Assembly (NCBI GenBank): GCA_022792535.1
Contig: JAAWBG010000017.1
Span: forward strand, 1-64,000
DNA: 64,000 bases
Reading direction: 5' to 3'
From: Lachnospiraceae bacterium
GTDB lineage: Bacteria > Bacillota > Clostridia > Lachnospirales > Lachnospiraceae
This document shows, in pieces, positions 1 through 64,000 of the stretch. The notes under the pieces were generated by a model. It saw only the letters and a program-made list of their open reading frames with translations, did no database searches and was not told where the DNA came from. Both the position numbers and the translations under genes were made by a program. The stretch's first letter is position 1, and each line of letters begins with the position of its first letter.

Positions 1-1
1 C

Positions 2-118
2 GACTTTGCAAAACAGCTTAAAGTGTATAACCGCAGGGATTACAATAACTTTCCCATGCGGCCGCTTGGGTGGAAAACACCTAATGAAGTGTTAAAGAAT
101 TATCTGCGGTCAGTGTAA
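2..118 (+). pseudogene. C-terminal fragment of an IS481-like DDE transposase/integrase
   Basis: Frame 2 reads DFAKQLKVYNRRDYNNFPMRPLGWKTPNEVLKNYLRSV* at the window edge; typical integrase-core C-terminus. May be intact outside the window. Confidence 0.7.
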
Positions 119-125
119 CACATGT

Positions 126-338
126 TTGACAAACCTACAATTTTATTGCCCAGGGGGATTTAACTATGAAAAAATGTCTGCTTCGTCAAAACTTATGATG
201 AAGATGTTTATAAAAATGCTTAAAGCCAAAAAAGATAAAACAGAAGCAGAACAAGAAATGATAAAGATGATTTCTACGTCCTATGATATTTCAGACAAGA
301 AATATATCAAGCCTATTTTGGAATGTTTGAAAATGTAA
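126..338 (+). pseudogene. C-terminal fragment of a flavodoxin-domain protein
   Basis: FYCPGGFNYEKMSASSKLMMKMFIKMLKAKKDKTEAEQEMI...YIKPILECLK resembles the C-terminus of flavodoxin-domain proteins; no N-terminal flavodoxin fold; abuts the transposase end. Confidence 0.5.
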
Positions 339-364
339 TTTCTGTTTTTTGTACAGAGATTGAG

Positions 365-416
365 AGTAAAGTCATCAGCTCTGGGTCTGTGCATCTGTGT
401 CTCTGATGACTTTACT
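365..416. terminator. Hairpin AGTAAAGTCATCAG...CTGATGACTTTACT
   Basis: 14-bp perfect inverted repeat between convergent fragments. Confidence 0.6.
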
Positions 417-428
417 TAACGAGAATTT

Positions 429-778
429 TTATTCAAAATACCCGCAAACCTCTCCTTGTTGGATAATGTGGCCATTTGCCTTACTCAGAACTTTTCTCTT
501 AGTAGAAGATGCTTTCAAACTAATCTTACAATCTAATGCATAAATGGTAAAACAATATCTGTGGGATTTACCTTTCGGCGGCTTCGGTCCTGCATAGCGG
601 TGAAATCCATATCCGATTCCCTGTACCGCGCCCTCTGGTGAAGATACCGTTTTTCCTGATGGGATGGCTTTCGCAATTTTATCTGCTGCAGGAATGTTCC
701 AAATAATCCAATGTGTAAATCTTTTCATCGGATGGCTCAAATCTTCCAGGGTAATAATAAAAGTTTTGGCATATGGAG
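429..778 (-). pseudogene. Truncated PEBP / YbhB-YbcL (Raf kinase inhibitor-like) protein
   Basis: LEDLSHPMKRFTHWIIWNIP...GAVQGIGYGFHRYAGPKPPKGKSHRYCFTIYALD...NGHIIQQGEVCGYFE; N-terminal part missing and fused to unrelated sequence. Confidence 0.7.
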
Positions 779-1204
779 ATAAGTTTTTTTCCCCTCTTTC
801 TGCCCATAACAAAAAACAATGCAGCCGCAAAAGCTAATACCATAGTTGTAGCTGCACTGGCCTCAATTCCATATATGCCGCCATTCCAAATGTTGCTGCC
901 TACAGACTGTATATCAAATATTGCTGTTACATTTTCCTCATTGCCGCTTAAATTCAATCCAAGGACACTATACAAAATAGCATTCCAAAATGAATAAAAT
1001 GGTACTTACAATCACTGCCGTCAAAAATGAGGTTTTTTCTTTAAGCGCGTGCAAAACAATTCCCCTGCAAAGCATTTCTTCCGCTATAAACAAACCTGTG
1101 ATGTAACATACCCAAAAGGCAAGTATTTTCTTGATGATGAACAGTGATACAGGCATCTTAGTACTATTATTAAATGGACTGACTTTTTTCAAAAACTGTT
1201 TCAT
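779..1204 (-). pseudogene. Frameshifted CPBP-family intramembrane protease remnant
   Basis: Two overlapping minus-strand frames (968-1204 and 679-975); first carries AEEMLCRGIVLHAL (EExxxR motif), second a TM segment and basic C-terminus. Confidence 0.55.
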
Positions 1205-1779
1205 TTTTCCATTCCACCCTGCAAATCATGAATACCATCCAGTATTGTTTTCAGTGCAAAATCAAAGCTGTCATTTATGGATAGGGGGTTTCCATATCCA
1301 CCATGGCTTTCAATGGAAGAAAACCCTTGCAGAAATCCCCGAAACATACGCACAATATGCACTTTTTGCTCCTCATTTAATTTGTAGGAATCAAGAACCT
1401 GAAAAAAAACAGACACCATACCCTGTGTCGCTTGCAAATGCTCCTCTGACTGATACATATTGTACCATTGCATGGCTTCAAACAATCCCTTATGCTCGGC
1501 AGCAAAATTACGATAAGCATAACATATCGCCATGATTGCATCATCCTTCGCCCTGCCTATGGCGGCTTTTGTAATCTTGTTTTCTAAAGAATGCCAGCCA
1601 TACAGCATAAGCTCTTTGTTTAGTTCATCAAGTCCACCATTAAAATGCTTATACAAAGATGGGGATTTTACTCCCAATTCTGCCGCCAACACCTTTAGGG
1701 TTACATTCGCAAGGCCTCTTTCATCCGCTATTTTAGCCGCCATTTCAATAATTGTTGTTTTGTTTAAACCTGCTTTCAT
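1201..1779 (-). CDS. TetR/AcrR family transcriptional regulator
   Basis: MKAGLNKTTIIEMAAKIADERGLANVTLKVLAAELGVKSPSLYKHF HTH; start moved to the internal Met. Confidence 0.85.
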   Translation of the reverse strand: MKAGLNKTTIIEMAAKIADERGLANVTLKVLAAELGVKSPSLYKHFNGGLDELNKELMLYGWHSLENKITKAAIGRAKDDAIMAICYAYRNFAAEHKGLFEAMQWYNMYQSEEHLQATQGMVSVFFQVLDSYKLNEEQKVHIVRMFRGFLQGFSSIESHGGYGNPLSINDSFDFALKTILDGIHDLQGGMEK

Positions 1780-2145
1780 ATTGGCTACTCCTATTTTTTT
1801 ATAGCTAATTATATTAGCTATTATAGCATTCAAGTTCACTTGCGTCAATATATAAAAACTTCCGAAAATAAGCGGTAGAGTTTTTACACCCTACCGCCAT
1901 TATCAGTTATACATATAATATTTCATCGCTTTCCCACCTGTCGGCACAGTCGGTTCACAGCTTGAGTATTTCTCTCAATCGTATCTCCTAATTTTCTGCA
2001 CTTTCAGTTTTTTTACACTTTCAGTTTTAAATTTCCTCATTGATAGTTCATCTAAGTCCCTTTTAAATACGACATGATTCAAATACATACTACCATATCC
2101 AAATTCACAGGCAGTCTCCCAGTTCTTCCATTTCCATCAACAGCT

Positions 2146-3018
2146 TTACTTTTCCGCTACGGAAAACCATATTTCAAAATAGGAATTATTGTCGTGAACC
2201 TCAGCGCTGGGATAAACTTCTATGCACATCCCGCCTGCAGGCTGATATTTGCTGGTTGGAAAAAATTCTGTATAAATTTTCTGATACAGCTCTTGGAATG
2301 CTTCTGGCATTTTCCCAGTGTAAGGGAACACCGCCCAAGTGTTCGCAGGCACTTTCTCAATCGTCAGCCCTGCCTCCACGTCGCCGCCCGAATAAGCCGC
2401 TCCGATTGCGTAGTCAAAATCCCCCACTGTGGGATTGTCAAAGCATATCCCAACGATTGCCTCTCCGAAAATATTTTCTGGATTGACGTATTTGCACAAC
2501 CTGTCAATCGTTCCATCTGCTCCGCAAGACGTCCATGTCCTATGGATATTTTTCTGGCTGATTTCCTGTCCTCCTCCGTATCTGGCTCTTTTGGCAATGA
2601 CTTCAAACTCTTCCCGTTTTTCAATTCTGTAATTCATTGTTGTTCCTCCTTCTAATATAATTTTTACGGAAACTCTGGAAAAGGATTTGAGTGTAAGTTT
2701 TTCATTTTTCGCTTGGGCAGGGGTAATCCCGTGGAACTTTGTAAATGCTCTGCTAAAGCTTTCCGGACTGTTATATCCGTATTTTAAGGCAACGTCTATT
2801 ACTTTTTCATTTCCAGATGATAACTCTGTTCCTGCCAGCGATAATCTTCTATTGCGGATATATTCGCCAATAGAATAGCCGCAGATAATATGAAAAATTC
2901 TCTGAAAATGGAAACTTGAAGAATACGCTTGTTTTGCAATTTCAACATAGTCGATCTCCTCGGTAATATGATCTTCCATATAATCTATCGCCTTCTGTAA
3001 TCCTTTCACCCATTCCAT
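2146..3018 (-). CDS. AraC family regulator with GyrI-like effector-binding domain
   Basis: Two C-type HTHs at N-terminus (SSSFHFQRIFHIICGYSIGEYIRNRRLSLA) followed by a GyrI-like domain. Confidence 0.85.
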   Translation of the reverse strand: MEWVKGLQKAIDYMEDHITEEIDYVEIAKQAYSSSFHFQRIFHIICGYSIGEYIRNRRLSLAGTELSSGNEKVIDVALKYGYNSPESFSRAFTKFHGITPAQAKNEKLTLKSFSRVSVKIILEGGTTMNYRIEKREEFEVIAKRARYGGGQEISQKNIHRTWTSCGADGTIDRLCKYVNPENIFGEAIVGICFDNPTVGDFDYAIGAAYSGGDVEAGLTIEKVPANTWAVFPYTGKMPEAFQELYQKIYTEFFPTSKYQPAGGMCIEVYPSAEVHDNNSYFEIWFSVAEK

Positions 3019-3279
3019 GTTTTTCCCTCCTTCCGTAACTTAGTATAGAAAAATAACAACAGCTTTTCCTGATATTCTATGCTTTGCTCTGTTAAGTTTC
3101 AATTATCTCTCTTACTTTTATTTTTAAGGGCGTCCATAACAATTTTCCATTTTCCGGTGTGTAACTTTCACTTTTTCAATCTTAAAATCACTTGACAATA
3201 TTATTGCAGCTCACTATACTAAAGCGGCAGCCCGCGGCGTATCAGTGGGTTCCATTTACAATTTCAAAGGAGGCAGATT

Positions 3280-3705
3280 ATGAAAGTAAAACGGAATACG
3301 CTGCTGCTCCTTGCCTGTCTGGTGTGGAGCGCGGCGGGATTTAATATTCTCCGTATTGGCTTGCTGGCTTATCCAGCTTATCTTACGACCTTAAATTGTC
3401 TATTGTCTGCATTGGTTTTTTCAGTGTTTCAAAAATTTATTTTTGGAAAACTGGTAAAAAAGCATACTGCCAGAATCAACGTTTATTCCGAAGAACGTCT
3501 TTTTTTCCTGAAGTTTTTTGATAAAAAAGCATTTATCATCATGGCGGTAATGATGACCGGCGGTATTGGACTGCGTGCAGGCAAACTTGCGCCAGAGGAA
3601 TTTATCGCAGTTTTCTACACCGGCTTAGGAGCTTCCCTTCTGCTGGCTGGATTATTGTTTGGCCGCAATTACGTCAGAGCAGTACTTTCAGGCGCCACAG
3701 TTTAA
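3280..3705 (+). CDS. Hypothetical membrane protein
   Basis: ORF with good RBS (aaaggaggcagattATG) and several hydrophobic segments. Confidence 0.6.
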   Translation: MKVKRNTLLLLACLVWSAAGFNILRIGLLAYPAYLTTLNCLLSALVFSVFQKFIFGKLVKKHTARINVYSEERLFFLKFFDKKAFIIMAVMMTGGIGLRAGKLAPEEFIAVFYTGLGASLLLAGLLFGRNYVRAVLSGATV

Positions 3706-3829
3706 AATTTAACTTCTCATTAAAAAATCCCCTTGAAAGTTAACGCCTCCTCTATTGTTACCAGCGTAATTCCATGCTACCATAAAAACAGCAAAACTTT
3801 TATATCTTTCAGATTGAGGAGGCGGCATT

Positions 3830-4909
3830 ATGCCTATGAATTTGATCATCCAAGAAAGGCGAAAAGCATTGGGTTTGACACAAGAACAAGTAGCCAAATA
3901 TCTCAATGTATCCATTCCTGCTGTCAGCAAGTGGGAATCAGGCGCTACAAACCCTGATATCTCTCTGCTGGTACCTTTGGCACGCTTGCTTAAAACTGAT
4001 TTGAACACCCTGCTCTGTTTTCAGGAAGACATATCGCAACAGGAAATCGGATATTTCTGCAGGGAAATTAATTCCCTTGTCCAGACCAGTGGAATTGCAT
4101 CCGGCTTTCAGGCTGCAGCGGAAAAACTCCACGAATACCCCCATAACGAGACATTATTGCACTGTCTTACTTTTCAGCTTGACGGTTTATTGATCCTGTC
4201 TGGATTGTCTGAAGAAGAAATGGACCCATATAACACTTTGCTTGCCAAATGGTACTGCAAGCTTGCAGAAAGCAGCGACAGCAAAATCCGTAATAGCGCC
4301 GACTATATGAGAGTAAGCAGATTTATCCAGAAAGGCGACTATGATAAAGCACAGGAAATTTTGGATTTAATGCCGGATAAAGAAGATTTTATCAGCAGCA
4401 TAGCTGACAAACGAATGCTGCAGATTAATATCTATCTAGGCCAAGGTGAAACAGAAAAAGCGATCAAAGAATTACAGAGCGCACTGCTTACGTCTCTCAC
4501 TAAAGTTCAGATGCTGCTCTGTAAGATGATCGACGCTGAATTAGCGGCAGATAACATGCAGACTGCAAAAAATATTGCAGAAAAAACAAGTCAAATGGCT
4601 ATCCTTTTTGACTTATGGGAATATAATTCATTTATAGCTCCTTTGCAGATCGCCAGCGCAGAGAAAGACGCCGATGAATGTATTGTTCTTTTACGGAAAA
4701 TTCTTGCGGCCATACGCCATCCCTGGGATATGAGCAGCTCTCCCTTATTCTATCATATTGCCAAAATTGCTAAAACTTCCGATCCCAAACAAATGCTGCC
4801 GGCAATTCTGTCCGAAATGGAAAGTACGGACGCTGCATATGCTTTTTTACAAGATCATACTGAATTCAGAGAATTACTTTCTGAATATAAGGCATTGCTG
4901 GACAAATAA
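3830..4909 (+). CDS. XRE-family transcriptional regulator with TPR-like C-terminus
   Basis: IIQERRKALGLTQEQVAKYLNVSIPAVSKWESGATNPDISLLVPLARLL. Confidence 0.85.
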   Translation: MPMNLIIQERRKALGLTQEQVAKYLNVSIPAVSKWESGATNPDISLLVPLARLLKTDLNTLLCFQEDISQQEIGYFCREINSLVQTSGIASGFQAAAEKLHEYPHNETLLHCLTFQLDGLLILSGLSEEEMDPYNTLLAKWYCKLAESSDSKIRNSADYMRVSRFIQKGDYDKAQEILDLMPDKEDFISSIADKRMLQINIYLGQGETEKAIKELQSALLTSLTKVQMLLCKMIDAELAADNMQTAKNIAEKTSQMAILFDLWEYNSFIAPLQIASAEKDADECIVLLRKILAAIRHPWDMSSSPLFYHIAKIAKTSDPKQMLPAILSEMESTDAAYAFLQDHTEFRELLSEYKALLDK

Positions 4910-4957
4910 TGGAAGACACTTTCAGAAAGTCGAGTTGATACATTCTTAGAAACCATT

Positions 4958-5593
4958 TTATTCCAGAAAGGAATGGCTCATAATATAAAATTCCTCCTGG
5001 CTTGGCTGACATTTCTTTTCCATTTCTCCTAAAGCAGCATCGTACTGCATTGCTGCCTCCTCATTGATCTCCATCACCGGACTGCTCTGATAAAACCATT
5101 TTCTCCCGTCCAGCGCATTGGGCGCAAGTTCCTTTACCATCATTGCCGCCGGATACTTTCCATTTTCCAGACAAACATTGTATTTTTTGCAGCTTCTAAA
5201 CCCTCTGCTCACATAATTTACAGGGCTTCCAAATATCACAATGACATCGTATCCCATCTTTTCTGCCTGCTGAAAAGAATGTTCCATCAGCTTCTTTCCA
5301 TAACCCTTCCGCTGAAATTCGGGGACCACGCAGACGGGCCCAAATGTGAGTATTTCTTTTTCTTCTCCCTTTTCATCTGTCAGTTTCGCCTTTGTGTACA
5401 TAATATTTCCAATAATCTGACCCTCCAGTTCCATTACAAAATCCAGTTCCGCTATAAAATCCCTATGCTGACGCATAGTATGCACCAGATAGTGTTCTAC
5501 GCAGCCTTCCATGTAAAGGTTATAAAACGATTTTCTGGTAATGTCTTCCACACTTTTATAATCTGCTTCTATTTCATTTCGTATCTTTATCAT
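4958..5593 (-). CDS. GNAT family N-acetyltransferase
   Basis: LTFGPVCVVPEFQRKGYGKKLMEHSFQQAEKMGYDVIVIFGSPVNY. Confidence 0.85.
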   Translation of the reverse strand: MIKIRNEIEADYKSVEDITRKSFYNLYMEGCVEHYLVHTMRQHRDFIAELDFVMELEGQIIGNIMYTKAKLTDEKGEEKEILTFGPVCVVPEFQRKGYGKKLMEHSFQQAEKMGYDVIVIFGSPVNYVSRGFRSCKKYNVCLENGKYPAAMMVKELAPNALDGRKWFYQSSPVMEINEEAAMQYDAALGEMEKKCQPSQEEFYIMSHSFLE

Positions 5594-5877
5594 TTTTAAA
5601 ACACCCTCCACATTTCTATTCTATCCTTTTCTGATTTCAATCAAGGGCAGGATATCATCTTCAGATTGATATAGTCATTATACCATATCAAATCTTCTCC
5701 TGCATCCTCCTAAACAGTCTAATCCGTATATGGACAATTATCCAAAAATATGGTATGATTTTAACAACATTTGACACACATTTTATACAGCAATAGTAAT
5801 CATTTTGTACCAGCGTATCAATGGTTGGATTCAATAAGAAAAAGGAGTTGTATCCCACTCCTTTTACGAGGAATTTT

Positions 5878-6858
5878 ATGGAAAATTATACCTTTCTTCA
5901 AGTCATGGGCCGAGGCCGTCATCCAGAGAATGCAGGCATTGCAGACAGCTCTTACTGCATTTTTTCCCGCCCCATTGAGGAACCTGTTCTGCGTCAGAAT
6001 ATTTTTGGAGATGAGTCTTCCCTGACTCTGGAACTCAATTACGGAGAGGGAGATCTGCTGAGCGACCTTCGTCTTCGACAGGCAGGCACAAATCTGATTC
6101 TGGAAGAGTCTTCGACAGGCCAGTTCCAGTCTTTCCTGATGGATAAAGAGATCAAATACATCGGTCATGCTTTTATGTATGCCCTTCTGTTTAAAATTGC
6201 CGATTTGAATGAATTGGTGGAACACAGTATCAAAGATATGAAGATTCTGGAGGACTCTCTGGACAACCGCATTGACAACAGCGGCACATATGAGATTCTG
6301 GATTTTCGCCGGCGCTATACAGAATACGGCAATCAGATCATTGCCCTGAAAGAAATTGTCGCCCGTATTGACAAAGGCTACTATCCCATGCAGATGCAAA
6401 ACAGCTATGTACTCCAGGGACAGGTCGCATTAGATTTTCGTTTTTTAGAAGAACGCTACGAATTAAATAAAAATACTATCATTAAGGACTTAGATACTTA
6501 CACTTCCATTGTCAGCAACAATCTCAGCCGCAACACTCGTCTTTTAACTCTGGTTTCTTTAGGGGCTGTGGCATTAAACTTTATGTTCGGAAGTCTGCTG
6601 GCCGTCAGCCCGGCTATCGGCGTCACTGGAGGGGTTCTGATCGGCGGATTAACTGCCGGAGCCGCTGTTTTCTACCGTTCTAATGGCAGCCGGCGTTTTT
6701 CCCGTCTCCATGACAGCCAGATTCTTTCTGATGTTCTGGAAGAAAAACCTGCGGATAAATCCTATGCTCTGGAACAGCAGAAAAAATCCCCTGAGAACCT
6801 AGAGACATCGAAGGAGCATACGAAAAACACAGAAGATGCCAAACCCCTGCAAAAATAA
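5878..6858 (+). CDS. CorA-like divalent cation transporter-type membrane protein lacking a GMN motif
   Basis: Long helical N-terminal domain, two C-terminal TMs (LLTLVSLGAVALNFMFG... and IGVTGGVLIGGLTAGAAVFY). Start placed at 5878 because of AGGA RBS; ORF opens at 5821. Confidence 0.5.
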   Translation: MENYTFLQVMGRGRHPENAGIADSSYCIFSRPIEEPVLRQNIFGDESSLTLELNYGEGDLLSDLRLRQAGTNLILEESSTGQFQSFLMDKEIKYIGHAFMYALLFKIADLNELVEHSIKDMKILEDSLDNRIDNSGTYEILDFRRRYTEYGNQIIALKEIVARIDKGYYPMQMQNSYVLQGQVALDFRFLEERYELNKNTIIKDLDTYTSIVSNNLSRNTRLLTLVSLGAVALNFMFGSLLAVSPAIGVTGGVLIGGLTAGAAVFYRSNGSRRFSRLHDSQILSDVLEEKPADKSYALEQQKKSPENLETSKEHTKNTEDAKPLQK

Positions 6859-6866
6859 AATACTGC

Positions 6867-6915
6867 AGACCAGGAGCCATCCAATTTCCCCTTGAAATTG
6901 GATGGCTCCTGGTCT
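6867..6915 (-). terminator. Strong intrinsic hairpin, likely bidirectional
   Basis: AGACCAGGAGCCATCCAATTTC-cccttg-AAATTGGATGGCTCCTGGTCT; T-rich tract follows on the minus strand. Confidence 0.8.
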
Positions 6916-6967
6916 CTAAAAACAATCTATTATTTGATAACAATTTATCTGCTAACAGATATCAATC

Positions 6968-8638
6968 TCACACGCTAAACTTATCCATCAGCCCCACCAT
7001 GGTCTCTACCTGGGCTTTCTGTTCCTGACTGACAGCGGCTGTCTCCTGGGAAGCTGCAGAATTACTGTCCACAATCTCTGCAATACGTCTCATTGTCTCA
7101 TTCAGCTGATGCATGTTCTGCACATCGTTAGTAAGAATTCCTGACATTCTCCCCATTCTTCCTGTGGCTTCTCTGGCTCCTAACATTACTTCGTCCATAT
7201 TTGCCACTGTTTCATCTGCAATGGAGATTCCTCTCTCCAGGGCCAGAACTGTTCTCTCAATCAGTTTGTCTGTTTCCCCTGCTGCCTGCGCAGACTCCTC
7301 GGCAAGACTCTTCACCTGATCTGCAACCACTGCAAATCCTTTTCCAGCTTCTCCCGCCCTGGCGGCCTCTATTGCCGCGTTTAAGGATAACAGATTGGTC
7401 TGAGACGCAATATCCTCAATGGTATTTATAATTTGTCCTATCTCTTCTGAACAACTGCTGATTTCGCTGATTGCCCCTTTCAACTCCTGCATTTTAGCAT
7501 TTCCCGCCTCTAACACATGTCCTGCCCGCATAGAAATCTCTACTGTCTCTGTTGCCTCTAAGGCGCTGTGTTCCATACTTTTATACATGTCATTCATCAG
7601 ACTTACCAGATCTGATATCTTTCCTGCCTGTTCCTGGCTTCCTTCTGCCAAATCGACTGCAGCGCAGGACAATTGTTCAGATCCTCCGTCAATCTGCAGA
7701 GAAACTTCCCGAATCGTCCCCAAAGTTTCTTTCATCTTCTCGCTGATTTTCAGAAATGACTCTTTAATCTGTCCGTATTCCCCCACATACTCCTGACCCA
7801 TCTCAAAATTATAATCTCCGTTTCCCATTCCTTCCAAAATATCGGAAATTTCCTGAATCATCTCTGTGGTGTTGCTCTTCATATGAAAAATAGCGCCTGC
7901 CATTTTTCCTACTTCGCTCTCGTCTTCTTCAATTTCAAACTCTGCATGGAAGTTTCCCTCTGCCAGTTCCACCATCTGATCCGATACCTTCACAATAGGT
8001 ATCAGCAATTCTTCTCTGGAAAATTTCACAATTTTGGCAACTTGTAAGATCAAGTATATGAAAGAAAGGCCATAGAGTACCTGGACAATTCCCTGGAATA
8101 TTCTCAATCCAATTTTGGTATTTTTTATCCGTGTCTGAATGTGGGTAATCACTTCGTCCGTCAGAGTATTGATCTGCTGTGTCGTATCCCGATATTCTTC
8201 CCCATATACCCGGCTCTTTGCCGCCTCTATATCGCCTTTTCCAGCAAGTTCTAACGCCTCTTCTTCTATGGGAACCAGTCCGTTGGAAAATTCTGCGATC
8301 TGGTTCATACTGTCCCACTCTTCCTGGCTTATCTTATTCTTTTTTAATCCTGCCAATGCAGCGTCACGATTTTTGTCCTCATTCAGCTCTTTCATATAGG
8401 TATCGTAATACCCCTGCTCTCCAGTGGCCGCATATGCCTGCACCGCATAGGTCAAGGTCTTGGATGCAAGTCTGTACTGGTTCAAATATGCAGTGGTTTC
8501 TAATTCTTTATCCGCTACCCGGCTCATCCAGATGTTGGTCCCAATAGAAAGCAAAAGCAAAACAGCCCCTACTCCCACTACAGTCATTGACCGCCTGACT
8601 ATCTTTTTTAATTGAAACGATTGGCTGTTTTTCTCCAT
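6968..8638 (-). CDS. Methyl-accepting chemotaxis protein
   Basis: MCP signalling hairpin [44 protein letters not shown]; two TM segments. Confidence 0.95.
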
Positions 8639-8732
8639 AATTTTCCCTTTGCTTTCTATTTTTTGTTGAATTTGTCTAATAATATTTTACTTTATATTAC
8701 TTATTTCATCAAGTTTAACTATTATATTTCTT

Positions 8733-8838
8733 AAAAAGACTGTTACAAAACAAAAGATTTCTACAGCATATGTTACAGATATTGGTACTATTGTCACTAC
8801 ATGCTGTAAAATCCCTGTATTTTGCAACAGTCTCTTTC
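8733..8838 (-). terminator. Long imperfect hairpin downstream of pduV
   Basis: Outer arms AAAAAGACTGTTACAAAA / TTTTGCAACAGTCTCTTT, inner arms CTACAGCAT / ATGCTGTA; T-run follows on minus strand. Confidence 0.6.
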
Positions 8839-8894
8839 TTTTCTATCTTTTTACATCTTATATTTTTGAAGGAAATGCACAAATAAAAGGCATA

Positions 8895-9401
8895 CTATAC
8901 TTTTCCAAATTTATCGGAGATAATCTTACGCGGGCGGCTGGCATCCTCTTCTGACTCCCAGGGAAGCACATCCCCTGGCTCCCGGAGATAATTAAGCACC
9001 TGCCAAATCCCCTCTCCTGTATAAGAACTAACCCGAAACACCGGCCTGCACCCAGCCATCTCTAGCCATTGATGGGCTCGATCTGGATTACCGTCTTCCC
9101 TGTCAATCTGGGTAACAATCCCAATCACAGGACGATTACAGGCGGCCGCACAGCAAGGCGGATAGAGAGAATAGGGTTCTGCTGCATTCAGCAGAAGACC
9201 TACCACATCCGCCTCATAGGAATACAGGGCCAAGGCGCGGGCTAAAGTAGCAGTCTCTGCATACTCTCCTGGTGTATCAATCACCACATCATAATGATTG
9301 ATGTACTGGGTCTTGTGATAAGAAATCACATCTCCTTTGAGGGCCTGCGTTAAAGTGGTTTTTCCGCATTCACTCCGTCCCATTAAAATAATTTTTTTCA
9401 T
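8895..9401 (-). CDS. pduV: PduV/EutP-like GTPase
   Basis: P-loop [20 protein letters not shown]; last pdu gene. Confidence 0.85.
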
Positions 9402-9790
9402 GTTCTTGTAATCTCACAAACTGTAAAACCTAAATGATTTTTCAGATAGGCCAGGATACTGGAAACTGCGGACTGGACATTGGAAATTCGTCCTGTAAAA
9501 ATCAATGTTCCGCTGAAACGGTCTATAAAACCAATCTCAACCGGAGAGGTCTTCAGTGCGATATCGCCGGCAATCACGGATATTTCAGATGGACACATAC
9601 TTAAGATCCCAATCGCTGACTGCTTATAATCCAGTTCCGGATTCAAACCTAATTTCTGGTAGATAATCTCACCAGGACTTGCAATAATATGTGCCAAGGT
9701 AACCTGTTTTCCAGGAACTGTTTCCTGAATAATACGCAATTTTCCTTCTGCAGACGCGCCGATATCCAAAAGATTCATATCCATTGCCAA
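9398..9790 (-). CDS. pduU: PduU/EutS-type (circularly permuted) BMC shell protein
   Basis: [23 protein letters not shown]...[42 protein letters not shown]. Confidence 0.85.
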
Positions 9791-9843
9791 CTCACTCCTT
9801 TTCTCTTAATTCATTTCTTCCTGGGGCTGCAAATTTCCAGGTT

Positions 9844-10398
9844 TCACACCAGCTTTTCAAGCAGTCCTTTATGGGGGGAAGGAATCACGCAGCTGCTTGT
9901 AATATCCCCCGTATCCGCTAACTGATTAAGACAGGAATTCAGCGCTGATCTCACTGCAGATATCTCCCCAGTAAAAATCAGATACCCTTTTCCTCCCAGC
10001 CCTCTGGCTGCCCGAACCTCCATAAGGGTGATGTTAGATGCTTTTGCAGCAATATCTGCGGCCTGTACTGCAGTCAAGGCTGACATTGTTTCCAGCATAC
10101 CCAAAGCCGCCACATGTTCTACCTCAATTGTGCCCACCAACGCCGATGGCACAGATGCATGGACATTATTGATGATATGATGACAGATAAGGAAAGTTCC
10201 TGCAACCTGCCTTCCTTTTTCCATGGAGCTTTTTACTGCCCCTACCTGCCCACTGATGATAATGATATATTTCCCTGGACAGATAGCGGTAGCTGCCAGC
10301 AACTCCACGTCTGCAGCTTTCAGCATTTCATCTGCAGACTGTACCCCTGCCGGAATGCTTTTCAGCTCCAACAATCCAATCGACTTTCCCATACGCAT
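9844..10398 (-). CDS. pduT: PduT tandem-domain BMC shell protein
   Basis: Two BMC domains; Cys in AATAICPGKYIIIISGQVGAVKSS corresponds to the region where PduT carries an Fe-S ligand. Confidence 0.88.
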   Translation of the reverse strand: MRMGKSIGLLELKSIPAGVQSADEMLKAADVELLAATAICPGKYIIIISGQVGAVKSSMEKGRQVAGTFLICHHIINNVHASVPSALVGTIEVEHVAALGMLETMSALTAVQAADIAAKASNITLMEVRAARGLGGKGYLIFTGEISAVRSALNSCLNQLADTGDITSSCVIPSPHKGLLEKLV

Positions 10399-10417
10399 AT
10401 CCTTTCTAATCTATCTT

Positions 10418-11740
10418 TCACGCTTGAATCACAATACTGCCATCACTGACAGACGTTACTGTGCCAGAAATGCTGGCATGGAGGTTCGCACCCAATTTCC
10501 CTTCTGGAATACGGGCAATCAGGTCACCTTTTTCCACCTTGCTGCCTGCCTCTATGACAGGCTCTGCCGGCGCCCCCACATTCTGTCGAAGCGGAAGCGT
10601 AACCTTTCCGTAAGCAGGTGCGCACTCCTCCATAGGCGCCTCAACATCGTAGGCTGCAAGGCCCAGCTGATGGATCAGTTTATGTACTGGATAACGCTTA
10701 AGTTCTCGATAAGGCGCACTGTGATCCGGTTTCTGGTTCAGACTATTGCGGATCCCCTGTTCCCCCAAAATACCTTTGAGGTTACCGTTCAATTTCCAAG
10801 GCTGAAGCCCCATTACACAGGCGTACTCGCACAGACGGCATCCACAGCAGAGATAAGCGTTCATTGGGGTTTGAGCCGGATCACACATACTTCCGTAAGC
10901 TGCCAGGCGCATCAGCTTATGAGGCTGAATGCGGTGCCCCAAAAGCCCTCTCGGACAGACCTCAGAGCACAGGGAACACTGCATACAAGCAGTTGCCGCC
11001 TGCCGCAGGGAAACACCTACGGGACGCTCCAGACTGTTCAGTAAAGGATGTCCTGCCGGAACCACAATAAGCCCTTTTGTGGTTTTAGTGATGGCGCTCT
11101 CTGGAGAAACCAAACGTCCCATCATGGGGCCTCCATTGACAATCCGATAATCTTCTACCATAGGACCGCCTGCCAGTTCCAGCGCTTCTGCCACTGTAAT
11201 GCCAAGGGGAACCTTGACTGTCTTTGGTGTACGTACAGCCCCTGTCAGCGTTACATATTTTTCTATGACCGGATGGCCGTCTACAGCATCCATTACGTTC
11301 AGGGCAGTCTCCACATTTGTCACCACAACGCCTACATTCATGGGGATTCCACCCTCTGGAACAATCCTTCCTGTAACCTCATAAACAATGACCTGCTCAT
11401 CACCTGCCGGGTAAAAAGCTCCCAGCAGGTGCAGCCGCAGTTTCGGATAATTTGTCAATTCCCGCTGCAATACTTCGGCAGCAGTGTGATAATGTTCCTT
11501 TAACGCCACAACGCCTTCCGCCGCTCCTAAATGTGTGACAATTTTATCTAAAGCCTCAAGCAGCCTGCCGGCCTGCTTTGCCATAAGCTGCTGATCCACC
11601 CGCAAAAGAGGCTCGCACTCAGCTCCATTGATAATTACGATATCTGCTTTGGCATTCAGCTTTACATGGGTGGGGAAGCCTGCACCCCCTGCGCCGACAA
11701 CGCCGGCGCTTTCCACTAAGGCTGTTAAATTTTCTGGCAT
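10418..11740 (-). CDS. pduS: PduS cobalamin reductase / RnfC-like Fe-S flavoprotein
   Basis: GVVGAGGAGFPTHVKL...; CMQCSLCSEVCPRG and CCGCRLCEYACVMG Fe-S motifs; start placed at internal Met after RBS. Confidence 0.92.
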   Translation of the reverse strand: MPENLTALVESAGVVGAGGAGFPTHVKLNAKADIVIINGAECEPLLRVDQQLMAKQAGRLLEALDKIVTHLGAAEGVVALKEHYHTAAEVLQRELTNYPKLRLHLLGAFYPAGDEQVIVYEVTGRIVPEGGIPMNVGVVVTNVETALNVMDAVDGHPVIEKYVTLTGAVRTPKTVKVPLGITVAEALELAGGPMVEDYRIVNGGPMMGRLVSPESAITKTTKGLIVVPAGHPLLNSLERPVGVSLRQAATACMQCSLCSEVCPRGLLGHRIQPHKLMRLAAYGSMCDPAQTPMNAYLCCGCRLCEYACVMGLQPWKLNGNLKGILGEQGIRNSLNQKPDHSAPYRELKRYPVHKLIHQLGLAAYDVEAPMEECAPAYGKVTLPLRQNVGAPAEPVIEAGSKVEKGDLIARIPEGKLGANLHASISGTVTSVSDGSIVIQA

Positions 11741-11757
11741 AGGAACCACCTCCCTAA

Positions 11758-13173
11758 TCAGCGCACATCCATTCCGCCTACCAGCACGCATCTGCGCCGC
11801 CGGGCAAAGGATTTGGCTGAAGTCAATCCCTCTCCAGTAGGACCGGCAATGGTAAATGTCGTGTAACCTTCACCGCCTACACCGATTCCCGCATAGGAAG
11901 GGCCATTTTTTACAAAAATTGTCGTCTGGATAAGTTTCGCCATCTTGGTCAGCTTATCCACATTGCGGGAATGCATGATTGCAGTATGACGGTTGCCATG
12001 CTCCACCCGGACAGCCATCTCAATCCCGGCATCCACATCTGGAACCCGCACGATGGGCAGAATAGGCATCATCAGCTCCACCTGTACAAAAGGATGATCT
12101 TCCTGAGTCTGTACAAGAATGACTTTTACATCCTCATCTACCTGGACGCCTGCCTGCTCTAAAATGTATTTGGCGCTCTTACCCACAAAGGACGTTACCG
12201 GGCTCTTTCCATCTTCCTGGACCACCAGTTTCACAAGTTTGTCAATGATCACTGGATCTTTCACCTCATATGCGCCATTTTTTTTCATATTAAAAATTAA
12301 GTAATCTGCCGCAGAATCTACCACGATCACTTCTTTCTCTGCAATACAGGGCAGATTATTGTCAAAACAGCAGCCATCAATAATATCTTTTCCTGCTTTT
12401 TCAATATTAGCTGTCTCATCCACCACGACAGGAGGATTGCCTGCCCCTGCTCCAATGGCTTTTTTACCGCTGGAAAGTACGGTCTTTACAATCCCAGGAC
12501 CTCCTGTTGCCACCAGCATCCTGATCAGAGGATGACGCATCATGGCATTTGTATTCTCAATAGAGGGCTGTGACACAGTAACCACCAAATTAGAAGGAGC
12601 CCCAGCCTCAGCCAAAGCTTTGTTGATCAGCCGGACTAAATGCAGTGAAACATGTTTTGCCCTTGGATGAGGACTGAACACCACACTGTTGCCTGCTGCC
12701 AGCATTCCAATGGAATTGCAGATGATTGTCTCCGTAGGGTTTGTGGTAGGCGTAATCGCCCCAATCACTCCAAAAGGAGAATACTCCACTAATGTAAGAC
12801 CATCGTCACCAGACATAGCATCTGTGGTCAAATCTTCTATTCCCGGCGTCTTAGTCGCAGCAAGCCGGTTCTTGATCAATTTGTGCTCATAATTTCCCAT
12901 CTCAGTCTCTTCTACAGATTGGCGGGAAATATATTCCAGATTCTCCTGATTCAGAACTACATCGCGGATAACCTGTACATAGGCTGCCCTCTCATGCATG
13001 GTACAGTTTAAATACTCCCGCTGAGCAGCAGCGGCAGCTTCTACCGCCTCATCCATATTTTCAAAGATGCCCCAGTTTCCGTCTTCTGATCCCAGACAAG
13101 AGCCTGAAACGCCATCCAACCGGTTCAAGACTTTATTCACTATGCCCGCTACTACGCGTTCATCAATATTCAT
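11758..13173 (-). CDS. pduP: PduP CoA-acylating propionaldehyde dehydrogenase
   Basis: ALDH fold with EKAGKDIIDGCCFDNNLPCIAEKEVIVV catalytic Cys; amphipathic N-terminal peptide. Confidence 0.93.
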   Translation of the reverse strand: MNIDERVVAGIVNKVLNRLDGVSGSCLGSEDGNWGIFENMDEAVEAAAAAQREYLNCTMHERAAYVQVIRDVVLNQENLEYISRQSVEETEMGNYEHKLIKNRLAATKTPGIEDLTTDAMSGDDGLTLVEYSPFGVIGAITPTTNPTETIICNSIGMLAAGNSVVFSPHPRAKHVSLHLVRLINKALAEAGAPSNLVVTVSQPSIENTNAMMRHPLIRMLVATGGPGIVKTVLSSGKKAIGAGAGNPPVVVDETANIEKAGKDIIDGCCFDNNLPCIAEKEVIVVDSAADYLIFNMKKNGAYEVKDPVIIDKLVKLVVQEDGKSPVTSFVGKSAKYILEQAGVQVDEDVKVILVQTQEDHPFVQVELMMPILPIVRVPDVDAGIEMAVRVEHGNRHTAIMHSRNVDKLTKMAKLIQTTIFVKNGPSYAGIGVGGEGYTTFTIAGPTGEGLTSAKSFARRRRCVLVGGMDVR

Positions 13174-13185
13174 TGCTTTCCCTCC

Positions 13186-14172
13186 TTACATAGACATTGC
13201 ATAACGTGCAATCTCCATATCCTGTTCTACCGTCCCGCCGGATACACCGATGCCTCCCACGATCTGACCATCCGTTATATAGGGAAAGCCTCCTCCAAAC
13301 AGGATGATTTTTCCTGGCGCAGCATTTTCGATTCCGTAAAGGGGACCTTCCGGCTGTGCCGCCAGGCCTAACTCATGCGTCGGCATATGAAAGGCATTGG
13401 CAGTATACGCTTTGCCGATGGACACCTCCACGCTTCCTGGCAGGGCGCCCTCCATCCGCTCAAGTAAAAGCAGATTTCCACCGCTGTCCACAGCAGAAAA
13501 GACCACCGGAACCCCCAGCTCCCGTGATTTTTCCTTGGCCCTCTCAGCTATGCCTTCAAGAACCTCTAAGGAAATCGGAGGAAGGCCGCCTGTATACTTT
13601 GTCAACACACCTTTTACCACATCCGTCACTTTCTCCCGCATCTGGATCTGGGTTACCGTTTCCTCCTGGAGACGGGCCAGAGCGTAAATGGCGTCAGACA
13701 AACGGTTGACATAGCGCATCAGCACCTCGCGCAAGGGATGACTGGCATCTAACTCTACCATACGCCGTTCTCCCCGCCGCACAATGGTACGGGCTACATG
13801 CAGGGCAGAAGACGCCGGATCTACACCGGGAATCACAAAATGCGTCATCTTTCCGGTTGTCTCCGTACAAGTGTCCACCACATGTTCCAGAAAAGCAACG
13901 TCCTCCTCAGAAATCAAACTTTCCAGCTTAGAAGCGCCTTTCTCGTCGCTGGCCAGCTCTGCTCCCAAAGAAAACAATCTGCCCTGAATCCGGCGTATCG
14001 TACTTCTAACATATTCCTGACATGTATTAGAATAGGCCAGGCCCAGCATGGAGTTTGCCTCATCAATGGTGCCATAACACTCTACCTGAAGGTCTGATTT
14101 GCTGACCCTCAATCCTCCTACCAGGCTGGTCTGACCTTTATCACCAGTTTTTGTGTATAAATTCGCCATCAA
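13186..14172 (-). CDS. pduO: PduO ATP:cob(I)alamin adenosyltransferase with C-terminal GlcG/DUF336 domain
   Basis: LYTKTGDKGQTSLVGG...VECYGTIDEANSMLGLAYS and C-terminal ISLEVLEGIAERAKEKSRELGVPVVFSAVDSGGNLLLLERM. Confidence 0.93.
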   Translation of the reverse strand: MMANLYTKTGDKGQTSLVGGLRVSKSDLQVECYGTIDEANSMLGLAYSNTCQEYVRSTIRRIQGRLFSLGAELASDEKGASKLESLISEEDVAFLEHVVDTCTETTGKMTHFVIPGVDPASSALHVARTIVRRGERRMVELDASHPLREVLMRYVNRLSDAIYALARLQEETVTQIQMREKVTDVVKGVLTKYTGGLPPISLEVLEGIAERAKEKSRELGVPVVFSAVDSGGNLLLLERMEGALPGSVEVSIGKAYTANAFHMPTHELGLAAQPEGPLYGIENAAPGKIILFGGGFPYITDGQIVGGIGVSGGTVEQDMEIARYAMSM

Positions 14173-14435
14173 CTCACCTCCACAGTGTCTACAATGCCCA
14201 CAATAGACGTATCCACTGGAGCCGAGCCATCGCCAAAAACATAACGGGCCGAACTGCCCTTACAAACAATTACGATCTCGCCGGTACCAGCCCCTACAGA
14301 ATCCACAGCAATTTCGGTTGAACCTTCCCGCTCCAACCGCTCGGTCAGCTTTTCGACCATTAAAAGCTTCATACCGATCAGATTTTCATTCTTACTGGTA
14401 GAAACTACAGTTCCAATTACTCTTCCTAAATACAT
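14169..14435 (-). CDS. pduN: PduN/EutN/CcmL pentameric vertex protein
   Basis: MYLGRVIGTVVSTSKNENLIGMKLLMVE...VGAGTGEIVIVCKGSSARYV. Confidence 0.9.
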   Translation of the reverse strand: MYLGRVIGTVVSTSKNENLIGMKLLMVEKLTERLEREGSTEIAVDSVGAGTGEIVIVCKGSSARYVFGDGSAPVDTSIVGIVDTVEVS

Positions 14436-14448
14436 TTTTCCACCTGCC

Positions 14449-15297
14449 TCATGATTCAATCTCTATACGGATACCCCGTCTGCGTGCTGCATCTGATGCC
14501 AGCTGCGTGATAATCGTCCTTTTGGGAACAATAACCACCGCCTGATCCGGATAAGACTTTATGTGCTTTTCGCTGAACACCCGTCCCTCCAACACTGCAT
14601 GGAATGTTCCAGCAGCTGCCTTTGACTGGGACTTGTTGTCTCTCCGTATTTGAGGTTCTGACTTCATGGAATCAAATCCGGGTACAAAACTTAAAATCGC
14701 TTTTCGGGCTGTCTCCCCTAACTGTTCCGAAGTGGTCAGATATGCCCCAAATTCTCTCAGGGTATTTTTGTTTTCCCGCAGCTTTCCTTTCAAAGCCTCT
14801 GTCATGTGAAAGCCTCGCTTTATGCGCTCCGGGTTATCGGGACAGCAGCCATCCACCGCTGCTATCACATTTTTCCCGCGCATCAGCCCGTCCAGGATAA
14901 TCGCAGCTGCCGGAGTATCTGCCATACATGCAGCCACATGAGCTGCAGTATTCACTGTCAAAGCTGGGACCAAAATCGTGTCATATCGGGCAGTAAGAGC
15001 CTCCGGTGAACTTTCTGGACGTTCCACCCAGAGTTCTTCCGGTTCCAGAGCGGAACGGATAGCTGATACATCTAATAGTTCCGCGGCGCTTCGGGTCAGC
15101 AGCACCCGGTAGGTAAACCCTTCCTCCTGACGCAGCATTCTAAGGCACTCCAAACCAGGTTCTATGCCCATATTGGATCCGGTATAAACTACTAACGCCT
15201 GTTTCTGCCGTTCCAAAAGTTTTTGTACCACTCGTTCCGCAAGTATCTCCGTCACAATATTATGGACATATCGTTCCTGTTCCGTCAACGCCCTCAC
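14449..15297 (-). CDS. BMC-associated flavoprotein-fold protein, possibly PduM-related C-terminus
   Basis: Flavoprotein-like core (ALVVYTGSNMGIEPGLECLRML... AAHVAACMADTPAAAIILDGLMRGKNVIAA) within the pdu operon; N-terminal amphipathic helix. Confidence 0.6.
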   Translation of the reverse strand: MRALTEQERYVHNIVTEILAERVVQKLLERQKQALVVYTGSNMGIEPGLECLRMLRQEEGFTYRVLLTRSAAELLDVSAIRSALEPEELWVERPESSPEALTARYDTILVPALTVNTAAHVAACMADTPAAAIILDGLMRGKNVIAAVDGCCPDNPERIKRGFHMTEALKGKLRENKNTLREFGAYLTTSEQLGETARKAILSFVPGFDSMKSEPQIRRDNKSQSKAAAGTFHAVLEGRVFSEKHIKSYPDQAVVIVPKRTIITQLASDAARRRGIRIEIES

Positions 15298-15301
15298 CCC
15301 C

Positions 15302-16129
15302 TTACTTTGTACAATTCATAGCAATACCCAGAGGTGTTACCAGCAGCGGTGACGCCGGCTTCACCACAGGGGTGCCAAGATATTTTTCAAAAACAGATTC
15401 AAACTGCGTAAAACAGCATGCACCGCCTACCACATAGACGGTATCTACTGGATATTCTTCTAGACTGCGCTTTACGATCGCAGCCATTTTTTCCACAACC
15501 GGCTTCACTACAGGGAATACATTTTCCTCTTGAGCCTTATCACGTTTCATCAGCTCGGCCTCCTGGGTACTGCATCCATAAAACCCGGCCAGTACCAAAG
15601 TCATATGGGTACCTCCTGTAGGCTCGTCACTTGTGTAAATCACTTTCCCGTCCTTCAAGATGCTGATCCCTGTAGTTCCACCTCCTACATCTACCACTGC
15701 ACCGTCTGTAATACCTAAAACAGCGGCAGCGGCAGTAGGTTCATCTACAATTTCGGTAAGCTGGAATCCGGCTGATTCTACCACATTGCCGATGGCTTTT
15801 ACATTACCGGAAAGAATTCCCGGCGGAATGGCGCAGGCTCCTGCTTCCAAAGTCTCGCCCAGCAGTTCTTCCAATTGGCCCTTGAGCTTTGTCACAGCCT
15901 GCACAGCCCCTACGTAATCCACCACAATGCCATCCCGAACTACAGTCGATGGAAAAGTAGCGCCGGCTACCGGTCGGTTTTCCTCATCCACCACTGCCAG
16001 AACAATGTTTGCAGTGCCTAAGTCTACGCCAGTGCGCAAAGTGCCTTCCCAATCTTTTTTCTCGCCTTTTTCTATAAGACGTTCAAATTCCAGCAGTGTC
16101 TCATTGCACTGCGTGATATCGCAACTCAT
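15302..16129 (-). CDS. eutJ: EutJ-like actin/Hsp70-fold protein
   Basis: TGVDLGTANIVLAVVDEENRPVAG...VDVGGGTTGISILKDGK...VYVVGGACCFTQFE. Confidence 0.85.
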   Translation of the reverse strand: MSCDITQCNETLLEFERLIEKGEKKDWEGTLRTGVDLGTANIVLAVVDEENRPVAGATFPSTVVRDGIVVDYVGAVQAVTKLKGQLEELLGETLEAGACAIPPGILSGNVKAIGNVVESAGFQLTEIVDEPTAAAAVLGITDGAVVDVGGGTTGISILKDGKVIYTSDEPTGGTHMTLVLAGFYGCSTQEAELMKRDKAQEENVFPVVKPVVEKMAAIVKRSLEEYPVDTVYVVGGACCFTQFESVFEKYLGTPVVKPASPLLVTPLGIAMNCTK

Positions 16130-16149
16130 ATGCACTTCCTCCATTGCCT

Positions 16150-16800
16150 TTAATCCAGAATGATACGTGCCTGGTCTCCATTTTTCACTCCCAGAGCGTT
16201 GGCCTCTTCCACATCAATGTGCATTTCCGGAGCATATTTGTCGGACACGCGGATCAGCACGTTATTCAATATTGCACCCCGCAGACCGCCTACCTCTACC
16301 CGGACCAGCTGCCCATCGTGTACGCCCATATGCTCTGCAGTGGCAGGATCAAGGTGAATGTGGCGAAGGGCCACAATAACACCTCTTTTAATCTCCACTT
16401 CTCCATTGGGACCAACCACTCTTATGCCTGGTGTGCCCTCCAGCTGACCGGATTCCCGGATAGGTGCACGCACACCAAGCATATAACCGTCGCCAATGGA
16501 AATCTCTATCTGGGATTCATCACGCAGGGGGCCAAGTACACGCATACGTTTTAATTCGCCCTTAGAGCCTTGGCTGGTCACTGTTTCCGCAGCAGCATAC
16601 TGACCCGGCTGTCCTAAATCTTTGATCCGCGTCAACTCGCTGCCTTCCCCAAACAAGGCATCCATATCCGCCCGATTCAGATGAACATGACGGTTAGAAA
16701 CGCCAATAGGAACAGAACGCTCCCATTTGCAGAGCTCCTCTACCACCATTTTCACTACAAGGCGTAAAAATTCTTCCTGCGTGCGTTGGCTTTTCTCCAC
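16150..16800 (-). CDS. pduL: PduL phosphate propanoyltransferase
   Basis: VPIGVSNRHVHLNRADMDALFGEG...ALRHIHLDPATAEHMGVHDGQLVRV...DKYAPEMHIDVEEANALG. Confidence 0.95.
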   Translation of the reverse strand: MEKSQRTQEEFLRLVVKMVVEELCKWERSVPIGVSNRHVHLNRADMDALFGEGSELTRIKDLGQPGQYAAAETVTSQGSKGELKRMRVLGPLRDESQIEISIGDGYMLGVRAPIRESGQLEGTPGIRVVGPNGEVEIKRGVIVALRHIHLDPATAEHMGVHDGQLVRVEVGGLRGAILNNVLIRVSDKYAPEMHIDVEEANALGVKNGDQARIILD

Positions 16801-16815
16801 GTCTTATTCCTCCTC

Positions 16816-17091
16816 TCACAGATCCTTGGGCAGGATTCTCTCTACATCTGTATGTGGACGTGGAATCACGTGCTGTGATACGATCTCGCCCACTTTTTCA
16901 GCGGCAGCAGCACCTGCATCTACAGACGCTTTCACTGCTCCCACATCGCCGCGAACCATCACGGTCACCAGTCCTGAGCCAATCTTCTCATAACCAATCA
17001 GCGTAACATTTGCTGATTTTGTCATAGCATCAGCTGCTTCAATGGCACCAACAAGACCTTTTGTTTCAATCATGCCAAGAGCTTCACCCAT
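16816..17091 (-). CDS. pduJ: PduA/PduJ-type hexameric BMC shell protein
   Basis: [60 protein letters not shown]. Confidence 0.92.
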
Positions 17092-17122
17092 AACGATAAC
17101 CTCCAATCTATCCTAACCTTGA

Positions 17123-17932
17123 TTATTCTGCATTCTCCTGCTTACTGCCTCGCTTGCCTCCTTTGCGTCCTTTTGAGGCCGCTTTTTTGGCTGGCTTTGG
17201 AGCTGCAGTTTCCTGAGATTCCTGTTCCGGGGAACCTTCCCCTTCTTCCGCCTCAGAATCTATCGCCTCCTGTGCGCTTTCTCCAGAGGGATTATCTGTC
17301 TCTGCTTCCTGTGTATTTTCTACAGGCGCTTCCACAGAATCCGGCTCTGTTTCCAGTACATTTTCCACAGGTGTATCTGCACTCTTCGCCTCTGTTTCCT
17401 GTACAGATACCTCCGCATTATCCGGCTCTGTTTCTGGTGCATCTTCTACAGATACTTCCGGCACAGAAGTTTTCTCTGCCGCCTCATCTACTTGTTCCGG
17501 CACTGAGACGGGCTGACTTTCTTTTATCTGCTCTGCCTTTTGTTCTTCTGGCTCTGACAGCAGTTTTTCTTCCTCTTTCACTTCACCTGAACGTTTTGAT
17601 GGTGTGGGCGGCTCTGGCATATCCGGCCCTTTTGACGGTTGTGTGTCCCCAACAGTATCCGGATTATGCACCAGCATGTCAAGTCCGGCAGAGGGACGGG
17701 GAATCACGCGCGTACTCACCACCTGGTTCACTTTAGCGGCTGCCATCCGAGCTGCATCTACCGCAGCTTTTACTGCTCCCACATCACCTTGAACTTTGAT
17801 CGTCGTCCAGCCTCCGCCTCTTGTCAGCTCATAACCGATCAGCTCTACATTGGCTGACTTCACTGCTGCGTCTGCCGCCTCAATGCCGGCCGCCAATCCC
17901 TGCGTCTCTATGAGCCCTAAACTTTTCTTCAT
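17123..17932 (-). CDS. pduK: PduK-like BMC shell protein with long acidic then basic low-complexity C-terminal tail
   Basis: N-terminal BMC domain (MKKSLGLIETQGLAAGIEAADAAVKSANVELIGYEL), then about 170 aa E/P/S-rich tail ending KPAKKAASKGRKGGKRGSKQENAE. Confidence 0.8.
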   Translation of the reverse strand: MKKSLGLIETQGLAAGIEAADAAVKSANVELIGYELTRGGGWTTIKVQGDVGAVKAAVDAARMAAAKVNQVVSTRVIPRPSAGLDMLVHNPDTVGDTQPSKGPDMPEPPTPSKRSGEVKEEEKLLSEPEEQKAEQIKESQPVSVPEQVDEAAEKTSVPEVSVEDAPETEPDNAEVSVQETEAKSADTPVENVLETEPDSVEAPVENTQEAETDNPSGESAQEAIDSEAEEGEGSPEQESQETAAPKPAKKAASKGRKGGKRGSKQENAE

Positions 17933-18300
17933 GCCCTCACCTCCCTATTCAAAGGCTTTAGCGGCAGCTTTTTTACCAGCCGGGCCGCATTAGCCCCTAG
18001 GATACGCGCCTGTTCCAGAGACCGAACTGGAATCTGAAACAAAGGCCGCTCATGATCTAGTTTGGAAATATTCAGAACTGCATTCTGCCCGTCCATTCCC
18101 ACACCCACGCCCAGCCGGGAAGCCTGTGCACCAGTCCAGGCCAGTGCCAGGGCATCACCTTCTGTCTTTGTCCAGGTCTCCCATGGAATACCCTCTTCCT
18201 CCAGTCCGTAAAGGAGCTGTTGAAAAGCGGGCTCTGGAACCTCTGGACTGCACAATACATGAACCGTAGGCTTTGTCATTTCGATTTGGGCAGGGTTCAT
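17929..18300 (-). CDS. pduH: PduH diol dehydratase reactivase small subunit
   Basis: PTVHVLCSPEVPEPAFQQLLYGLEEEGIPWE...; overlaps pduG stop by 4 nt. Confidence 0.9.
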   Translation of the reverse strand: MNPAQIEMTKPTVHVLCSPEVPEPAFQQLLYGLEEEGIPWETWTKTEGDALALAWTGAQASRLGVGVGMDGQNAVLNISKLDHERPLFQIPVRSLEQARILGANAARLVKKLPLKPLNREVRA

Positions 18301-20123
18301 ACAGTCTCCCCCCTTTCCATCAGGGAAAGCACCAGTCCTGTCGCCACTGCGTTGCGGGGACCTTCCGTTCCACGGATGTTTCCTCGGCCTGCCACCACCC
18401 TATACTGTGACAGCGCGTCTGTGACCATCTGCGGAACCTCAAAATCCAAAGCAGAACCTCCTACCAGCACAACAAACTGAATATCCCGGACATTTCCGGT
18501 AGGACTGACTCTGGTCAGCGCGCGCAGCGCGTTTGTTACAAATACTTTTTGCTTTGCCTGGCGTCGGATCAGTCGAATCTTTTCCATAGACCAATCACCT
18601 TCCAGCGGAATCATTTTGTCTTCTTTCAGAATAACCGTTTTTGCAAAAATATTGGGACTCAAGGGTTCTGAGAAAAACTCTACGGTTCCGTTCTCGTGAC
18701 GGATATGGAAAAAGCTCTCCACTTTTGCCAGAGGATATTTCTTCACATCTTCCGCCATATCAAAGCTGTCTAACCCCATCTCAGACTGGATCAGCAGCGT
18801 CACCATATTGCCTGCGCCTGCCAAATGAATGGAATGGATCTCTCCTTCTCCATTGATGATAGACGCATCGGTAGATCCTGCGCCCATGTCCAAAATAGCC
18901 AAAGGTTTGTTGGTACCTGGCGTCGTCAAGGCTCCTCGAATCGCCATATCGGCCTCCACGCCTCCAACCTGAACCGGAATTCCGATCTGTTCAGAAAATT
19001 CTGAGGCAATGGCTTCCATCTGAAGACGGTCTGCTTTTACCATGGCGGCAATTCCCACAGCGTTTTCCTGGGAAAACTCGTTGGCCAAACCGCCCTGAAC
19101 TTTCTGCGGAGTGAAGGTGTCTACTGCCAGCAAATCCTGAATATGAATATCCTTCGGGTGCTGTTTCGTCAGATTCGCCATAACTTGGCGGACTTTTTCT
19201 AACATGCCGCCTGCGTTTGTCCCTGGCTCTCCCCGGACGTCTTCCAGAACAGGAAGGGACTCCACCGCCTGCATAATCTTTTCTCCTCCTGCGTCCACAT
19301 CTACTTTCACAGTCCGGTTCTGACCGTAAAATTCAATGAGACCAGCAGGAATTTTCCTTTCCTTGACATCGCCTGCAGGAGTCTTAATAACCACAGCAGA
19401 GCGATTGCCGATCAATGCACGGGCGATAGGAACTACCTGCCTCGTCTCTTCAGAAGACAAACCAAAAAGTGTCGCGATCCCATATGGATTGGACAGTACT
19501 TCCACCACGCCGCCTACACCGGCAACCTCCACTGCAGAGCGCATACCCATAGGAACTTTATCCACCAGAGATACCTCGTCTACAATGGGAATCTTACGGT
19601 GCAGACGGTTGTGAATCAACACACCGTCATCCCGCTGGACGATAGCAGCGGTTACCCGCCGCCTCTCCATAGATCCTTCGTTGATCAGCCTTGCAGCGTC
19701 CTCAAAGTCCACGCTGGCAGGTATCACTACAATATAGTCTTTTCCTTCTGGCGCTGCTGCAAGCTGCGTGACCAAAATAGTCTCCCCTACGCCAACGCCC
19801 ATGCCGCCGGGCGTAGAGGGATTGTGTCCGATCATCGTAGATTCCGTGATAATGGTCTCTGTGATAGTCTCCATAGCTACATCGCCGATAACCGGAGCCG
19901 CCTCATTCAGACATACCTCCGAGAGTTCTGTTATCTCAACGCCCACCTTCTCCATTGCACTGGTCAAAGAATGGACGACACCATTGATGTTCTGCCGGGT
20001 TCCCTTGATACCCGTTGTGGGTACTGTGCCGCTGGCCAAAAACTCTATGTGATTTCCATCAATCTTTGCCAGAGCTGTCTCTGTCGTTGCATTTCCAATA
20101 TCAATGCCTGCAACAATTTTCAT
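18297..20123 (-). CDS. pduG: PduG diol dehydratase reactivase large subunit
   Basis: MKIVAGIDIGNATTETALAKI...STMIGHNPSTPGGMGVGVGETI...LDMGAGSTDASIING. Confidence 0.96.
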   Translation of the reverse strand: MKIVAGIDIGNATTETALAKIDGNHIEFLASGTVPTTGIKGTRQNINGVVHSLTSAMEKVGVEITELSEVCLNEAAPVIGDVAMETITETIITESTMIGHNPSTPGGMGVGVGETILVTQLAAAPEGKDYIVVIPASVDFEDAARLINEGSMERRRVTAAIVQRDDGVLIHNRLHRKIPIVDEVSLVDKVPMGMRSAVEVAGVGGVVEVLSNPYGIATLFGLSSEETRQVVPIARALIGNRSAVVIKTPAGDVKERKIPAGLIEFYGQNRTVKVDVDAGGEKIMQAVESLPVLEDVRGEPGTNAGGMLEKVRQVMANLTKQHPKDIHIQDLLAVDTFTPQKVQGGLANEFSQENAVGIAAMVKADRLQMEAIASEFSEQIGIPVQVGGVEADMAIRGALTTPGTNKPLAILDMGAGSTDASIINGEGEIHSIHLAGAGNMVTLLIQSEMGLDSFDMAEDVKKYPLAKVESFFHIRHENGTVEFFSEPLSPNIFAKTVILKEDKMIPLEGDWSMEKIRLIRRQAKQKVFVTNALRALTRVSPTGNVRDIQFVVLVGGSALDFEVPQMVTDALSQYRVVAGRGNIRGTEGPRNAVATGLVLSLMERGETV

Positions 20124-20151
20124 AGTGGAACCTCCTGACTTATGCAGAATC

Positions 20152-20661
20152 TTAGAATTTCTTCAGCCTGCCTCTCTGTTCATAGACATCAGCAGCCTCC
20201 CGAACAAGAGCAGCCGCTGTTTTTGCACCGTACTTCTGATCCAGCTCATTGGCAATATCAATCAAATCCTGTTTGCTGGAACGATAAGGACGCAATGCGT
20301 TATAGATTTCCAGAAGACGATCATCCGGCACTGCAATCAATTCAGCCGCGCGACGCAGATTTCCTGCAAAGGCTTCACGATTTACAGACTCTGCCACCTG
20401 TGCCTGCATTTCCAGGGTCTCTGGAGAAATACGCATATCGTCTGCTGTAACCTCTCCGGAAACCACTTTTTCATAGCTTAAAGAAGAAAATGACTTGCCG
20501 GTAGGCGTCTTAATCTTATCAGCCATGTTCTCAGCCAGAGGATAATTTGCAGCTGTAACTTTGCCGCCGGCAGAGGCAGCAGGAGCTGACGCAGACTCCC
20601 CGTTATTCATGGCCTGCATAACCTGTTCTACTATCTGTTTCATTAAAAGTTCCTGATCCAT
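20152..20661 (-). CDS. pduE: PduE propanediol dehydratase small subunit
   Basis: YPLAENMADKIKTPTGKSFSSLSYEKVVSGEVTADDMRISPETLEMQAQVAE. Confidence 0.95.
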   Translation of the reverse strand: MDQELLMKQIVEQVMQAMNNGESASAPAASAGGKVTAANYPLAENMADKIKTPTGKSFSSLSYEKVVSGEVTADDMRISPETLEMQAQVAESVNREAFAGNLRRAAELIAVPDDRLLEIYNALRPYRSSKQDLIDIANELDQKYGAKTAAALVREAADVYEQRGRLKKF

Positions 20662-20675
20662 CATCCTGCCTCCTT

Positions 20676-21353
20676 TCATTGAAATGAAACTGCGACAGCC
20701 TGAGGTCGCTTATCGTTATCTACATGTTCTGTTTCTTTTATGTGCAGCAATGCTGCGATCGCCTGATAGGTAGGACGCGCCATCTGGTCATTGCGGACTG
20801 GTACTGGCGTAGGAGCCTCACCTTTCGCATATTTGGCAGCGTTTTTACCAATCTGACGGAATGTTTCCATCTCAATCAACGGAGCCTGTGAGAAGAGTTC
20901 CAGATTGCTCAGAGGCGGCAGATCCTTCTGATGGATTACCGTGGTTCCCTTAGACTGGATACCAATTCCAATACCGGAACCGGAATACTCAGCTGCATCA
21001 TGGGCAATAAAGGAAACATCGGAGGTACGGTATACACGTACCACACGCCATTTCAAACCTTCTTCTTCAATACCGGCAATAATCTCACGCAGCACCTTAT
21101 CATGGGGCTGATGAATAATAGTCTCAGTCTGATAGATGCCAAAGGCCGGCGCCAGTCCGATCACAACTTCATCAGGAGCCGCACCTTTTGGTGCATCGCC
21201 CTGTTCCGTCAATGTCATCTTGCCGGACATAGGCTGGTTTACAGTCACGGATGTAGCTGCAGGGGCTGCAGATGCTGCAGGCGCTGCCTGGCCGACCATC
21301 TCTTTCACTACTTCTTCAATGACGCTTCGTAATGTTTTTTCGTCAAAAGTCAT
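20676..21353 (-). CDS. pduD: PduD propanediol dehydratase medium subunit
   Basis: [99 protein letters not shown]. Confidence 0.95.
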
Positions 21354-21371
21354 GTCTGTTACACCTCCTTC

Positions 21372-23033
21372 TTAAATGTCTTCCGGCCGAATAGCATTGG
21401 GGATATCACTGATCTGTTTCCATCTCTCTTCACTGATCTGGTAACCAGTCATAGGCCCATGATAATCATTCGGAACATTGACAGCAGACAATACATGGAA
21501 ATTGTCTCCAAAGATCGAAGCTGTGTGGAGGTAATCTCCTGCCACTTTCTGGCGAAGCATGTTGTAAATATTCTGAGCCACATCCGGGAATCCAGATTTG
21601 TCAAGAGCTTTCACAAAATCTACACCTGTTATATTACGTGCCATCATATCTTCAATCGCTTTTAAGTCTTCATTTACATTACGATCCGGCATATCATTGG
21701 ATCCATTGGCATAAGTAGCCGCTTCCACTTCTGCATCTGTAATAGGAGGCAGACCCAATTCACGGAATAATCCCTGAAGAGCACGCGCCGCCTTGTTACG
21801 AGCTTTGATAACGTCTTCCTCACGTACTGGCTGCAGACCACCGTCTATCTTCATATCGCGCTGGATAATATTCCAGTCATCATAATCCTCTGCATCCCAG
21901 TTAGAGCCGGCAAACATATTGTCATAGTTCGGTGTAGCAGAGTAACCAGAGCATATGTAATCGGTGCCTGAGAAGAACTGCGGTACGCTTCGAGCCACAC
22001 GACGCAGATCAGAATGGGTAAAGGTCTGGTCATTGGAAGTGGTGGATTCAAGATCCAAAAGCATAGCGATCAAGTTCTCTGCTGCGATTGCACGAATACC
22101 GCCCGGTACGCCAGCCGGCACGCCTACGCAGGATACGGAACCATTCTGTGTTCCCTGCACCCCTGCACCCTTGGTAACTGCAAGACAGCGTGCTTCCAGA
22201 TACAGCATGGATTTGCCTTCTGCATATCCCATCTGAACTTCGGAACCTGTACCAGAGGTGAAACGCATCTTCAAACCACGGCTTGCATAGCAGCTAGCCA
22301 AAAATGCTTTTGAATAAGGTGTATCGTCACCGTCCATAAATACCGGTTCTGTACCATATACAGAGATAGTCTCCGCATATGTGGTGAAGCCGCGCATACC
22401 AAGCATCAATTCTGTCGCTTCTTCCAATGCGCATTGGGTCATAACGCCAGGACGTCCTACCTGAGCGCCTACCATAATTGCAATTGCATTAAAAGGTGCA
22501 TAACGTGCAATACCAACAGTGGTCTCCATCTCTGCAAATCCACGTACGCCTGCTTCTGCGGCGTCGGCAGCAATCTGAACCGGATTATCTTTCACATTGG
22601 TAACATGACACTGATTTGCAGGCATCAGGCGGGCACGCATCTTTGTCATACCCATCATAATCTCTACGATAGTCATCTTGCCTACAACTTCCGTCAATTT
22701 TGCCGGTGTAATAGAAAGTGTAATATCCAAAATCTCTTTACGGGAAACATTGATATCTACAATTTTACGGGCAATTTCCAGGGAATCCAGCGCCATAGCT
22801 TTTTCTGCATTCTCCAGACGGATTGCATGATCTGCAATAAAAGTATCCAACATATCAAAATCAGCGCGGCATTTGCCATCTAATTCTGTCACACGCCCAT
22901 TTTCAATTTTAATACTGGGGGTCGGATCAAAAGGGCTGTTCATAGCGATCAGACCAACTTCCGGCCACTCTTTGACATATCCGTCCTGATTTACCGGGCG
23001 GTTTGCCAATACTTCAAAACGCTTTGATTTCAT
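21372..23033 (-). CDS. pduC: PduC B12-dependent propanediol dehydratase large subunit
   Basis: MKSKRFEVLANRPVNQDGYVKEWPEVGLIAMNSPFDP...TMVEIMMGMTKMRARLMPANQCHVTN; 553 aa. Confidence 0.97.
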   Translation of the reverse strand: MKSKRFEVLANRPVNQDGYVKEWPEVGLIAMNSPFDPTPSIKIENGRVTELDGKCRADFDMLDTFIADHAIRLENAEKAMALDSLEIARKIVDINVSRKEILDITLSITPAKLTEVVGKMTIVEIMMGMTKMRARLMPANQCHVTNVKDNPVQIAADAAEAGVRGFAEMETTVGIARYAPFNAIAIMVGAQVGRPGVMTQCALEEATELMLGMRGFTTYAETISVYGTEPVFMDGDDTPYSKAFLASCYASRGLKMRFTSGTGSEVQMGYAEGKSMLYLEARCLAVTKGAGVQGTQNGSVSCVGVPAGVPGGIRAIAAENLIAMLLDLESTTSNDQTFTHSDLRRVARSVPQFFSGTDYICSGYSATPNYDNMFAGSNWDAEDYDDWNIIQRDMKIDGGLQPVREEDVIKARNKAARALQGLFRELGLPPITDAEVEAATYANGSNDMPDRNVNEDLKAIEDMMARNITGVDFVKALDKSGFPDVAQNIYNMLRQKVAGDYLHTASIFGDNFHVLSAVNVPNDYHGPMTGYQISEERWKQISDIPNAIRPEDI

Positions 23034-23053
23034 AGCTTACAGCTCCTTCCTGA

Positions 23054-23857
23054 TTAAAGAATGTAAGGGGTAGTGGTTGATTTCAGTTCCTCGTCCGGCG
23101 CCAGGCTCTTCAACAACTGAAGTCCTACGTCACGAGCCGCGATAATTGCCTGTTTTACTGCTCCAGAATCGCCAGAGAAGAAATAATTTACCTCATTAGA
23201 GAAACTGGTCCCGCCATTGCCAGGGGTTGCAAGGGTTACAGCGTCAATCGTTGCAGCCTTAGAAGCCGCGTCGGCCAGAACCACACCGATACCAGCCGGA
23301 GCACCTACGGTAATGCCAAAGGCTTTGCCAAGAGGTGCGCCCCAAACTTTATTTAATACATAAGAAGCACGTGCACTGTACTGGAATTCCAGATGACCAG
23401 CACTATTGCCATATACATCACCCATGGTACGAGGAATCTCACGCAGGCATACTTCTACTGCACGCCGGGCATCTGATACATCCTCTGCGCCAAAGATAAT
23501 CAAAGAACCATGACCTGCACCGCCTTCTGTGTCACGGGGACACTCTACCAGAAGACATTCACTGTTGGTAGCCTTTACTGCTTCATCTGCTGCAAAAATC
23601 TGCGGGCCTGCTCCAACACGGTCACTGATAATACCGATAGCACGATATTTGGGGTCAATTTTAAGAGCTTCGTGAACCTGATGGTCAAGATTTGCAATAA
23701 CCAGTCCAATGGTATGACCCATAGTGGTGCCCACAAATTCTGTCAGGTTGCATTCTGACGAAGCAGCCTCGTTGCAGCATTCCTCTGCTGGAGAAGAAGC
23801 AGCGGCACCTAATCTCTTCATAACCTCTTCCACGATGTTGTTGTTTAATTCATCCAT
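23054..23857 (-). CDS. pduB: PduB trimeric BMC shell protein
   Basis: LTEFVGTTMGHTIGLVIANLDHQVHEALKI...RTMGDVYGNSAGHLEFQYSARASYVLNKVWGAPLGKAFGI. Confidence 0.95.
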   Translation of the reverse strand: MDELNNNIVEEVMKRLGAAASSPAEECCNEAASSECNLTEFVGTTMGHTIGLVIANLDHQVHEALKIDPKYRAIGIISDRVGAGPQIFAADEAVKATNSECLLVECPRDTEGGAGHGSLIIFGAEDVSDARRAVEVCLREIPRTMGDVYGNSAGHLEFQYSARASYVLNKVWGAPLGKAFGITVGAPAGIGVVLADAASKAATIDAVTLATPGNGGTSFSNEVNYFFSGDSGAVKQAIIAARDVGLQLLKSLAPDEELKSTTTPYIL

Positions 23858-23940
23858 GTGTTTTCCCTCCAATAATAATTTTTTTCCTTTTTCACATTCT
23901 TACAAAGGTGGCGGGTTTCCTCCAAGATTCTAAGATCCGA

Positions 23941-24219
23941 TTATCCAATATTCGGCAGAATCTTTTCCACATCCGTATGGGGTCTCGGAATAACGTGGCA
24001 GGAGACAACCGTGCCGACTTTTTCAGCGGCGATGGAACCAGCGTCTACAGATGCTTTTACTGCACCTACATCACCACGTACCATAACGGTAACTAAGCCA
24101 GAACCAATTTTCTCATAGCCGACCAGAGCAACATTTGCAGACTTAACCATGGCGTCTGCAGCCTCAATGGCGCCGACCAAACCTTTTGTCTCCACCATGC
24201 CAAGGGCTTCTCTTTGCAT
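23941..24219 (-). CDS. pduA: PduA-type hexameric BMC shell protein
   Basis: [57 protein letters not shown]; start at internal Met after RBS. Confidence 0.92.
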
Positions 24220-24305
24220 TTTGCTTCCTCCTTGTCTTATCATGTTCTGCGGCGCATTCCTAAAATAAATCACACGACACGCTCGCGATTGGTTAATCTG
24301 TTGCT

Positions 24306-24380
24306 ATTTTCTAGTATACTAAAACTATACTTGTACTTTCTTGTCCTAATCAGAGACTTTTTTGTCTGATATTTTGTCTA
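24306..24380 (-). promoter_or_regulatory. Putative activator-dependent pdu operon promoter/operator
   Basis: Two 8-bp direct repeats (minus strand AGACAAAA, 24372-24379 and 24360-24367, 12-bp period), then TATAGT/TATACT -10-like hexamers without good -35. Confidence 0.4.
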
Positions 24381-24415
24381 ATCTGCACAATTCATTTTTC
24401 CAAACAAAATCTCAT

Positions 24416-25057
24416 TTATTTAATCTCCACAACTCCGTAATCTCCTAATTCAATCTGATCTCCAATCTGAACATCCAGTCTTTTCTGAAAAATCGGCCCA
24501 TCCACGGTAAGAGTGTGATATTCACCATTCTCTCCGCAGATATCAATGCCGGCCGCCTTCATATCTAAGATAGAGGTTTCATCAAGCACCCTTCCCAAAA
24601 GCTCCATGGGCAAAACTCTCCGATCAATGCTTTTGATCAGACATTGATAACCAAGCCGGACAATCTCATAGACAATTTCTTCCCTTCCCCGCTGCCACAA
24701 TGGAAAAAAGGGAACCAGTTGAAGGGCCTTGCAGCGTTCTTCTTCCCACTTCCGGTTTTGTTCAAGATCAATGTCGCCGAAACACACTCCCTCTGCTCCC
24801 ATATTTTTTGCTTTCAGCAAGCCTTTTTCAAAAGCTGATTGATAAGAAGCCCCATCTGCCGGGCAGGTTATCACAGGCAGATTCAAAGCCTCCGAATAAC
24901 GTTCCAGCATAGCAGGATCCGCCCCATGGAAATAGGAACGTTCCTCTGCTTCCTTCACCATGACCACAAGACATACGGGCTCATGGCCCTGCTCCAACAT
25001 TTTGTGAAGAGCCAGGGTACTGTCCTTTCCACAACTATACGACATAGCAAATTTCAT
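24416..25057 (-). CDS. Dph6/diphthine-ammonia-ligase-like ATP pyrophosphatase (PP-loop family)
   Basis: MKFAMSYSCGKDSTLALHKMLEQGHEPVCLVVM (SxGKDS PP-loop), GEVEYHT-like GENGEYHTLTVDGPIF. Confidence 0.85.
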   Translation of the reverse strand: MKFAMSYSCGKDSTLALHKMLEQGHEPVCLVVMVKEAEERSYFHGADPAMLERYSEALNLPVITCPADGASYQSAFEKGLLKAKNMGAEGVCFGDIDLEQNRKWEEERCKALQLVPFFPLWQRGREEIVYEIVRLGYQCLIKSIDRRVLPMELLGRVLDETSILDMKAAGIDICGENGEYHTLTVDGPIFQKRLDVQIGDQIELGDYGVVEIK

Positions 25058-25091
25058 AACATACCTCCAAAATTTTTCTCTATTTTATTTA

Positions 25092-25347
25092 GAACAAAGT
25101 GGGCAAGCCCACATCAACTTCCCTACCCCTCAATCTTGAGGGGATTGCACACTTTGTCGCGCCGAGTGCAGTCGCTTTAGCGACATATTCCTTTTGCACG
25201 AGTGCGCATATTATTTTTATCTTATAGGAAGATACTTTCACGCTTTAGCGTGACACGGTCTTTCCTATAAGACAAGAAAGAATCCTGCTTTGCAGGATTC
25301 TCCGCCTGCGGCGGACCGCTCTTGCGGTTCATTTCCTTTCCGCCGCA
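25092..25347. repeat. Cluster of nested short palindromes (REP-like element or structured RNA)
   Basis: GTGGGC-aa-GCCCAC, CCCCTCAA-tc-TTGAGGGG, GTCGC-ttta-GCGAC, CTTATAGGAAGA...TCTTTCCTATAAG enclosing TCACGC-ttta-GCGTGA, AATCCTGC-ttt-GCAGGATT, TGCGGCGGA...TCCGCCGCA enclosing CCGC-tctt-GCGG. Confidence 0.7.
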
Positions 25348-25368
25348 GTGCGATAATCTTTTTTTATT

Positions 25369-25446
25369 CTATTGGGAAATCCCAAGAAATTTCCCAATAG
25401 AATAAACAGAGACTGTGCACTAACTTTTTAGTGCAGCAGTCTCTGC
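25369..25446 (-). terminator. Two tandem hairpins downstream of pduQ
   Basis: ATTCTATTGGGAAAT-cccaag-AAATTTCCCAATAGAAT and AGAGACTGTGCACTAactttTTAGTGCAGCAGTCTCT. Confidence 0.65.
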
Positions 25447-25460
25447 TTTATCTCTTAATT

Positions 25461-26603
25461 CTAACCTATGATCTGATCTAGCAAAGCAGCGGCCTCCTCT
25501 TCACTTGCTCTGCGTGGATTCGTAGCGTAAGTGCCGTCTGCCAGAGCAGCCGTTACCAGCTCACTGCGTATTGCCTTGACAACTGCCATGTCGGCGCCCC
25601 ATTCCCTAAGTGTGGAGGGAATCTTCAGCATCTGGTTCAAACTCTCTATCTCACTGATCAAATTTGCCACTCCAAGCCTGACTGTAGCTGCCGGAAAATC
25701 CATAATCCTTGCAATCCGCTGATATTTTTTTGCGGCCAAAGAGTACTCTCCTCCTGTTACGCAAGTCAAATTCGCATTAAAAGCCAAAACTTTCGGCAAA
25801 AGCATTGCATTGATACGTCCGTGGGCAATATGTAACTTCCCGCCGATAGCGTGAGCCAGTCCATGATTAATTCCAAGGCCGGCAGAGTTAAAAGCCAATC
25901 CTGCCATACAAGCGGCATTCTGCATTTCTGTCCGTGCCAGCAGATCTTCTCCATCCTGATAAGCCAGAGGCAAAAACCGGAAAACCAAAGAGATGGCTTT
26001 CTCACACATGGCATCTGAGAAATCATTGGCATTGGTGGATACATAAGCCTCCAACGCATGGGTCAGCACATCCATGCCTGCATCTGCTGTTACCGCGGCA
26101 GGAGCGCTGATTGTAAGATTAGGATCTAAAATAGCCACTGGCGGACGCAGCGCCTGACTGTCCAGAGGATATTTGATCCCTTTCGCTTTGTCGCTGATTA
26201 CCGCATAGTCTGTAACCTCGGAACCAGTACCGCTGGTGGTTGGTATGGCAAAACACTCCATCTTGTCCATCTCAATCTGAAGCATCTTCTTTGCAATCGC
26301 CCGAATGGCCTTTGCCGCATCAATGGTGGAACCGCCGCCCACAGCGATTACTGTCTCTGCCTGACACTCCTTAAATGCCTTGACCCCTGCAGCCACCACT
26401 TCAATAGGCGGATCAGGTATCACACCGTCAAATACACTGACCTGGCATTTTGTCAAGTAAGAAACCACTTTGTCTACCGCTCCAATCTGTACCATAAAAC
26501 GATCCGTAACGATAAGAACCCTCCGATCCTCCACCCGGCGCAGTCGTTCCAGGGCCCCTTCTCCAAAAAATATTCTGGTACTGAAACTGAATTCCTGCAT
26601 CAT
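25461..26603 (-). CDS. pduQ: PduQ-like iron-containing alcohol dehydrogenase
   Basis: FFGEGALERLRRV...VIAVGGGSTIDAAKAI...AIPTTSGTGSEVTDYAV...GINHGLAHAIGGKLHIAHGRINAMLLP. Confidence 0.9.
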   Translation of the reverse strand: MMQEFSFSTRIFFGEGALERLRRVEDRRVLIVTDRFMVQIGAVDKVVSYLTKCQVSVFDGVIPDPPIEVVAAGVKAFKECQAETVIAVGGGSTIDAAKAIRAIAKKMLQIEMDKMECFAIPTTSGTGSEVTDYAVISDKAKGIKYPLDSQALRPPVAILDPNLTISAPAAVTADAGMDVLTHALEAYVSTNANDFSDAMCEKAISLVFRFLPLAYQDGEDLLARTEMQNAACMAGLAFNSAGLGINHGLAHAIGGKLHIAHGRINAMLLPKVLAFNANLTCVTGGEYSLAAKKYQRIARIMDFPAATVRLGVANLISEIESLNQMLKIPSTLREWGADMAVVKAIRSELVTAALADGTYATNPRRASEEEAAALLDQIIG

Positions 26604-26653
26604 AACCTCCATTCTGCCGCCAACGCCCGTGGCCCGGATCATAAAAAGCAACC

Positions 26654-27703
26654 TTACCCGCCACAATGAAGCTCTCGGTATTCCGTGGGCGTCATTCCTA
26701 CCTTCCGCTTAAAAGCCTTACTAAAATAATTGGCTTCATTGTAAGAAAGCTCATAGGCAATGCTAATGACCGGCATATCAGTGTCCACCAGCATTTCCTG
26801 GGCAATCGCAATCTTGCAGTCTGTAATATAAGTAATAAAATTGACCCCGGTAATTTTTTTAAAAACCCTGCTAAAATAATAAGAGCTCATATTCGCGTAC
26901 TCCGCAACCTGATCCAAACTGATACTTTCACGAACGTTGCGGTCAATATAGTTAAGCACTTTCTGCTCGCTGTCCACCTGGTAGCTGCTGTCCTCATCAA
27001 AAACAGCAAAAATAACATCTAACATCTTTTTCAGCACAAGATATGTGTCATATTTTTGCACCTGCTGGTCAAACCGAAGCTTAAACTGCTCCATCATACA
27101 TACCAGCTTCATCTGGACGGCTGCCCCTAAAGGATCGCCTAGCTGCACCAGCCCTTCCGCAAACTGAAGTGCCTGAAACCGAATGATACTCTTATTATGT
27201 ATATCTTTATGGAGAGAATCAAGGTAATCTTTTGCAACATCTGTGCACTTTTTGTAACAAAAAGCCCTCATCTGCTCAGCCAAAAGTCTCAGATACCGTT
27301 CCCGCCGCTGTTCTTCTCTGTCATTTGAAACAGCGGAAGCGTCTCGTTTTAGGGCGCGGACTGCTGCCAGAAGCCAAGCTGGACGACAGGGCTTCAGTAA
27401 ATAGTCCTGCAGCCCCAGACGCCAGACATGGGGAGCGATATCGGCGCGGACTCCTACGGAGGTTACCAGAATCGGCGTATCCGGCGACACCTTCCTGGCC
27501 TGCGCCATCATATCGCAACGGCGCAGGTCAAACTTAGGCACGTCTGCAATCAAAAGATCCACATCATTTTCCCGCAGCAGTTTCATGGTTGTCTCTGCTT
27601 CTGACGCCAAAATAATTTCTGTCGACTTAAGCCCTTCAGACAGAATGCTCTTGGTAATCTCTTGTTCTAATTGATTTTCATTCACCACTAAAATCTGCCC
27701 CAT
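26654..27703 (-). CDS. Response-regulator-like AraC-family activator (degenerate receiver)
   Basis: MGQILVVNENQLEQEITKSIL...DLLIADVPKFD...YLLKPCR receiver; C-terminal AraC HTH SSYYFSRVFKKITGVNFITYIT...NEANYFSKAFKRKVGMTPTEYR. Confidence 0.85.
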   Translation of the reverse strand: MGQILVVNENQLEQEITKSILSEGLKSTEIILASEAETTMKLLRENDVDLLIADVPKFDLRRCDMMAQARKVSPDTPILVTSVGVRADIAPHVWRLGLQDYLLKPCRPAWLLAAVRALKRDASAVSNDREEQRRERYLRLLAEQMRAFCYKKCTDVAKDYLDSLHKDIHNKSIIRFQALQFAEGLVQLGDPLGAAVQMKLVCMMEQFKLRFDQQVQKYDTYLVLKKMLDVIFAVFDEDSSYQVDSEQKVLNYIDRNVRESISLDQVAEYANMSSYYFSRVFKKITGVNFITYITDCKIAIAQEMLVDTDMPVISIAYELSYNEANYFSKAFKRKVGMTPTEYRELHCGG

Positions 27704-27714
27704 TACCAACCTCC

Positions 27715-28923
27715 TTATCCTTTCTTCTGAGGCAATCGAAAACAAATCATATAGCCTGTCTGACCATCTGCCCTGGAACCCACAGAAATTCCATATTGTT
27801 TGCCAAAAATCCGTTTCAACCCCCGATCTGAATCCCTCAGAGAAAATCCTTCCTCCTGGAAAGACCCACTGAGTTTGGCATTCAGTTCTTCCAGCATCAT
27901 CTTTTCATTATCGCTGACCACCTGAATCACCAAATCTTCTTGTTCTTCCCCGGCAAGTATCTCTATCTCATGAGCTTCCCCAGCCTCACAGCCCTGAACA
28001 GCCAGACCTATCAAAGGCTCCAGCACCATGTAAGGACAATTTATCCCCCAATACTCTTTCGGTACTGAGATATGAAAACAAAGGGCCTCTCCCATCCATG
28101 CCTTTTGGATACGGAGAAGAGCGTTTACATAATTTAATTCTTCTCCCAATGTAGAAATCTCGTGATCCGTCTCCGTTACATAACGCATAACATCGGCAAA
28201 ATCATAGGCTACTGCCTCCGTCTTAGCCGCCTTTTCCTGAAAAGCAAGCTGTGAAATAATATTCATCACAAAGAAAAAATAACGGAGCTTTCCCTGATGT
28301 TTTACGTCTGCAAGCTCATTCCTTTGAAAAGAAAATTCTATATTAGAAGCGGGTTTCCAGTCTATCGAATTCATTCCCACTTTTTCTAGGGCCTGTCCTG
28401 TCTGCTCACCATTCTGCATCATAAGTAAAATCACATCATGCAGCAATGTAACCGCAGATTTGACTTTTTCGTAAGAAACCATTTGCGTCTCATTGTAGGC
28501 TTCGTCCAGAGCCTTATCCTTCCGCCAATCTGTCTCCACCGGCAGAATACGCTCCAGCTCTCCCTTTTCCTCCCGGTTCAGACGTATCTGACCGCCCATC
28601 AAAGAACCCATATAAATGCCGTCGCAGATCAATGGCAAAGCAAAATCCACAAGGCCTGCATGGCAGCGGTAAATATAAGGCTCACCGGTAATAGCCGCCT
28701 GAAGGCCCCCATGAGCATCACATTGTTTACACATCTCAAAAAACCCCTGTTGTTTCCGCCCCAACTGACAATAGGGAGTAAAGCCGCTATAATGTGTAAT
28801 AGGACACCCCCGATAGTCCACTGTCACAAAGGCTAGCCCCATGGCCTTAGAACAATTATCCTGCAGCATCTGAAGAAAACTGATATCAAGATAATCAGAT
28901 ATTTTTTTTGATTCTTTCAACAT
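27715..28923 (-). CDS. PocR-domain sensor protein with degenerate LytS/His_kinase-like C-terminus
   Basis: DISFLQMLQDNCSKAMGLAFVTVDYRGCPITHYSGFTPYCQLGRK...FEMCKQCDAHGGLQAA...YIYRCHAGLVDFALPLICDGIYMGSLMGGQIR (PocR sensory domain). Confidence 0.85.
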   Translation of the reverse strand: MLKESKKISDYLDISFLQMLQDNCSKAMGLAFVTVDYRGCPITHYSGFTPYCQLGRKQQGFFEMCKQCDAHGGLQAAITGEPYIYRCHAGLVDFALPLICDGIYMGSLMGGQIRLNREEKGELERILPVETDWRKDKALDEAYNETQMVSYEKVKSAVTLLHDVILLMMQNGEQTGQALEKVGMNSIDWKPASNIEFSFQRNELADVKHQGKLRYFFFVMNIISQLAFQEKAAKTEAVAYDFADVMRYVTETDHEISTLGEELNYVNALLRIQKAWMGEALCFHISVPKEYWGINCPYMVLEPLIGLAVQGCEAGEAHEIEILAGEEQEDLVIQVVSDNEKMMLEELNAKLSGSFQEEGFSLRDSDRGLKRIFGKQYGISVGSRADGQTGYMICFRLPQKKG

Positions 28924-29099
28924 AATTCCCTTCCCCTGGCGTATAGGTATATTCCTGTATAGTTATGAGATAACTATAACAAAAAAATCTCTTTCGCACA
29001 ATTCTTTTTTATTTCTGACAAATTTTTATCTCCTTTTTTCAGCAGCTTAGAAAACTTGCCCTGCCTAAATAAGCAAAATTCATTTTCTAACGTCTGTAC

Positions 29100-29158
29100 G
29101 ACAAAATTTTACAGACAAAATTTTACAGGTTGACATCACAGGAGAACTAACTTACTAT
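29100..29158 (+). promoter_or_regulatory. Promoter of corrinoid importer operon with 14-bp tandem operator-like repeat
   Basis: (GACAAAATTTTACA)x2 perfect tandem at 29100-29127; TTGACA 29130-29135, 17-nt spacer, TACTAT 29153-29158. Confidence 0.55.
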
Positions 29159-29174
29159 AAAACAAACGAATAAA

Positions 29175-29384
29175 AACGGGTAGAGATATTACAGGGAAGA
29201 CGGGTGAGAATCCCGCACGGTCCCGCCACCGTGATACGTATCATACGTTAAGTCGGTTCGCTGTATCTGCTTGGTACAAATTCACGATCGATGGACTTGT
29301 GCATACGCCAACGCTGTGGCAATTTGTTTCTGCAGCATGGATTTTGCATGGGCGCCTTTTCGGAGTGAAAAGGCGCTTTTTTCT
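29175..29384 (+). promoter_or_regulatory. Cobalamin riboswitch with downstream intrinsic terminator
   Basis: ACAGGGAAGACGGGTGAGAATCCCGCACGGTCCCGCCACCGTGATACG matches the cobalamin aptamer core; expression platform GCGCCTTTT-cggagtg-AAAAGGCGC-TTTTTT (29352-29382). Confidence 0.9.
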
Positions 29385-29435
29385 TAGTGTTAGCTATATG
29401 TTATGCTTTATATAAAATACAAAGGAGAATAAAAC

Positions 29436-30473
29436 ATGAAAAAGAAACTTATTTCCATCCTCATCACGGTCACAATGCTGACTATGTGCGCCTGCGGGAA
29501 TTCCGGCGGCAAATCACAGGATGCCAGCCAATCACAACCTGACAGCAAGGTTACAGAATCAGAATCCACCAAGGAGAATGCAAAAGACGACGCCAAAGAA
29601 GCTGAATCCTCTGCAAACTCCTCCACAACTGCAACTGATCCAAGCGGAGCAGAGATTTCTATCCCGGAAGAGGTAAACTCTATTGTTGTACTGTCTCCGG
29701 CTCTATCTGAGATCATAACCGCTCTGGATCTGGGAGACAAGGTAGTCGGATACGACAGTTACAGTGCAGACATCGAAGGTCTGCCGGATTCTGAAAGCAT
29801 TACTGTTTTTGAAAACATTACCACCCCTGACATGGAGCAATTAACAGCTCTGAATCCTGATATCCTATTAGTTACAAACGAGACTTTCTACGACCAGGAG
29901 AATCCTTTCCAAACACTGATTGACGCAGGTACCTGCGTGATCTGTGTTCCAAACCGAGACAACATTGCAGGAATTAAGAGCGATATTGAATTTCTTGCAT
30001 CCGCTTTAGGCGCAGCCGAGGCCGGGGCAGCCTTGCTGGAAGATTTTGATACACAGCTCAATGAGCTTGCTGATATCGCCGCAAAGATCCCACAGGAAGA
30101 GCGCAAACGGGTTTATTTCGAGATTGCTCCTGCTCCAGATATGTACAGCTGTGGCAAGGACTCTTACATCAATGAAATGCTTGAGTGGATCGGCGCAGAA
30201 AATATTCTGGCTGATCAATCCGGCTGGTTCACTGTATCAGGAGAGACTGTCGTAGCTGCCAATCCAGATATCATTTTTACAAACGTTAACTATACGGATG
30301 ATCCTGTACAGGAGATTTTAAACCGAGATGGCTGGGCTGACATCTCTGCTGTTTCCAGCAAAAATGTTTACAGTGTTGACAATAACGCTTCTTCCCGTCC
30401 AAACCACAACATTATCAAAGCCATGCGCCAGATGGCTGAGATTCTTTATCCAGACTATTACACAGCTGAATGA
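29436..30473 (+). CDS. btuF: ABC transporter substrate-binding lipoprotein (BtuF-like, corrinoid)
   Basis: Lipobox LTMCACGNSGG; Peripla_BP_2 motifs IVVLSPALSEIITALDLGDKVVGYDSY; downstream of B12 riboswitch. Confidence 0.88.
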   Translation: MKKKLISILITVTMLTMCACGNSGGKSQDASQSQPDSKVTESESTKENAKDDAKEAESSANSSTTATDPSGAEISIPEEVNSIVVLSPALSEIITALDLGDKVVGYDSYSADIEGLPDSESITVFENITTPDMEQLTALNPDILLVTNETFYDQENPFQTLIDAGTCVICVPNRDNIAGIKSDIEFLASALGAAEAGAALLEDFDTQLNELADIAAKIPQEERKRVYFEIAPAPDMYSCGKDSYINEMLEWIGAENILADQSGWFTVSGETVVAANPDIIFTNVNYTDDPVQEILNRDGWADISAVSSKNVYSVDNNASSRPNHNIIKAMRQMAEILYPDYYTAE

Positions 30474-31492
30474 AATACTATACAAAAATGATTTTGCTGC
30501 TTTTTGCAGCGCTGGCTGCATTGCTTTTGGGCATTGGCATCGGCAGCGTGTATGTGTCTCCCGCAGACATTCTTGCCATCATATCTAATTACTTTTTTGA
30601 AACACCGCTGCCTGAAACACTGCCCGTCAGCTATCCGGCCATGGTGCTGAACATGCGTCTGCCGCGAGTCTTTCTGGCGTTTCTCACCGGGGCGGCGCTG
30701 GCAATGGGCGGCACAGTAACCCAGTCTATCCTGCAGAATCCCCTGGCCTCCCCATTCGGTCTGGGGATATCCGCCGGAGCTGGACTAGGAGCCGCTATTG
30801 TAATCACCTTTGGTCTGACCGCAGCAGGTCTGGGGGCCTTTCTATTGCCTGGCGTCAGTCTTTCCTTTGCTTTAGCTACCGTATTTTTAGTGGTCTTTAT
30901 CTCCTCCCGCCTGGATAAGGGAGTCTCAAATGTGACGATTATCCTGGTAGGCACTGTGTTTTCTCTATTCTGTAATGCAGTCATGAACCTGCTGGCAACC
31001 AGCGCGCCGGCTTACACCGCACGTATCCAGCTCTGGCTCTCTGGAAGCTTTTCCATGAAAGAGTGGAATGCTGTATGGATATTGGCTCTAGCCTCAATTT
31101 TGGGACTTGTCTTCTTCTTGTTTTACTCCCGTGAACTAGATGTGATGACTTTCGGTGAAGAGTCAGCTCAGGCAATGGGAGTAGACCTGGTAAAGCTTAA
31201 ACGCATCCTGCTGGCCGCCATAGCTGTTCTAACCGGCGCTGCAGTGGCTTTCGTGGGCATTATCGGGTTTGTGGATCTCATCGCCCCTCACATTGTGCGG
31301 CGCTGGTTTGGCGCATCACACAAAAAAGTACTCCCCGCCAGCGCTCTGTTCGGCGGCACCTTTCTGGTATTATGCGATCTTGCAGCCCGGACACTGCTTC
31401 CCGCCCGCGAGATTCCCATCGGCTCTATCACCGCCCTGCTGGGCGCACCTTTTTTCCTGTATATCTTTTTTGCAGGACGAAAAAATCAGTAA
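30470..31492 (+). CDS. btuC: FecCD/BtuC-type ABC permease
   Basis: LNMRLPRVFLAFLTGAALAMGGTVTQSILQNPLASPFGLGISAGAGLGA...AFVGIIGFVDLIAPHIVRRWFGASHKKVLPASALFGG. Confidence 0.93.
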   Translation: MKYYTKMILLLFAALAALLLGIGIGSVYVSPADILAIISNYFFETPLPETLPVSYPAMVLNMRLPRVFLAFLTGAALAMGGTVTQSILQNPLASPFGLGISAGAGLGAAIVITFGLTAAGLGAFLLPGVSLSFALATVFLVVFISSRLDKGVSNVTIILVGTVFSLFCNAVMNLLATSAPAYTARIQLWLSGSFSMKEWNAVWILALASILGLVFFLFYSRELDVMTFGEESAQAMGVDLVKLKRILLAAIAVLTGAAVAFVGIIGFVDLIAPHIVRRWFGASHKKVLPASALFGGTFLVLCDLAARTLLPAREIPIGSITALLGAPFFLYIFFAGRKNQ

Positions 31493-31509
31493 TTTTTCAG
31501 CAATGCAAA

Positions 31510-31571
31510 GAAATACAGCAAAACAAAAATTCTGCAGGATTTCGTAGAAAATTTTTGTTCTGCTGTATTTC
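31510..31571 (+). promoter_or_regulatory. Intercistronic hairpin between permease and ATPase genes
   Basis: GAAATACAGCAaaACAAAAATT ... AATTTTTGTtcTGCTGTATTTC. Confidence 0.6.
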
Positions 31572-31587
31572 GGAAATGGAGGCTGCT

Positions 31588-32343
31588 ATGCTGCGAATCG
31601 AACATTTAAGCTGCGGTTATGGAGGAACTCCCATCCTTCAGGATATCTCTTTTCATGTAAAAGAAGGGGAAAAACTGTGTATCCTAGGCCCAAATGGCTG
31701 CGGAAAAACCACCTTGCTGCGGGCCTTGGCAGGTCTTTTGCCCAGCGGCGGCAAAATAGAACTGACAGGCAGTGATCTGAGCGCCCTTCCTGTCAGGAAA
31801 CGTGCCCAAAAGGTGGCCTTGATGAGCCAGTTTTCTCCAGCCGCTTTTGATTATACCGTTTATGAGACCGTAATGCTGGGGCGTTACGCCCATCAGGCAA
31901 AGGGACTTTTGACAAATGAAAGCCCTGCTGACCGTCAGGCTGTAGAGGACAGTCTGCGCCTTACCGGCACCTGGGATCTGCGGGAACATCTTGTCACCCG
32001 GCTCTCCGGCGGGCAGCTTCAACGGGTATTTCTGGCCCGCACCTTTGCCCAGGAGCCCCAAATCATTCTGCTGGACGAACCCACGAATCACTTAGATCTG
32101 CGTTATCAGGTAGAATTGATCGAAAGTCTGAAAACTTGGTCTGCTCTCCAAGGACGCTGCGTGGTAGGTGTATTCCATGACATGAATCTGGCTCTATCTT
32201 TTGCTGACACTATACTTTTACTGAATCAGGGACAGATCCAAAGCTACAGTAAATTAGAAGATTTTGACCTCTCTTTGCTGGACAGCCTTTACAATATGGA
32301 TGTACGCGGTCATATGATATCCTCTCTTCAGCGTTGGATCTGA
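31588..32343 (+). CDS. btuD: ABC transporter ATP-binding protein (BtuD-like)
   Basis: Walker A GPNGCGKTT, signature LSGGQLQRV, Walker B IILLDEPT; start at ATG 31588. Confidence 0.93.
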   Translation: MLRIEHLSCGYGGTPILQDISFHVKEGEKLCILGPNGCGKTTLLRALAGLLPSGGKIELTGSDLSALPVRKRAQKVALMSQFSPAAFDYTVYETVMLGRYAHQAKGLLTNESPADRQAVEDSLRLTGTWDLREHLVTRLSGGQLQRVFLARTFAQEPQIILLDEPTNHLDLRYQVELIESLKTWSALQGRCVVGVFHDMNLALSFADTILLLNQGQIQSYSKLEDFDLSLLDSLYNMDVRGHMISSLQRWI

Positions 32344-32362
32344 ACCCTTGAGATGTTCCGTT

Positions 32363-34030
32363 CTATTCCTTACATGTTCTACGCAGTTCATTCAGTTTCT
32401 TCATAACATCGTTGGAACCGCATCCAAAATACTGGTGCAATTTCTTATATTCTTGATACAAAAGGTGATAAGCTTCTGTGTTTTTAGGATTTGGTTCCCA
32501 TATTTTTTCTTTGACTTTGCCAAGGTGTTTTGCTGCGTCATTGGCATCCTTAAATCCAGTGATCTCCTCAGAAGCTGCTGCCGCGCCGAGAATCGCCGCG
32601 CCAAGAGCGCTGGACTGGCTGGAATCAACCACCTTGATGTTCCTGCCGCAGACGTCTGCGTACACCTGAACCACCATTTCATTTTTAATGGGAATCCCTC
32701 CGCTTAATACGATAGAGTGAACCGGAAGCCCTGCCTCCTCAAAGGATTCTATGATCATACGGGTTCCATAAGCAGTCGCTTCGATCAGGGCCAGATAGAT
32801 CTCTTCTGGTTTGGTAGAAAGATTCAATCCCAGAATCATTCCATTGAGGTCAAAATCCATCAAAGGAGTGCGGACGCCGTTAAACCAATCTAGAGCCAGC
32901 AGTCCGCTGGACCCAGCAGAATATCCTTCCAGACGGTCTGTAAGAAGCTGATGAATATTGATTCCCCGCATACGGGCTTCCTGTTCATAATTTTCCGGTA
33001 CACAGTGTTCCACAAACCATGCAAAATGATCTCCCACGCAGGACTGCCCTGCTTCATATCCGAAAAATCCAGGCATAATACCGTCTTTTACTGTCCCGCA
33101 GAACCCAGGAATTCTTACCTCTTTCTCTCCCAGCATCATATGTACAGAAGAAGTTCCAATAATGATCATCATCTCACCAGAGGAAGCGATTCCACAGCCA
33201 GGCAGAGAAGAATGAGCGTCAATGATACAGGTTCCCACCGGAATTCCCGGCAGCAATCCCAATTTTTCTGCCATAGCTTCTGTCAGGTTTCCGGCTTTCT
33301 CTCCAATGGCCTTTACCGGTGCGTTTAATTTTGTTTCCACAATATTTTCCATCCGGGGATCAATGGCATGGAAAAATTCTTTGGATGGATAACCATTTTC
33401 GTGATGATAATAGGCCTTGTAGCCGGCACAGCAGGCGCTGCGGCTCTCTTCTCCTGTCATCTGCCAGATCATCCAGTCTCCCGCTTCCATAAACCGATCA
33501 GCCTCTTCATATACTTCCGGCGCATGACGGAGGGTTTCTAAAATCTTGGGAATAAACCATTCGCTGGACACTTTTCCGCCATAAATGGACAGCCACTCTT
33601 CCCCTCGCTCTCTGGCAATCTTGTCAATCATCTTTGCCTCTTCCTCTGCTCCATGGTGCTTCCACAATTTCACATAAGCATGAGGCTCATCTTGAAATTT
33701 GGGCAGATGACACAGAGGCGTCATATCATTTTTCACAGGAATCACTGTTGAAGAGGTAAAATCCAGGCCAATGCCAATAATTTCCTCCGGCAGAATATTT
33801 TTCTCCGCCACCACATTTCGAATGGTGGAAATCAGACCCTCCATATAATCTTGAGGCTCCTGAAGCGCCCAGCCTACCGGAAGCGTTGTTCCAGTAGGAA
33901 TGCGCTGTTCCATCACACCATGAGGATATTCATAGATACTAAAGGTCTCTTCCTTTCCAGTCTCAATATCTACCAACAAAGACCGTACCGACAAAGTTCC
34001 GTAATCCACCCCAATTGCATATTTTCCCAT
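32363..34030 (-). CDS. araB: FGGY-family carbohydrate kinase, ribulokinase-like
   Basis: YAIGVDYGTLSVRSLLVDIETGKE...EYPHGVMEQRIPTG...IIGIGLDFTSSTVIPV...GTSSVHMMLG. Confidence 0.85.
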   Translation of the reverse strand: MGKYAIGVDYGTLSVRSLLVDIETGKEETFSIYEYPHGVMEQRIPTGTTLPVGWALQEPQDYMEGLISTIRNVVAEKNILPEEIIGIGLDFTSSTVIPVKNDMTPLCHLPKFQDEPHAYVKLWKHHGAEEEAKMIDKIARERGEEWLSIYGGKVSSEWFIPKILETLRHAPEVYEEADRFMEAGDWMIWQMTGEESRSACCAGYKAYYHHENGYPSKEFFHAIDPRMENIVETKLNAPVKAIGEKAGNLTEAMAEKLGLLPGIPVGTCIIDAHSSLPGCGIASSGEMMIIIGTSSVHMMLGEKEVRIPGFCGTVKDGIMPGFFGYEAGQSCVGDHFAWFVEHCVPENYEQEARMRGINIHQLLTDRLEGYSAGSSGLLALDWFNGVRTPLMDFDLNGMILGLNLSTKPEEIYLALIEATAYGTRMIIESFEEAGLPVHSIVLSGGIPIKNEMVVQVYADVCGRNIKVVDSSQSSALGAAILGAAAASEEITGFKDANDAAKHLGKVKEKIWEPNPKNTEAYHLLYQEYKKLHQYFGCGSNDVMKKLNELRRTCKE

Positions 34031-34063
34031 AGCTATCTTCTCCTTCCTATTCTATTTGTCCCC

Positions 34064-35116
34064 TCAATTCTTTCCAAAGTCATCCCAAGTGAACTCTTTC
34101 CATGGAATCTCTACCTCTGCTCCCTCATTGATAATAGCGTCTACGTGCATCAGCAGCGGATAATCCTTTAGAGAAACCACGCCTCGTTCTGCCAATTTCC
34201 GGACAGCCCTTGCTGTTCTTGTGGCAATCACGATGGACTCTAAAGTAACGCCCTGCAATTCCTCCATAGCCTCTTTGAAGGAAAGTCCACGGCCCAGCAG
34301 AGTGCCGATCTTACGGGTTCTTCCGCCGAATACGGTAACATATAAGTCTCCAGCTCCATGTACGATATTCTCCGGCTTTCCTCCGATCAGAGCCAGAAGA
34401 CGAGTCATCTCTTTTACGCTCTGTCCAAAAAGAGCGGCCTGAGAATTGTAATGCTGTGCTCCGATCTTTCCGTCTCTCTTTTCAGCAAGTCCCACTGCCA
34501 GAGTAACGCCAAGAGCATAGGCATTTTTCATGGCAACTGCGCACTCCACTCCAGTGATATCCGTGGAAAGGCTGATGTGATAATAATCTGTCTGCAAAAG
34601 AGAACGGATATATTTTAAGGTTTCTTGGTCTTTTCCGCAGAATGCCACATGACTGTCATCATGGTCTGCCAATTCATAGCTGGTACATGGGCCTCCAATG
34701 GCGTTAAAGTTAATATTTTTGCCTTTGGGCTGACGCTCTGCAAAAATCTGAGGATAAGGAACTAAAGTTCCATCTTCAAGATCCACCATTCCTTTGGTAA
34801 CCGTAAGAAGGGGTACCTCTTCCGGGACAATCGGAAGGATCTCATCGCAGAACCAATCCAAACCAAAGCTGCTGACGCCTCCTAAGATCAAATCTGCTCC
34901 TTTTAGCGCCTCCTCCAATTCCTCAATCTGGTAATATTTAATGCCATCATGAAGAGTTCTTTTTAAGGTAATGTGAAAATTATCTTTTCTCAACCCATCA
35001 ATGATGTCACGATCCAGAGGAGAACCAACTAAACGAACCTCGTGTCCGTTCTCAAAAGCTGGAAATGTAATTGCTGAATTCATCTGACCTGCACAAATAA
35101 AAGTAATAACGCTCAT
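34064..35116 (-). CDS. GpsA-like NAD(P)H-dependent glycerol-3-phosphate dehydrogenase family protein
   Basis: VECAVAMKNAYALGVTLAVGLAEK...GAGDLYVTVFGGRTRKIGTLLGRGLSFKEAMEEL. Confidence 0.82.
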   Translation of the reverse strand: MSVITFICAGQMNSAITFPAFENGHEVRLVGSPLDRDIIDGLRKDNFHITLKRTLHDGIKYYQIEELEEALKGADLILGGVSSFGLDWFCDEILPIVPEEVPLLTVTKGMVDLEDGTLVPYPQIFAERQPKGKNINFNAIGGPCTSYELADHDDSHVAFCGKDQETLKYIRSLLQTDYYHISLSTDITGVECAVAMKNAYALGVTLAVGLAEKRDGKIGAQHYNSQAALFGQSVKEMTRLLALIGGKPENIVHGAGDLYVTVFGGRTRKIGTLLGRGLSFKEAMEELQGVTLESIVIATRTARAVRKLAERGVVSLKDYPLLMHVDAIINEGAEVEIPWKEFTWDDFGKN

Positions 35117-35552
35117 GTTGTAACCTCCTGTAAAATAATTTGATATGAAATAGTTTCCGTTGTTCTGATGGCATCATTAAAACACGAAAAAGATAGATTG
35201 TCAAAGTCCCAAAAGCCTGGAAATACGCTGGTTTCAGCAGATTTTCGTTAATCATTTCTCATTGATTAATTCCTGTTTTCAGAAAGAATAAAAAAATTGT
35301 AAACCACAATTCAACTCTTCATTTTGGAAAAATGAAGAAAAGCATCCTGTTATTGTACATACACGATCATATTTTTTATGAAATTTTCAGAAAAGATTAA
35401 TTCTACTTGAAAAAGGCGTTAATCAAAGCTATAATAATTAGTAATCAAAAGTATATTTGATCAATCAAAATGAATTACTAAAAATAAATCGAGATTGTTT
35501 TGAATTGATATGAAATTACAGATAGAGTCACAGATAAAATCGAGGTGTCAAA

Positions 35553-36632
35553 ATGGGAAAACGAAATAAAGTTACCACCAGAGATATTGCAGAAGAACTG
35601 GGAATTTCTCAGTCTACAGTATCTATGATATTAAGCGGACGTCCCGGCGTATCCTTCACACCGGAAACAGTGAAAAAAGTCAAAGAGACAGCGGCAGCCA
35701 TGGGCTACAGTAAACCCATGGCCGCTGAGAAAATCAAAGAGCGGGCATTGGAGCATACCATCATCATTTTGTGTCCCATGATCACAAACGGATATTATTC
35801 CATGATGATTCACTCCATCACAGAATATGCCCGCAATTACGGATATACCGTTCTGACAGCTTCCACAGACCGGGATGCTGCAAATGAAGATATCTACCTG
35901 GAACTTCTGAATCAAACCCGGCTGGCCGGTCTGGTATCCCTGTATCCCTTGAACCGGATTCAGAAACTTGACGCACTATCCAAAATAGTACCCGTTATCT
36001 CTGTGGGGGACAAACCTCCTTCCTGCCGGTTTGATTCCGTGGAACTAGACAGCAAGAAACCGGGCTGCATGATCGGGGAATATCTGATCTCGCTGGGCCA
36101 TACCAGGATTACATATATTTCCACACCTATCCGTTCCAAAGAGATCAGCCGTATCAACCGCTTAGAAGGCGTCAAAAACAGTTTCCGCAATTATGGGATT
36201 CCAGAAGATCAGCTTGAAGTGCGCTATCCGCGTCAGTCCCTTTTTGACCAGTATTCCAGGGAAAACGCAGAGTACCAAAATGGCTACGACCAGACCATCC
36301 GAGCTTTAGAAGAGGGGACAAATTCCACTGCTTTTATCGGCAATAATGATATGGTAGCTTTCGGAATTATGGCCGCCCTTTCCGACCGGGGATACCGCAT
36401 TCCAAAAGACTACTCTGTCTGTGGATTCGACAATATCTCTCTTTCTGCCATGCCTCAGATTTCTTTGACCACCATCGACCATGCTGCCATGCAGAAGGGC
36501 AAGGAAGCAGTAAATATGATCTACCGAAAAAATCAACAAAAAAAACAGGGCTCAGAACGCAGCTACGTTGTGCGGCTGGAGTATGAGCCTCAGTTGATTG
36601 TGCGTAAGTCTACGGGTAAATTTAAAGAATAA
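35553..36632 (+). CDS. LacI-family transcriptional regulator
   Basis: VTTRDIAEELGISQSTVSMILSGRPGVSFTPETVKKVKETAAAMGY plus periplasmic-binding-like domain. Confidence 0.93.
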   Translation: MGKRNKVTTRDIAEELGISQSTVSMILSGRPGVSFTPETVKKVKETAAAMGYSKPMAAEKIKERALEHTIIILCPMITNGYYSMMIHSITEYARNYGYTVLTASTDRDAANEDIYLELLNQTRLAGLVSLYPLNRIQKLDALSKIVPVISVGDKPPSCRFDSVELDSKKPGCMIGEYLISLGHTRITYISTPIRSKEISRINRLEGVKNSFRNYGIPEDQLEVRYPRQSLFDQYSRENAEYQNGYDQTIRALEEGTNSTAFIGNNDMVAFGIMAALSDRGYRIPKDYSVCGFDNISLSAMPQISLTTIDHAAMQKGKEAVNMIYRKNQQKKQGSERSYVVRLEYEPQLIVRKSTGKFKE

Positions 36633-36654
36633 AATCCCGGAACCTCACAAAATT

Positions 36655-37038
36655 TTACAGATATTTTCTGATCTGATCTATCAATTCCAGATCTGCCGGC
36701 AGCCATGCAACGCTGTCTAGTTCCCCTTTCGAAAGCCATTTTGCATCCTTATGTTCCTTTAAGATTAATTCTCCTGAGACAATCTCAGCCCAAAAGCACT
36801 CCATAGACAAATGAAACTGAGGATAATCATACTCGATACAGGCAATTTTTCTTCCAGGAACAATCAAAGTATCCAATTCCTCTTTGATCTCTCGGACCAA
36901 AGCCTCTTCCGGCGTCTCTCCCGTTTCGATTTTTCCTCCTGGAAATTCCCATCCGCCTTGAAACTCCCCGTACCCCCGCTGGGTTGCAAAAATCTTGTCC
37001 TGATTTCTTATAATTGCCGCAACTACTTTTACTGTTTT
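36655..37038 (-). CDS. Nudix hydrolase, MutT-like
   Basis: GGWEFPGGKIETGETPEEALVREIKEELD Nudix box; start at internal Met. Confidence 0.9.
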   Translation of the reverse strand, partial: KTVKVVAAIIRNQDKIFATQRGYGEFQGGWEFPGGKIETGETPEEALVREIKEELDTLIVPGRKIACIEYDYPQFHLSMECFWAEIVSGELILKEHKDAKWLSKGELDSVAWLPADLELIDQIRKYL

Positions 37039-37079
37039 CATCTTTTCCTCCCATAGCTCATCTGCCATGCCGCAAAATA

Positions 37080-40046
37080 TTATCCAATGATATAATGATA
37101 AATATCATCCCGCACCGGCGTGTCCAGGATCCATTCGATTTTCACTGCTGTCTTCTGTGTATTAGCCATACAGAATTCCTCTGCCTTTCCTGACGCATTC
37201 ATACGTCCCAAATAATAGAATTCTTTTGAAATCTTGTCATCTTTATTTTTTCGAACAAATAAATGTACTTCTATGCCCCGCTCCTTTGCGTGAAGAAAAT
37301 TCTGTACATCCTCTGATTCCATATTTCTGCCGGATTTGGAAACAGCAATGAGAACATTGGCGTTGACAAAATGATCTTCATATTTTGTGGTATCACTGAT
37401 ATCCTCTGATTTATCATAATTGATAAACACTGGAAATGTCCTGGTCTTTTTATCATATTTATAGCCTCCAATATTTAAAGGCACTTCATTATTTTCCCAT
37501 CGCAGAATTCGGCAGGCGTCTTCATAAGTATACTTTTGATACAGCACAAAATCCGTGTCCTGATACCGCTGACTAAAGTCCCTCTGGTATCTGGAAATCC
37601 CAAATGCAACCAACTCTTTCACAATATCATAGAATGCAGGATTGCGCAGCATTTTTTCAAATTTTCGTGAAATATTATAATCCTCTGCCTCCTTTTCTAT
37701 AAAAACACAGTCATCATAAGTTTTCTTTCCCGTTCCAGTTGGAAATTCATTGGTCATCACATTTACTACATTCTTACATGTGCATGCATCCATAGAAATC
37801 CCATAATGTTCCTGAAGGTTTTTCTTTAAAATGCTAAGAACCTTGGGCTGATAAGTCATCAGGCGTTTTAACATTTCTAGCTCATGAATCCGTTTGCCTG
37901 CCGCTAACTTTTTAGAAATAAATTCTATTACTTTCTCTTCCTCCTCAGACAAGGAAACTTGATAGTCTTTCTCATATTTTGCAAGAAATTTGTGATAGGA
38001 CCCTAGACTGCTGTTGTCAAAAATCCTGCATACATCCATTTCTCCGTATTCATCAAAATCTTTTAATCTGGGAATCCTTCCTAATTTGTATTTCAAATTA
38101 GTATAATTTTCTCGGATCAATTTCAGATCACTGAAATTGGCTGTGTCAATGGCCGCAAAAATACGTTTCCGGCTGATCTCATCAAAATGTATGGTGGACA
38201 CACCAGGAATCATACGGTCTCCTTCCATAACATACCGCCGAACATTATCTTTGTTATAACTGCGATCGCCAGAAAGAGCAATAGGTATCAGAAAATTATT
38301 TTTATAATTTCCAATAAAGTCCAAAATTACCACAAACTCTTTTCCTTTTGATTTTCTAAGGCCTCGCCCTAACTGCTGAACAAATACAATGGCTGACTTT
38401 GTAGGCCGGAGCATAATCACCTGATTGACCTCTGGAATATCCACGCCTTCAGAAAAAATATCAACAGTAAAAATATAATCTAAATATTCTGTCTCTTTTA
38501 TCTTTTCTTTTGGAACATCCATGACCAGCTGTTCCATCGCTTTTTCCCGTTTTGTTTCACTGTCTTCTCCTGTCAATACTGCTGTCTGAAATCCTCTTTC
38601 ATTAAATTTTTGAGACAATTGTCTAGCCTCTTCCTTCCGGCTGCAGAAAATCAACCCTTTCACGCGTTCTCCGCTGTAACCATAATACTGTGCCTGAGTT
38701 ATGATATAATCAACCCGTTCCTCACATACCAAATGATTGAAATCACAAAAATTTTCCTCTCCTATGGTCTTTCCATCTATCTCCAAATCTGTGATTCCAA
38801 AATAGTGAAACGGACAGAGCAGCTCTTCTTCCAACGCCTGCTGCAGACGGATCTCATAGGCAATATTATGATGGAATATCCCATACACATCAAACCGGTC
38901 CGTCTCTGGGCTGGCTGTCATTCCAAGCCAAAAATCCGGTTGAAAATAGTCCATAATCTTCTGGTAACTTTCTGCCCCTGAATGATGTGCCTCATCTAAG
39001 CAAATCACAGAAAATGCATCCCTGGAAAATTCTTTTTGCACACTTTCTTTGCACATCATCTGCATGGTGGCAAAGATCAGATCTGCCTCCTTGATGTGTT
39101 CCATATCCCTGGAAGTATTTCCTGAAAGCAATGCATACTGACAGTCTTTTCCATCTGCTTTCTTGCTGCCAAATACTCGTTGGTAGCTGACAAGAGCCTG
39201 TTTGGCAATCCGCTCTCTATGTACCAAAAATAAGACTTTCTTCGGATTCATTTCCCGCAGTGCAAAGGCTGACGCATAGGTCTTCCCGGTTCCCGTAGCT
39301 GAGATCAAAAGAGCCCTTTTCTCCTTTCTCCGAAGCAGCTCCTGAATATTTTTTACAAAAGCAGTCTGCATTGCGTTTGGCTGTAACTTGTATTGATCCA
39401 GGGAAATTGGAAAGGCCGCTCTTGCAACTTTCCTCTGCTTTTTTACTAATTGGTAGCGAATACGGTAGTCTTCTATAAAGTCGTCATAGACAAGGCTATG
39501 TGTATCTTCCCACAAAGCGTCAAATTCCTGTAAAATACCACAGATCAGCTCTCCTGACTCATACCCTACAAGTTTTGTATTCCATTCCCGATTTGTTTTC
39601 AGCGCACTGGCTGTCAGATTCGAACTTCCCACAATGATCCGATAGATTTCCTCTTTTCTGAAAATATATCCTTTTGTATGAAATCCCTCTTTCTCCTTTT
39701 GGGTACAGAACATTTTCAACTCAACATTTTTCAGAGAATGCAGCTTTTCTAAAGCCCTGGGATCGCTGAATACCTGATAATCCGTTGTGAGAATCCTTCC
39801 TCTCACGCCTCTTTGTTCCAATTCCTTCAATGCCTGCAGTAATGGAGTGATCCCGCCCAATGTAATAAAAGCTACGCTAATAGAAAATTCCTGGCACTCT
39901 TTTAATTCCTGTTCTATGGCAGACAACACATTTCTTCCACGTTCTGAATCATTGGAAACAAATTCTGACCGGTAAGCCAGATTAGAGTTTGCACTTTGAT
40001 CCATAAATGCTGTTTTCCATCCCTTTTGCAATTCCCCGGATATCAT
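37080..40046 (-). CDS. SF2 DEAD/DEAH helicase with N-terminal PLD domain and C-terminal DUF3427
   Basis: FHTKGYIFRKEEIYRIIVGSSNLT (HxK PLD), ISATGTGKTYASAFAL (Walker A), CLDEAHHSGA (DEAH), QLGRGLRKSKGKEFVVILDFIGNY. Confidence 0.92.
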   Translation of the reverse strand: MISGELQKGWKTAFMDQSANSNLAYRSEFVSNDSERGRNVLSAIEQELKECQEFSISVAFITLGGITPLLQALKELEQRGVRGRILTTDYQVFSDPRALEKLHSLKNVELKMFCTQKEKEGFHTKGYIFRKEEIYRIIVGSSNLTASALKTNREWNTKLVGYESGELICGILQEFDALWEDTHSLVYDDFIEDYRIRYQLVKKQRKVARAAFPISLDQYKLQPNAMQTAFVKNIQELLRRKEKRALLISATGTGKTYASAFALREMNPKKVLFLVHRERIAKQALVSYQRVFGSKKADGKDCQYALLSGNTSRDMEHIKEADLIFATMQMMCKESVQKEFSRDAFSVICLDEAHHSGAESYQKIMDYFQPDFWLGMTASPETDRFDVYGIFHHNIAYEIRLQQALEEELLCPFHYFGITDLEIDGKTIGEENFCDFNHLVCEERVDYIITQAQYYGYSGERVKGLIFCSRKEEARQLSQKFNERGFQTAVLTGEDSETKREKAMEQLVMDVPKEKIKETEYLDYIFTVDIFSEGVDIPEVNQVIMLRPTKSAIVFVQQLGRGLRKSKGKEFVVILDFIGNYKNNFLIPIALSGDRSYNKDNVRRYVMEGDRMIPGVSTIHFDEISRKRIFAAIDTANFSDLKLIRENYTNLKYKLGRIPRLKDFDEYGEMDVCRIFDNSSLGSYHKFLAKYEKDYQVSLSEEEEKVIEFISKKLAAGKRIHELEMLKRLMTYQPKVLSILKKNLQEHYGISMDACTCKNVVNVMTNEFPTGTGKKTYDDCVFIEKEAEDYNISRKFEKMLRNPAFYDIVKELVAFGISRYQRDFSQRYQDTDFVLYQKYTYEDACRILRWENNEVPLNIGGYKYDKKTRTFPVFINYDKSEDISDTTKYEDHFVNANVLIAVSKSGRNMESEDVQNFLHAKERGIEVHLFVRKNKDDKISKEFYYLGRMNASGKAEEFCMANTQKTAVKIEWILDTPVRDDIYHYIIG

Positions 40047-40148
40047 TCTGTCTCCTCCCTAATATGTATCTATATATTGCCATACTATTTTCATTTTACA
40101 CAAAAATCCTAAGAAGAGCAGCCCCAATCCCTGAAGCTGCTCTCTCCC

Positions 40149-41000
40149 TTACTTCCCACTGCAAAAAGCCGCTATGGCCCTTCCCACAAATTCCGTCACT
40201 CCCTCTCCATAGACAGAATCCTGGAACTTTTGAATCTCCTGATTGTTCTGATAAGTTTCTGCCAGATCCAGCAAAAAGGCTGTACTGTCTTCTAGCTGAT
40301 ACAACTGCCTTGACACAAAATCATACTCACCGATCAGTTCTTTCACTTCCAAGGAGTTTACATCTTGTTCCTTTTTTGTGGCAAGTTTTTCTAAAATCCT
40401 TCCCATCCGTTTCTGATATGCCGGAAGTAATTCTGAATTTCCAGGATTTTTGGATGCTTCCATGGCTTTTTCTTTGCTTCCGTACCATTCTACGATCTTT
40501 TGATAATTCCTCTGAGCCTCCTCACTGGAAGCATTTATAAGAAAGTTTTTCTTCCACGCTTCCATACTTCCATATTGCTCAATAAAAACTGCCTTCTGCT
40601 CCTGGCTCATATTTTCTTCCATAGAATGATAGATCTCCTCTATCTCTGCTCTGTTGAATACCTCAAAATCCATTTCCCTGTCTCCTTTCAGAATACGGTC
40701 AATGCTGGCAATCAATCGCTCCATCCGTTCTTTTTTTACAACCAGCATTTTCCGCTGCATCTGCAAAATCTGCTTCTTCTCAAGAACCGGGTCCTCCATG
40801 ATCGCTTTTATTTCTTTTAGAGGAATATCAAATTCACGAAAAAATAAAATCTGCTGTAATGTCTCTAATGCTTTATCGTCATAAAGCCGATATCCAGCTT
40901 CGCTTTTCTCCGTAGGCTTCAACAGATCAATCTCATCATAATAATGAAGGGTGCGCACGCTGATTCCTGTCAAGTCTGATATTTCTTTTACTGTTCTCAT
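40149..41000 (-). CDS. MerR-family regulator with TipAS effector domain
   Basis: MRTVKEISDLTGISVRTLHYYDEIDLLKPTEKSEAGYRLYDDKALETLQQI; C-terminal TipAS-like helical domain. Confidence 0.9.
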   Translation of the reverse strand: MRTVKEISDLTGISVRTLHYYDEIDLLKPTEKSEAGYRLYDDKALETLQQILFFREFDIPLKEIKAIMEDPVLEKKQILQMQRKMLVVKKERMERLIASIDRILKGDREMDFEVFNRAEIEEIYHSMEENMSQEQKAVFIEQYGSMEAWKKNFLINASSEEAQRNYQKIVEWYGSKEKAMEASKNPGNSELLPAYQKRMGRILEKLATKKEQDVNSLEVKELIGEYDFVSRQLYQLEDSTAFLLDLAETYQNNQEIQKFQDSVYGEGVTEFVGRAIAAFCSGK

Positions 41001-41080
41001 AGATTCTTACCTCCTGTTCCTGATAAGAACATCATAATCTATGACGCTCCGTCAGAGTCAAGAAGGAATTTTCTTCTCTA

Positions 41081-42439
41081 TTATCCAAACCATCCTTGCA
41101 GAATCAAAAAGATTAACAGCACCGGAAGAAGATAGGTCACATAAATGCGGATCCACCCAGGCATTTTCAATCCTTCTCCTGTATTTGCTTCTTTGAGATA
41201 AGCTTCAAATCCCCATCCCTTCTTTGTGACGCAGAACAGGAGGTAGCAGAGGGATCCCACCGGCAGAATCACATTGCTGACAATAAAATCTTCCAGGTCT
41301 AAAACTGCAGATCCCTCTCCCATAGGCTGAAAATCAGACCAGAGATTATAGCCGAAGACGCAAGGCAGGGATAATAAAATAATCACTGCCAGATTGATCA
41401 CACAAGATTTTCCTCTGCTCCATCCAAACAGATCCATTCCGCAGGAAATAATGTTTTCAAAAACTGCTAAAATAGTAGAAAATGCTGCAAAGGTCATAAA
41501 CAAAAAGAACAGTGTTCCCCAGATCCGTCCTGCCGCCATATGATTAAAAATATTAGGCAGAGTAATAAAGATCAGGCTGGGTCCCATATCAGGACGAATC
41601 CCAAAAGCAAAGCAGGTGGGAAAAATAATTAATCCAGAGACAATCGCCACAAAAGTATCTAACACTGCAATATTTACAGATTCTCCTAACAGTGTACGCT
41701 TCTTATCTATGTAGCTGCCAAAGATGGCCATAGCGCCGATTCCCAGGCTTAAGGTGAAAAATGCCTGATTCATGGCTGCTGTGATGGTCTCAAAGATTCC
41801 AACCTCCCTCATTCTATCCATATCTGGAAGCAGATAAAATTTCAGTCCCTCAATTCCGCCTTCTAACGTCATTCCCCGCACTGCCAAAATCACAATGATA
41901 CACAACAGAAGAGTCATCATCACTTTTGTAATTCTCTCCACGCCATTCTGCAGGCCCAGAGAACAGATCAAAATTCCTGCTGCAACAATCAATACCATTA
42001 CACTGGTCAGCACCAGAGGATTTTCCAGCATTCCCTGGAACATCCCGGCCACCTGCTCCATATCTTTTCCCGCAAATTTTCCAGTCAACATCTGGTAAAA
42101 ATAGTACAGCATCCATCCTGCCACCGTTGTATAAAACATCATCAAAATATAATTGCCTGCCATGCCTAAGTATCCGTTCAAATGCCATTTCTGTCCTGGC
42201 TTTTCCAGCTCTGAAAAACTTCGGATCACACTTTTTCTGCTGGCGCGGCCCACTGCAAACTCCATGGTCATTACCGGCACCCCCATAGCAATCAAAAAGA
42301 ACAGGTACAGCAGTACGAACATGCCTCCTCCGTACATTCCCGCAATATAAGGAAACCTCCACACATTCCCAATGCCGATGGCACAGCCGGCCGACAATAA
42401 AATAAATCCTAATCTAGAACCCAGCCTCTCTCTTTCCAC
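41081..42439 (-). CDS. Neurotransmitter:sodium symporter (NSS) family transporter
   Basis: SRLGFILLSAGCAIGIGNVWRFPYIAGMYGGGMFVLLYLFF NSS signature. Confidence 0.93.
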   Translation of the reverse strand: MERERLGSRLGFILLSAGCAIGIGNVWRFPYIAGMYGGGMFVLLYLFFLIAMGVPVMTMEFAVGRASRKSVIRSFSELEKPGQKWHLNGYLGMAGNYILMMFYTTVAGWMLYYFYQMLTGKFAGKDMEQVAGMFQGMLENPLVLTSVMVLIVAAGILICSLGLQNGVERITKVMMTLLLCIIVILAVRGMTLEGGIEGLKFYLLPDMDRMREVGIFETITAAMNQAFFTLSLGIGAMAIFGSYIDKKRTLLGESVNIAVLDTFVAIVSGLIIFPTCFAFGIRPDMGPSLIFITLPNIFNHMAAGRIWGTLFFLFMTFAAFSTILAVFENIISCGMDLFGWSRGKSCVINLAVIILLSLPCVFGYNLWSDFQPMGEGSAVLDLEDFIVSNVILPVGSLCYLLFCVTKKGWGFEAYLKEANTGEGLKMPGWIRIYVTYLLPVLLIFLILQGWFG

Positions 42440-42524
42440 TTTACAATTCCTCCTCCATTCCCTCTATAAAGCCATTTCGCCTGTCACAAAAGAAAATAAC
42501 CTCAATCATTTTCTCCAGCTCTTC

Positions 42525-42989
42525 TTACTCCTCTGACTTTTCTACCGGCACTACAGCAATCTCTGTATTTCCTGTTTCCGCACATTCTAAAACTGCCGCT
42601 GCCAGCCTGCGGAAATTTCCTCCAGAAGAGGAGGCTCCGGCAATCATATCAATCTGATCTGCACTTTGCTTTTTCAAAAGATCTGCCGCATAATTCCTAG
42701 TATATCGATTTGGATAAGTACCTGTAACAGGATTCATATTTCTCATGTAGGCAATATCCCAGGACTTGATAAAACCACTGGAATTCTTGGCATTGTATTC
42801 CACATTGACAATCTTGTGATCCATCACACAGATTGTCACAAATTCTTTCCAGCCATGACTATACTCTTCCATAATGGCTGTATAATACCCATCTTTCCAC
42901 TGTCCTTTCTTTTCTTCGCCTCCACAGCCCAGCGCAAAGGTCATAATGAAAATACAAAAGATGATCCCATATATCTTTTTCTTTCTCAT
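42525..42989 (-). CDS. FMN-binding-domain lipoprotein
   Basis: Lipobox TFALGCGG; SGxT-like GASSSGGNFRRLAAAVLECA; WKDGYYTAIMEEYSHGWKEFVTICVMDHKIVNVEYNA. Confidence 0.7.
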   Translation of the reverse strand: MRKKKIYGIIFCIFIMTFALGCGGEEKKGQWKDGYYTAIMEEYSHGWKEFVTICVMDHKIVNVEYNAKNSSGFIKSWDIAYMRNMNPVTGTYPNRYTRNYAADLLKKQSADQIDMIAGASSSGGNFRRLAAAVLECAETGNTEIAVVPVEKSEE

Positions 42990-42990
42990 A

Positions 42991-44949
42991 TTATCTGTCC
43001 CTCCTTAAATGGAATTGACCCGATATATTCTGAAGATCCTCTGCCTGACTGTGCAGTTTCTGGCTGGCAGTGGTGCTCTCGTAACTTGCATTGAGATTTC
43101 TCTGAGCCGCATCATTGATCTGGGCAATTTGTTCTGCCATATTTTCCAGAGATTCTTTTTGGATCTCCACAGATTTTTCCAACTGTTGGGTGATATCTGA
43201 CATTTTGCTGGATACATCACCGATATTTTCAAAAGATTCTGCCGCCTGATTCGCATAGATCACGCCGCTTTTCACTGAATTCAGAGAACGTTCTATTACC
43301 TCTGCAGCCTGCTGCGCGGACTCTGTACTCTGGGCTGCAAGCGTGCGCACTTCCGCAGCCACCACTGCAAACCCTTTTCCTGCCTCTCCTGCCCTTCCAG
43401 CTTCCACAGAAGCGTTCAGCGCCAGTATATTTGTCTGAAAGGCAATATCGCTTAATATTTTATTGATCTTTGTGATCTCGATGGAATTTCTATTGATATC
43501 CTCCATGGCCTGCAGCAGATTTTTCATATTTCCATCGCCGCTGTCCATATTACTTTTAGCTCTTTCCATCAATTCTCCCGCAAGTTTTGTATTTCCGTCC
43601 ACCTCTGTAATATTTTCCTCGATGGCTTTTGTTTCCTCTGTCAATACTGTAAGGGAAGAAGATTGTTCACTGGAACCAGTATGTACCTGCATTGCGCTTT
43701 CTGACACAACTCCTGCTGTTTCTAATACCTCTCTGGAGGAGTCCTGCACAGCTATCAGCATTCTGCTTAAAGATTCGATAATGTGATTCAGAGATTCTTT
43801 CATAATGATAAAATCTCCTTTAAAATCTCCCTTCACCGACACATCAAAATCTCCTTCTGAAATGCTAGACAGAATCTCGGACAGCTCAGAAATATATCCA
43901 TTAATGCTGTCAATGGTATAATTCAGCGATGTGGACAGCACCTGGGTCTCATCTTTTGTTCGAACCACCTGGGCCGGCGTTTTCAGATCGCCATTGGCCA
44001 GCAGCTCGATTCGTCTGGTAACACTCTGCAGAGATTTTTTAATCTGAGAAGAAAATCTGAGGGTAAAGATTCCTGCCAGAACCATCAAGCCGATGGTAAT
44101 ATAAATGCCCCACAAAATACTCTGATTTGCCGGCCCCATAAAATCATCCTGGGGAACAATCAGCGTAAGAAACCAGTTGGTTCCGCTGATAGGAACATAA
44201 CTTAGCAGTTTTGTATCCTTCCCTTTCTCTAAAATCATCACTCCTGTTTCACCAGAAACCACCTTTTCCTCCATGGCTTTTGAACCTACATAATCCGCCA
44301 TGTCGGTCTGTTCTTTTACTAGTTCTGTATTTCTATGCCCCATAATTTGGCCGTCTGCATTTACAATAAATGCCTCCCCATTGGCGCTGATATTGATACT
44401 GTTTAAAACATCGCTCAATATATCATAATTATAACTGCCTGTCAGATAATAGAGCAATGTTCCCTCTGCATCGGTGATTGGCATTCCCACTGTAAGCTCT
44501 AACGTATCTCCGTTACAGAAAATATCATCCACCACCAGATTCTGTGTTTCCTGCATGGACTGAAATAACTTCCTCTCCTGCAGAGACTGCGGGCAGTTTT
44601 CCTGGCCCAGGTAAAGATTCCCTTCTAGGTCATACAACCCCAGCCATGCAAACTCTATCCCGGACTGTGCCTTTTCCAGCACTCCTTGTTTCTCTTCCGC
44701 TGAGCTGTCTGCCACTGTTATGATCTCATTATCTCCTATCATAAAAATGCGGTCCGCCAGCATATGCATATTTCCTTCCAAACTCTGAGCCGCTGTCTTA
44801 CTTATGGAGGGAAGTGCATTTGTTAAAACCGTATTCGTAAGAGATTTCATGGAGCGTGTCATCAATACAATGAACACGACTGCCAGACATACCATCATAA
44901 TAATGGTATTCAACAATATCTTTCCACTGATGCTTCTTTTCGCTTTCAC
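42991..44949 (-). CDS. Methyl-accepting chemotaxis protein with extracellular dCache-like domain
   Basis: ISGTNWFLTLIVPQDDFMGP dCache end; MCP hairpin [40 protein letters not shown]. Confidence 0.95.
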   Translation of the reverse strand: MKAKRSISGKILLNTIIMMVCLAVVFIVLMTRSMKSLTNTVLTNALPSISKTAAQSLEGNMHMLADRIFMIGDNEIITVADSSAEEKQGVLEKAQSGIEFAWLGLYDLEGNLYLGQENCPQSLQERKLFQSMQETQNLVVDDIFCNGDTLELTVGMPITDAEGTLLYYLTGSYNYDILSDVLNSINISANGEAFIVNADGQIMGHRNTELVKEQTDMADYVGSKAMEEKVVSGETGVMILEKGKDTKLLSYVPISGTNWFLTLIVPQDDFMGPANQSILWGIYITIGLMVLAGIFTLRFSSQIKKSLQSVTRRIELLANGDLKTPAQVVRTKDETQVLSTSLNYTIDSINGYISELSEILSSISEGDFDVSVKGDFKGDFIIMKESLNHIIESLSRMLIAVQDSSREVLETAGVVSESAMQVHTGSSEQSSSLTVLTEETKAIEENITEVDGNTKLAGELMERAKSNMDSGDGNMKNLLQAMEDINRNSIEITKINKILSDIAFQTNILALNASVEAGRAGEAGKGFAVVAAEVRTLAAQSTESAQQAAEVIERSLNSVKSGVIYANQAAESFENIGDVSSKMSDITQQLEKSVEIQKESLENMAEQIAQINDAAQRNLNASYESTTASQKLHSQAEDLQNISGQFHLRRDR

Positions 44950-45056
44950 CGTTGATTCCTCCTGTATTTTCTCTTTTCGATTACAAGGGCTATGAAATAG
45001 CCATTCTTTTGTATTTTACCATTATTCTTTTGTAAATTCAATTGTTTTAGCACCTA

Positions 45057-45106
45057 AAAACAAAGGCCCTCGAACACAGATTACTGTCGTCGACTGCCTT
45101 TGTTTT
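45057..45106 (-). terminator. Hairpin downstream of MATE gene
   Basis: AAAACAAAGGC...GCCTTTGTTTT. Confidence 0.6.
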
Positions 45107-45133
45107 GTACTCTATTTCATTTAAATACGCCCT

Positions 45134-46510
45134 TTAGGAAACAGCTGGCTGCCCATTCTGGAATGTTCTGGGCCCATATTTTTTCACCATAATTCCAGAC
45201 AGAATCAAAGCCATCAACTCTGCCCCAGGAGTTGCCAGCCAGATTCCATTTATGCCGAAAAAGGCAGGCAGCACCAGCATTGTAATCAGCATAAACACAA
45301 AAGATCGTGAAAATGCTAAAACTGCAGAGACAATTCCGTTGGAAAGGGCTGTAAAAGTCCCGCTGGCAAAAATATTAAACCCGATAAAAAGCAGGGCTAT
45401 GGTGCAGATCCTGTTTCCAGTCACAGCCAAATCATACACAGGATTATCCGGTCTTGCAAAAATGGACACCAGAGGTTTGGTAAAAGTCAATGACAGCGCT
45501 ACCGTCAAAAGGGAAATCACTCCAATTACCTTCAAACTGACAAGTATTAATTTTTTCAATTTTTCCCCATTCTGCTCTCCATGGTAAAAACTGATCATGG
45601 GAGCCACTCCGTAAGAATAACCGGTATAGAGAGAACTTGCAAACATCAGTACGTACATAATAATTGTAACGGCAGCCACGCCATTTTCTCCTACATAACG
45701 AAGCATCGTCCAGTTAAACATCATGGTGATGATCCCTGTAACCAAGGCAGCGGCCATCTCAGAACATCCGTTTGTGGCAGCATTTTTAAGAACTTCCAGA
45801 CGAACCGCCGGCTTCTTAAAATGCAAAAGGTTCTTTCTCTGGCAAAACACCACAAAACCCACCACCGCAGTCACAGAATAGCCCAGTCCGGTAGCCATAG
45901 CCGCACCGCCGATTCCCATATGAAATACAGCAATAAACACGTAGTCGAGGACCATATTCAGGATGCCGCCCGTCACGGAACACACAAAGGAAAGAGCCGC
46001 TTTCCCGCTGGCAATCATGTAAAGAGTAAAATTATTCATCAGCAGAATGGGTACTGTAAATAATAGATAACGTCTCAGATAAGATACACAGTAATCAGCC
46101 ACGTCTACAGACAGGTTCATCCCTGCAAAAATATGATCCATCAGCAGATATCCAAGGCCGCACATCACAATCCCAACCGCCACATTCACCAAAATCAGAA
46201 ACGTAAAATCTTCTCTCGCTTCTTTCTCCTTTTGTTCTCCCATTTTTTTCATAATAACCGCGCTGCCTCCAGTGGCCAGCATGGTGGAAACAGCTGTGAC
46301 AAGCTGGATCACCGGCGCTGTCAAATTGATAGCTGACAGCGCATTTGTCCCAATCAGATTAGATACAAACAAACCGTCCACCATAGTATAGAAAGACATA
46401 AATACTGTCATAGCAATGGTAGGAACTGCAAACTTCAAAATATTTTTCAACGTCACTGGTTTTGCATATATATTTTTGTCTTTATTTTTACCTTTATTTT
46501 GATCTTCCAT
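45134..46510 (-). CDS. MATE family efflux transporter
   Basis: LKNILKFAVPTIAMTVFMSFYTMVDGLFVSNLIGTNALSAINLTAPV; 12 TM pattern. Confidence 0.93.
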   Translation of the reverse strand: MEDQNKGKNKDKNIYAKPVTLKNILKFAVPTIAMTVFMSFYTMVDGLFVSNLIGTNALSAINLTAPVIQLVTAVSTMLATGGSAVIMKKMGEQKEKEAREDFTFLILVNVAVGIVMCGLGYLLMDHIFAGMNLSVDVADYCVSYLRRYLLFTVPILLMNNFTLYMIASGKAALSFVCSVTGGILNMVLDYVFIAVFHMGIGGAAMATGLGYSVTAVVGFVVFCQRKNLLHFKKPAVRLEVLKNAATNGCSEMAAALVTGIITMMFNWTMLRYVGENGVAAVTIIMYVLMFASSLYTGYSYGVAPMISFYHGEQNGEKLKKLILVSLKVIGVISLLTVALSLTFTKPLVSIFARPDNPVYDLAVTGNRICTIALLFIGFNIFASGTFTALSNGIVSAVLAFSRSFVFMLITMLVLPAFFGINGIWLATPGAELMALILSGIMVKKYGPRTFQNGQPAVS

Positions 46511-46599
46511 AGATTTTTCTCCTTGCTTTTTTTCTACATCGATGTTACGATACATTGTAATCCGTACAGTAACTGTACAGTCAAGAGGAAAATGATAAA

Positions 46600-47487
46600 A
46601 TGAAAGAAAAAAACAAATCAGAGATTAGAAAGAACACAGATCCCAAAAGCAAACTCCTCACCATCGGCCAATTTGCGGCTATGCATGGAATCAATAAGAA
46701 AACATTGATGTGGTATGACGAGATTGGCCTATTCCACCCTGCCTTCATCCACCCTGAAAATGGCTATCGCTATTACAGCTATCATCAAAGTCCCATATTA
46801 GAAACCATTCTCCTGCTGCGGGAACTGGACGTCTCTCTGGAAGTGATACAAAAATTCATGGAACATCGTTCTGCCAAAAAACTGAAATGTCTTCTGGAAG
46901 AGAAGATCGGGGATTTAGACCGCCATCTTGTCCATCTGCAGGCAGTCCGAAACACCTTATGCAGTCATCATCAGAATATGGTCACTTTGCTTACCATGGA
47001 TTTATCTAAAATCAGCATTGTGGCAAAAGAAGAACGCCGCCTGGTTACTGTGGAGATTGATCCGGATATTTCCTTTGAAAAAGAAGTGGAACTGATTACA
47101 GCTGAGACAGAAAAATACCAGTTGGGACGTCTCCATGATGCTTCCTATGGCTCCATGATCTCTGTCTCCAGCCTGCAAAAGGGCGACTTTCATAATTACT
47201 CCAAATTATTTATAGATCTCCCTGTCCACCGGCAGATCTATAAAACGAAAAATACTGCCCAAACCGGGTTGCACCTGCAGCCCGGCGGCAGTTATCTGAG
47301 AGCCTTCCACAAGGGAAACTGGGACAAGATCCCAAAGCGTTATCAGGAGGTCCTGCACTACGCCGCCCAGCATGGTCTGACCTTATCCGGTTATTCCTAT
47401 GAGATGGGCATCAATGAAAATGTCATTGACCGAGTGGAAGACTATATTGTGCAGATTGAAATTCCCATTGCTTCCTCTTACAAATGA
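46600..47487 (+). CDS. MerR-family transcriptional regulator with GyrI-like C-terminus
   Basis: LLTIGQFAAMHGINKKTLMWYDEIGLFHPAFIHPENGYRYYSYHQ. Confidence 0.9.
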   Translation: MKEKNKSEIRKNTDPKSKLLTIGQFAAMHGINKKTLMWYDEIGLFHPAFIHPENGYRYYSYHQSPILETILLLRELDVSLEVIQKFMEHRSAKKLKCLLEEKIGDLDRHLVHLQAVRNTLCSHHQNMVTLLTMDLSKISIVAKEERRLVTVEIDPDISFEKEVELITAETEKYQLGRLHDASYGSMISVSSLQKGDFHNYSKLFIDLPVHRQIYKTKNTAQTGLHLQPGGSYLRAFHKGNWDKIPKRYQEVLHYAAQHGLTLSGYSYEMGINENVIDRVEDYIVQIEIPIASSYK

Positions 47488-47933
47488 TCGTACTGTGCAT
47501 AGTACAATCCATCCATCGTAAAGCTGGATACTCCGGTATTATAATTGCCAGTTCCTCGGTAAGACATCCATCTTCCAATTCCTCCATTGGAAATCGCTGG
47601 ATCCAGCACATGAATCTGCTGTCCATTGGTATCGTCATATCCAGAAATCAATACTCCGTGACCTGCTCCATTCGTCAAGGTTGTATCTGCCAGCAGCAAT
47701 TGATTGTCATCAATGGCCTTCTTAATCTCTGAAAAGTCAATGGAAACATTGATCCAGCGAAATCCATTTAATCTTGCCACTGTATTGATATCTCCCGGCA
47801 GATCTGCATCATGTCTTCCTTCCCAAAATAACCTCTGTCCCCGATAATACAAATGAATCATATTACAAACTGCCATCCAACAGGCATTATTTCCAATCTG
47901 GCTGATTTCTTCTACTGCAAGTACATTTCTCAT
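47478..47933 (-). CDS. Papain-like cysteine peptidase (C39/AvrRpt2-like fold)
   Basis: Q-x5-CW (QIGNNACWMAVCNMIHLYY), GAGHGVLISGYDD (His), HVLDP (Asp). Confidence 0.75.
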   Translation of the reverse strand: MRNVLAVEEISQIGNNACWMAVCNMIHLYYRGQRLFWEGRHDADLPGDINTVARLNGFRWINVSIDFSEIKKAIDDNQLLLADTTLTNGAGHGVLISGYDDTNGQQIHVLDPAISNGGIGRWMSYRGTGNYNTGVSSFTMDGLYYAQYDHL

Positions 47934-47996
47934 CTGTTCCTCTCCCTTTTCTGCCTAAAATTCATTTCCATTCTCTTACGAAATCCTTCTTGAATC

Positions 47997-48251
47997 CTAC
48001 CATTCATTTCCATTCTCCCATGGAGGTTTTCTTGCAAATCCTACATGATAGGTCACTTTTTCCATCGTCAGCTCATGCTCTCCAATCCTATAACATCCCA
48101 CAGCGATATCTTTTCCAATAATGATCCCTTTGGGATAATCATTGAGGCAGCGATTCAGCAACGCAAGCTGTTCTTCCCTGGACTGATCTGATAAAGGCTG
48201 ATTAGGATTCACACTGCCTATGGCAACCAGTTTTACATACCGGATTTCGGA
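47997..48251 (-). CDS. Small hypothetical protein
   Basis: MSEIRYVKLVAIGSVNPNQPLSDQSREEQLALLNRCLNDYPKGIIIGKDIAVGCYRIGEHELTMEKVTYHVGFARK; same strand between peptidase and DUF2589 genes. Confidence 0.6.
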   Translation of the reverse strand, partial: SEIRYVKLVAIGSVNPNQPLSDQSREEQLALLNRCLNDYPKGIIIGKDIAVGCYRIGEHELTMEKVTYHVGFARKPPWENGNEW

Positions 48252-48337
48252 CATGGTATGTTTCCGTTTCTGCTCCATTCATATTCAATCCTTCCACTCC
48301 ATTCACACGGAATCCTTCTCTTTTATTCTGTCACTTG

Positions 48338-49570
48338 CTATTTACTTTTGGCTCCCTTTTCCTTCGCCCCATCTGCCTGAACTGGCGTTATCCCGCTGTC
48401 TGCCTGAGCCGGCGTTGCTGGCCTGCCGCTGCTTTGCTGGGGAAGAGTACCTGTATTCTGCGCCTGGTCTGCCACTCCTCCGGAGATAGCATTGTTATAT
48501 TCCACACGTTTTGACAGCAGATTTTCCTCTATGCGATCATAGGTTTTCTGTGCCTCTATCGCCTGATTCTGGACGACAGCTAATGCCTGATACTGGCTCT
48601 CAGAATCACCATATTCGGCACAGGTTCCGTCTTTACGGAAAGCTTTTAATCCAAAAAGCTCCGACACTCCTTTGCCCTCACCGCCGCTGTCTGCCGCCAG
48701 CCTGATTAAGTCTGCCATCTGATTGCAGAAATTCCACCAGGTCTGGTTTACCTCATCCATTGCCTGACTGAACTGATCCGCCTTATTCTCATCCTCCTCT
48801 TTGGAGCGGTCCAATCTCTGCAGCATCTGAGTCAGAGAAGCCTGATATGCATTCTGCTGACTGGCAGCTAAATTTTTCATTTTCTGAATGTTACTTTCTA
48901 ACCCATTTCGAGCCGCATCCCGCTGATTTTCCAGGACAAGAATATCCCCTCTTAATCGTTTCATATTTTCTGCTTTCAGACGGGCGCTGTCTGTGAGATT
49001 TTGTCCGTTTCCATCTTTCAATTCCGAGCTTATCAGCATAGGCGAGATACAGGAAGCCATCATATCTAACACCCTGGACAGTCCTTCTGGTGTTCCGTGA
49101 TTGGAGGCTCTGACATCTACATGATATTTTGCTGAATTATCAGAACTTCTGGTATTGGAACTGTGGGAACTGACACTTCCTGTAATATTGACTTTGATTG
49201 GGCCAAACTTTGCAGATCCAGACAAAGACGCACCCAGGTCTGTTGCCTTCTCTGACTTCTCACTCTGTTTTACCTCCATATCAAACAGCACGTTTACCTC
49301 ATCCACCTGAAGATTTGGAATGGGCACAATGGCAAGTACCGGCACCGCAACTTTCATTTCTTCTAAATTACTTGTTCCATCATCATTTGCACTCCGTCTC
49401 TGATATCCAAAAGACGCCGTGCGTACCCTTCCATTTGCGTCAAATCCAACGTCATTGATAAAATCTGCTGTGGAACGAGCCAGTAGAATACTGGCGTCTG
49501 CCGCCGCTGTAAGCGGACCTCCAATCAAACTTTTCATATCTAATCCTGCAAATTGCTCCGCTATTGACAT
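48338..49570 (-). CDS. DUF2589-like protein (paralog 1)
   Basis: MSIAEQFAGLDMKSLIGGPLTAAADASILLARSTADFINDVGF...VPVLAIVPIPNLQVDEVNVLFDMEVKQ...YHVDVRASNHGTPEGLSRVLDMMAS. Confidence 0.75.
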   Translation of the reverse strand: MSIAEQFAGLDMKSLIGGPLTAAADASILLARSTADFINDVGFDANGRVRTASFGYQRRSANDDGTSNLEEMKVAVPVLAIVPIPNLQVDEVNVLFDMEVKQSEKSEKATDLGASLSGSAKFGPIKVNITGSVSSHSSNTRSSDNSAKYHVDVRASNHGTPEGLSRVLDMMASCISPMLISSELKDGNGQNLTDSARLKAENMKRLRGDILVLENQRDAARNGLESNIQKMKNLAASQQNAYQASLTQMLQRLDRSKEEDENKADQFSQAMDEVNQTWWNFCNQMADLIRLAADSGGEGKGVSELFGLKAFRKDGTCAEYGDSESQYQALAVVQNQAIEAQKTYDRIEENLLSKRVEYNNAISGGVADQAQNTGTLPQQSSGRPATPAQADSGITPVQADGAKEKGAKSK

Positions 49571-49614
49571 AAGGTACCTCCTTTATTTTTCATCTGTATT
49601 TTCTTCTGCCTGTT

Positions 49615-49788
49615 TTATCGGAGAAAGGAAACATCTGCTTCTATCTTTTCTATCCACAGAATATTTCTATGTTCAAAATCACAATCTCCATATTCCATCC
49701 ACAGTCTAAGATTCATGCAGCTCCAAAGATAGTCAGCATATCTCTTTCCTGTCTTTTTTATCCTTTCCTCCTCTTCACACTTTTTCAT
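49615..49788 (-). CDS. Small hypothetical protein (57 aa)
   Basis: AAGGA RBS then ATGAAAAAGTGT; overlaps end of upstream DUF2589-like gene by 14 nt. Confidence 0.4.
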   Translation of the reverse strand: MKKCEEEERIKKTGKRYADYLWSCMNLRLWMEYGDCDFEHRNILWIEKIEADVSFLR

Positions 49789-50683
49789 TTCCGTTTTCCT
49801 TACTTTTTCTGTTTTCATCCAATCCATTTTTCAATTCCAGCATCATGATTTTTTCCTGAAGTTCCATCATTTGATTCATAATGTCAGACTGAGCTTTTAA
49901 ATAAATCTGTCTGTTAAAAGCATAGGTTTCTTCTGGATCTGCATCGTGACTGATCTGATAGAGTTTTTCTTGCTCTTTTAAACTTTCTGTTACTTTTTGA
50001 TATAATTGTCTCAGCTTTTTCACATTACGCTTATATTCAGAAATTTCCTGCCATGTGTTTTTCTGCTCCTGGGTACTCAGATTACCATCTATCGTAACAG
50101 GGGTGGTATCTAACTGTTTTGCCATCTGATTGGAGCTCAGCATGTCGGTAATACGCATCACTCCCTCTGTAGCTGGAATAGATTTAACCTCCATGTGGTA
50201 AGATACTCTCGGCAGAAAATTGCTGTCCCGCTGTTCTGGTGAACAAATCCTGCCATTAATCCGAACTTTTCCGTCTGGGTCGCTCTCCGCTCTCACCTCC
50301 GTTGCGAATGTAATCTCCGCTTTCTCCACCATAAGATTTGTGATGGGCACAACCGACAGCAAAGGAATCTGCACCTGCAGATTGTCTAAGCTGTATCCAT
50401 CTTCATTTTCCTGCCGAACTTGATCATAAGCAAGATTCATATTATCCAGATGAATCACTTCTTCCTGACCATTCTGCTTCACTGACCCCATGCTTTTGAC
50501 AAAATCTATCACATGGGCCCGAAGTTTTTGATTCGACTCTGCCAGCGCATGCAGCGGTGCGTATACCAGTTCGTCCAGCAATATAAAATTATTATCCATA
50601 ATCCCGGCGTCATTACTTTTCTTTGCTCCCCCGGAAGATTGATTTCTTCTGCCTCCGGAAGAAGCATTCTCTTTTCCCGCCAC
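49775..50683 (-). CDS. DUF2589-like protein (paralog 2)
   Basis: VQIPLLSVVPITNLMVEKAEITFATEVRAE...VSYHMEVKSIPATEGVMRITDMLSS aligns directly with the neighbouring paralog. Confidence 0.7.
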   Translation of the reverse strand: MAGKENASSGGRRNQSSGGAKKSNDAGIMDNNFILLDELVYAPLHALAESNQKLRAHVIDFVKSMGSVKQNGQEEVIHLDNMNLAYDQVRQENEDGYSLDNLQVQIPLLSVVPITNLMVEKAEITFATEVRAESDPDGKVRINGRICSPEQRDSNFLPRVSYHMEVKSIPATEGVMRITDMLSSNQMAKQLDTTPVTIDGNLSTQEQKNTWQEISEYKRNVKKLRQLYQKVTESLKEQEKLYQISHDADPEETYAFNRQIYLKAQSDIMNQMMELQEKIMMLELKNGLDENRKSKENGNEKV

Positions 50684-50850
50684 AAAACCATCTCCCTTAT
50701 TCTATTCTGCACAGGGTTTGTTCTGCACTTTACTTGCTTATTCCTTTTTATTTACTTATTATTTTACCGCTGCTTTTTTCACCTGAGAACTTACATTTGA
50801 GAAAATATTTCCACCTTTCAATAGATCTGTCAGTAAATGCCATAACTTTC

Positions 50851-51096
50851 TTAGAAAAGCTCATATTCCTTATAAACCATAATATCGCTGGGCTGACAAT
50901 GAAATATCTGACAGAGACGATTGATAGATTTGAGTGTAAAATTGTGATTATGCTTTAGTCTGCTGATCTCGGCAGGGTTGAGATTATATGTATATTCTAA
51001 ATCATAAATTGATATTTTCCGATCTTTCAGCATCATCCAAAATGGTTCAAAAGATATCATTTTCTTTCCCCTTCCCCTCTTAATATTTATTATCAT
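50851..51096 (-). CDS. Cro/XRE-type helix-turn-helix regulator
   Basis: WMMLKDRKISIYDLEYTYNLNPAEISRLKHNHNFTLKSINRLCQIFHCQPSDIMVYK. Confidence 0.8.
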   Translation of the reverse strand: MIINIKRGRGKKMISFEPFWMMLKDRKISIYDLEYTYNLNPAEISRLKHNHNFTLKSINRLCQIFHCQPSDIMVYKEYELF

Positions 51097-51113
51097 AAAG
51101 GGAAAGTAAAAAA

Positions 51114-51143
51114 CTGATAACTTACATATATGTAAGCTATCAG
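51114..51143 (-). terminator. Near-perfect 30-nt palindrome followed by T6 on the minus strand, in the leader of the HTH gene
   Basis: CTGATAacTTACATATATGTAAgcTATCAG; minus strand continues TTTTTTA. Confidence 0.6.
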
Positions 51144-51383
51144 CTCTTCATACTTTTTACACTATGCAATGGCCTCCTTCGTATGTGGCAATACTATATT
51201 ATTTAATATTGATTTTCCACACAATGTTGTCTCCTGATTAAAAGCAATACCTTCATCAAAAACTATTTATCTTCTTTACCGCCATTTTTCCCTCAGTCAT
51301 AATGTCAGTCATCTCAAATAAACTATAGATATTTTGACGGTTTATACATCATCAAAGGCCACTTGACAAAACTTAACAGGGAA

Positions 51384-51412
51384 TTGTCACAAAAGAAAGA
51401 ATATGGTAGAAT
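51384..51412 (+). promoter_or_regulatory. Sigma-A-like promoter for toxin ORF
   Basis: TTGTCA 51384-51389, 17-nt spacer, TAGAAT 51407-51412. Confidence 0.55.
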
Positions 51413-51482
51413 ACCAAAGAGAAACAATCGTGTTGCAGGGTGGCAGCCTCCCTAAACTTGAAAAAGAGGGGAGGTGGTGCAG

Positions 51483-51578
51483 ATGGATACATACCAGATT
51501 TTAAGCCTGTTATTTTTGGGTGGTAACTTCCTGATTGCGCTGCTTGCCTATATTGATAGGAACAACAAGCGAAAATAA
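51483..51578 (+). CDS. Putative holin-like (type I) toxin, 31 aa
   Basis: MDTYQILSLLFLGGNFLIALLAYIDRNNKRK*, preceded by strong RBS GAGGGGAGGTG; single TM plus basic tail; not in the supplied ORF track. Confidence 0.75.
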   Translation: MDTYQILSLLFLGGNFLIALLAYIDRNNKRK

Positions 51579-51667
51579 ATAAGCCTACCTTGTCACTTGC
51601 CCGGTGAAGGTAGGCTTTAATGCTACTGGAGGTCAACCACTTTGTGGGCGGTTGTTTCCTCTTTTGT
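51575..51667 (-). ncRNA. Predicted antisense antitoxin RNA of a type I toxin-antitoxin pair
   Basis: Minus-strand promoter TTGAAT (51702-51697), 17-nt spacer, TATATT (51679-51674); transcript would cross hairpins and end at the shared terminator, overlapping toxin 3' end. Confidence 0.6.
51581..51618. terminator. Bidirectional terminator shared by toxin mRNA and antisense RNA
   Basis: AAGCCTACCTT-gtcacttgcccggtg-AAGGTAGGCTT; minus strand followed by ATTTATTTT. Confidence 0.7.
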
Positions 51668-51843
51668 GTCTATAATATAGCATAATCCCCGGATAAATTC
51701 AAGAATAAATCCCGTTAATGCAAACCGTTAGTGTAGGATTACAATACATGTGTTACAACTCAATATTTAAAAAGCAGAGACACTGCCTTTGTGTTATAAT
51801 TTAAGTCACCACAACCAAAACAAACCGAAAGGAGTTCTCTGCT

Positions 51844-52075
51844 ATGACTACTATAATACAGGATATGCGCTATTGTCTACCACTTATTAAATATGTTGAC
51901 AAATCAGGCTCATTAACAACACGCGCAGACGTAATCCTGATACCGGATTAGTTATTTTCTGGGTGAAACTCATGCAACGCGGTTACACCCGTTCCATTCC
52001 AGGCTTGTATCGGTTTTTACGCAAGCAAGGCTTAATGGCAGTAAAACCACCTAATCCTAAAAGTCTTACGCAAGA
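51844..52075 (+). pseudogene. Internally deleted and frameshifted IS481-like transposase remnant
   Basis: MTTIIQDMRYCLPLIKYVDKSGSLTTR then in another frame RNPDTGLVIFWVKLMQRGYTRSIPGLYRFLRKQGLMAVKPPNPKS. Confidence 0.75.
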
Positions 52076-52182
52076 CACAAGATTTTTATGTCCCCGCCTA
52101 TGTGTTACTTGTGTGCTATGTGTGTGCTACACTTCAAAATTCAGCACTTTTTACCGCAATTCAGGAAAACGCAAACATAAAG

Positions 52183-52217
52183 AAAACCCTTGAAAATACT
52201 GGATTTTCAAGGGTTTT
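52183..52217. terminator. Bidirectional terminator downstream of rpsI
   Basis: AAAACCCTTGAAAA-tactgga-TTTTCAAGGGTTTT. Confidence 0.85.
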
Positions 52218-52242
52218 GTAAAATCTCTTATTCTGTTCCAAA

Positions 52243-52635
52243 CTATCTCTTTGAGAACTGTGGCGCACGACGTGCTCCTTTGAGACCGTATTTCTTTCTT
52301 TCCTTCATTCTTGGATCACGTGTCAAGTAGCCTGCTGTCTTCAGCACTGGTCTGTAATCAGCGTCTGCCTGTAGCAGCGCTCTGGAAATACCATGTCTGA
52401 TTGCTCCGGCCTGACCTGTATATCCGCCGCCTTTTACATTTACTAAAACGTCAAATTTATCAACAGTATCTGTTGCCACCAATGGCTGGCGAACGATAAC
52501 TTTCAGGGTTTCCATTCCCAAATAATCGTCAATATCTCTTTTATTAATTGTAATCTTACCAGTTCCCGGTACTAAATATACTCTGGCAATTGATTTTTTT
52601 CTTCTTCCTGTTCCGTAGTACTTTGCATTAGCCAT
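52243..52635 (-). CDS. rpsI: 30S ribosomal protein S9
   Basis: [33 protein letters not shown]...[24 protein letters not shown]. Confidence 0.98.
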
Positions 52636-52652
52636 CTTTTCTTACCTCCTGA

Positions 52653-53081
52653 TTAAAATGTTAAAACTTCTGGTTTCTGAGCTGCATGCTTGTGCTCTGG
52701 TCCTGCATATACGAACAATTTCTTATACATCTGTCTTCCCAAAGGTCCCTTCGGAAGCATTCCTTTGACAGCAAGTTCTACAACTCTTTCCGGTTTGTTT
52801 GCTAACATCTCTTTTAATGTGGTCTCTTTCATTCCACCCACATATTCGGAGTGATGGTAGTAAATCTTCTGGGATAATTTTTTACCAGTTACTTTTACTT
52901 TGTCTGCATTGACAACGATCACATAGTCGCCGGTATCAATATGAGGGGTGTAGATCGGTTTGTTCTTTCCTCTCAATACTTTTGCCACTTCTGATGCCAA
53001 ACGTCCCAAAGTCTTTCCTTCAGCATCAACTACGTACCATTTTCTCTCAATTGTTGCCGGGCTGGCCATAAAAGTTTTCAT
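52653..53081 (-). CDS. rplM: 50S ribosomal protein L13
   Basis: [60 protein letters not shown]. Confidence 0.98.
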
Positions 53082-53275
53082 CGAATGTTACCTCCTTGAA
53101 TTTTACAATGTTACTCTGATATCCGAATGCCGTCCGCTGCACAAAAAATCGTGCCTTTTCTCCTGGTATTCCACTCGTTCTATCATTTTCACACCATTTA
53201 CATTTTTCTTTGTACATCAAAGCAAAAACGCTTCGCCGGGGTTTGGCTTGCATTTCTAACTCGCCATACTTGCTT

Positions 53276-53304
53276 ATTATATTACATAGACTTATCTGTG
53301 TCAA
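53276..53304 (-). promoter_or_regulatory. rplM-rpsI promoter
   Basis: Minus strand TTGACA, 17-nt spacer, TATAAT; about 190-nt leader to rplM. Confidence 0.7.
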
Positions 53305-53322
53305 TTATTTTTTGCTGAACTG

Positions 53323-55011
53323 TCAGGAAAACTTTCCAACTTTGAACTTTTGAATCATGCCTCTTAAAGTCTCTGCCTGAGCAGTCATCTCCTGGCTGGA
53401 GGCCGCGCACTCTACAGAAGTTTCTGTATTAGTCTGAACCACATCATTGATCTGATCCACTCCGTGATTAATCTGATCCACCGCATTGGCCTGTTCCTTA
53501 GATGCCTCCGCAATCATATTTACTTTACTAATGATGGCCTTTGAACCTTTCACTGCTCTTTGCAGCTGCTCTGCTGTCTCATGAGCAGTCACCATTCCGC
53601 CTTTCACTGCACGTACGGATTCCTCAATCAACGCTGTGGATTCTGCAGCGGCTTCCGCACTCTGAGCCGCCAGAAGAGAAACCTGATCTGCAACCACTGC
53701 AAATCCTTTTCCTGCCTCCCCTGCCCTTGCAGCTTCTATGGATGCATTCAGCGCCAGCAAGTTGGTCTGAGCCGCAATCTCATTGATAGTTGCAATGATC
53801 TTGCTGATCTCATCGGAAGATTCTTCGATCCGGTTCATGGAGGCTACCATCTCTTTCATCTTTCCATTGCTGTGATCTAATTCTATGCCTACCTGCTGCA
53901 CTTCCTTACTGATGTCAACCGCCTCTTTGGCATTCCGTTCGATCTGCTGGGAAACGCTTTCAATTGTGGCGGAAAGTTCCTGGGTCACTCCTGCCTGTTC
54001 CGAAGCCCCTTCTGCCAGTTCTGTGGAATTAGCGGCAATTTTCTCAGAAGCTTGTGTTACCTGGTTGGCCACAGACTGGACATCCTTCACCATATTCGCC
54101 ATATTCTTCTCAAAGCTCAAAAAAGATTCTTCAATTCCTACAAAATCTCCTCTGTATTCCACATTTGCCTGAACGTCAAAATTTCCCTGAGAAAACTCTT
54201 TCATTGCGTAGTCAATATCTTCCACATAATCGCTCAACCGTTTGATGGAACTTCTCAGTGCATGAGCCAGATGACCGATCTCGTCCTCATTTCTATAATT
54301 TACCTCTGTATGTAAATTTCCCTTTGACAGATCCGTAGCTGCCTGTTCAATCTCATTTAAGGGCGCTACAATACTTTCTACAATCTGATTGCCTACTTTT
54401 CTTGCTGTATAGATTGCAATTCCCAGCAGCAGGACCATAACAGCGATCACAAACAGAATCGTTTCCCGATTGATATTGATGGCTCTGCTTTTCAGCTTGT
54501 CTGTAGCGGCGTCAATCTCTTTTGCGATACTCACTGCTTCCTGCAGCGTAGGTGAACATTGAGACACAATCATCAAAACGCCTTCTTCCCTGTTTCCTGC
54601 TTCCAGTTCTTTCACAATTTGCTTGCCAATCTCCATCCAATTGTGCAGGGCCTCTTCATACTTTTGATTCAGCTCCTTTTCGATGACGTCTGCACTTTTA
54701 AGATCCTTCAGCGCATCCTCAATGGAAGTCATTCCTTCCTGAACACGGGCTTTATTCTCCTCAAAAGTCTCTTTGTCATCATTCAATACCATTTCCCGGA
54801 TATACCTGGCCGCAGTGTTTGATTCAATCCTGCATACTTTCACAGCAGTATCTGCCGCCTGTGCCCCTCTGATATAGGAATTCATTTTCCCCTGTACCAA
54901 AAAGAGCCCAACTATGGCACAGATCGTAATAATGATCATCAGACCAATGACCAAACTGTAGCCATATTGAAGTTTTTCCTTGATTTTCATCTCATTCATT
55001 TTCTTTAACAT
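53323..55011 (-). CDS. Methyl-accepting chemotaxis protein with 4HB sensor
   Basis: Two TMs, [44 protein letters not shown]. Confidence 0.95.
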   Translation of the reverse strand: MLKKMNEMKIKEKLQYGYSLVIGLMIIITICAIVGLFLVQGKMNSYIRGAQAADTAVKVCRIESNTAARYIREMVLNDDKETFEENKARVQEGMTSIEDALKDLKSADVIEKELNQKYEEALHNWMEIGKQIVKELEAGNREEGVLMIVSQCSPTLQEAVSIAKEIDAATDKLKSRAININRETILFVIAVMVLLLGIAIYTARKVGNQIVESIVAPLNEIEQAATDLSKGNLHTEVNYRNEDEIGHLAHALRSSIKRLSDYVEDIDYAMKEFSQGNFDVQANVEYRGDFVGIEESFLSFEKNMANMVKDVQSVANQVTQASEKIAANSTELAEGASEQAGVTQELSATIESVSQQIERNAKEAVDISKEVQQVGIELDHSNGKMKEMVASMNRIEESSDEISKIIATINEIAAQTNLLALNASIEAARAGEAGKGFAVVADQVSLLAAQSAEAAAESTALIEESVRAVKGGMVTAHETAEQLQRAVKGSKAIISKVNMIAEASKEQANAVDQINHGVDQINDVVQTNTETSVECAASSQEMTAQAETLRGMIQKFKVGKFS

Positions 55012-55072
55012 GTGTAAATCTCCTTCCTGGGTTTTTATTCAGATATTCTGATCAAAGAAAAGCTAAAATATA

Positions 55073-55882
55073 TTATAAAAATAAAATATCACTATCTCTA
55101 TATTGAATCCCAATCATGGTAAGGCCATGGGCCGGAGCAGTGGGGCCTGCCTGGCTCCGGTCCCGTTTTTCCAATATCTCCCCTATGGATTCTGGCGTTC
55201 TCTCTCCTGCGCCTACGGAGATCAAGGTTCCGGCAATAATCCGAACCATATTGTACAAAAATCCTGTTCCTGTGACCCGGATGATAATCTTGTCCTGGGC
55301 TTCTCTTTCCACTGTGCAGGATAATATTTTCCGCACCGTATCCTCCACGCTGGTCCGGACCGAACAGAAACTTTTAAAATCATGTTCTCCTTCTAAATAG
55401 GCGGCGGCCCGCTGCATTTTTAGAAGATCTAGATTCCGATAATAAAAGTAAGTGTCCCGGCGCAAAGTGGGAATAGGAATCTTCCGGTTTAAAATGCGGT
55501 ATTCATACGTTTTCTCACTGTAACAGCGGCGGGGGTGAAAATTCCCCGGCACCTGGCAGGAGCTTTGCACAACAATATCTTCCGGCAGCCGCTGATTCAA
55601 TGCGTAACAGATCTTTTCCGGGGGAATCCGGCTCTCTGTGTCAAACGCCGCCACATTTCCAAGAGAATGTACCCCTGCATCTGTCCGGCTTGCGCCGATT
55701 ACCTGAATCTGTTCTCCCAAAAGCTCCGATAAAGTACGGTTCAATACCTCTTCTATGGTAATTCCATTGGGCTGTACCTGCCATCCGCAGTAATTAGTAC
55801 CCTCATATGACACCACAAGTTTTATCCGCTTTAAAGTTCCCGGATCCTTTCCCGAATTTCCCTTTCCTTCTTCCTCTGTCAT
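55073..55882 (-). CDS. truA: tRNA pseudouridine(38-40) synthase TruA
   Basis: IKLVVSYEGTNYCGWQVQPNGITIEEVLNRTLSEL...GASRTDAGVHSLGNVAAFDT. Confidence 0.95.
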   Translation of the reverse strand: MTEEEGKGNSGKDPGTLKRIKLVVSYEGTNYCGWQVQPNGITIEEVLNRTLSELLGEQIQVIGASRTDAGVHSLGNVAAFDTESRIPPEKICYALNQRLPEDIVVQSSCQVPGNFHPRRCYSEKTYEYRILNRKIPIPTLRRDTYFYYRNLDLLKMQRAAAYLEGEHDFKSFCSVRTSVEDTVRKILSCTVEREAQDKIIIRVTGTGFLYNMVRIIAGTLISVGAGERTPESIGEILEKRDRSQAGPTAPAHGLTMIGIQYRDSDILFL

Positions 55883-55964
55883 TTTCCTTGCTCCTGTCGT
55901 TCTTTTCGATTCTATGATCCCCAAAATATGGTCACAGCTCAATTCTATGATTCCAAAGATATGG

Positions 55965-56765
55965 TCACAGCAGTATCCGCAGTAAGAGCACCAGTACAAA
56001 ATATCCAGCTATCAGCAGATACCCAATTCCATCCTTTTTTTGATATTTCAGAGGTTTCATCTTCGTTCTTCCTTCGCCGCCATGATAACATCTGGCTTCC
56101 ATGGCCATAGCCAAATCATTGGCCCGGCGGAAGGCAGACACAAATAAGGGCACCAAAAGAGGCACCATCGCCTTCACTCGTTTGATGAAATTTCCGCTCT
56201 CAAAATCCGCGCCTCTGGCCAGCTGAGCCTTCATAATCTTATCTGTCTCTTCAATTAGAATCGGAATAAAGCGCAGGGCAATGGACATGATCATTGCAAT
56301 CTCATGAACTGGGATTCCGATTTTATTGAGAGGCTTTAAAGATTTTTCCATTCCATCTGTCAATTGATTGGGGGTGGTGGTCAATGTGAGAACCGAACTG
56401 CCAAGGATCAGATAGGTCAGACGGATTACCATAAATCCCGCATTTTTCAGGCCCTCCTGGGTAATTTTAAAGATCCAGAATTTCACCAGAGGTTCCCCTG
56501 GCGTCAAAAACAGATTGAACAATCCCGTCATCGCTAAAATCACTCCAATGGCTTTCAAACCTTTTGTCATATACCGAAAAGGCACTTTCGACAATTTGAT
56601 CAGCAGGATCAGTCCCAAAGTAACCGCTGCCAGTCCGAATCCATTTTGAAAGAAAAACAGAGACAGAATATAAACCAGAGTTCCCATCAGTTTTACTCTG
56701 GGGTCTAATCTGTGTATCACAGAATCCGATGGATAGTATTGTCCGATGGTAATATCTCTCAACAT
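55965..56765 (-). CDS. ecfT: ECF transporter T component
   Basis: IGQYYPSDSVIHRLDPRVKLMGTLVYIL...ARGADFESGNFIKRVKAMVPLLVPLFVSAFRRANDLAMAMEARCY. Confidence 0.95.
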   Translation of the reverse strand: MLRDITIGQYYPSDSVIHRLDPRVKLMGTLVYILSLFFFQNGFGLAAVTLGLILLIKLSKVPFRYMTKGLKAIGVILAMTGLFNLFLTPGEPLVKFWIFKITQEGLKNAGFMVIRLTYLILGSSVLTLTTTPNQLTDGMEKSLKPLNKIGIPVHEIAMIMSIALRFIPILIEETDKIMKAQLARGADFESGNFIKRVKAMVPLLVPLFVSAFRRANDLAMAMEARCYHGGEGRTKMKPLKYQKKDGIGYLLIAGYFVLVLLLRILL

Positions 56766-56783
56766 AATATTTCCTACTTTATC

Positions 56784-57674
56784 CTACTTTACACTATTCT
56801 TGTTATTGGAAAATTCCTTGCCTTTTCGATTCTGAAAAACCTCCAGGACAGATGTCTTCGCTTCCTCTAATGTGGTAGCTGCCGGATTCACAGGAATCCC
56901 TCTCTCTCTCAATTCCTGTACCACGTAAGTTACCTGAGGAGCTGCAAGGCCTACTGCCTCTAATTCCCGCCAATGGGCAAACACTTCCCTGGGAGTTCCG
57001 TCCAGCATAATCTCTCCCTGATTCATCACAAGAAGCCTGTCTACATACCGAGCCACATCCTCCATACTGTGAGATACCAAAAGAATCGTCATATGCAGTT
57101 CCCGATGCATAGCCGCCACCTGATCTAGGATCTCGTCTCTTCCCTGAGGATCCAGTCCTGCCGTAGGCTCGTCTAAGATTAATACTTCCGGTTTCATAGC
57201 CAAAACCCCTGCAATGGCGGCCCGGCGTTTCTCTCCGCCGGAAAGTTCAAAGGGAGACTGATACCAATCACTTTCCGGCAGTCCTACGCTTCGCAGGGCG
57301 CTGAATGCCCGAAGCTCCGTTTCCTTTTTCGACAGTCCCAGATTGCGTGGACCAAAACATACGTCCTCAAAAATATTCGTCTCAAACAATTGATGTTCTG
57401 GATATTGAAAAACCAGGCCGACTTTGCTCCTCAGTTCCTTTTTATCATAATCTTCTTCGTAAATATCCCGTCCGTTGTAATAGATTCCGCCAAAAGACGC
57501 CTGCAGCAGTCCGTTTAAATGCTGAATCAGAGTGGATTTTCCAGATCCTGTATGACCGATGATCCCGATAAACTCCCCGTCTTGGATCTGCAGATTAATA
57601 TTTTTCAACGCTTGTTTCTCATAAGCGGTATTTTCACTGTACACATAGCTGACTTTATCTAATATAATCGACAT
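56784..57674 (-). CDS. ecfA2: ECF transporter ATPase
   Basis: GHTGSGKSTLIQHLNGLL, LSGGEKRRAAIAGVLAMKPEVLILDEPTAGLDP. Confidence 0.95.
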   Translation of the reverse strand: MSIILDKVSYVYSENTAYEKQALKNINLQIQDGEFIGIIGHTGSGKSTLIQHLNGLLQASFGGIYYNGRDIYEEDYDKKELRSKVGLVFQYPEHQLFETNIFEDVCFGPRNLGLSKKETELRAFSALRSVGLPESDWYQSPFELSGGEKRRAAIAGVLAMKPEVLILDEPTAGLDPQGRDEILDQVAAMHRELHMTILLVSHSMEDVARYVDRLLVMNQGEIMLDGTPREVFAHWRELEAVGLAAPQVTYVVQELRERGIPVNPAATTLEEAKTSVLEVFQNRKGKEFSNNKNSVK

Positions 57675-58510
57675 AATACTTCCACCAATTCCTGCCTTGT
57701 GAGAATTCCTGCCGGTATTTCCATTCCTGCCTTACGCAGCTCATGGGCCAAAAGAGTGATCTGGGGTACATCCAGCCGATAAGACTTAAGCGTATCCACC
57801 TGAGAAAAGATTTCCCTGGGACTTCCCTGCATAACCACTTTCCCGTGATCCATCACATAGACCTTATCTGCTCCCACTACCTCTTCCATATAGTGGGTAA
57901 TCCATATTACAGTCACATGCTTTTCCCGGTTCAACATTTCCACTGCTTTTAACACTTCCCGCCTGCCATCGGGATCTAGCATAGCAGTGGGCTCGTCCAA
58001 TACAATACATTTCGGTTCCATAGCCATTACCCCTGCAATGGCTACCCGCTGTTTCTGTCCCCCAGAAAGCTTGTTGGGAGAATGTTCCCGATAAGAGAGC
58101 ATTCCCACTGACTGAAGACTTTTCTCTACCCGTCTCCATATCTCATCTGCAGGTACGCCAATATTTTCCGGACCAAAAGCCACGTCTTCTTCCACAACGC
58201 TGGCAATAATCTGATTGTCTGGATTTTGAAATACCATTCCTGCATTCTGCCGGATATCCCAGAGATAATTTCCGTCCTGAGTATCTTTTCCATCTACCCA
58301 AAGCGTTCCTCCGCTTGCTTGGAGCAGCACGTTAAAATGCTTGGCCAAGGTAGATTTGCCGGAACCATTATGTCCTAAAATTGCCACAAATTCTCCTTGT
58401 CTCACGTCCAAACTGACCCCGTCTAAGGCAGTGGTAATTCCTTCTACATTGTCTTCCTCATCCCGTCTGATATATTCATGGACTAATTTTCTGGCTTCTA
58501 TAAAATTCAT
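57659..58510 (-). CDS. ecfA1: ECF transporter ATPase
   Basis: GHNGSGKSTLAKHFNVLL, LSGGQKQRVAIAGVMAMEPKCIVLDEPTAMLDP. Confidence 0.95.
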   Translation of the reverse strand: MNFIEARKLVHEYIRRDEEDNVEGITTALDGVSLDVRQGEFVAILGHNGSGKSTLAKHFNVLLQASGGTLWVDGKDTQDGNYLWDIRQNAGMVFQNPDNQIIASVVEEDVAFGPENIGVPADEIWRRVEKSLQSVGMLSYREHSPNKLSGGQKQRVAIAGVMAMEPKCIVLDEPTAMLDPDGRREVLKAVEMLNREKHVTVIWITHYMEEVVGADKVYVMDHGKVVMQGSPREIFSQVDTLKSYRLDVPQITLLAHELRKAGMEIPAGILTRQELVEVLCRLY

Positions 58511-59019
58511 GGCATTTCATCCTCCCAGCGCAGCCGGTGAAGCTGCCCCTCCAGTCTTAGATTGGAAAACTGATTCTGGCGCAATGCCTCATAGAGTACG
58601 ATAGCCGCCGAGTTAGACAGATTCAGAGACCGTGTTTCCCCTGCCATAGGAATCCGCACGCAGGTATCCTGATATTCCTTTAAGATTTCTTCCGGGATTC
58701 CCCCGCTCTCTTTTCCAAACATCAGATAACAGTCCGGCTCATACTTAACGTCTGTATACAATTTCCGGCTTTTGGTGGTGGCCATATAGATTTTGGCCCC
58801 TGGATTCCTCTGAAGAAAATCCTGCCAATTGATATAGCGTGTCACATCCAAATGTTCCCAATAATCCATTCCCGCACGTTTTAAAGCTTTTTCGCCTAAC
58901 TGAAATCCCAAGGGCTCAATCAGATGGAGCCTGGTATCAGTGGCCACACAAGTGCGCCCGATGTTTCCTGTATTTGCTGGAATCTCCGGTTCATAAAGCA
59001 CAATATTTAACTCTGCCAT
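58507..59019 (-). CDS. trmL: tRNA (cytidine/uridine-2'-O-)-methyltransferase TrmL
   Basis: LNIVLYEPEIPANTGNIGRTCVATDTRLHLIEPLGF...SLNLSNSAAIVLYEALRQ. Confidence 0.93.
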   Translation of the reverse strand: MAELNIVLYEPEIPANTGNIGRTCVATDTRLHLIEPLGFQLGEKALKRAGMDYWEHLDVTRYINWQDFLQRNPGAKIYMATTKSRKLYTDVKYEPDCYLMFGKESGGIPEEILKEYQDTCVRIPMAGETRSLNLSNSAAIVLYEALRQNQFSNLRLEGQLHRLRWEDEMP

Positions 59020-59067
59020 CTTTCATTCCTCTATTTCAAAAGTGTTCTCTGTCTCATCTGTAGAACA

Positions 59068-60237
59068 TTATTTCCTTAATTTCTGGATAAAAGATTCCAT
59101 TCTGTCCAAAGCCTCTTTCAGGCTGTCCAGAGAGTAGGCGTAAGAGATCCGCAGGAATCCTTCTCCACAGCCGCCAAAAGCAGTTCCCGGCACTACCACT
59201 ACTTTTTCTTCCTGAAGCATTCGGGTGGCAAATTCCTCAGAGCTCATATCAAATTCCTGAATGCATGGAAAGGCGTAAAATGCGCCGAAAGGTTCAAAAC
59301 ATTTCAAGCCCATTTCCCGAAACCGATGGATCAAATACCGTCTTCTGCCATTGTATTCTTCCCGCATCTTCGCCACGTCATCATCTCCATTGCGCACTGC
59401 CTCCACCGCCGCATACTGGCTGGTGGTAGGGGCGCACATAATGGCATACTGATGGATCTTCAGCATCTGTTCTAAAATCTGTTTTGGCGCACAGGCATAA
59501 CCCAGACGCCATCCCGTCATGGAGTATGATTTGGAAAATCCATTGATCAATACCGTACGCTCCCGCATACCCGGCAGGGAAGCAATGGTTACATGGTCTT
59601 TTCCTTCCAGATAGGTAAGCTCTGCATAGATCTCGTCGCTGAGGACGAATAAGTCATGTTTTTGAATCACTTCTGCAATGGCCTCTAAATCTGACCGTTC
59701 CATAACAGCTCCCGTGGGATTGTTGGGAAAAGGCAGCACCAAAAGTTTTGTCTTAGGCGTGACAGCCTCCTCCAGCTCCTGGGCAGTCAGCCGGAATTCA
59801 TTTTCTTCCTTCAGATTGATGATCACCGGTCTGCCATTTGCCAGCACTGCGCAAGGCATATAGGAAACATAGCTGGGCTGCGGGATCAGCACCTCGTCGC
59901 CAGGATCTAACATGGCCCGCATAGCCATATCAATGGCCTCGCTGCCGCCTACTGTGATCATCATCTCTGTATCATAATCATAAGATACCTGAAATCTCCG
60001 TTCCAGATATTTTGCAATCTCCATTTTCAACTCTTTTAAACCCGCATTGGAAGTATAGGAAGTTCTGCCTTTTTCCAGAGAATAAATACCCTCGTCACGA
60101 ATATGCCAGGGAGTGTCAAAATCCGGTTCCCCCACACCTAGAGAGATCACATCTTTCATCTCTGCTGCAATATCAAAAAATTTCCGAATCCCAGAAAATG
60201 GAATCTCCACAATGCGCTCCGATAATGGATTTCTCAT
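59068..60237 (-). CDS. Pyridoxal-phosphate-dependent class I/II aminotransferase
   Basis: FPNNPTGAVM...LINGFSKSYSMTGWRLGYACAPKQIL. Confidence 0.93.
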   Translation of the reverse strand: MRNPLSERIVEIPFSGIRKFFDIAAEMKDVISLGVGEPDFDTPWHIRDEGIYSLEKGRTSYTSNAGLKELKMEIAKYLERRFQVSYDYDTEMMITVGGSEAIDMAMRAMLDPGDEVLIPQPSYVSYMPCAVLANGRPVIINLKEENEFRLTAQELEEAVTPKTKLLVLPFPNNPTGAVMERSDLEAIAEVIQKHDLFVLSDEIYAELTYLEGKDHVTIASLPGMRERTVLINGFSKSYSMTGWRLGYACAPKQILEQMLKIHQYAIMCAPTTSQYAAVEAVRNGDDDVAKMREEYNGRRRYLIHRFREMGLKCFEPFGAFYAFPCIQEFDMSSEEFATRMLQEEKVVVVPGTAFGGCGEGFLRISYAYSLDSLKEALDRMESFIQKLRK

Positions 60238-60746
60238 TAGCTCACCAACATCCTTTCATCTTCCTGGGGTTTTGCGATGATTGTACCATGGTCTTTATAT
60301 TTTTTCAAAATAAAATTGGTTTTGGTGCTCAAAACACTTTCTAAGGGTGATAATTTGTCGGACACAAACTGAGCTACTTCCCGAAGAGTCTTTCCTTCTA
60401 ATGTTACCAGAAGATCATAGCCCCCGGAAATCAAATAGACTGCATTGACTTCCGGATAGTTGTAGATCCGCTCTGCAATGCTGTCAAATCCTCTGCCTCG
60501 CTGAGGAGTTACACGGACCTCAATCAAGGCATTGACTTTCTCAATACTAGTCTTATCCCAGTCAATCAAGGTATGGTATCCGCAGATAATCCGCTCTTCC
60601 TCCATCGCCGCCATCTCATTTGCCACCACAGATTCTTCCACTCCAAGCATGATCGCCAGTTCTCCTAAGTTCACCCGGCTGTTTTTCTCTATAAAGGTTA
60701 ATATTTTCTCTCTCATCTCTGTCTCCTCACCCTTCAAAATGGCCAT
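60237..60746 (-). CDS. Lrp/AsnC family transcriptional regulator
   Basis: ILTFIEKNSRVNLGELAIMLGVEESVVANEMAAMEEERIICGYHTLIDWDK...ISGGYDLLVTLEGKTLREVAQFV. Confidence 0.92.
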   Translation of the reverse strand: MAILKGEETEMREKILTFIEKNSRVNLGELAIMLGVEESVVANEMAAMEEERIICGYHTLIDWDKTSIEKVNALIEVRVTPQRGRGFDSIAERIYNYPEVNAVYLISGGYDLLVTLEGKTLREVAQFVSDKLSPLESVLSTKTNFILKKYKDHGTIIAKPQEDERMLVS

Positions 60747-60750
60747 CGGC

Positions 60751-61734
60751 CTAGATCACTTTATATAATTCATCTATTTTCGGCGGCTCCAAAAATCGCT
60801 TTTCTTCTTCCTTCCACAAGATACGGTCTTTTCCTTCCACTGCCTTGCCGATCACTACTGCATGAATTCCTTCTTTTTCTAAATCCCGCACCAGTCTGTT
60901 TCCATCAGAAGAAGCCATCAGCATACACCCGCTGGAAATCAGCTCATAAGGATTGATGTTAAAAAATTCACATACTTCTATCGTCTCCTGTTTCACAGGG
61001 ATTTTCTTCAAATCTATTTCCAGTCCAACGCCAGAGCTCTCTGCCAATTCCCATAAGGCCCCGAAAATACCGCCTTCCGTCACATCATGCATAGCGCTTA
61101 CGCCGGACTCGACGGCTTTTGCAGCCTCCGGCAGCACAGACAGATATTGGTCAAACTCTTGTGCCGCCCGTATGAAATGCAGGGGATAACGGGACGCTAA
61201 TTCCTGCTCCTTCTCTTTGGCAATAATGGACGTACCTTCCAGCCCAATCCATTTGCTTACCAAAATATCGTCTCCCGGTCTGGCCCCGGCTGTGGAGACC
61301 AGCTTTCCTGCTTTTGCTTTTCCCACGCCGCACACATTGACTATGGGCTGATTGACAGCTCTTGTCACCTCCGTATGTCCGCCCATAATCTGGACCTTGG
61401 CCTGGGCGCAGGCAGTTTCCACCTGCCTCATAATTTCTTTTAACTCTGATTCTTCCGAACCCTCCGGCAGCAAAATCGTCAGCATCACTCCCACTGGCTC
61501 TGCCCCGGAAGAAGCCAAATCATTTATCGTAATATGGATCGCAAGACTTCCCATATCTGTCGTTGTTCCGGTAATCGGGTCTGTGGAGATCACAAACATC
61601 TCATCTTCCGCCAGTTTCAGAGCCGCGCAATCTTCTCCCACCCCTGCTCCCAGCAGAATTTCTTCCCGCTTGGTATGGATCTGTTTTAATACCGAACGTT
61701 TCAACACACTTTCCGGAACTTTTCCTACTTTCAT
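60751..61734 (-). CDS. AIR synthase-related (HypE/PurM-like) protein
   Basis: GVGEDCAALKLAEDEMFVISTDPITGTTTDMGSLAIHITINDLASSGAEPVGVMLT...MGGHTEVT. Confidence 0.88.
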   Translation of the reverse strand: MKVGKVPESVLKRSVLKQIHTKREEILLGAGVGEDCAALKLAEDEMFVISTDPITGTTTDMGSLAIHITINDLASSGAEPVGVMLTILLPEGSEESELKEIMRQVETACAQAKVQIMGGHTEVTRAVNQPIVNVCGVGKAKAGKLVSTAGARPGDDILVSKWIGLEGTSIIAKEKEQELASRYPLHFIRAAQEFDQYLSVLPEAAKAVESGVSAMHDVTEGGIFGALWELAESSGVGLEIDLKKIPVKQETIEVCEFFNINPYELISSGCMLMASSDGNRLVRDLEKEGIHAVVIGKAVEGKDRILWKEEEKRFLEPPKIDELYKVI

Positions 61735-61848
61735 CGCTTTCATCTCCCAAAAGTCTTTCTTGTATCCACACTTCTAAATGGACATGATAAGGCTGTCTCA
61801 CTACTGAAACAGCCTTATCCACTCTTATCTACTTATCATTCTCTACGA

Positions 61849-63501
61849 TCAGCCATCATTTCCGGCCTTGTCTCCACCTTCATCCTTGTTCTCATCTTTT
61901 TTCTCGTCTTTCTTCTTCTCGTCTTCTTTCTTTTTCTCGTCTTCCTTCTTCTTTTGCTCTTCTTCTTTCTTCTTCTGCTCTTCTAACTGCTGCTGTTGCG
62001 CGGCTGCCGCTGCCTCTGCTGCGGCCTGCTCTTGCTGTCTGGCTGCTACTGCCGCATCATTCCACTGAGCCGCCGCCGCATTTATGGTTCCTTCATCCTG
62101 GGAAGCAACCGCTGCATTCATAGCTGCCGCTGCCTCTCCATTACCGGAGGCGGTTCCCACAGCAACAATTCTCGGCGACGCCTTGTAAGTACTCTTGTTA
62201 AAAATCTCGCGGCTCTGTTCCACGCCGTTTACTGTCACAACTTTCCAGAGCTGAGCAGTGTAACCTGTATGGGAAGACTGAGTCTGACTGATATATCCAA
62301 TGGGCTGTCCCGGCGCTGCCTGATACTGGGTTCCCGGTTCTGTCGTGGATAAAGTCTCACTGACAAAACTTACTTCCCGGTTGGCGTCTCTGGTCTCTTC
62401 CCCAAAAATATTGAAATAAATGGATCTGCCTGAAGTATAACCTTCAATGTAGATGGGCGCTTTGGTGTTATTGGTAAACTTCAGATCTTTATAAGTTCCT
62501 GCAATAGCAGCATCTGCCGAAGGATCCACATAACTTACGATCATAGAGTGGTTAAAACGCTCCGTCACATCCAGCTCTGCACGAATCACTGCATTATACA
62601 ATGTGGTGGACACCTGACAGATCCCTCCGCCATAAGTATCTACCGTTGTTCCATTTTCATAAGAACCTGCCAATTCATATCCGTTTTCCGCATTAAAAGG
62701 ACTTACTGCTTCATAGACAGAAAAGCTGTCTCCCGGATAGATCACAGAGCCGTTGATCTTCGCCGCCCCATTTTCTACATTCTTCGAACGTCCTGCCCCG
62801 GAACTGGAATAGGAAGTATGGAATCCTCCTAAAAGGTCTTTTACTTTTCCCAGTTCTTCCTCGGTTCCCTTGGGATCTACTACATCTGCCACAATCTCAA
62901 CTGCTCCGGATTCTCCCTTCCATTCCATGGAAAAATATTCTTCCAGAACTTCTACGGATTTTTCCACATTTACGGTAACGCCCTGGCTTCCAGGAATAAT
63001 GGTGAATCCGCCGTTCTCTCTGGTTAAACCTGCGTCTACTGCCTCTGTGTTCAAAATCTCTGAATTTGCTTCCAATGCTTTTGCAACTTTCTGCTGATCC
63101 ACCTGGTACGCAAGCTCATAGACCTTATCCTCATTCTCTAAGTCTTTCATAGCTTTGTAACGGGTGATCAAATTTCCGCTTTTTCCAAGCCCTGCCGCCT
63201 CTGCTAAGATCTCCTGGTTGCTCCAGGTAACTCCCAGCTGAGAAACCGGCACCTGGACGGTATTCTTGCCTGCCTGTAAAGTAATGGTCTCGCTCTGCAG
63301 TTCTTCCACATATTCTTCCACTGCAGCTTTTGCCTCTTCCTGGGTCATTCCTCCTACAGAAATCTCCCCAAAATATACACGCTGTGGTATGGTATCTGTC
63401 TCCTTTGGCTCTGCATGGACTGGAATCGTGATCACAGCCGCCAATGCCAGCGCCAGAAGAATACCGCTGATTGAAAGGTATTTTTTCCAATTCTTCATCA
63501 T
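61849..63501 (-). CDS. VanW-family protein with peptidoglycan-binding-like N-terminus and Lys/Glu repeat C-terminus
   Basis: VSPFNAENGYELAGSYENGTTVDTYGGGICQVSTTLYNAVIRAELDVTERFNHSMIVSYVDPSADAAIA VanW core. Confidence 0.93.
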   Translation of the reverse strand: MMKNWKKYLSISGILLALALAAVITIPVHAEPKETDTIPQRVYFGEISVGGMTQEEAKAAVEEYVEELQSETITLQAGKNTVQVPVSQLGVTWSNQEILAEAAGLGKSGNLITRYKAMKDLENEDKVYELAYQVDQQKVAKALEANSEILNTEAVDAGLTRENGGFTIIPGSQGVTVNVEKSVEVLEEYFSMEWKGESGAVEIVADVVDPKGTEEELGKVKDLLGGFHTSYSSSGAGRSKNVENGAAKINGSVIYPGDSFSVYEAVSPFNAENGYELAGSYENGTTVDTYGGGICQVSTTLYNAVIRAELDVTERFNHSMIVSYVDPSADAAIAGTYKDLKFTNNTKAPIYIEGYTSGRSIYFNIFGEETRDANREVSFVSETLSTTEPGTQYQAAPGQPIGYISQTQSSHTGYTAQLWKVVTVNGVEQSREIFNKSTYKASPRIVAVGTASGNGEAAAAMNAAVASQDEGTINAAAAQWNDAAVAARQQEQAAAEAAAAAQQQQLEEQKKKEEEQKKKEDEKKKEDEKKKDEKKDENKDEGGDKAGNDG

Positions 63502-63641
63502 AATCTATCTCTCCTACCCTTAATGCATCGTTAATTCACTACTACCTAATTCTACCACAAAAATGCAATTTTGCAAGGTGCGAAACCACGAATTTCATTG
63601 ACAGAATCTCCTGTTTTCTGTATATTATGAACAGGCATTAT

Positions 63642-63749
63642 TCATACAAATGCAGACAAAAATACAGATATTACCATAGACGCTACTAAGATCAATGCAA
63701 TCACTGCTGCAAATGTTTTCTTTGTCTTTGGATTGTGGAAATTTATCAT
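63642..63749 (-). CDS. Small single-TM protein, 35 aa
   Basis: Minus strand RBS GGAGGTGAGACTT then MINFHNPKTKKTFAAVIALILVASMVISVFLSAFV*. Confidence 0.65.
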   Translation of the reverse strand: MINFHNPKTKKTFAAVIALILVASMVISVFLSAFV

Positions 63750-63857
63750 AAGTCTCACCTCCGTTTTATTTTTGGAATTCGGATGAAAACGCCAAATTCT
63801 GATACGTTACATTTTATTACAAATCACTCTCGTATTCAAGAAAGGAATCAGATCATT

Positions 63858-64000
63858 ATGGGAATTCCTATTATTTTTGTATGGACCATCATTTTCATGG
63901 CCGTAATCTCCTACAAGCGAAAAAAAGCCGACCGCCAGAGTACAACAAAAGAACGAGATTTCTGGGAACGGGAAAATAATGCAAATCTCACCAGAAAACA
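63858..64000 (+). CDS. Partial CDS, N-terminal TM protein, runs off window
   Basis: MGIPIIFVWTIIFMAVISYKRKKADRQSTTKERDFWERENNANLTRK... Confidence 0.6.
   Translation, partial: MGIPIIFVWTIIFMAVISYKRKKADRQSTTKERDFWERENNANLTRK

What the first reader, a model, noticed from the sequence alone, without database searches (positions are those of the whole stretch)
47478..51096. Candidate undescribed system: two DUF2589-like paralogs, a papain-like peptidase, small ORFs and an HTH regulator
Five or six consecutive minus-strand genes share no obvious metabolic theme. The two larger proteins align with each other directly (VPVLAIVPIPNLQVDEVNVLFDMEVK vs IPLLSVVPITNLMVEKAEITFATEVR; YHVDVRASNHGTPEGLSRVLDMMAS vs YHMEVKSIPATEGVMRITDMLSS), so they are diverged paralogs. 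The 151-aa peptidase has a readable triad (Q..CW, HGVLISGYD, HVLDP) and no signal peptide, which suggests intracellular processing or effector activity. DUF2589, as I recall it, has no assigned function. A peptidase next to paired structural/helical proteins could be a processing, assembly or conflict module; this functional idea is inference.
Basis: partly seen in the sequence, partly recalled or inferred. Interest (0 to 1): 0.8.

Follow-up and report, generated by a model that had tools for sequence, protein, structure and literature searches.

The report
DUF2589 core operon with swappable effectors
A gut bacterium carries a small conserved set of genes of unknown function whose last gene, here a papain-like protease, is replaced in related bacteria by other effector-type genes (cell-wall-cutting enzymes, lectins, toxin-like enzymes), so it looks like one copy of an undescribed module that deploys swappable effectors.

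Summary
HTH, SHORT (DUF2589), a small ORF, LONG (DUF2589), a 93-aa protein (S93) and a C39-like peptidase lie in line on the minus strand. SHORT and LONG are true paralogs.

Comparison with 80 related loci changes the reading. The conserved unit is SHORT-small ORF-LONG-S93. It occurs in Lachnospiraceae and other Clostridia, with SHORT, LONG and S93 also in Treponema, Vibrio plasmids and a deltaproteobacterial plasmid. In 392 genomes of the order, S93 occurs 9 times, always beside LONG or a remnant of it.

The peptidase is not part of the core: besides the window only two of the 80 related loci have it. Its slot and neighbouring slots hold other proteins: amidase/lysozyme, M23, M15, glucosaminidase, C58 peptidase, TcdA/TcdB-type glycosyltransferase, DNase-like, jacalin, ricin and fascin-type lectins. 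None has an obvious signal peptide.

Many relatives carry a dedicated tyrosine recombinase and an inverted-repeat-bounded sigma-70 promoter in front of the operon (candidate phase switch, pointing away in every assembly). The window lacks this switch and has an HTH regulator instead.

Best reading: an undescribed module that deploys variable effectors. How the core works, and how cargo leaves the cell, is inferred. No structure or paper explains DUF2589 or S93.

The parts
50851..51096 (-). HTH: Cro/C1-type regulator (HTH_26); likely start at 51060 by comparison with L057
   Evidence: Pfam HTH_26 E 3.8e-15; 89% identical gene in the same place in L057
49775..50683 (-). SHORT: DUF2589 paralog B, 302 aa, GTG start
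   Evidence: PF11655 E 2.7e-13; homologs in 83 of the loci clustered
49615..49788 (-). small ORF (57 aa from 49788), member of the small family found between SHORT and LONG
   Evidence: hmmsearch E 1e-8 against the family built from 38 loci
48338..49570 (-). LONG: DUF2589 paralog A, 410 aa, with a predicted C-terminal helical bundle
   Evidence: PF11655 E 2.8e-40; AlphaFold2 helices 194-295 and 327-363 at high confidence, DUF2589 domain at low confidence
47997..48278 (-). S93: conserved 93-aa protein with no family match, predicted beta-alpha-beta-beta
   Evidence: 40-member alignment, mean column identity 61%; pLDDT 85; found only beside LONG or a LONG remnant in 392 genomes
47478..47933 (-). 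PEP: papain-like (C39_2-type) peptidase in the variable cargo slot
   Evidence: PF13529 E 1.5e-5; Q12/C18/H92/D111 invariant

Best explanation
The locus is one copy of a conserved module whose core (two DUF2589 paralogs, a small protein and S93) serves to store, carry or release an interchangeable effector protein; in this genome the effector is the papain-like peptidase and the operon is probably under the HTH regulator upstream. Shown: the conserved core, its gene order, the variable effector-type cargo, and the absence of obvious signal peptides or membrane segments. Inferred: that the core proteins form one cytosolic assembly that binds the cargo, and that the cargo leaves the cell by lysis or an unknown route to act on other cells or surfaces. 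In relatives a recombinase-flipped promoter probably restricts expression to a subpopulation, and a cytosolic amidase/lysozyme encoded in the same operon could open the cell; the window copy has neither, so its release route is unexplained.
For: Core conserved: LONG, SHORT and S93 together in 59 of 80 related loci, and consecutive in Vibrio plasmids L138 and L140 and deltaproteobacterial plasmid L139. S93 in 9 of 392 genomes of the order, all beside LONG or a remnant. Variable cargo next to or inside the core: Amidase_2+Phage_lysozyme, jacalin, ricin; TcdA/TcdB glycosyltransferase between LONG and S93, glucosaminidase; Amidase_2, fascin-type trefoil, M23, Exo_endo_phos, DUF4135; YopT/C58 peptidase and M15. 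Genes 6 or more positions away from the same loci give mostly housekeeping families. Cargo diverges faster than core. No obvious signal or membrane segments in core or most cargo tested. Phase-switch architecture in relatives.
Against: No experiment shows assembly, binding, secretion or lysis. No structural homolog of DUF2589 or S93 was found; the DUF2589 domain was modelled at low confidence. Many cargo genes have no family match, and some assignments rest on by-eye motifs. The window has no endolysin, recombinase or promoter switch, so what is inferred from relatives may not transfer. All switch promoters point away from the operon and no inversion was seen directly.
Confidence: 0.42

Rival explanations
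1. An intracellular defence or altruistic-death module: the core senses phage infection or stress and releases a cytosolic enzyme (protease, DNase, cell-wall hydrolase) that kills or arrests the cell itself.
For: Cargo proteins lack signal peptides; several are enzymes that would harm the producer; relatives have a Cache-HAMP-SpoIIE phosphatase with STAS and GNAT genes and an invertible-promoter architecture, both suited to triggered or bistable expression.
Against: No PADLOC match for the core; only weak matches of the HTH. Lectins have no obvious role inside the cell. Neighbouring genes sampled 6 or more positions away showed mainly housekeeping families among the top matches.
Confidence: 0.2
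2. A cell-wall remodelling or cell-surface module of the producer: the core positions hydrolases and lectins on the producer's own envelope, for adhesion, sporulation or division.
For: Amidase/lysozyme genes are the commonest partner (56 loci); SpoIIE-type phosphatase and STAS partners; lectins.
Against: Proteins lack export signals; TcdA/TcdB-type glycosyltransferase, C58 peptidase and DNase-like cargo do not fit; patchy distribution (6 of 299 genomes in the family).
Confidence: 0.15
3. Remnant of a phage or mobile-element lysis cassette that carries cargo genes.
For: The amidase matches phage endolysin families; tyrosine recombinases sit nearby; copies occur on plasmids.
Against: No match of LONG, SHORT or S93 in PHROGs or of LONG in 50,697 phage genomes; one relative in 2.9 million viral contigs; the recombinase sits beside an inverted-repeat-bounded promoter, as an inversion switch would.
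Confidence: 0.08
4. One reading: the peptidase processes or assembles the two paralogs.
For: Adjacent, no signal peptide, intact-looking active site.
Against: Absent from 78 of 80 related loci with the same core.
Confidence: 0.07

Closest known systems
Polymorphic toxin systems (PMC3482391, abstract)
   Same: Constant part plus a strikingly diverse set of toxin domains.
   Different: There the toxin domain is the C-terminal part of a long carrier protein. Here the cargo is mostly a separate gene, no immunity gene was recognised, and the constant part is DUF2589/S93.
Invertible-promoter phase switches (invertons; PMC11892184, PMC8748976)
   Same: Inverted repeats around a promoter; here also a tyrosine recombinase gene beside them.
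   Different: Applies to relatives, not to the window; would regulate a DUF2589 operon; the -10 box lies in the repeat arm. I found no paper that describes it.
Phage endolysins and lysis-dependent protein release (own knowledge)
   Same: Amidase plus lysozyme without signal peptide, similar to phage endolysins.
   Different: No holin recognised, no phage genes, and absent from the window.
SpoIIE/STAS partner-switching regulators (own knowledge)
   Same: STAS protein and Cache-HAMP-SpoIIE phosphatase with HATPase domain downstream of the core in about half of the loci.
   Different: Linked to DUF2589 and a GNAT-like protein; absent from the window.
DUF2589 genes AF0414-AF0417 of Archaeoglobus fulgidus (PMC3949148)
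   Same: Cluster of DUF2589-related genes.
   Different: Only a transcriptome remark (up-regulated on lactate); no function assigned.

Membership tests
DUF2589 (PF11655) | Profile match above the gathering score | tested here: met
   LONG 138.6 bits and SHORT 51.0 bits against a cut-off of 23
Papain-like peptidase, C39_2 type | Profile match and conserved catalytic Cys/His/Asp with the preceding Gln | tested here: met
   PF13529 26 bits against 24 (marginal); Q12, C18, H92, D111 invariant in three homologs; activity not tested
Polymorphic toxin system | Constant trafficking part with interchangeable effector-type domains | tested here: inconclusive
   Interchangeable effector-type genes shown, but trafficking function of the core is not shown
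Polymorphic toxin system | Adjacent immunity gene | tested here: inconclusive
   No immunity protein recognised; many small ORFs without family match, so absence cannot be claimed
Invertible-promoter phase switch | Inverted repeats around a promoter plus cognate recombinase at this locus | tested here: not met
   Architecture met in relatives; in the window genome neither the recombinase (only distant homologs) nor the promoter signature is present; two degenerate half-sites at 51189-51202 and 51672-51685 may be chance
Known anti-phage defence system | PADLOC model match of core genes | tested here: not met
   No match for SHORT, LONG, S93 or peptidase
Phage-encoded module | Core genes present in phage genomes | tested here: not met
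   No PHROGs match for LONG, SHORT or S93; LONG gives no tblastn hit in 50,697 phage records; 1 of 2.9 million viral contigs

The most novel reading that the evidence does not exclude
DUF2589 pairs and S93 form a previously unrecognised cytosolic effector-deployment apparatus, spread over several phyla, loaded with interchangeable proteases, cell-wall hydrolases, lectins or toxin-like enzymes and, in many gut Clostridia, switched on in a subpopulation by a dedicated DNA-inversion promoter.
Probability: 0.35. Interest if true: 0.9.

Novelty: categorically new. Interest (0 to 1): 0.7.

Why it matters
If true, it gives a function to DUF2589, which has none, and to an unnamed conserved family (S93), and it reveals how gut Clostridia, termite-gut Treponema and some Vibrio may deploy lectins, cell-wall hydrolases and toxin-like enzymes without signal peptides. 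The inverted-repeat-bounded promoter in relatives predicts rare expressing cells, which would explain why such a system has been missed, and it is directly testable by long-read sequencing and single-cell reporters. Novelty is judged against the searched open-access literature only (one paper mentions DUF2589, none PF11655); subscription papers were not searchable.

Tried and rejected
Peptidase as a core component: rejected, only 2 of 80 related loci besides the window. Phage origin: rejected. Phase switch in the window: looked for and not found; the two half-sites at 51189 and 51672 flank a small hydrophobic ORF and are probably chance or a relic. An early cluster label 'YopT-like' was wrong: that cluster is a GNAT-like family; only one member, L086 12907-13548, is a YopT/C58-type peptidase. 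A recalled resemblance of a recurrent cargo family (7 loci, alignment A8) to adenylate-cyclase toxins was not supported (no PDB match). A by-eye ADP-ribosyltransferase-like motif in L099 12270-12824 had no PDB match and remains a lead only. Sequence and fold searches of LONG and S93 against the PDB gave nothing significant; weak Alba-like hits for S93 (E 0.1-0.9, TM up to 0.46) are not claimed. A first site pattern with wrong spacing found nothing at the loci and was replaced; a second exact match there (G486 contig 12) had no partner repeat and no DUF2589. Direct evidence of inversion between close relatives was sought and not found: all segments have the same orientation.

Full report
What is there. 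The window genes 47478-51096 (minus strand) are HTH, SHORT, a small ORF, LONG, S93 and a C39-like peptidase. SHORT and LONG are both DUF2589 and diverged paralogs. The small ORF belongs to a family that sits between SHORT and LONG elsewhere. None of the proteins has an obvious signal peptide or membrane segment by a simple hydropathy test.

How common it is. DUF2589 was found in 6 of 299 genomes of the window's family, 13 of 392 of the order and 2 of 399 of the phylum samples, usually as two neighbouring copies. A scan of species genomes with LONG gave 367 relatives, of which the best 80 were kept; they are mostly Lachnospiraceae, with Treponema, Oscillospiraceae, Chitinispirillales and Beduini. 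Because they were ranked by similarity to the window's LONG, the set is biased to this operon type.

The core. Gene calling with a simple script and clustering show the order endolysin - SHORT - small ORF - LONG - S93 - STAS - GNAT-like - SpoIIE in many loci. LONG, SHORT and S93 are all called in 59 of 80 loci; contig ends and missed small genes make this a lower bound. Searching 392 genomes of the order with S93 alone gave 9 genomes, 8 of which are among the 13 with DUF2589; in the ninth S93 lies beside a LONG remnant. The triad is also consecutive in Vibrio tubiashii and Vibrio sp. 16 plasmids and a deltaproteobacterial plasmid; the fetched stretch of a viral contig ends just after LONG and S93. 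So the conserved unit is the DUF2589 pair plus S93, not the DUF2589 pair plus peptidase.

The cargo. The peptidase cluster has three members: the window, L057 and L058. Against L058 the core is 72-76% identical but the peptidase only 32%. In L059 (LONG 74% identical) the same slot holds an endonuclease/exonuclease/phosphatase-type protein, and L060 has two small ORFs. Elsewhere the operon holds amidase plus phage-type lysozyme, jacalin and ricin lectins, a TcdA/TcdB-type glycosyltransferase and glucosaminidase, other amidases, a fascin-type trefoil, M23 and DUF4135 proteins, a YopT/C58 peptidase and an M15 peptidase. Further papain-like candidates (L085 3442-4077, L066 6166-6714, L067 10656-11180, L114 113-754, L015 1345-1908) are by-eye motif readings without profile support. 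On Vibrio plasmid L140 an annotated TcdA/TcdB-type glycosyltransferase gene and a peptidase-containing ABC exporter lie within 8 kb, and on L138 an M91 metallopeptidase; these are neighbours, not operon members. As a control, 76 genes at least six positions from the core in the same loci gave mainly housekeeping families, against lectins, amidases, glucosaminidase and the glycosyltransferase among 76 genes within two positions; the near set also holds unrelated families such as MFS and a regulator, so not every neighbour is cargo.

The switch in relatives. Between a tyrosine recombinase gene and the operon, many loci hold inverted repeats with core CATAATACGATATTATG, about 130-260 bp apart. 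TTGACA inside the segment and TATTAT in the repeat arm stand 17 bp apart. The signature occurs 24 times within 6 kb upstream of LONG, once elsewhere on that strand and twice on the other strand in 1.26 Mb; repeat pairs occur 23 times upstream and never elsewhere. Of the 17 loci with recombinase and enough upstream sequence, 12 have the signature; 7 more have it without a recognised recombinase. In the four genomes tested that have the linked recombinase, it has one close homolog, at the DUF2589 locus, and the exact signature is there. Every promoter found points away from the operon. This fits an off state, but inversion itself was not observed, so phase variation is inferred.

The window compared with that. 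The window's genome has only distant recombinase homologs and no signature. It and its nearest relative L057 have the HTH gene upstream. Two degenerate half-sites lie inverted at 51189-51202 and 51672-51685; I treat them as chance or a relic.

Mechanism. The evidence shows a constant core with interchangeable, effector-type, signal-less proteins. I infer a cytosolic assembly that carries or controls the cargo. Release is the weakest step: the endolysin of relatives would allow lysis, but the window has none. Rivals (self-directed defence, own-envelope remodelling, phage remnant, processing peptidase) are listed with their tests. Structure prediction was good for S93 (pLDDT 85) and poor for the DUF2589 domain, and neither gave a significant PDB match.

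Literature. In 5.39 million open-access papers DUF2589 is mentioned once, for Archaeoglobus genes of unknown function, and PF11655 never. Subscription papers were not searchable.

Verdict.

Noticed in passing
window 51483-51578 (+): A 31-aa hydrophobic ORF with a charged tail (MDTYQILSLLFLGGNFLIALLAYIDRNNKRK) that resembles small holin-like type I toxins by eye; no Rfam match nearby.
   Followed up: partly
window 51189-51202 and 51672-51685: The only two matches in the window to the alternative recombinase half-site ATAATATAGTATTA (up to 2 mismatches), in inverted orientation upstream of the HTH gene; no recombinase nearby.
   Followed up: partly
L044:4403-7793 (minus): A Lachnospiraceae DUF2589 operon with a TcdA/TcdB-type glycosyltransferase and a glucosaminidase gene between LONG and S93.
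   Followed up: partly
L015, L052, L053, L055, L056: A second DUF2589 operon type: one DUF2589 protein followed by two conserved families without Pfam match (about 230-280 and 180-200 aa), in L015 with a ricin-type lectin.
   Followed up: partly
L112:4896-6497 and L052:8895-10478: DUF4135 proteins (a domain I recall from lanthipeptide synthetases) inside both operon types.
   Followed up: no
L128:7373-7618: A degenerate inverted-repeat pair directly before the operon in a termite-gut Treponema, so the switch may extend beyond Clostridia.
   Followed up: no
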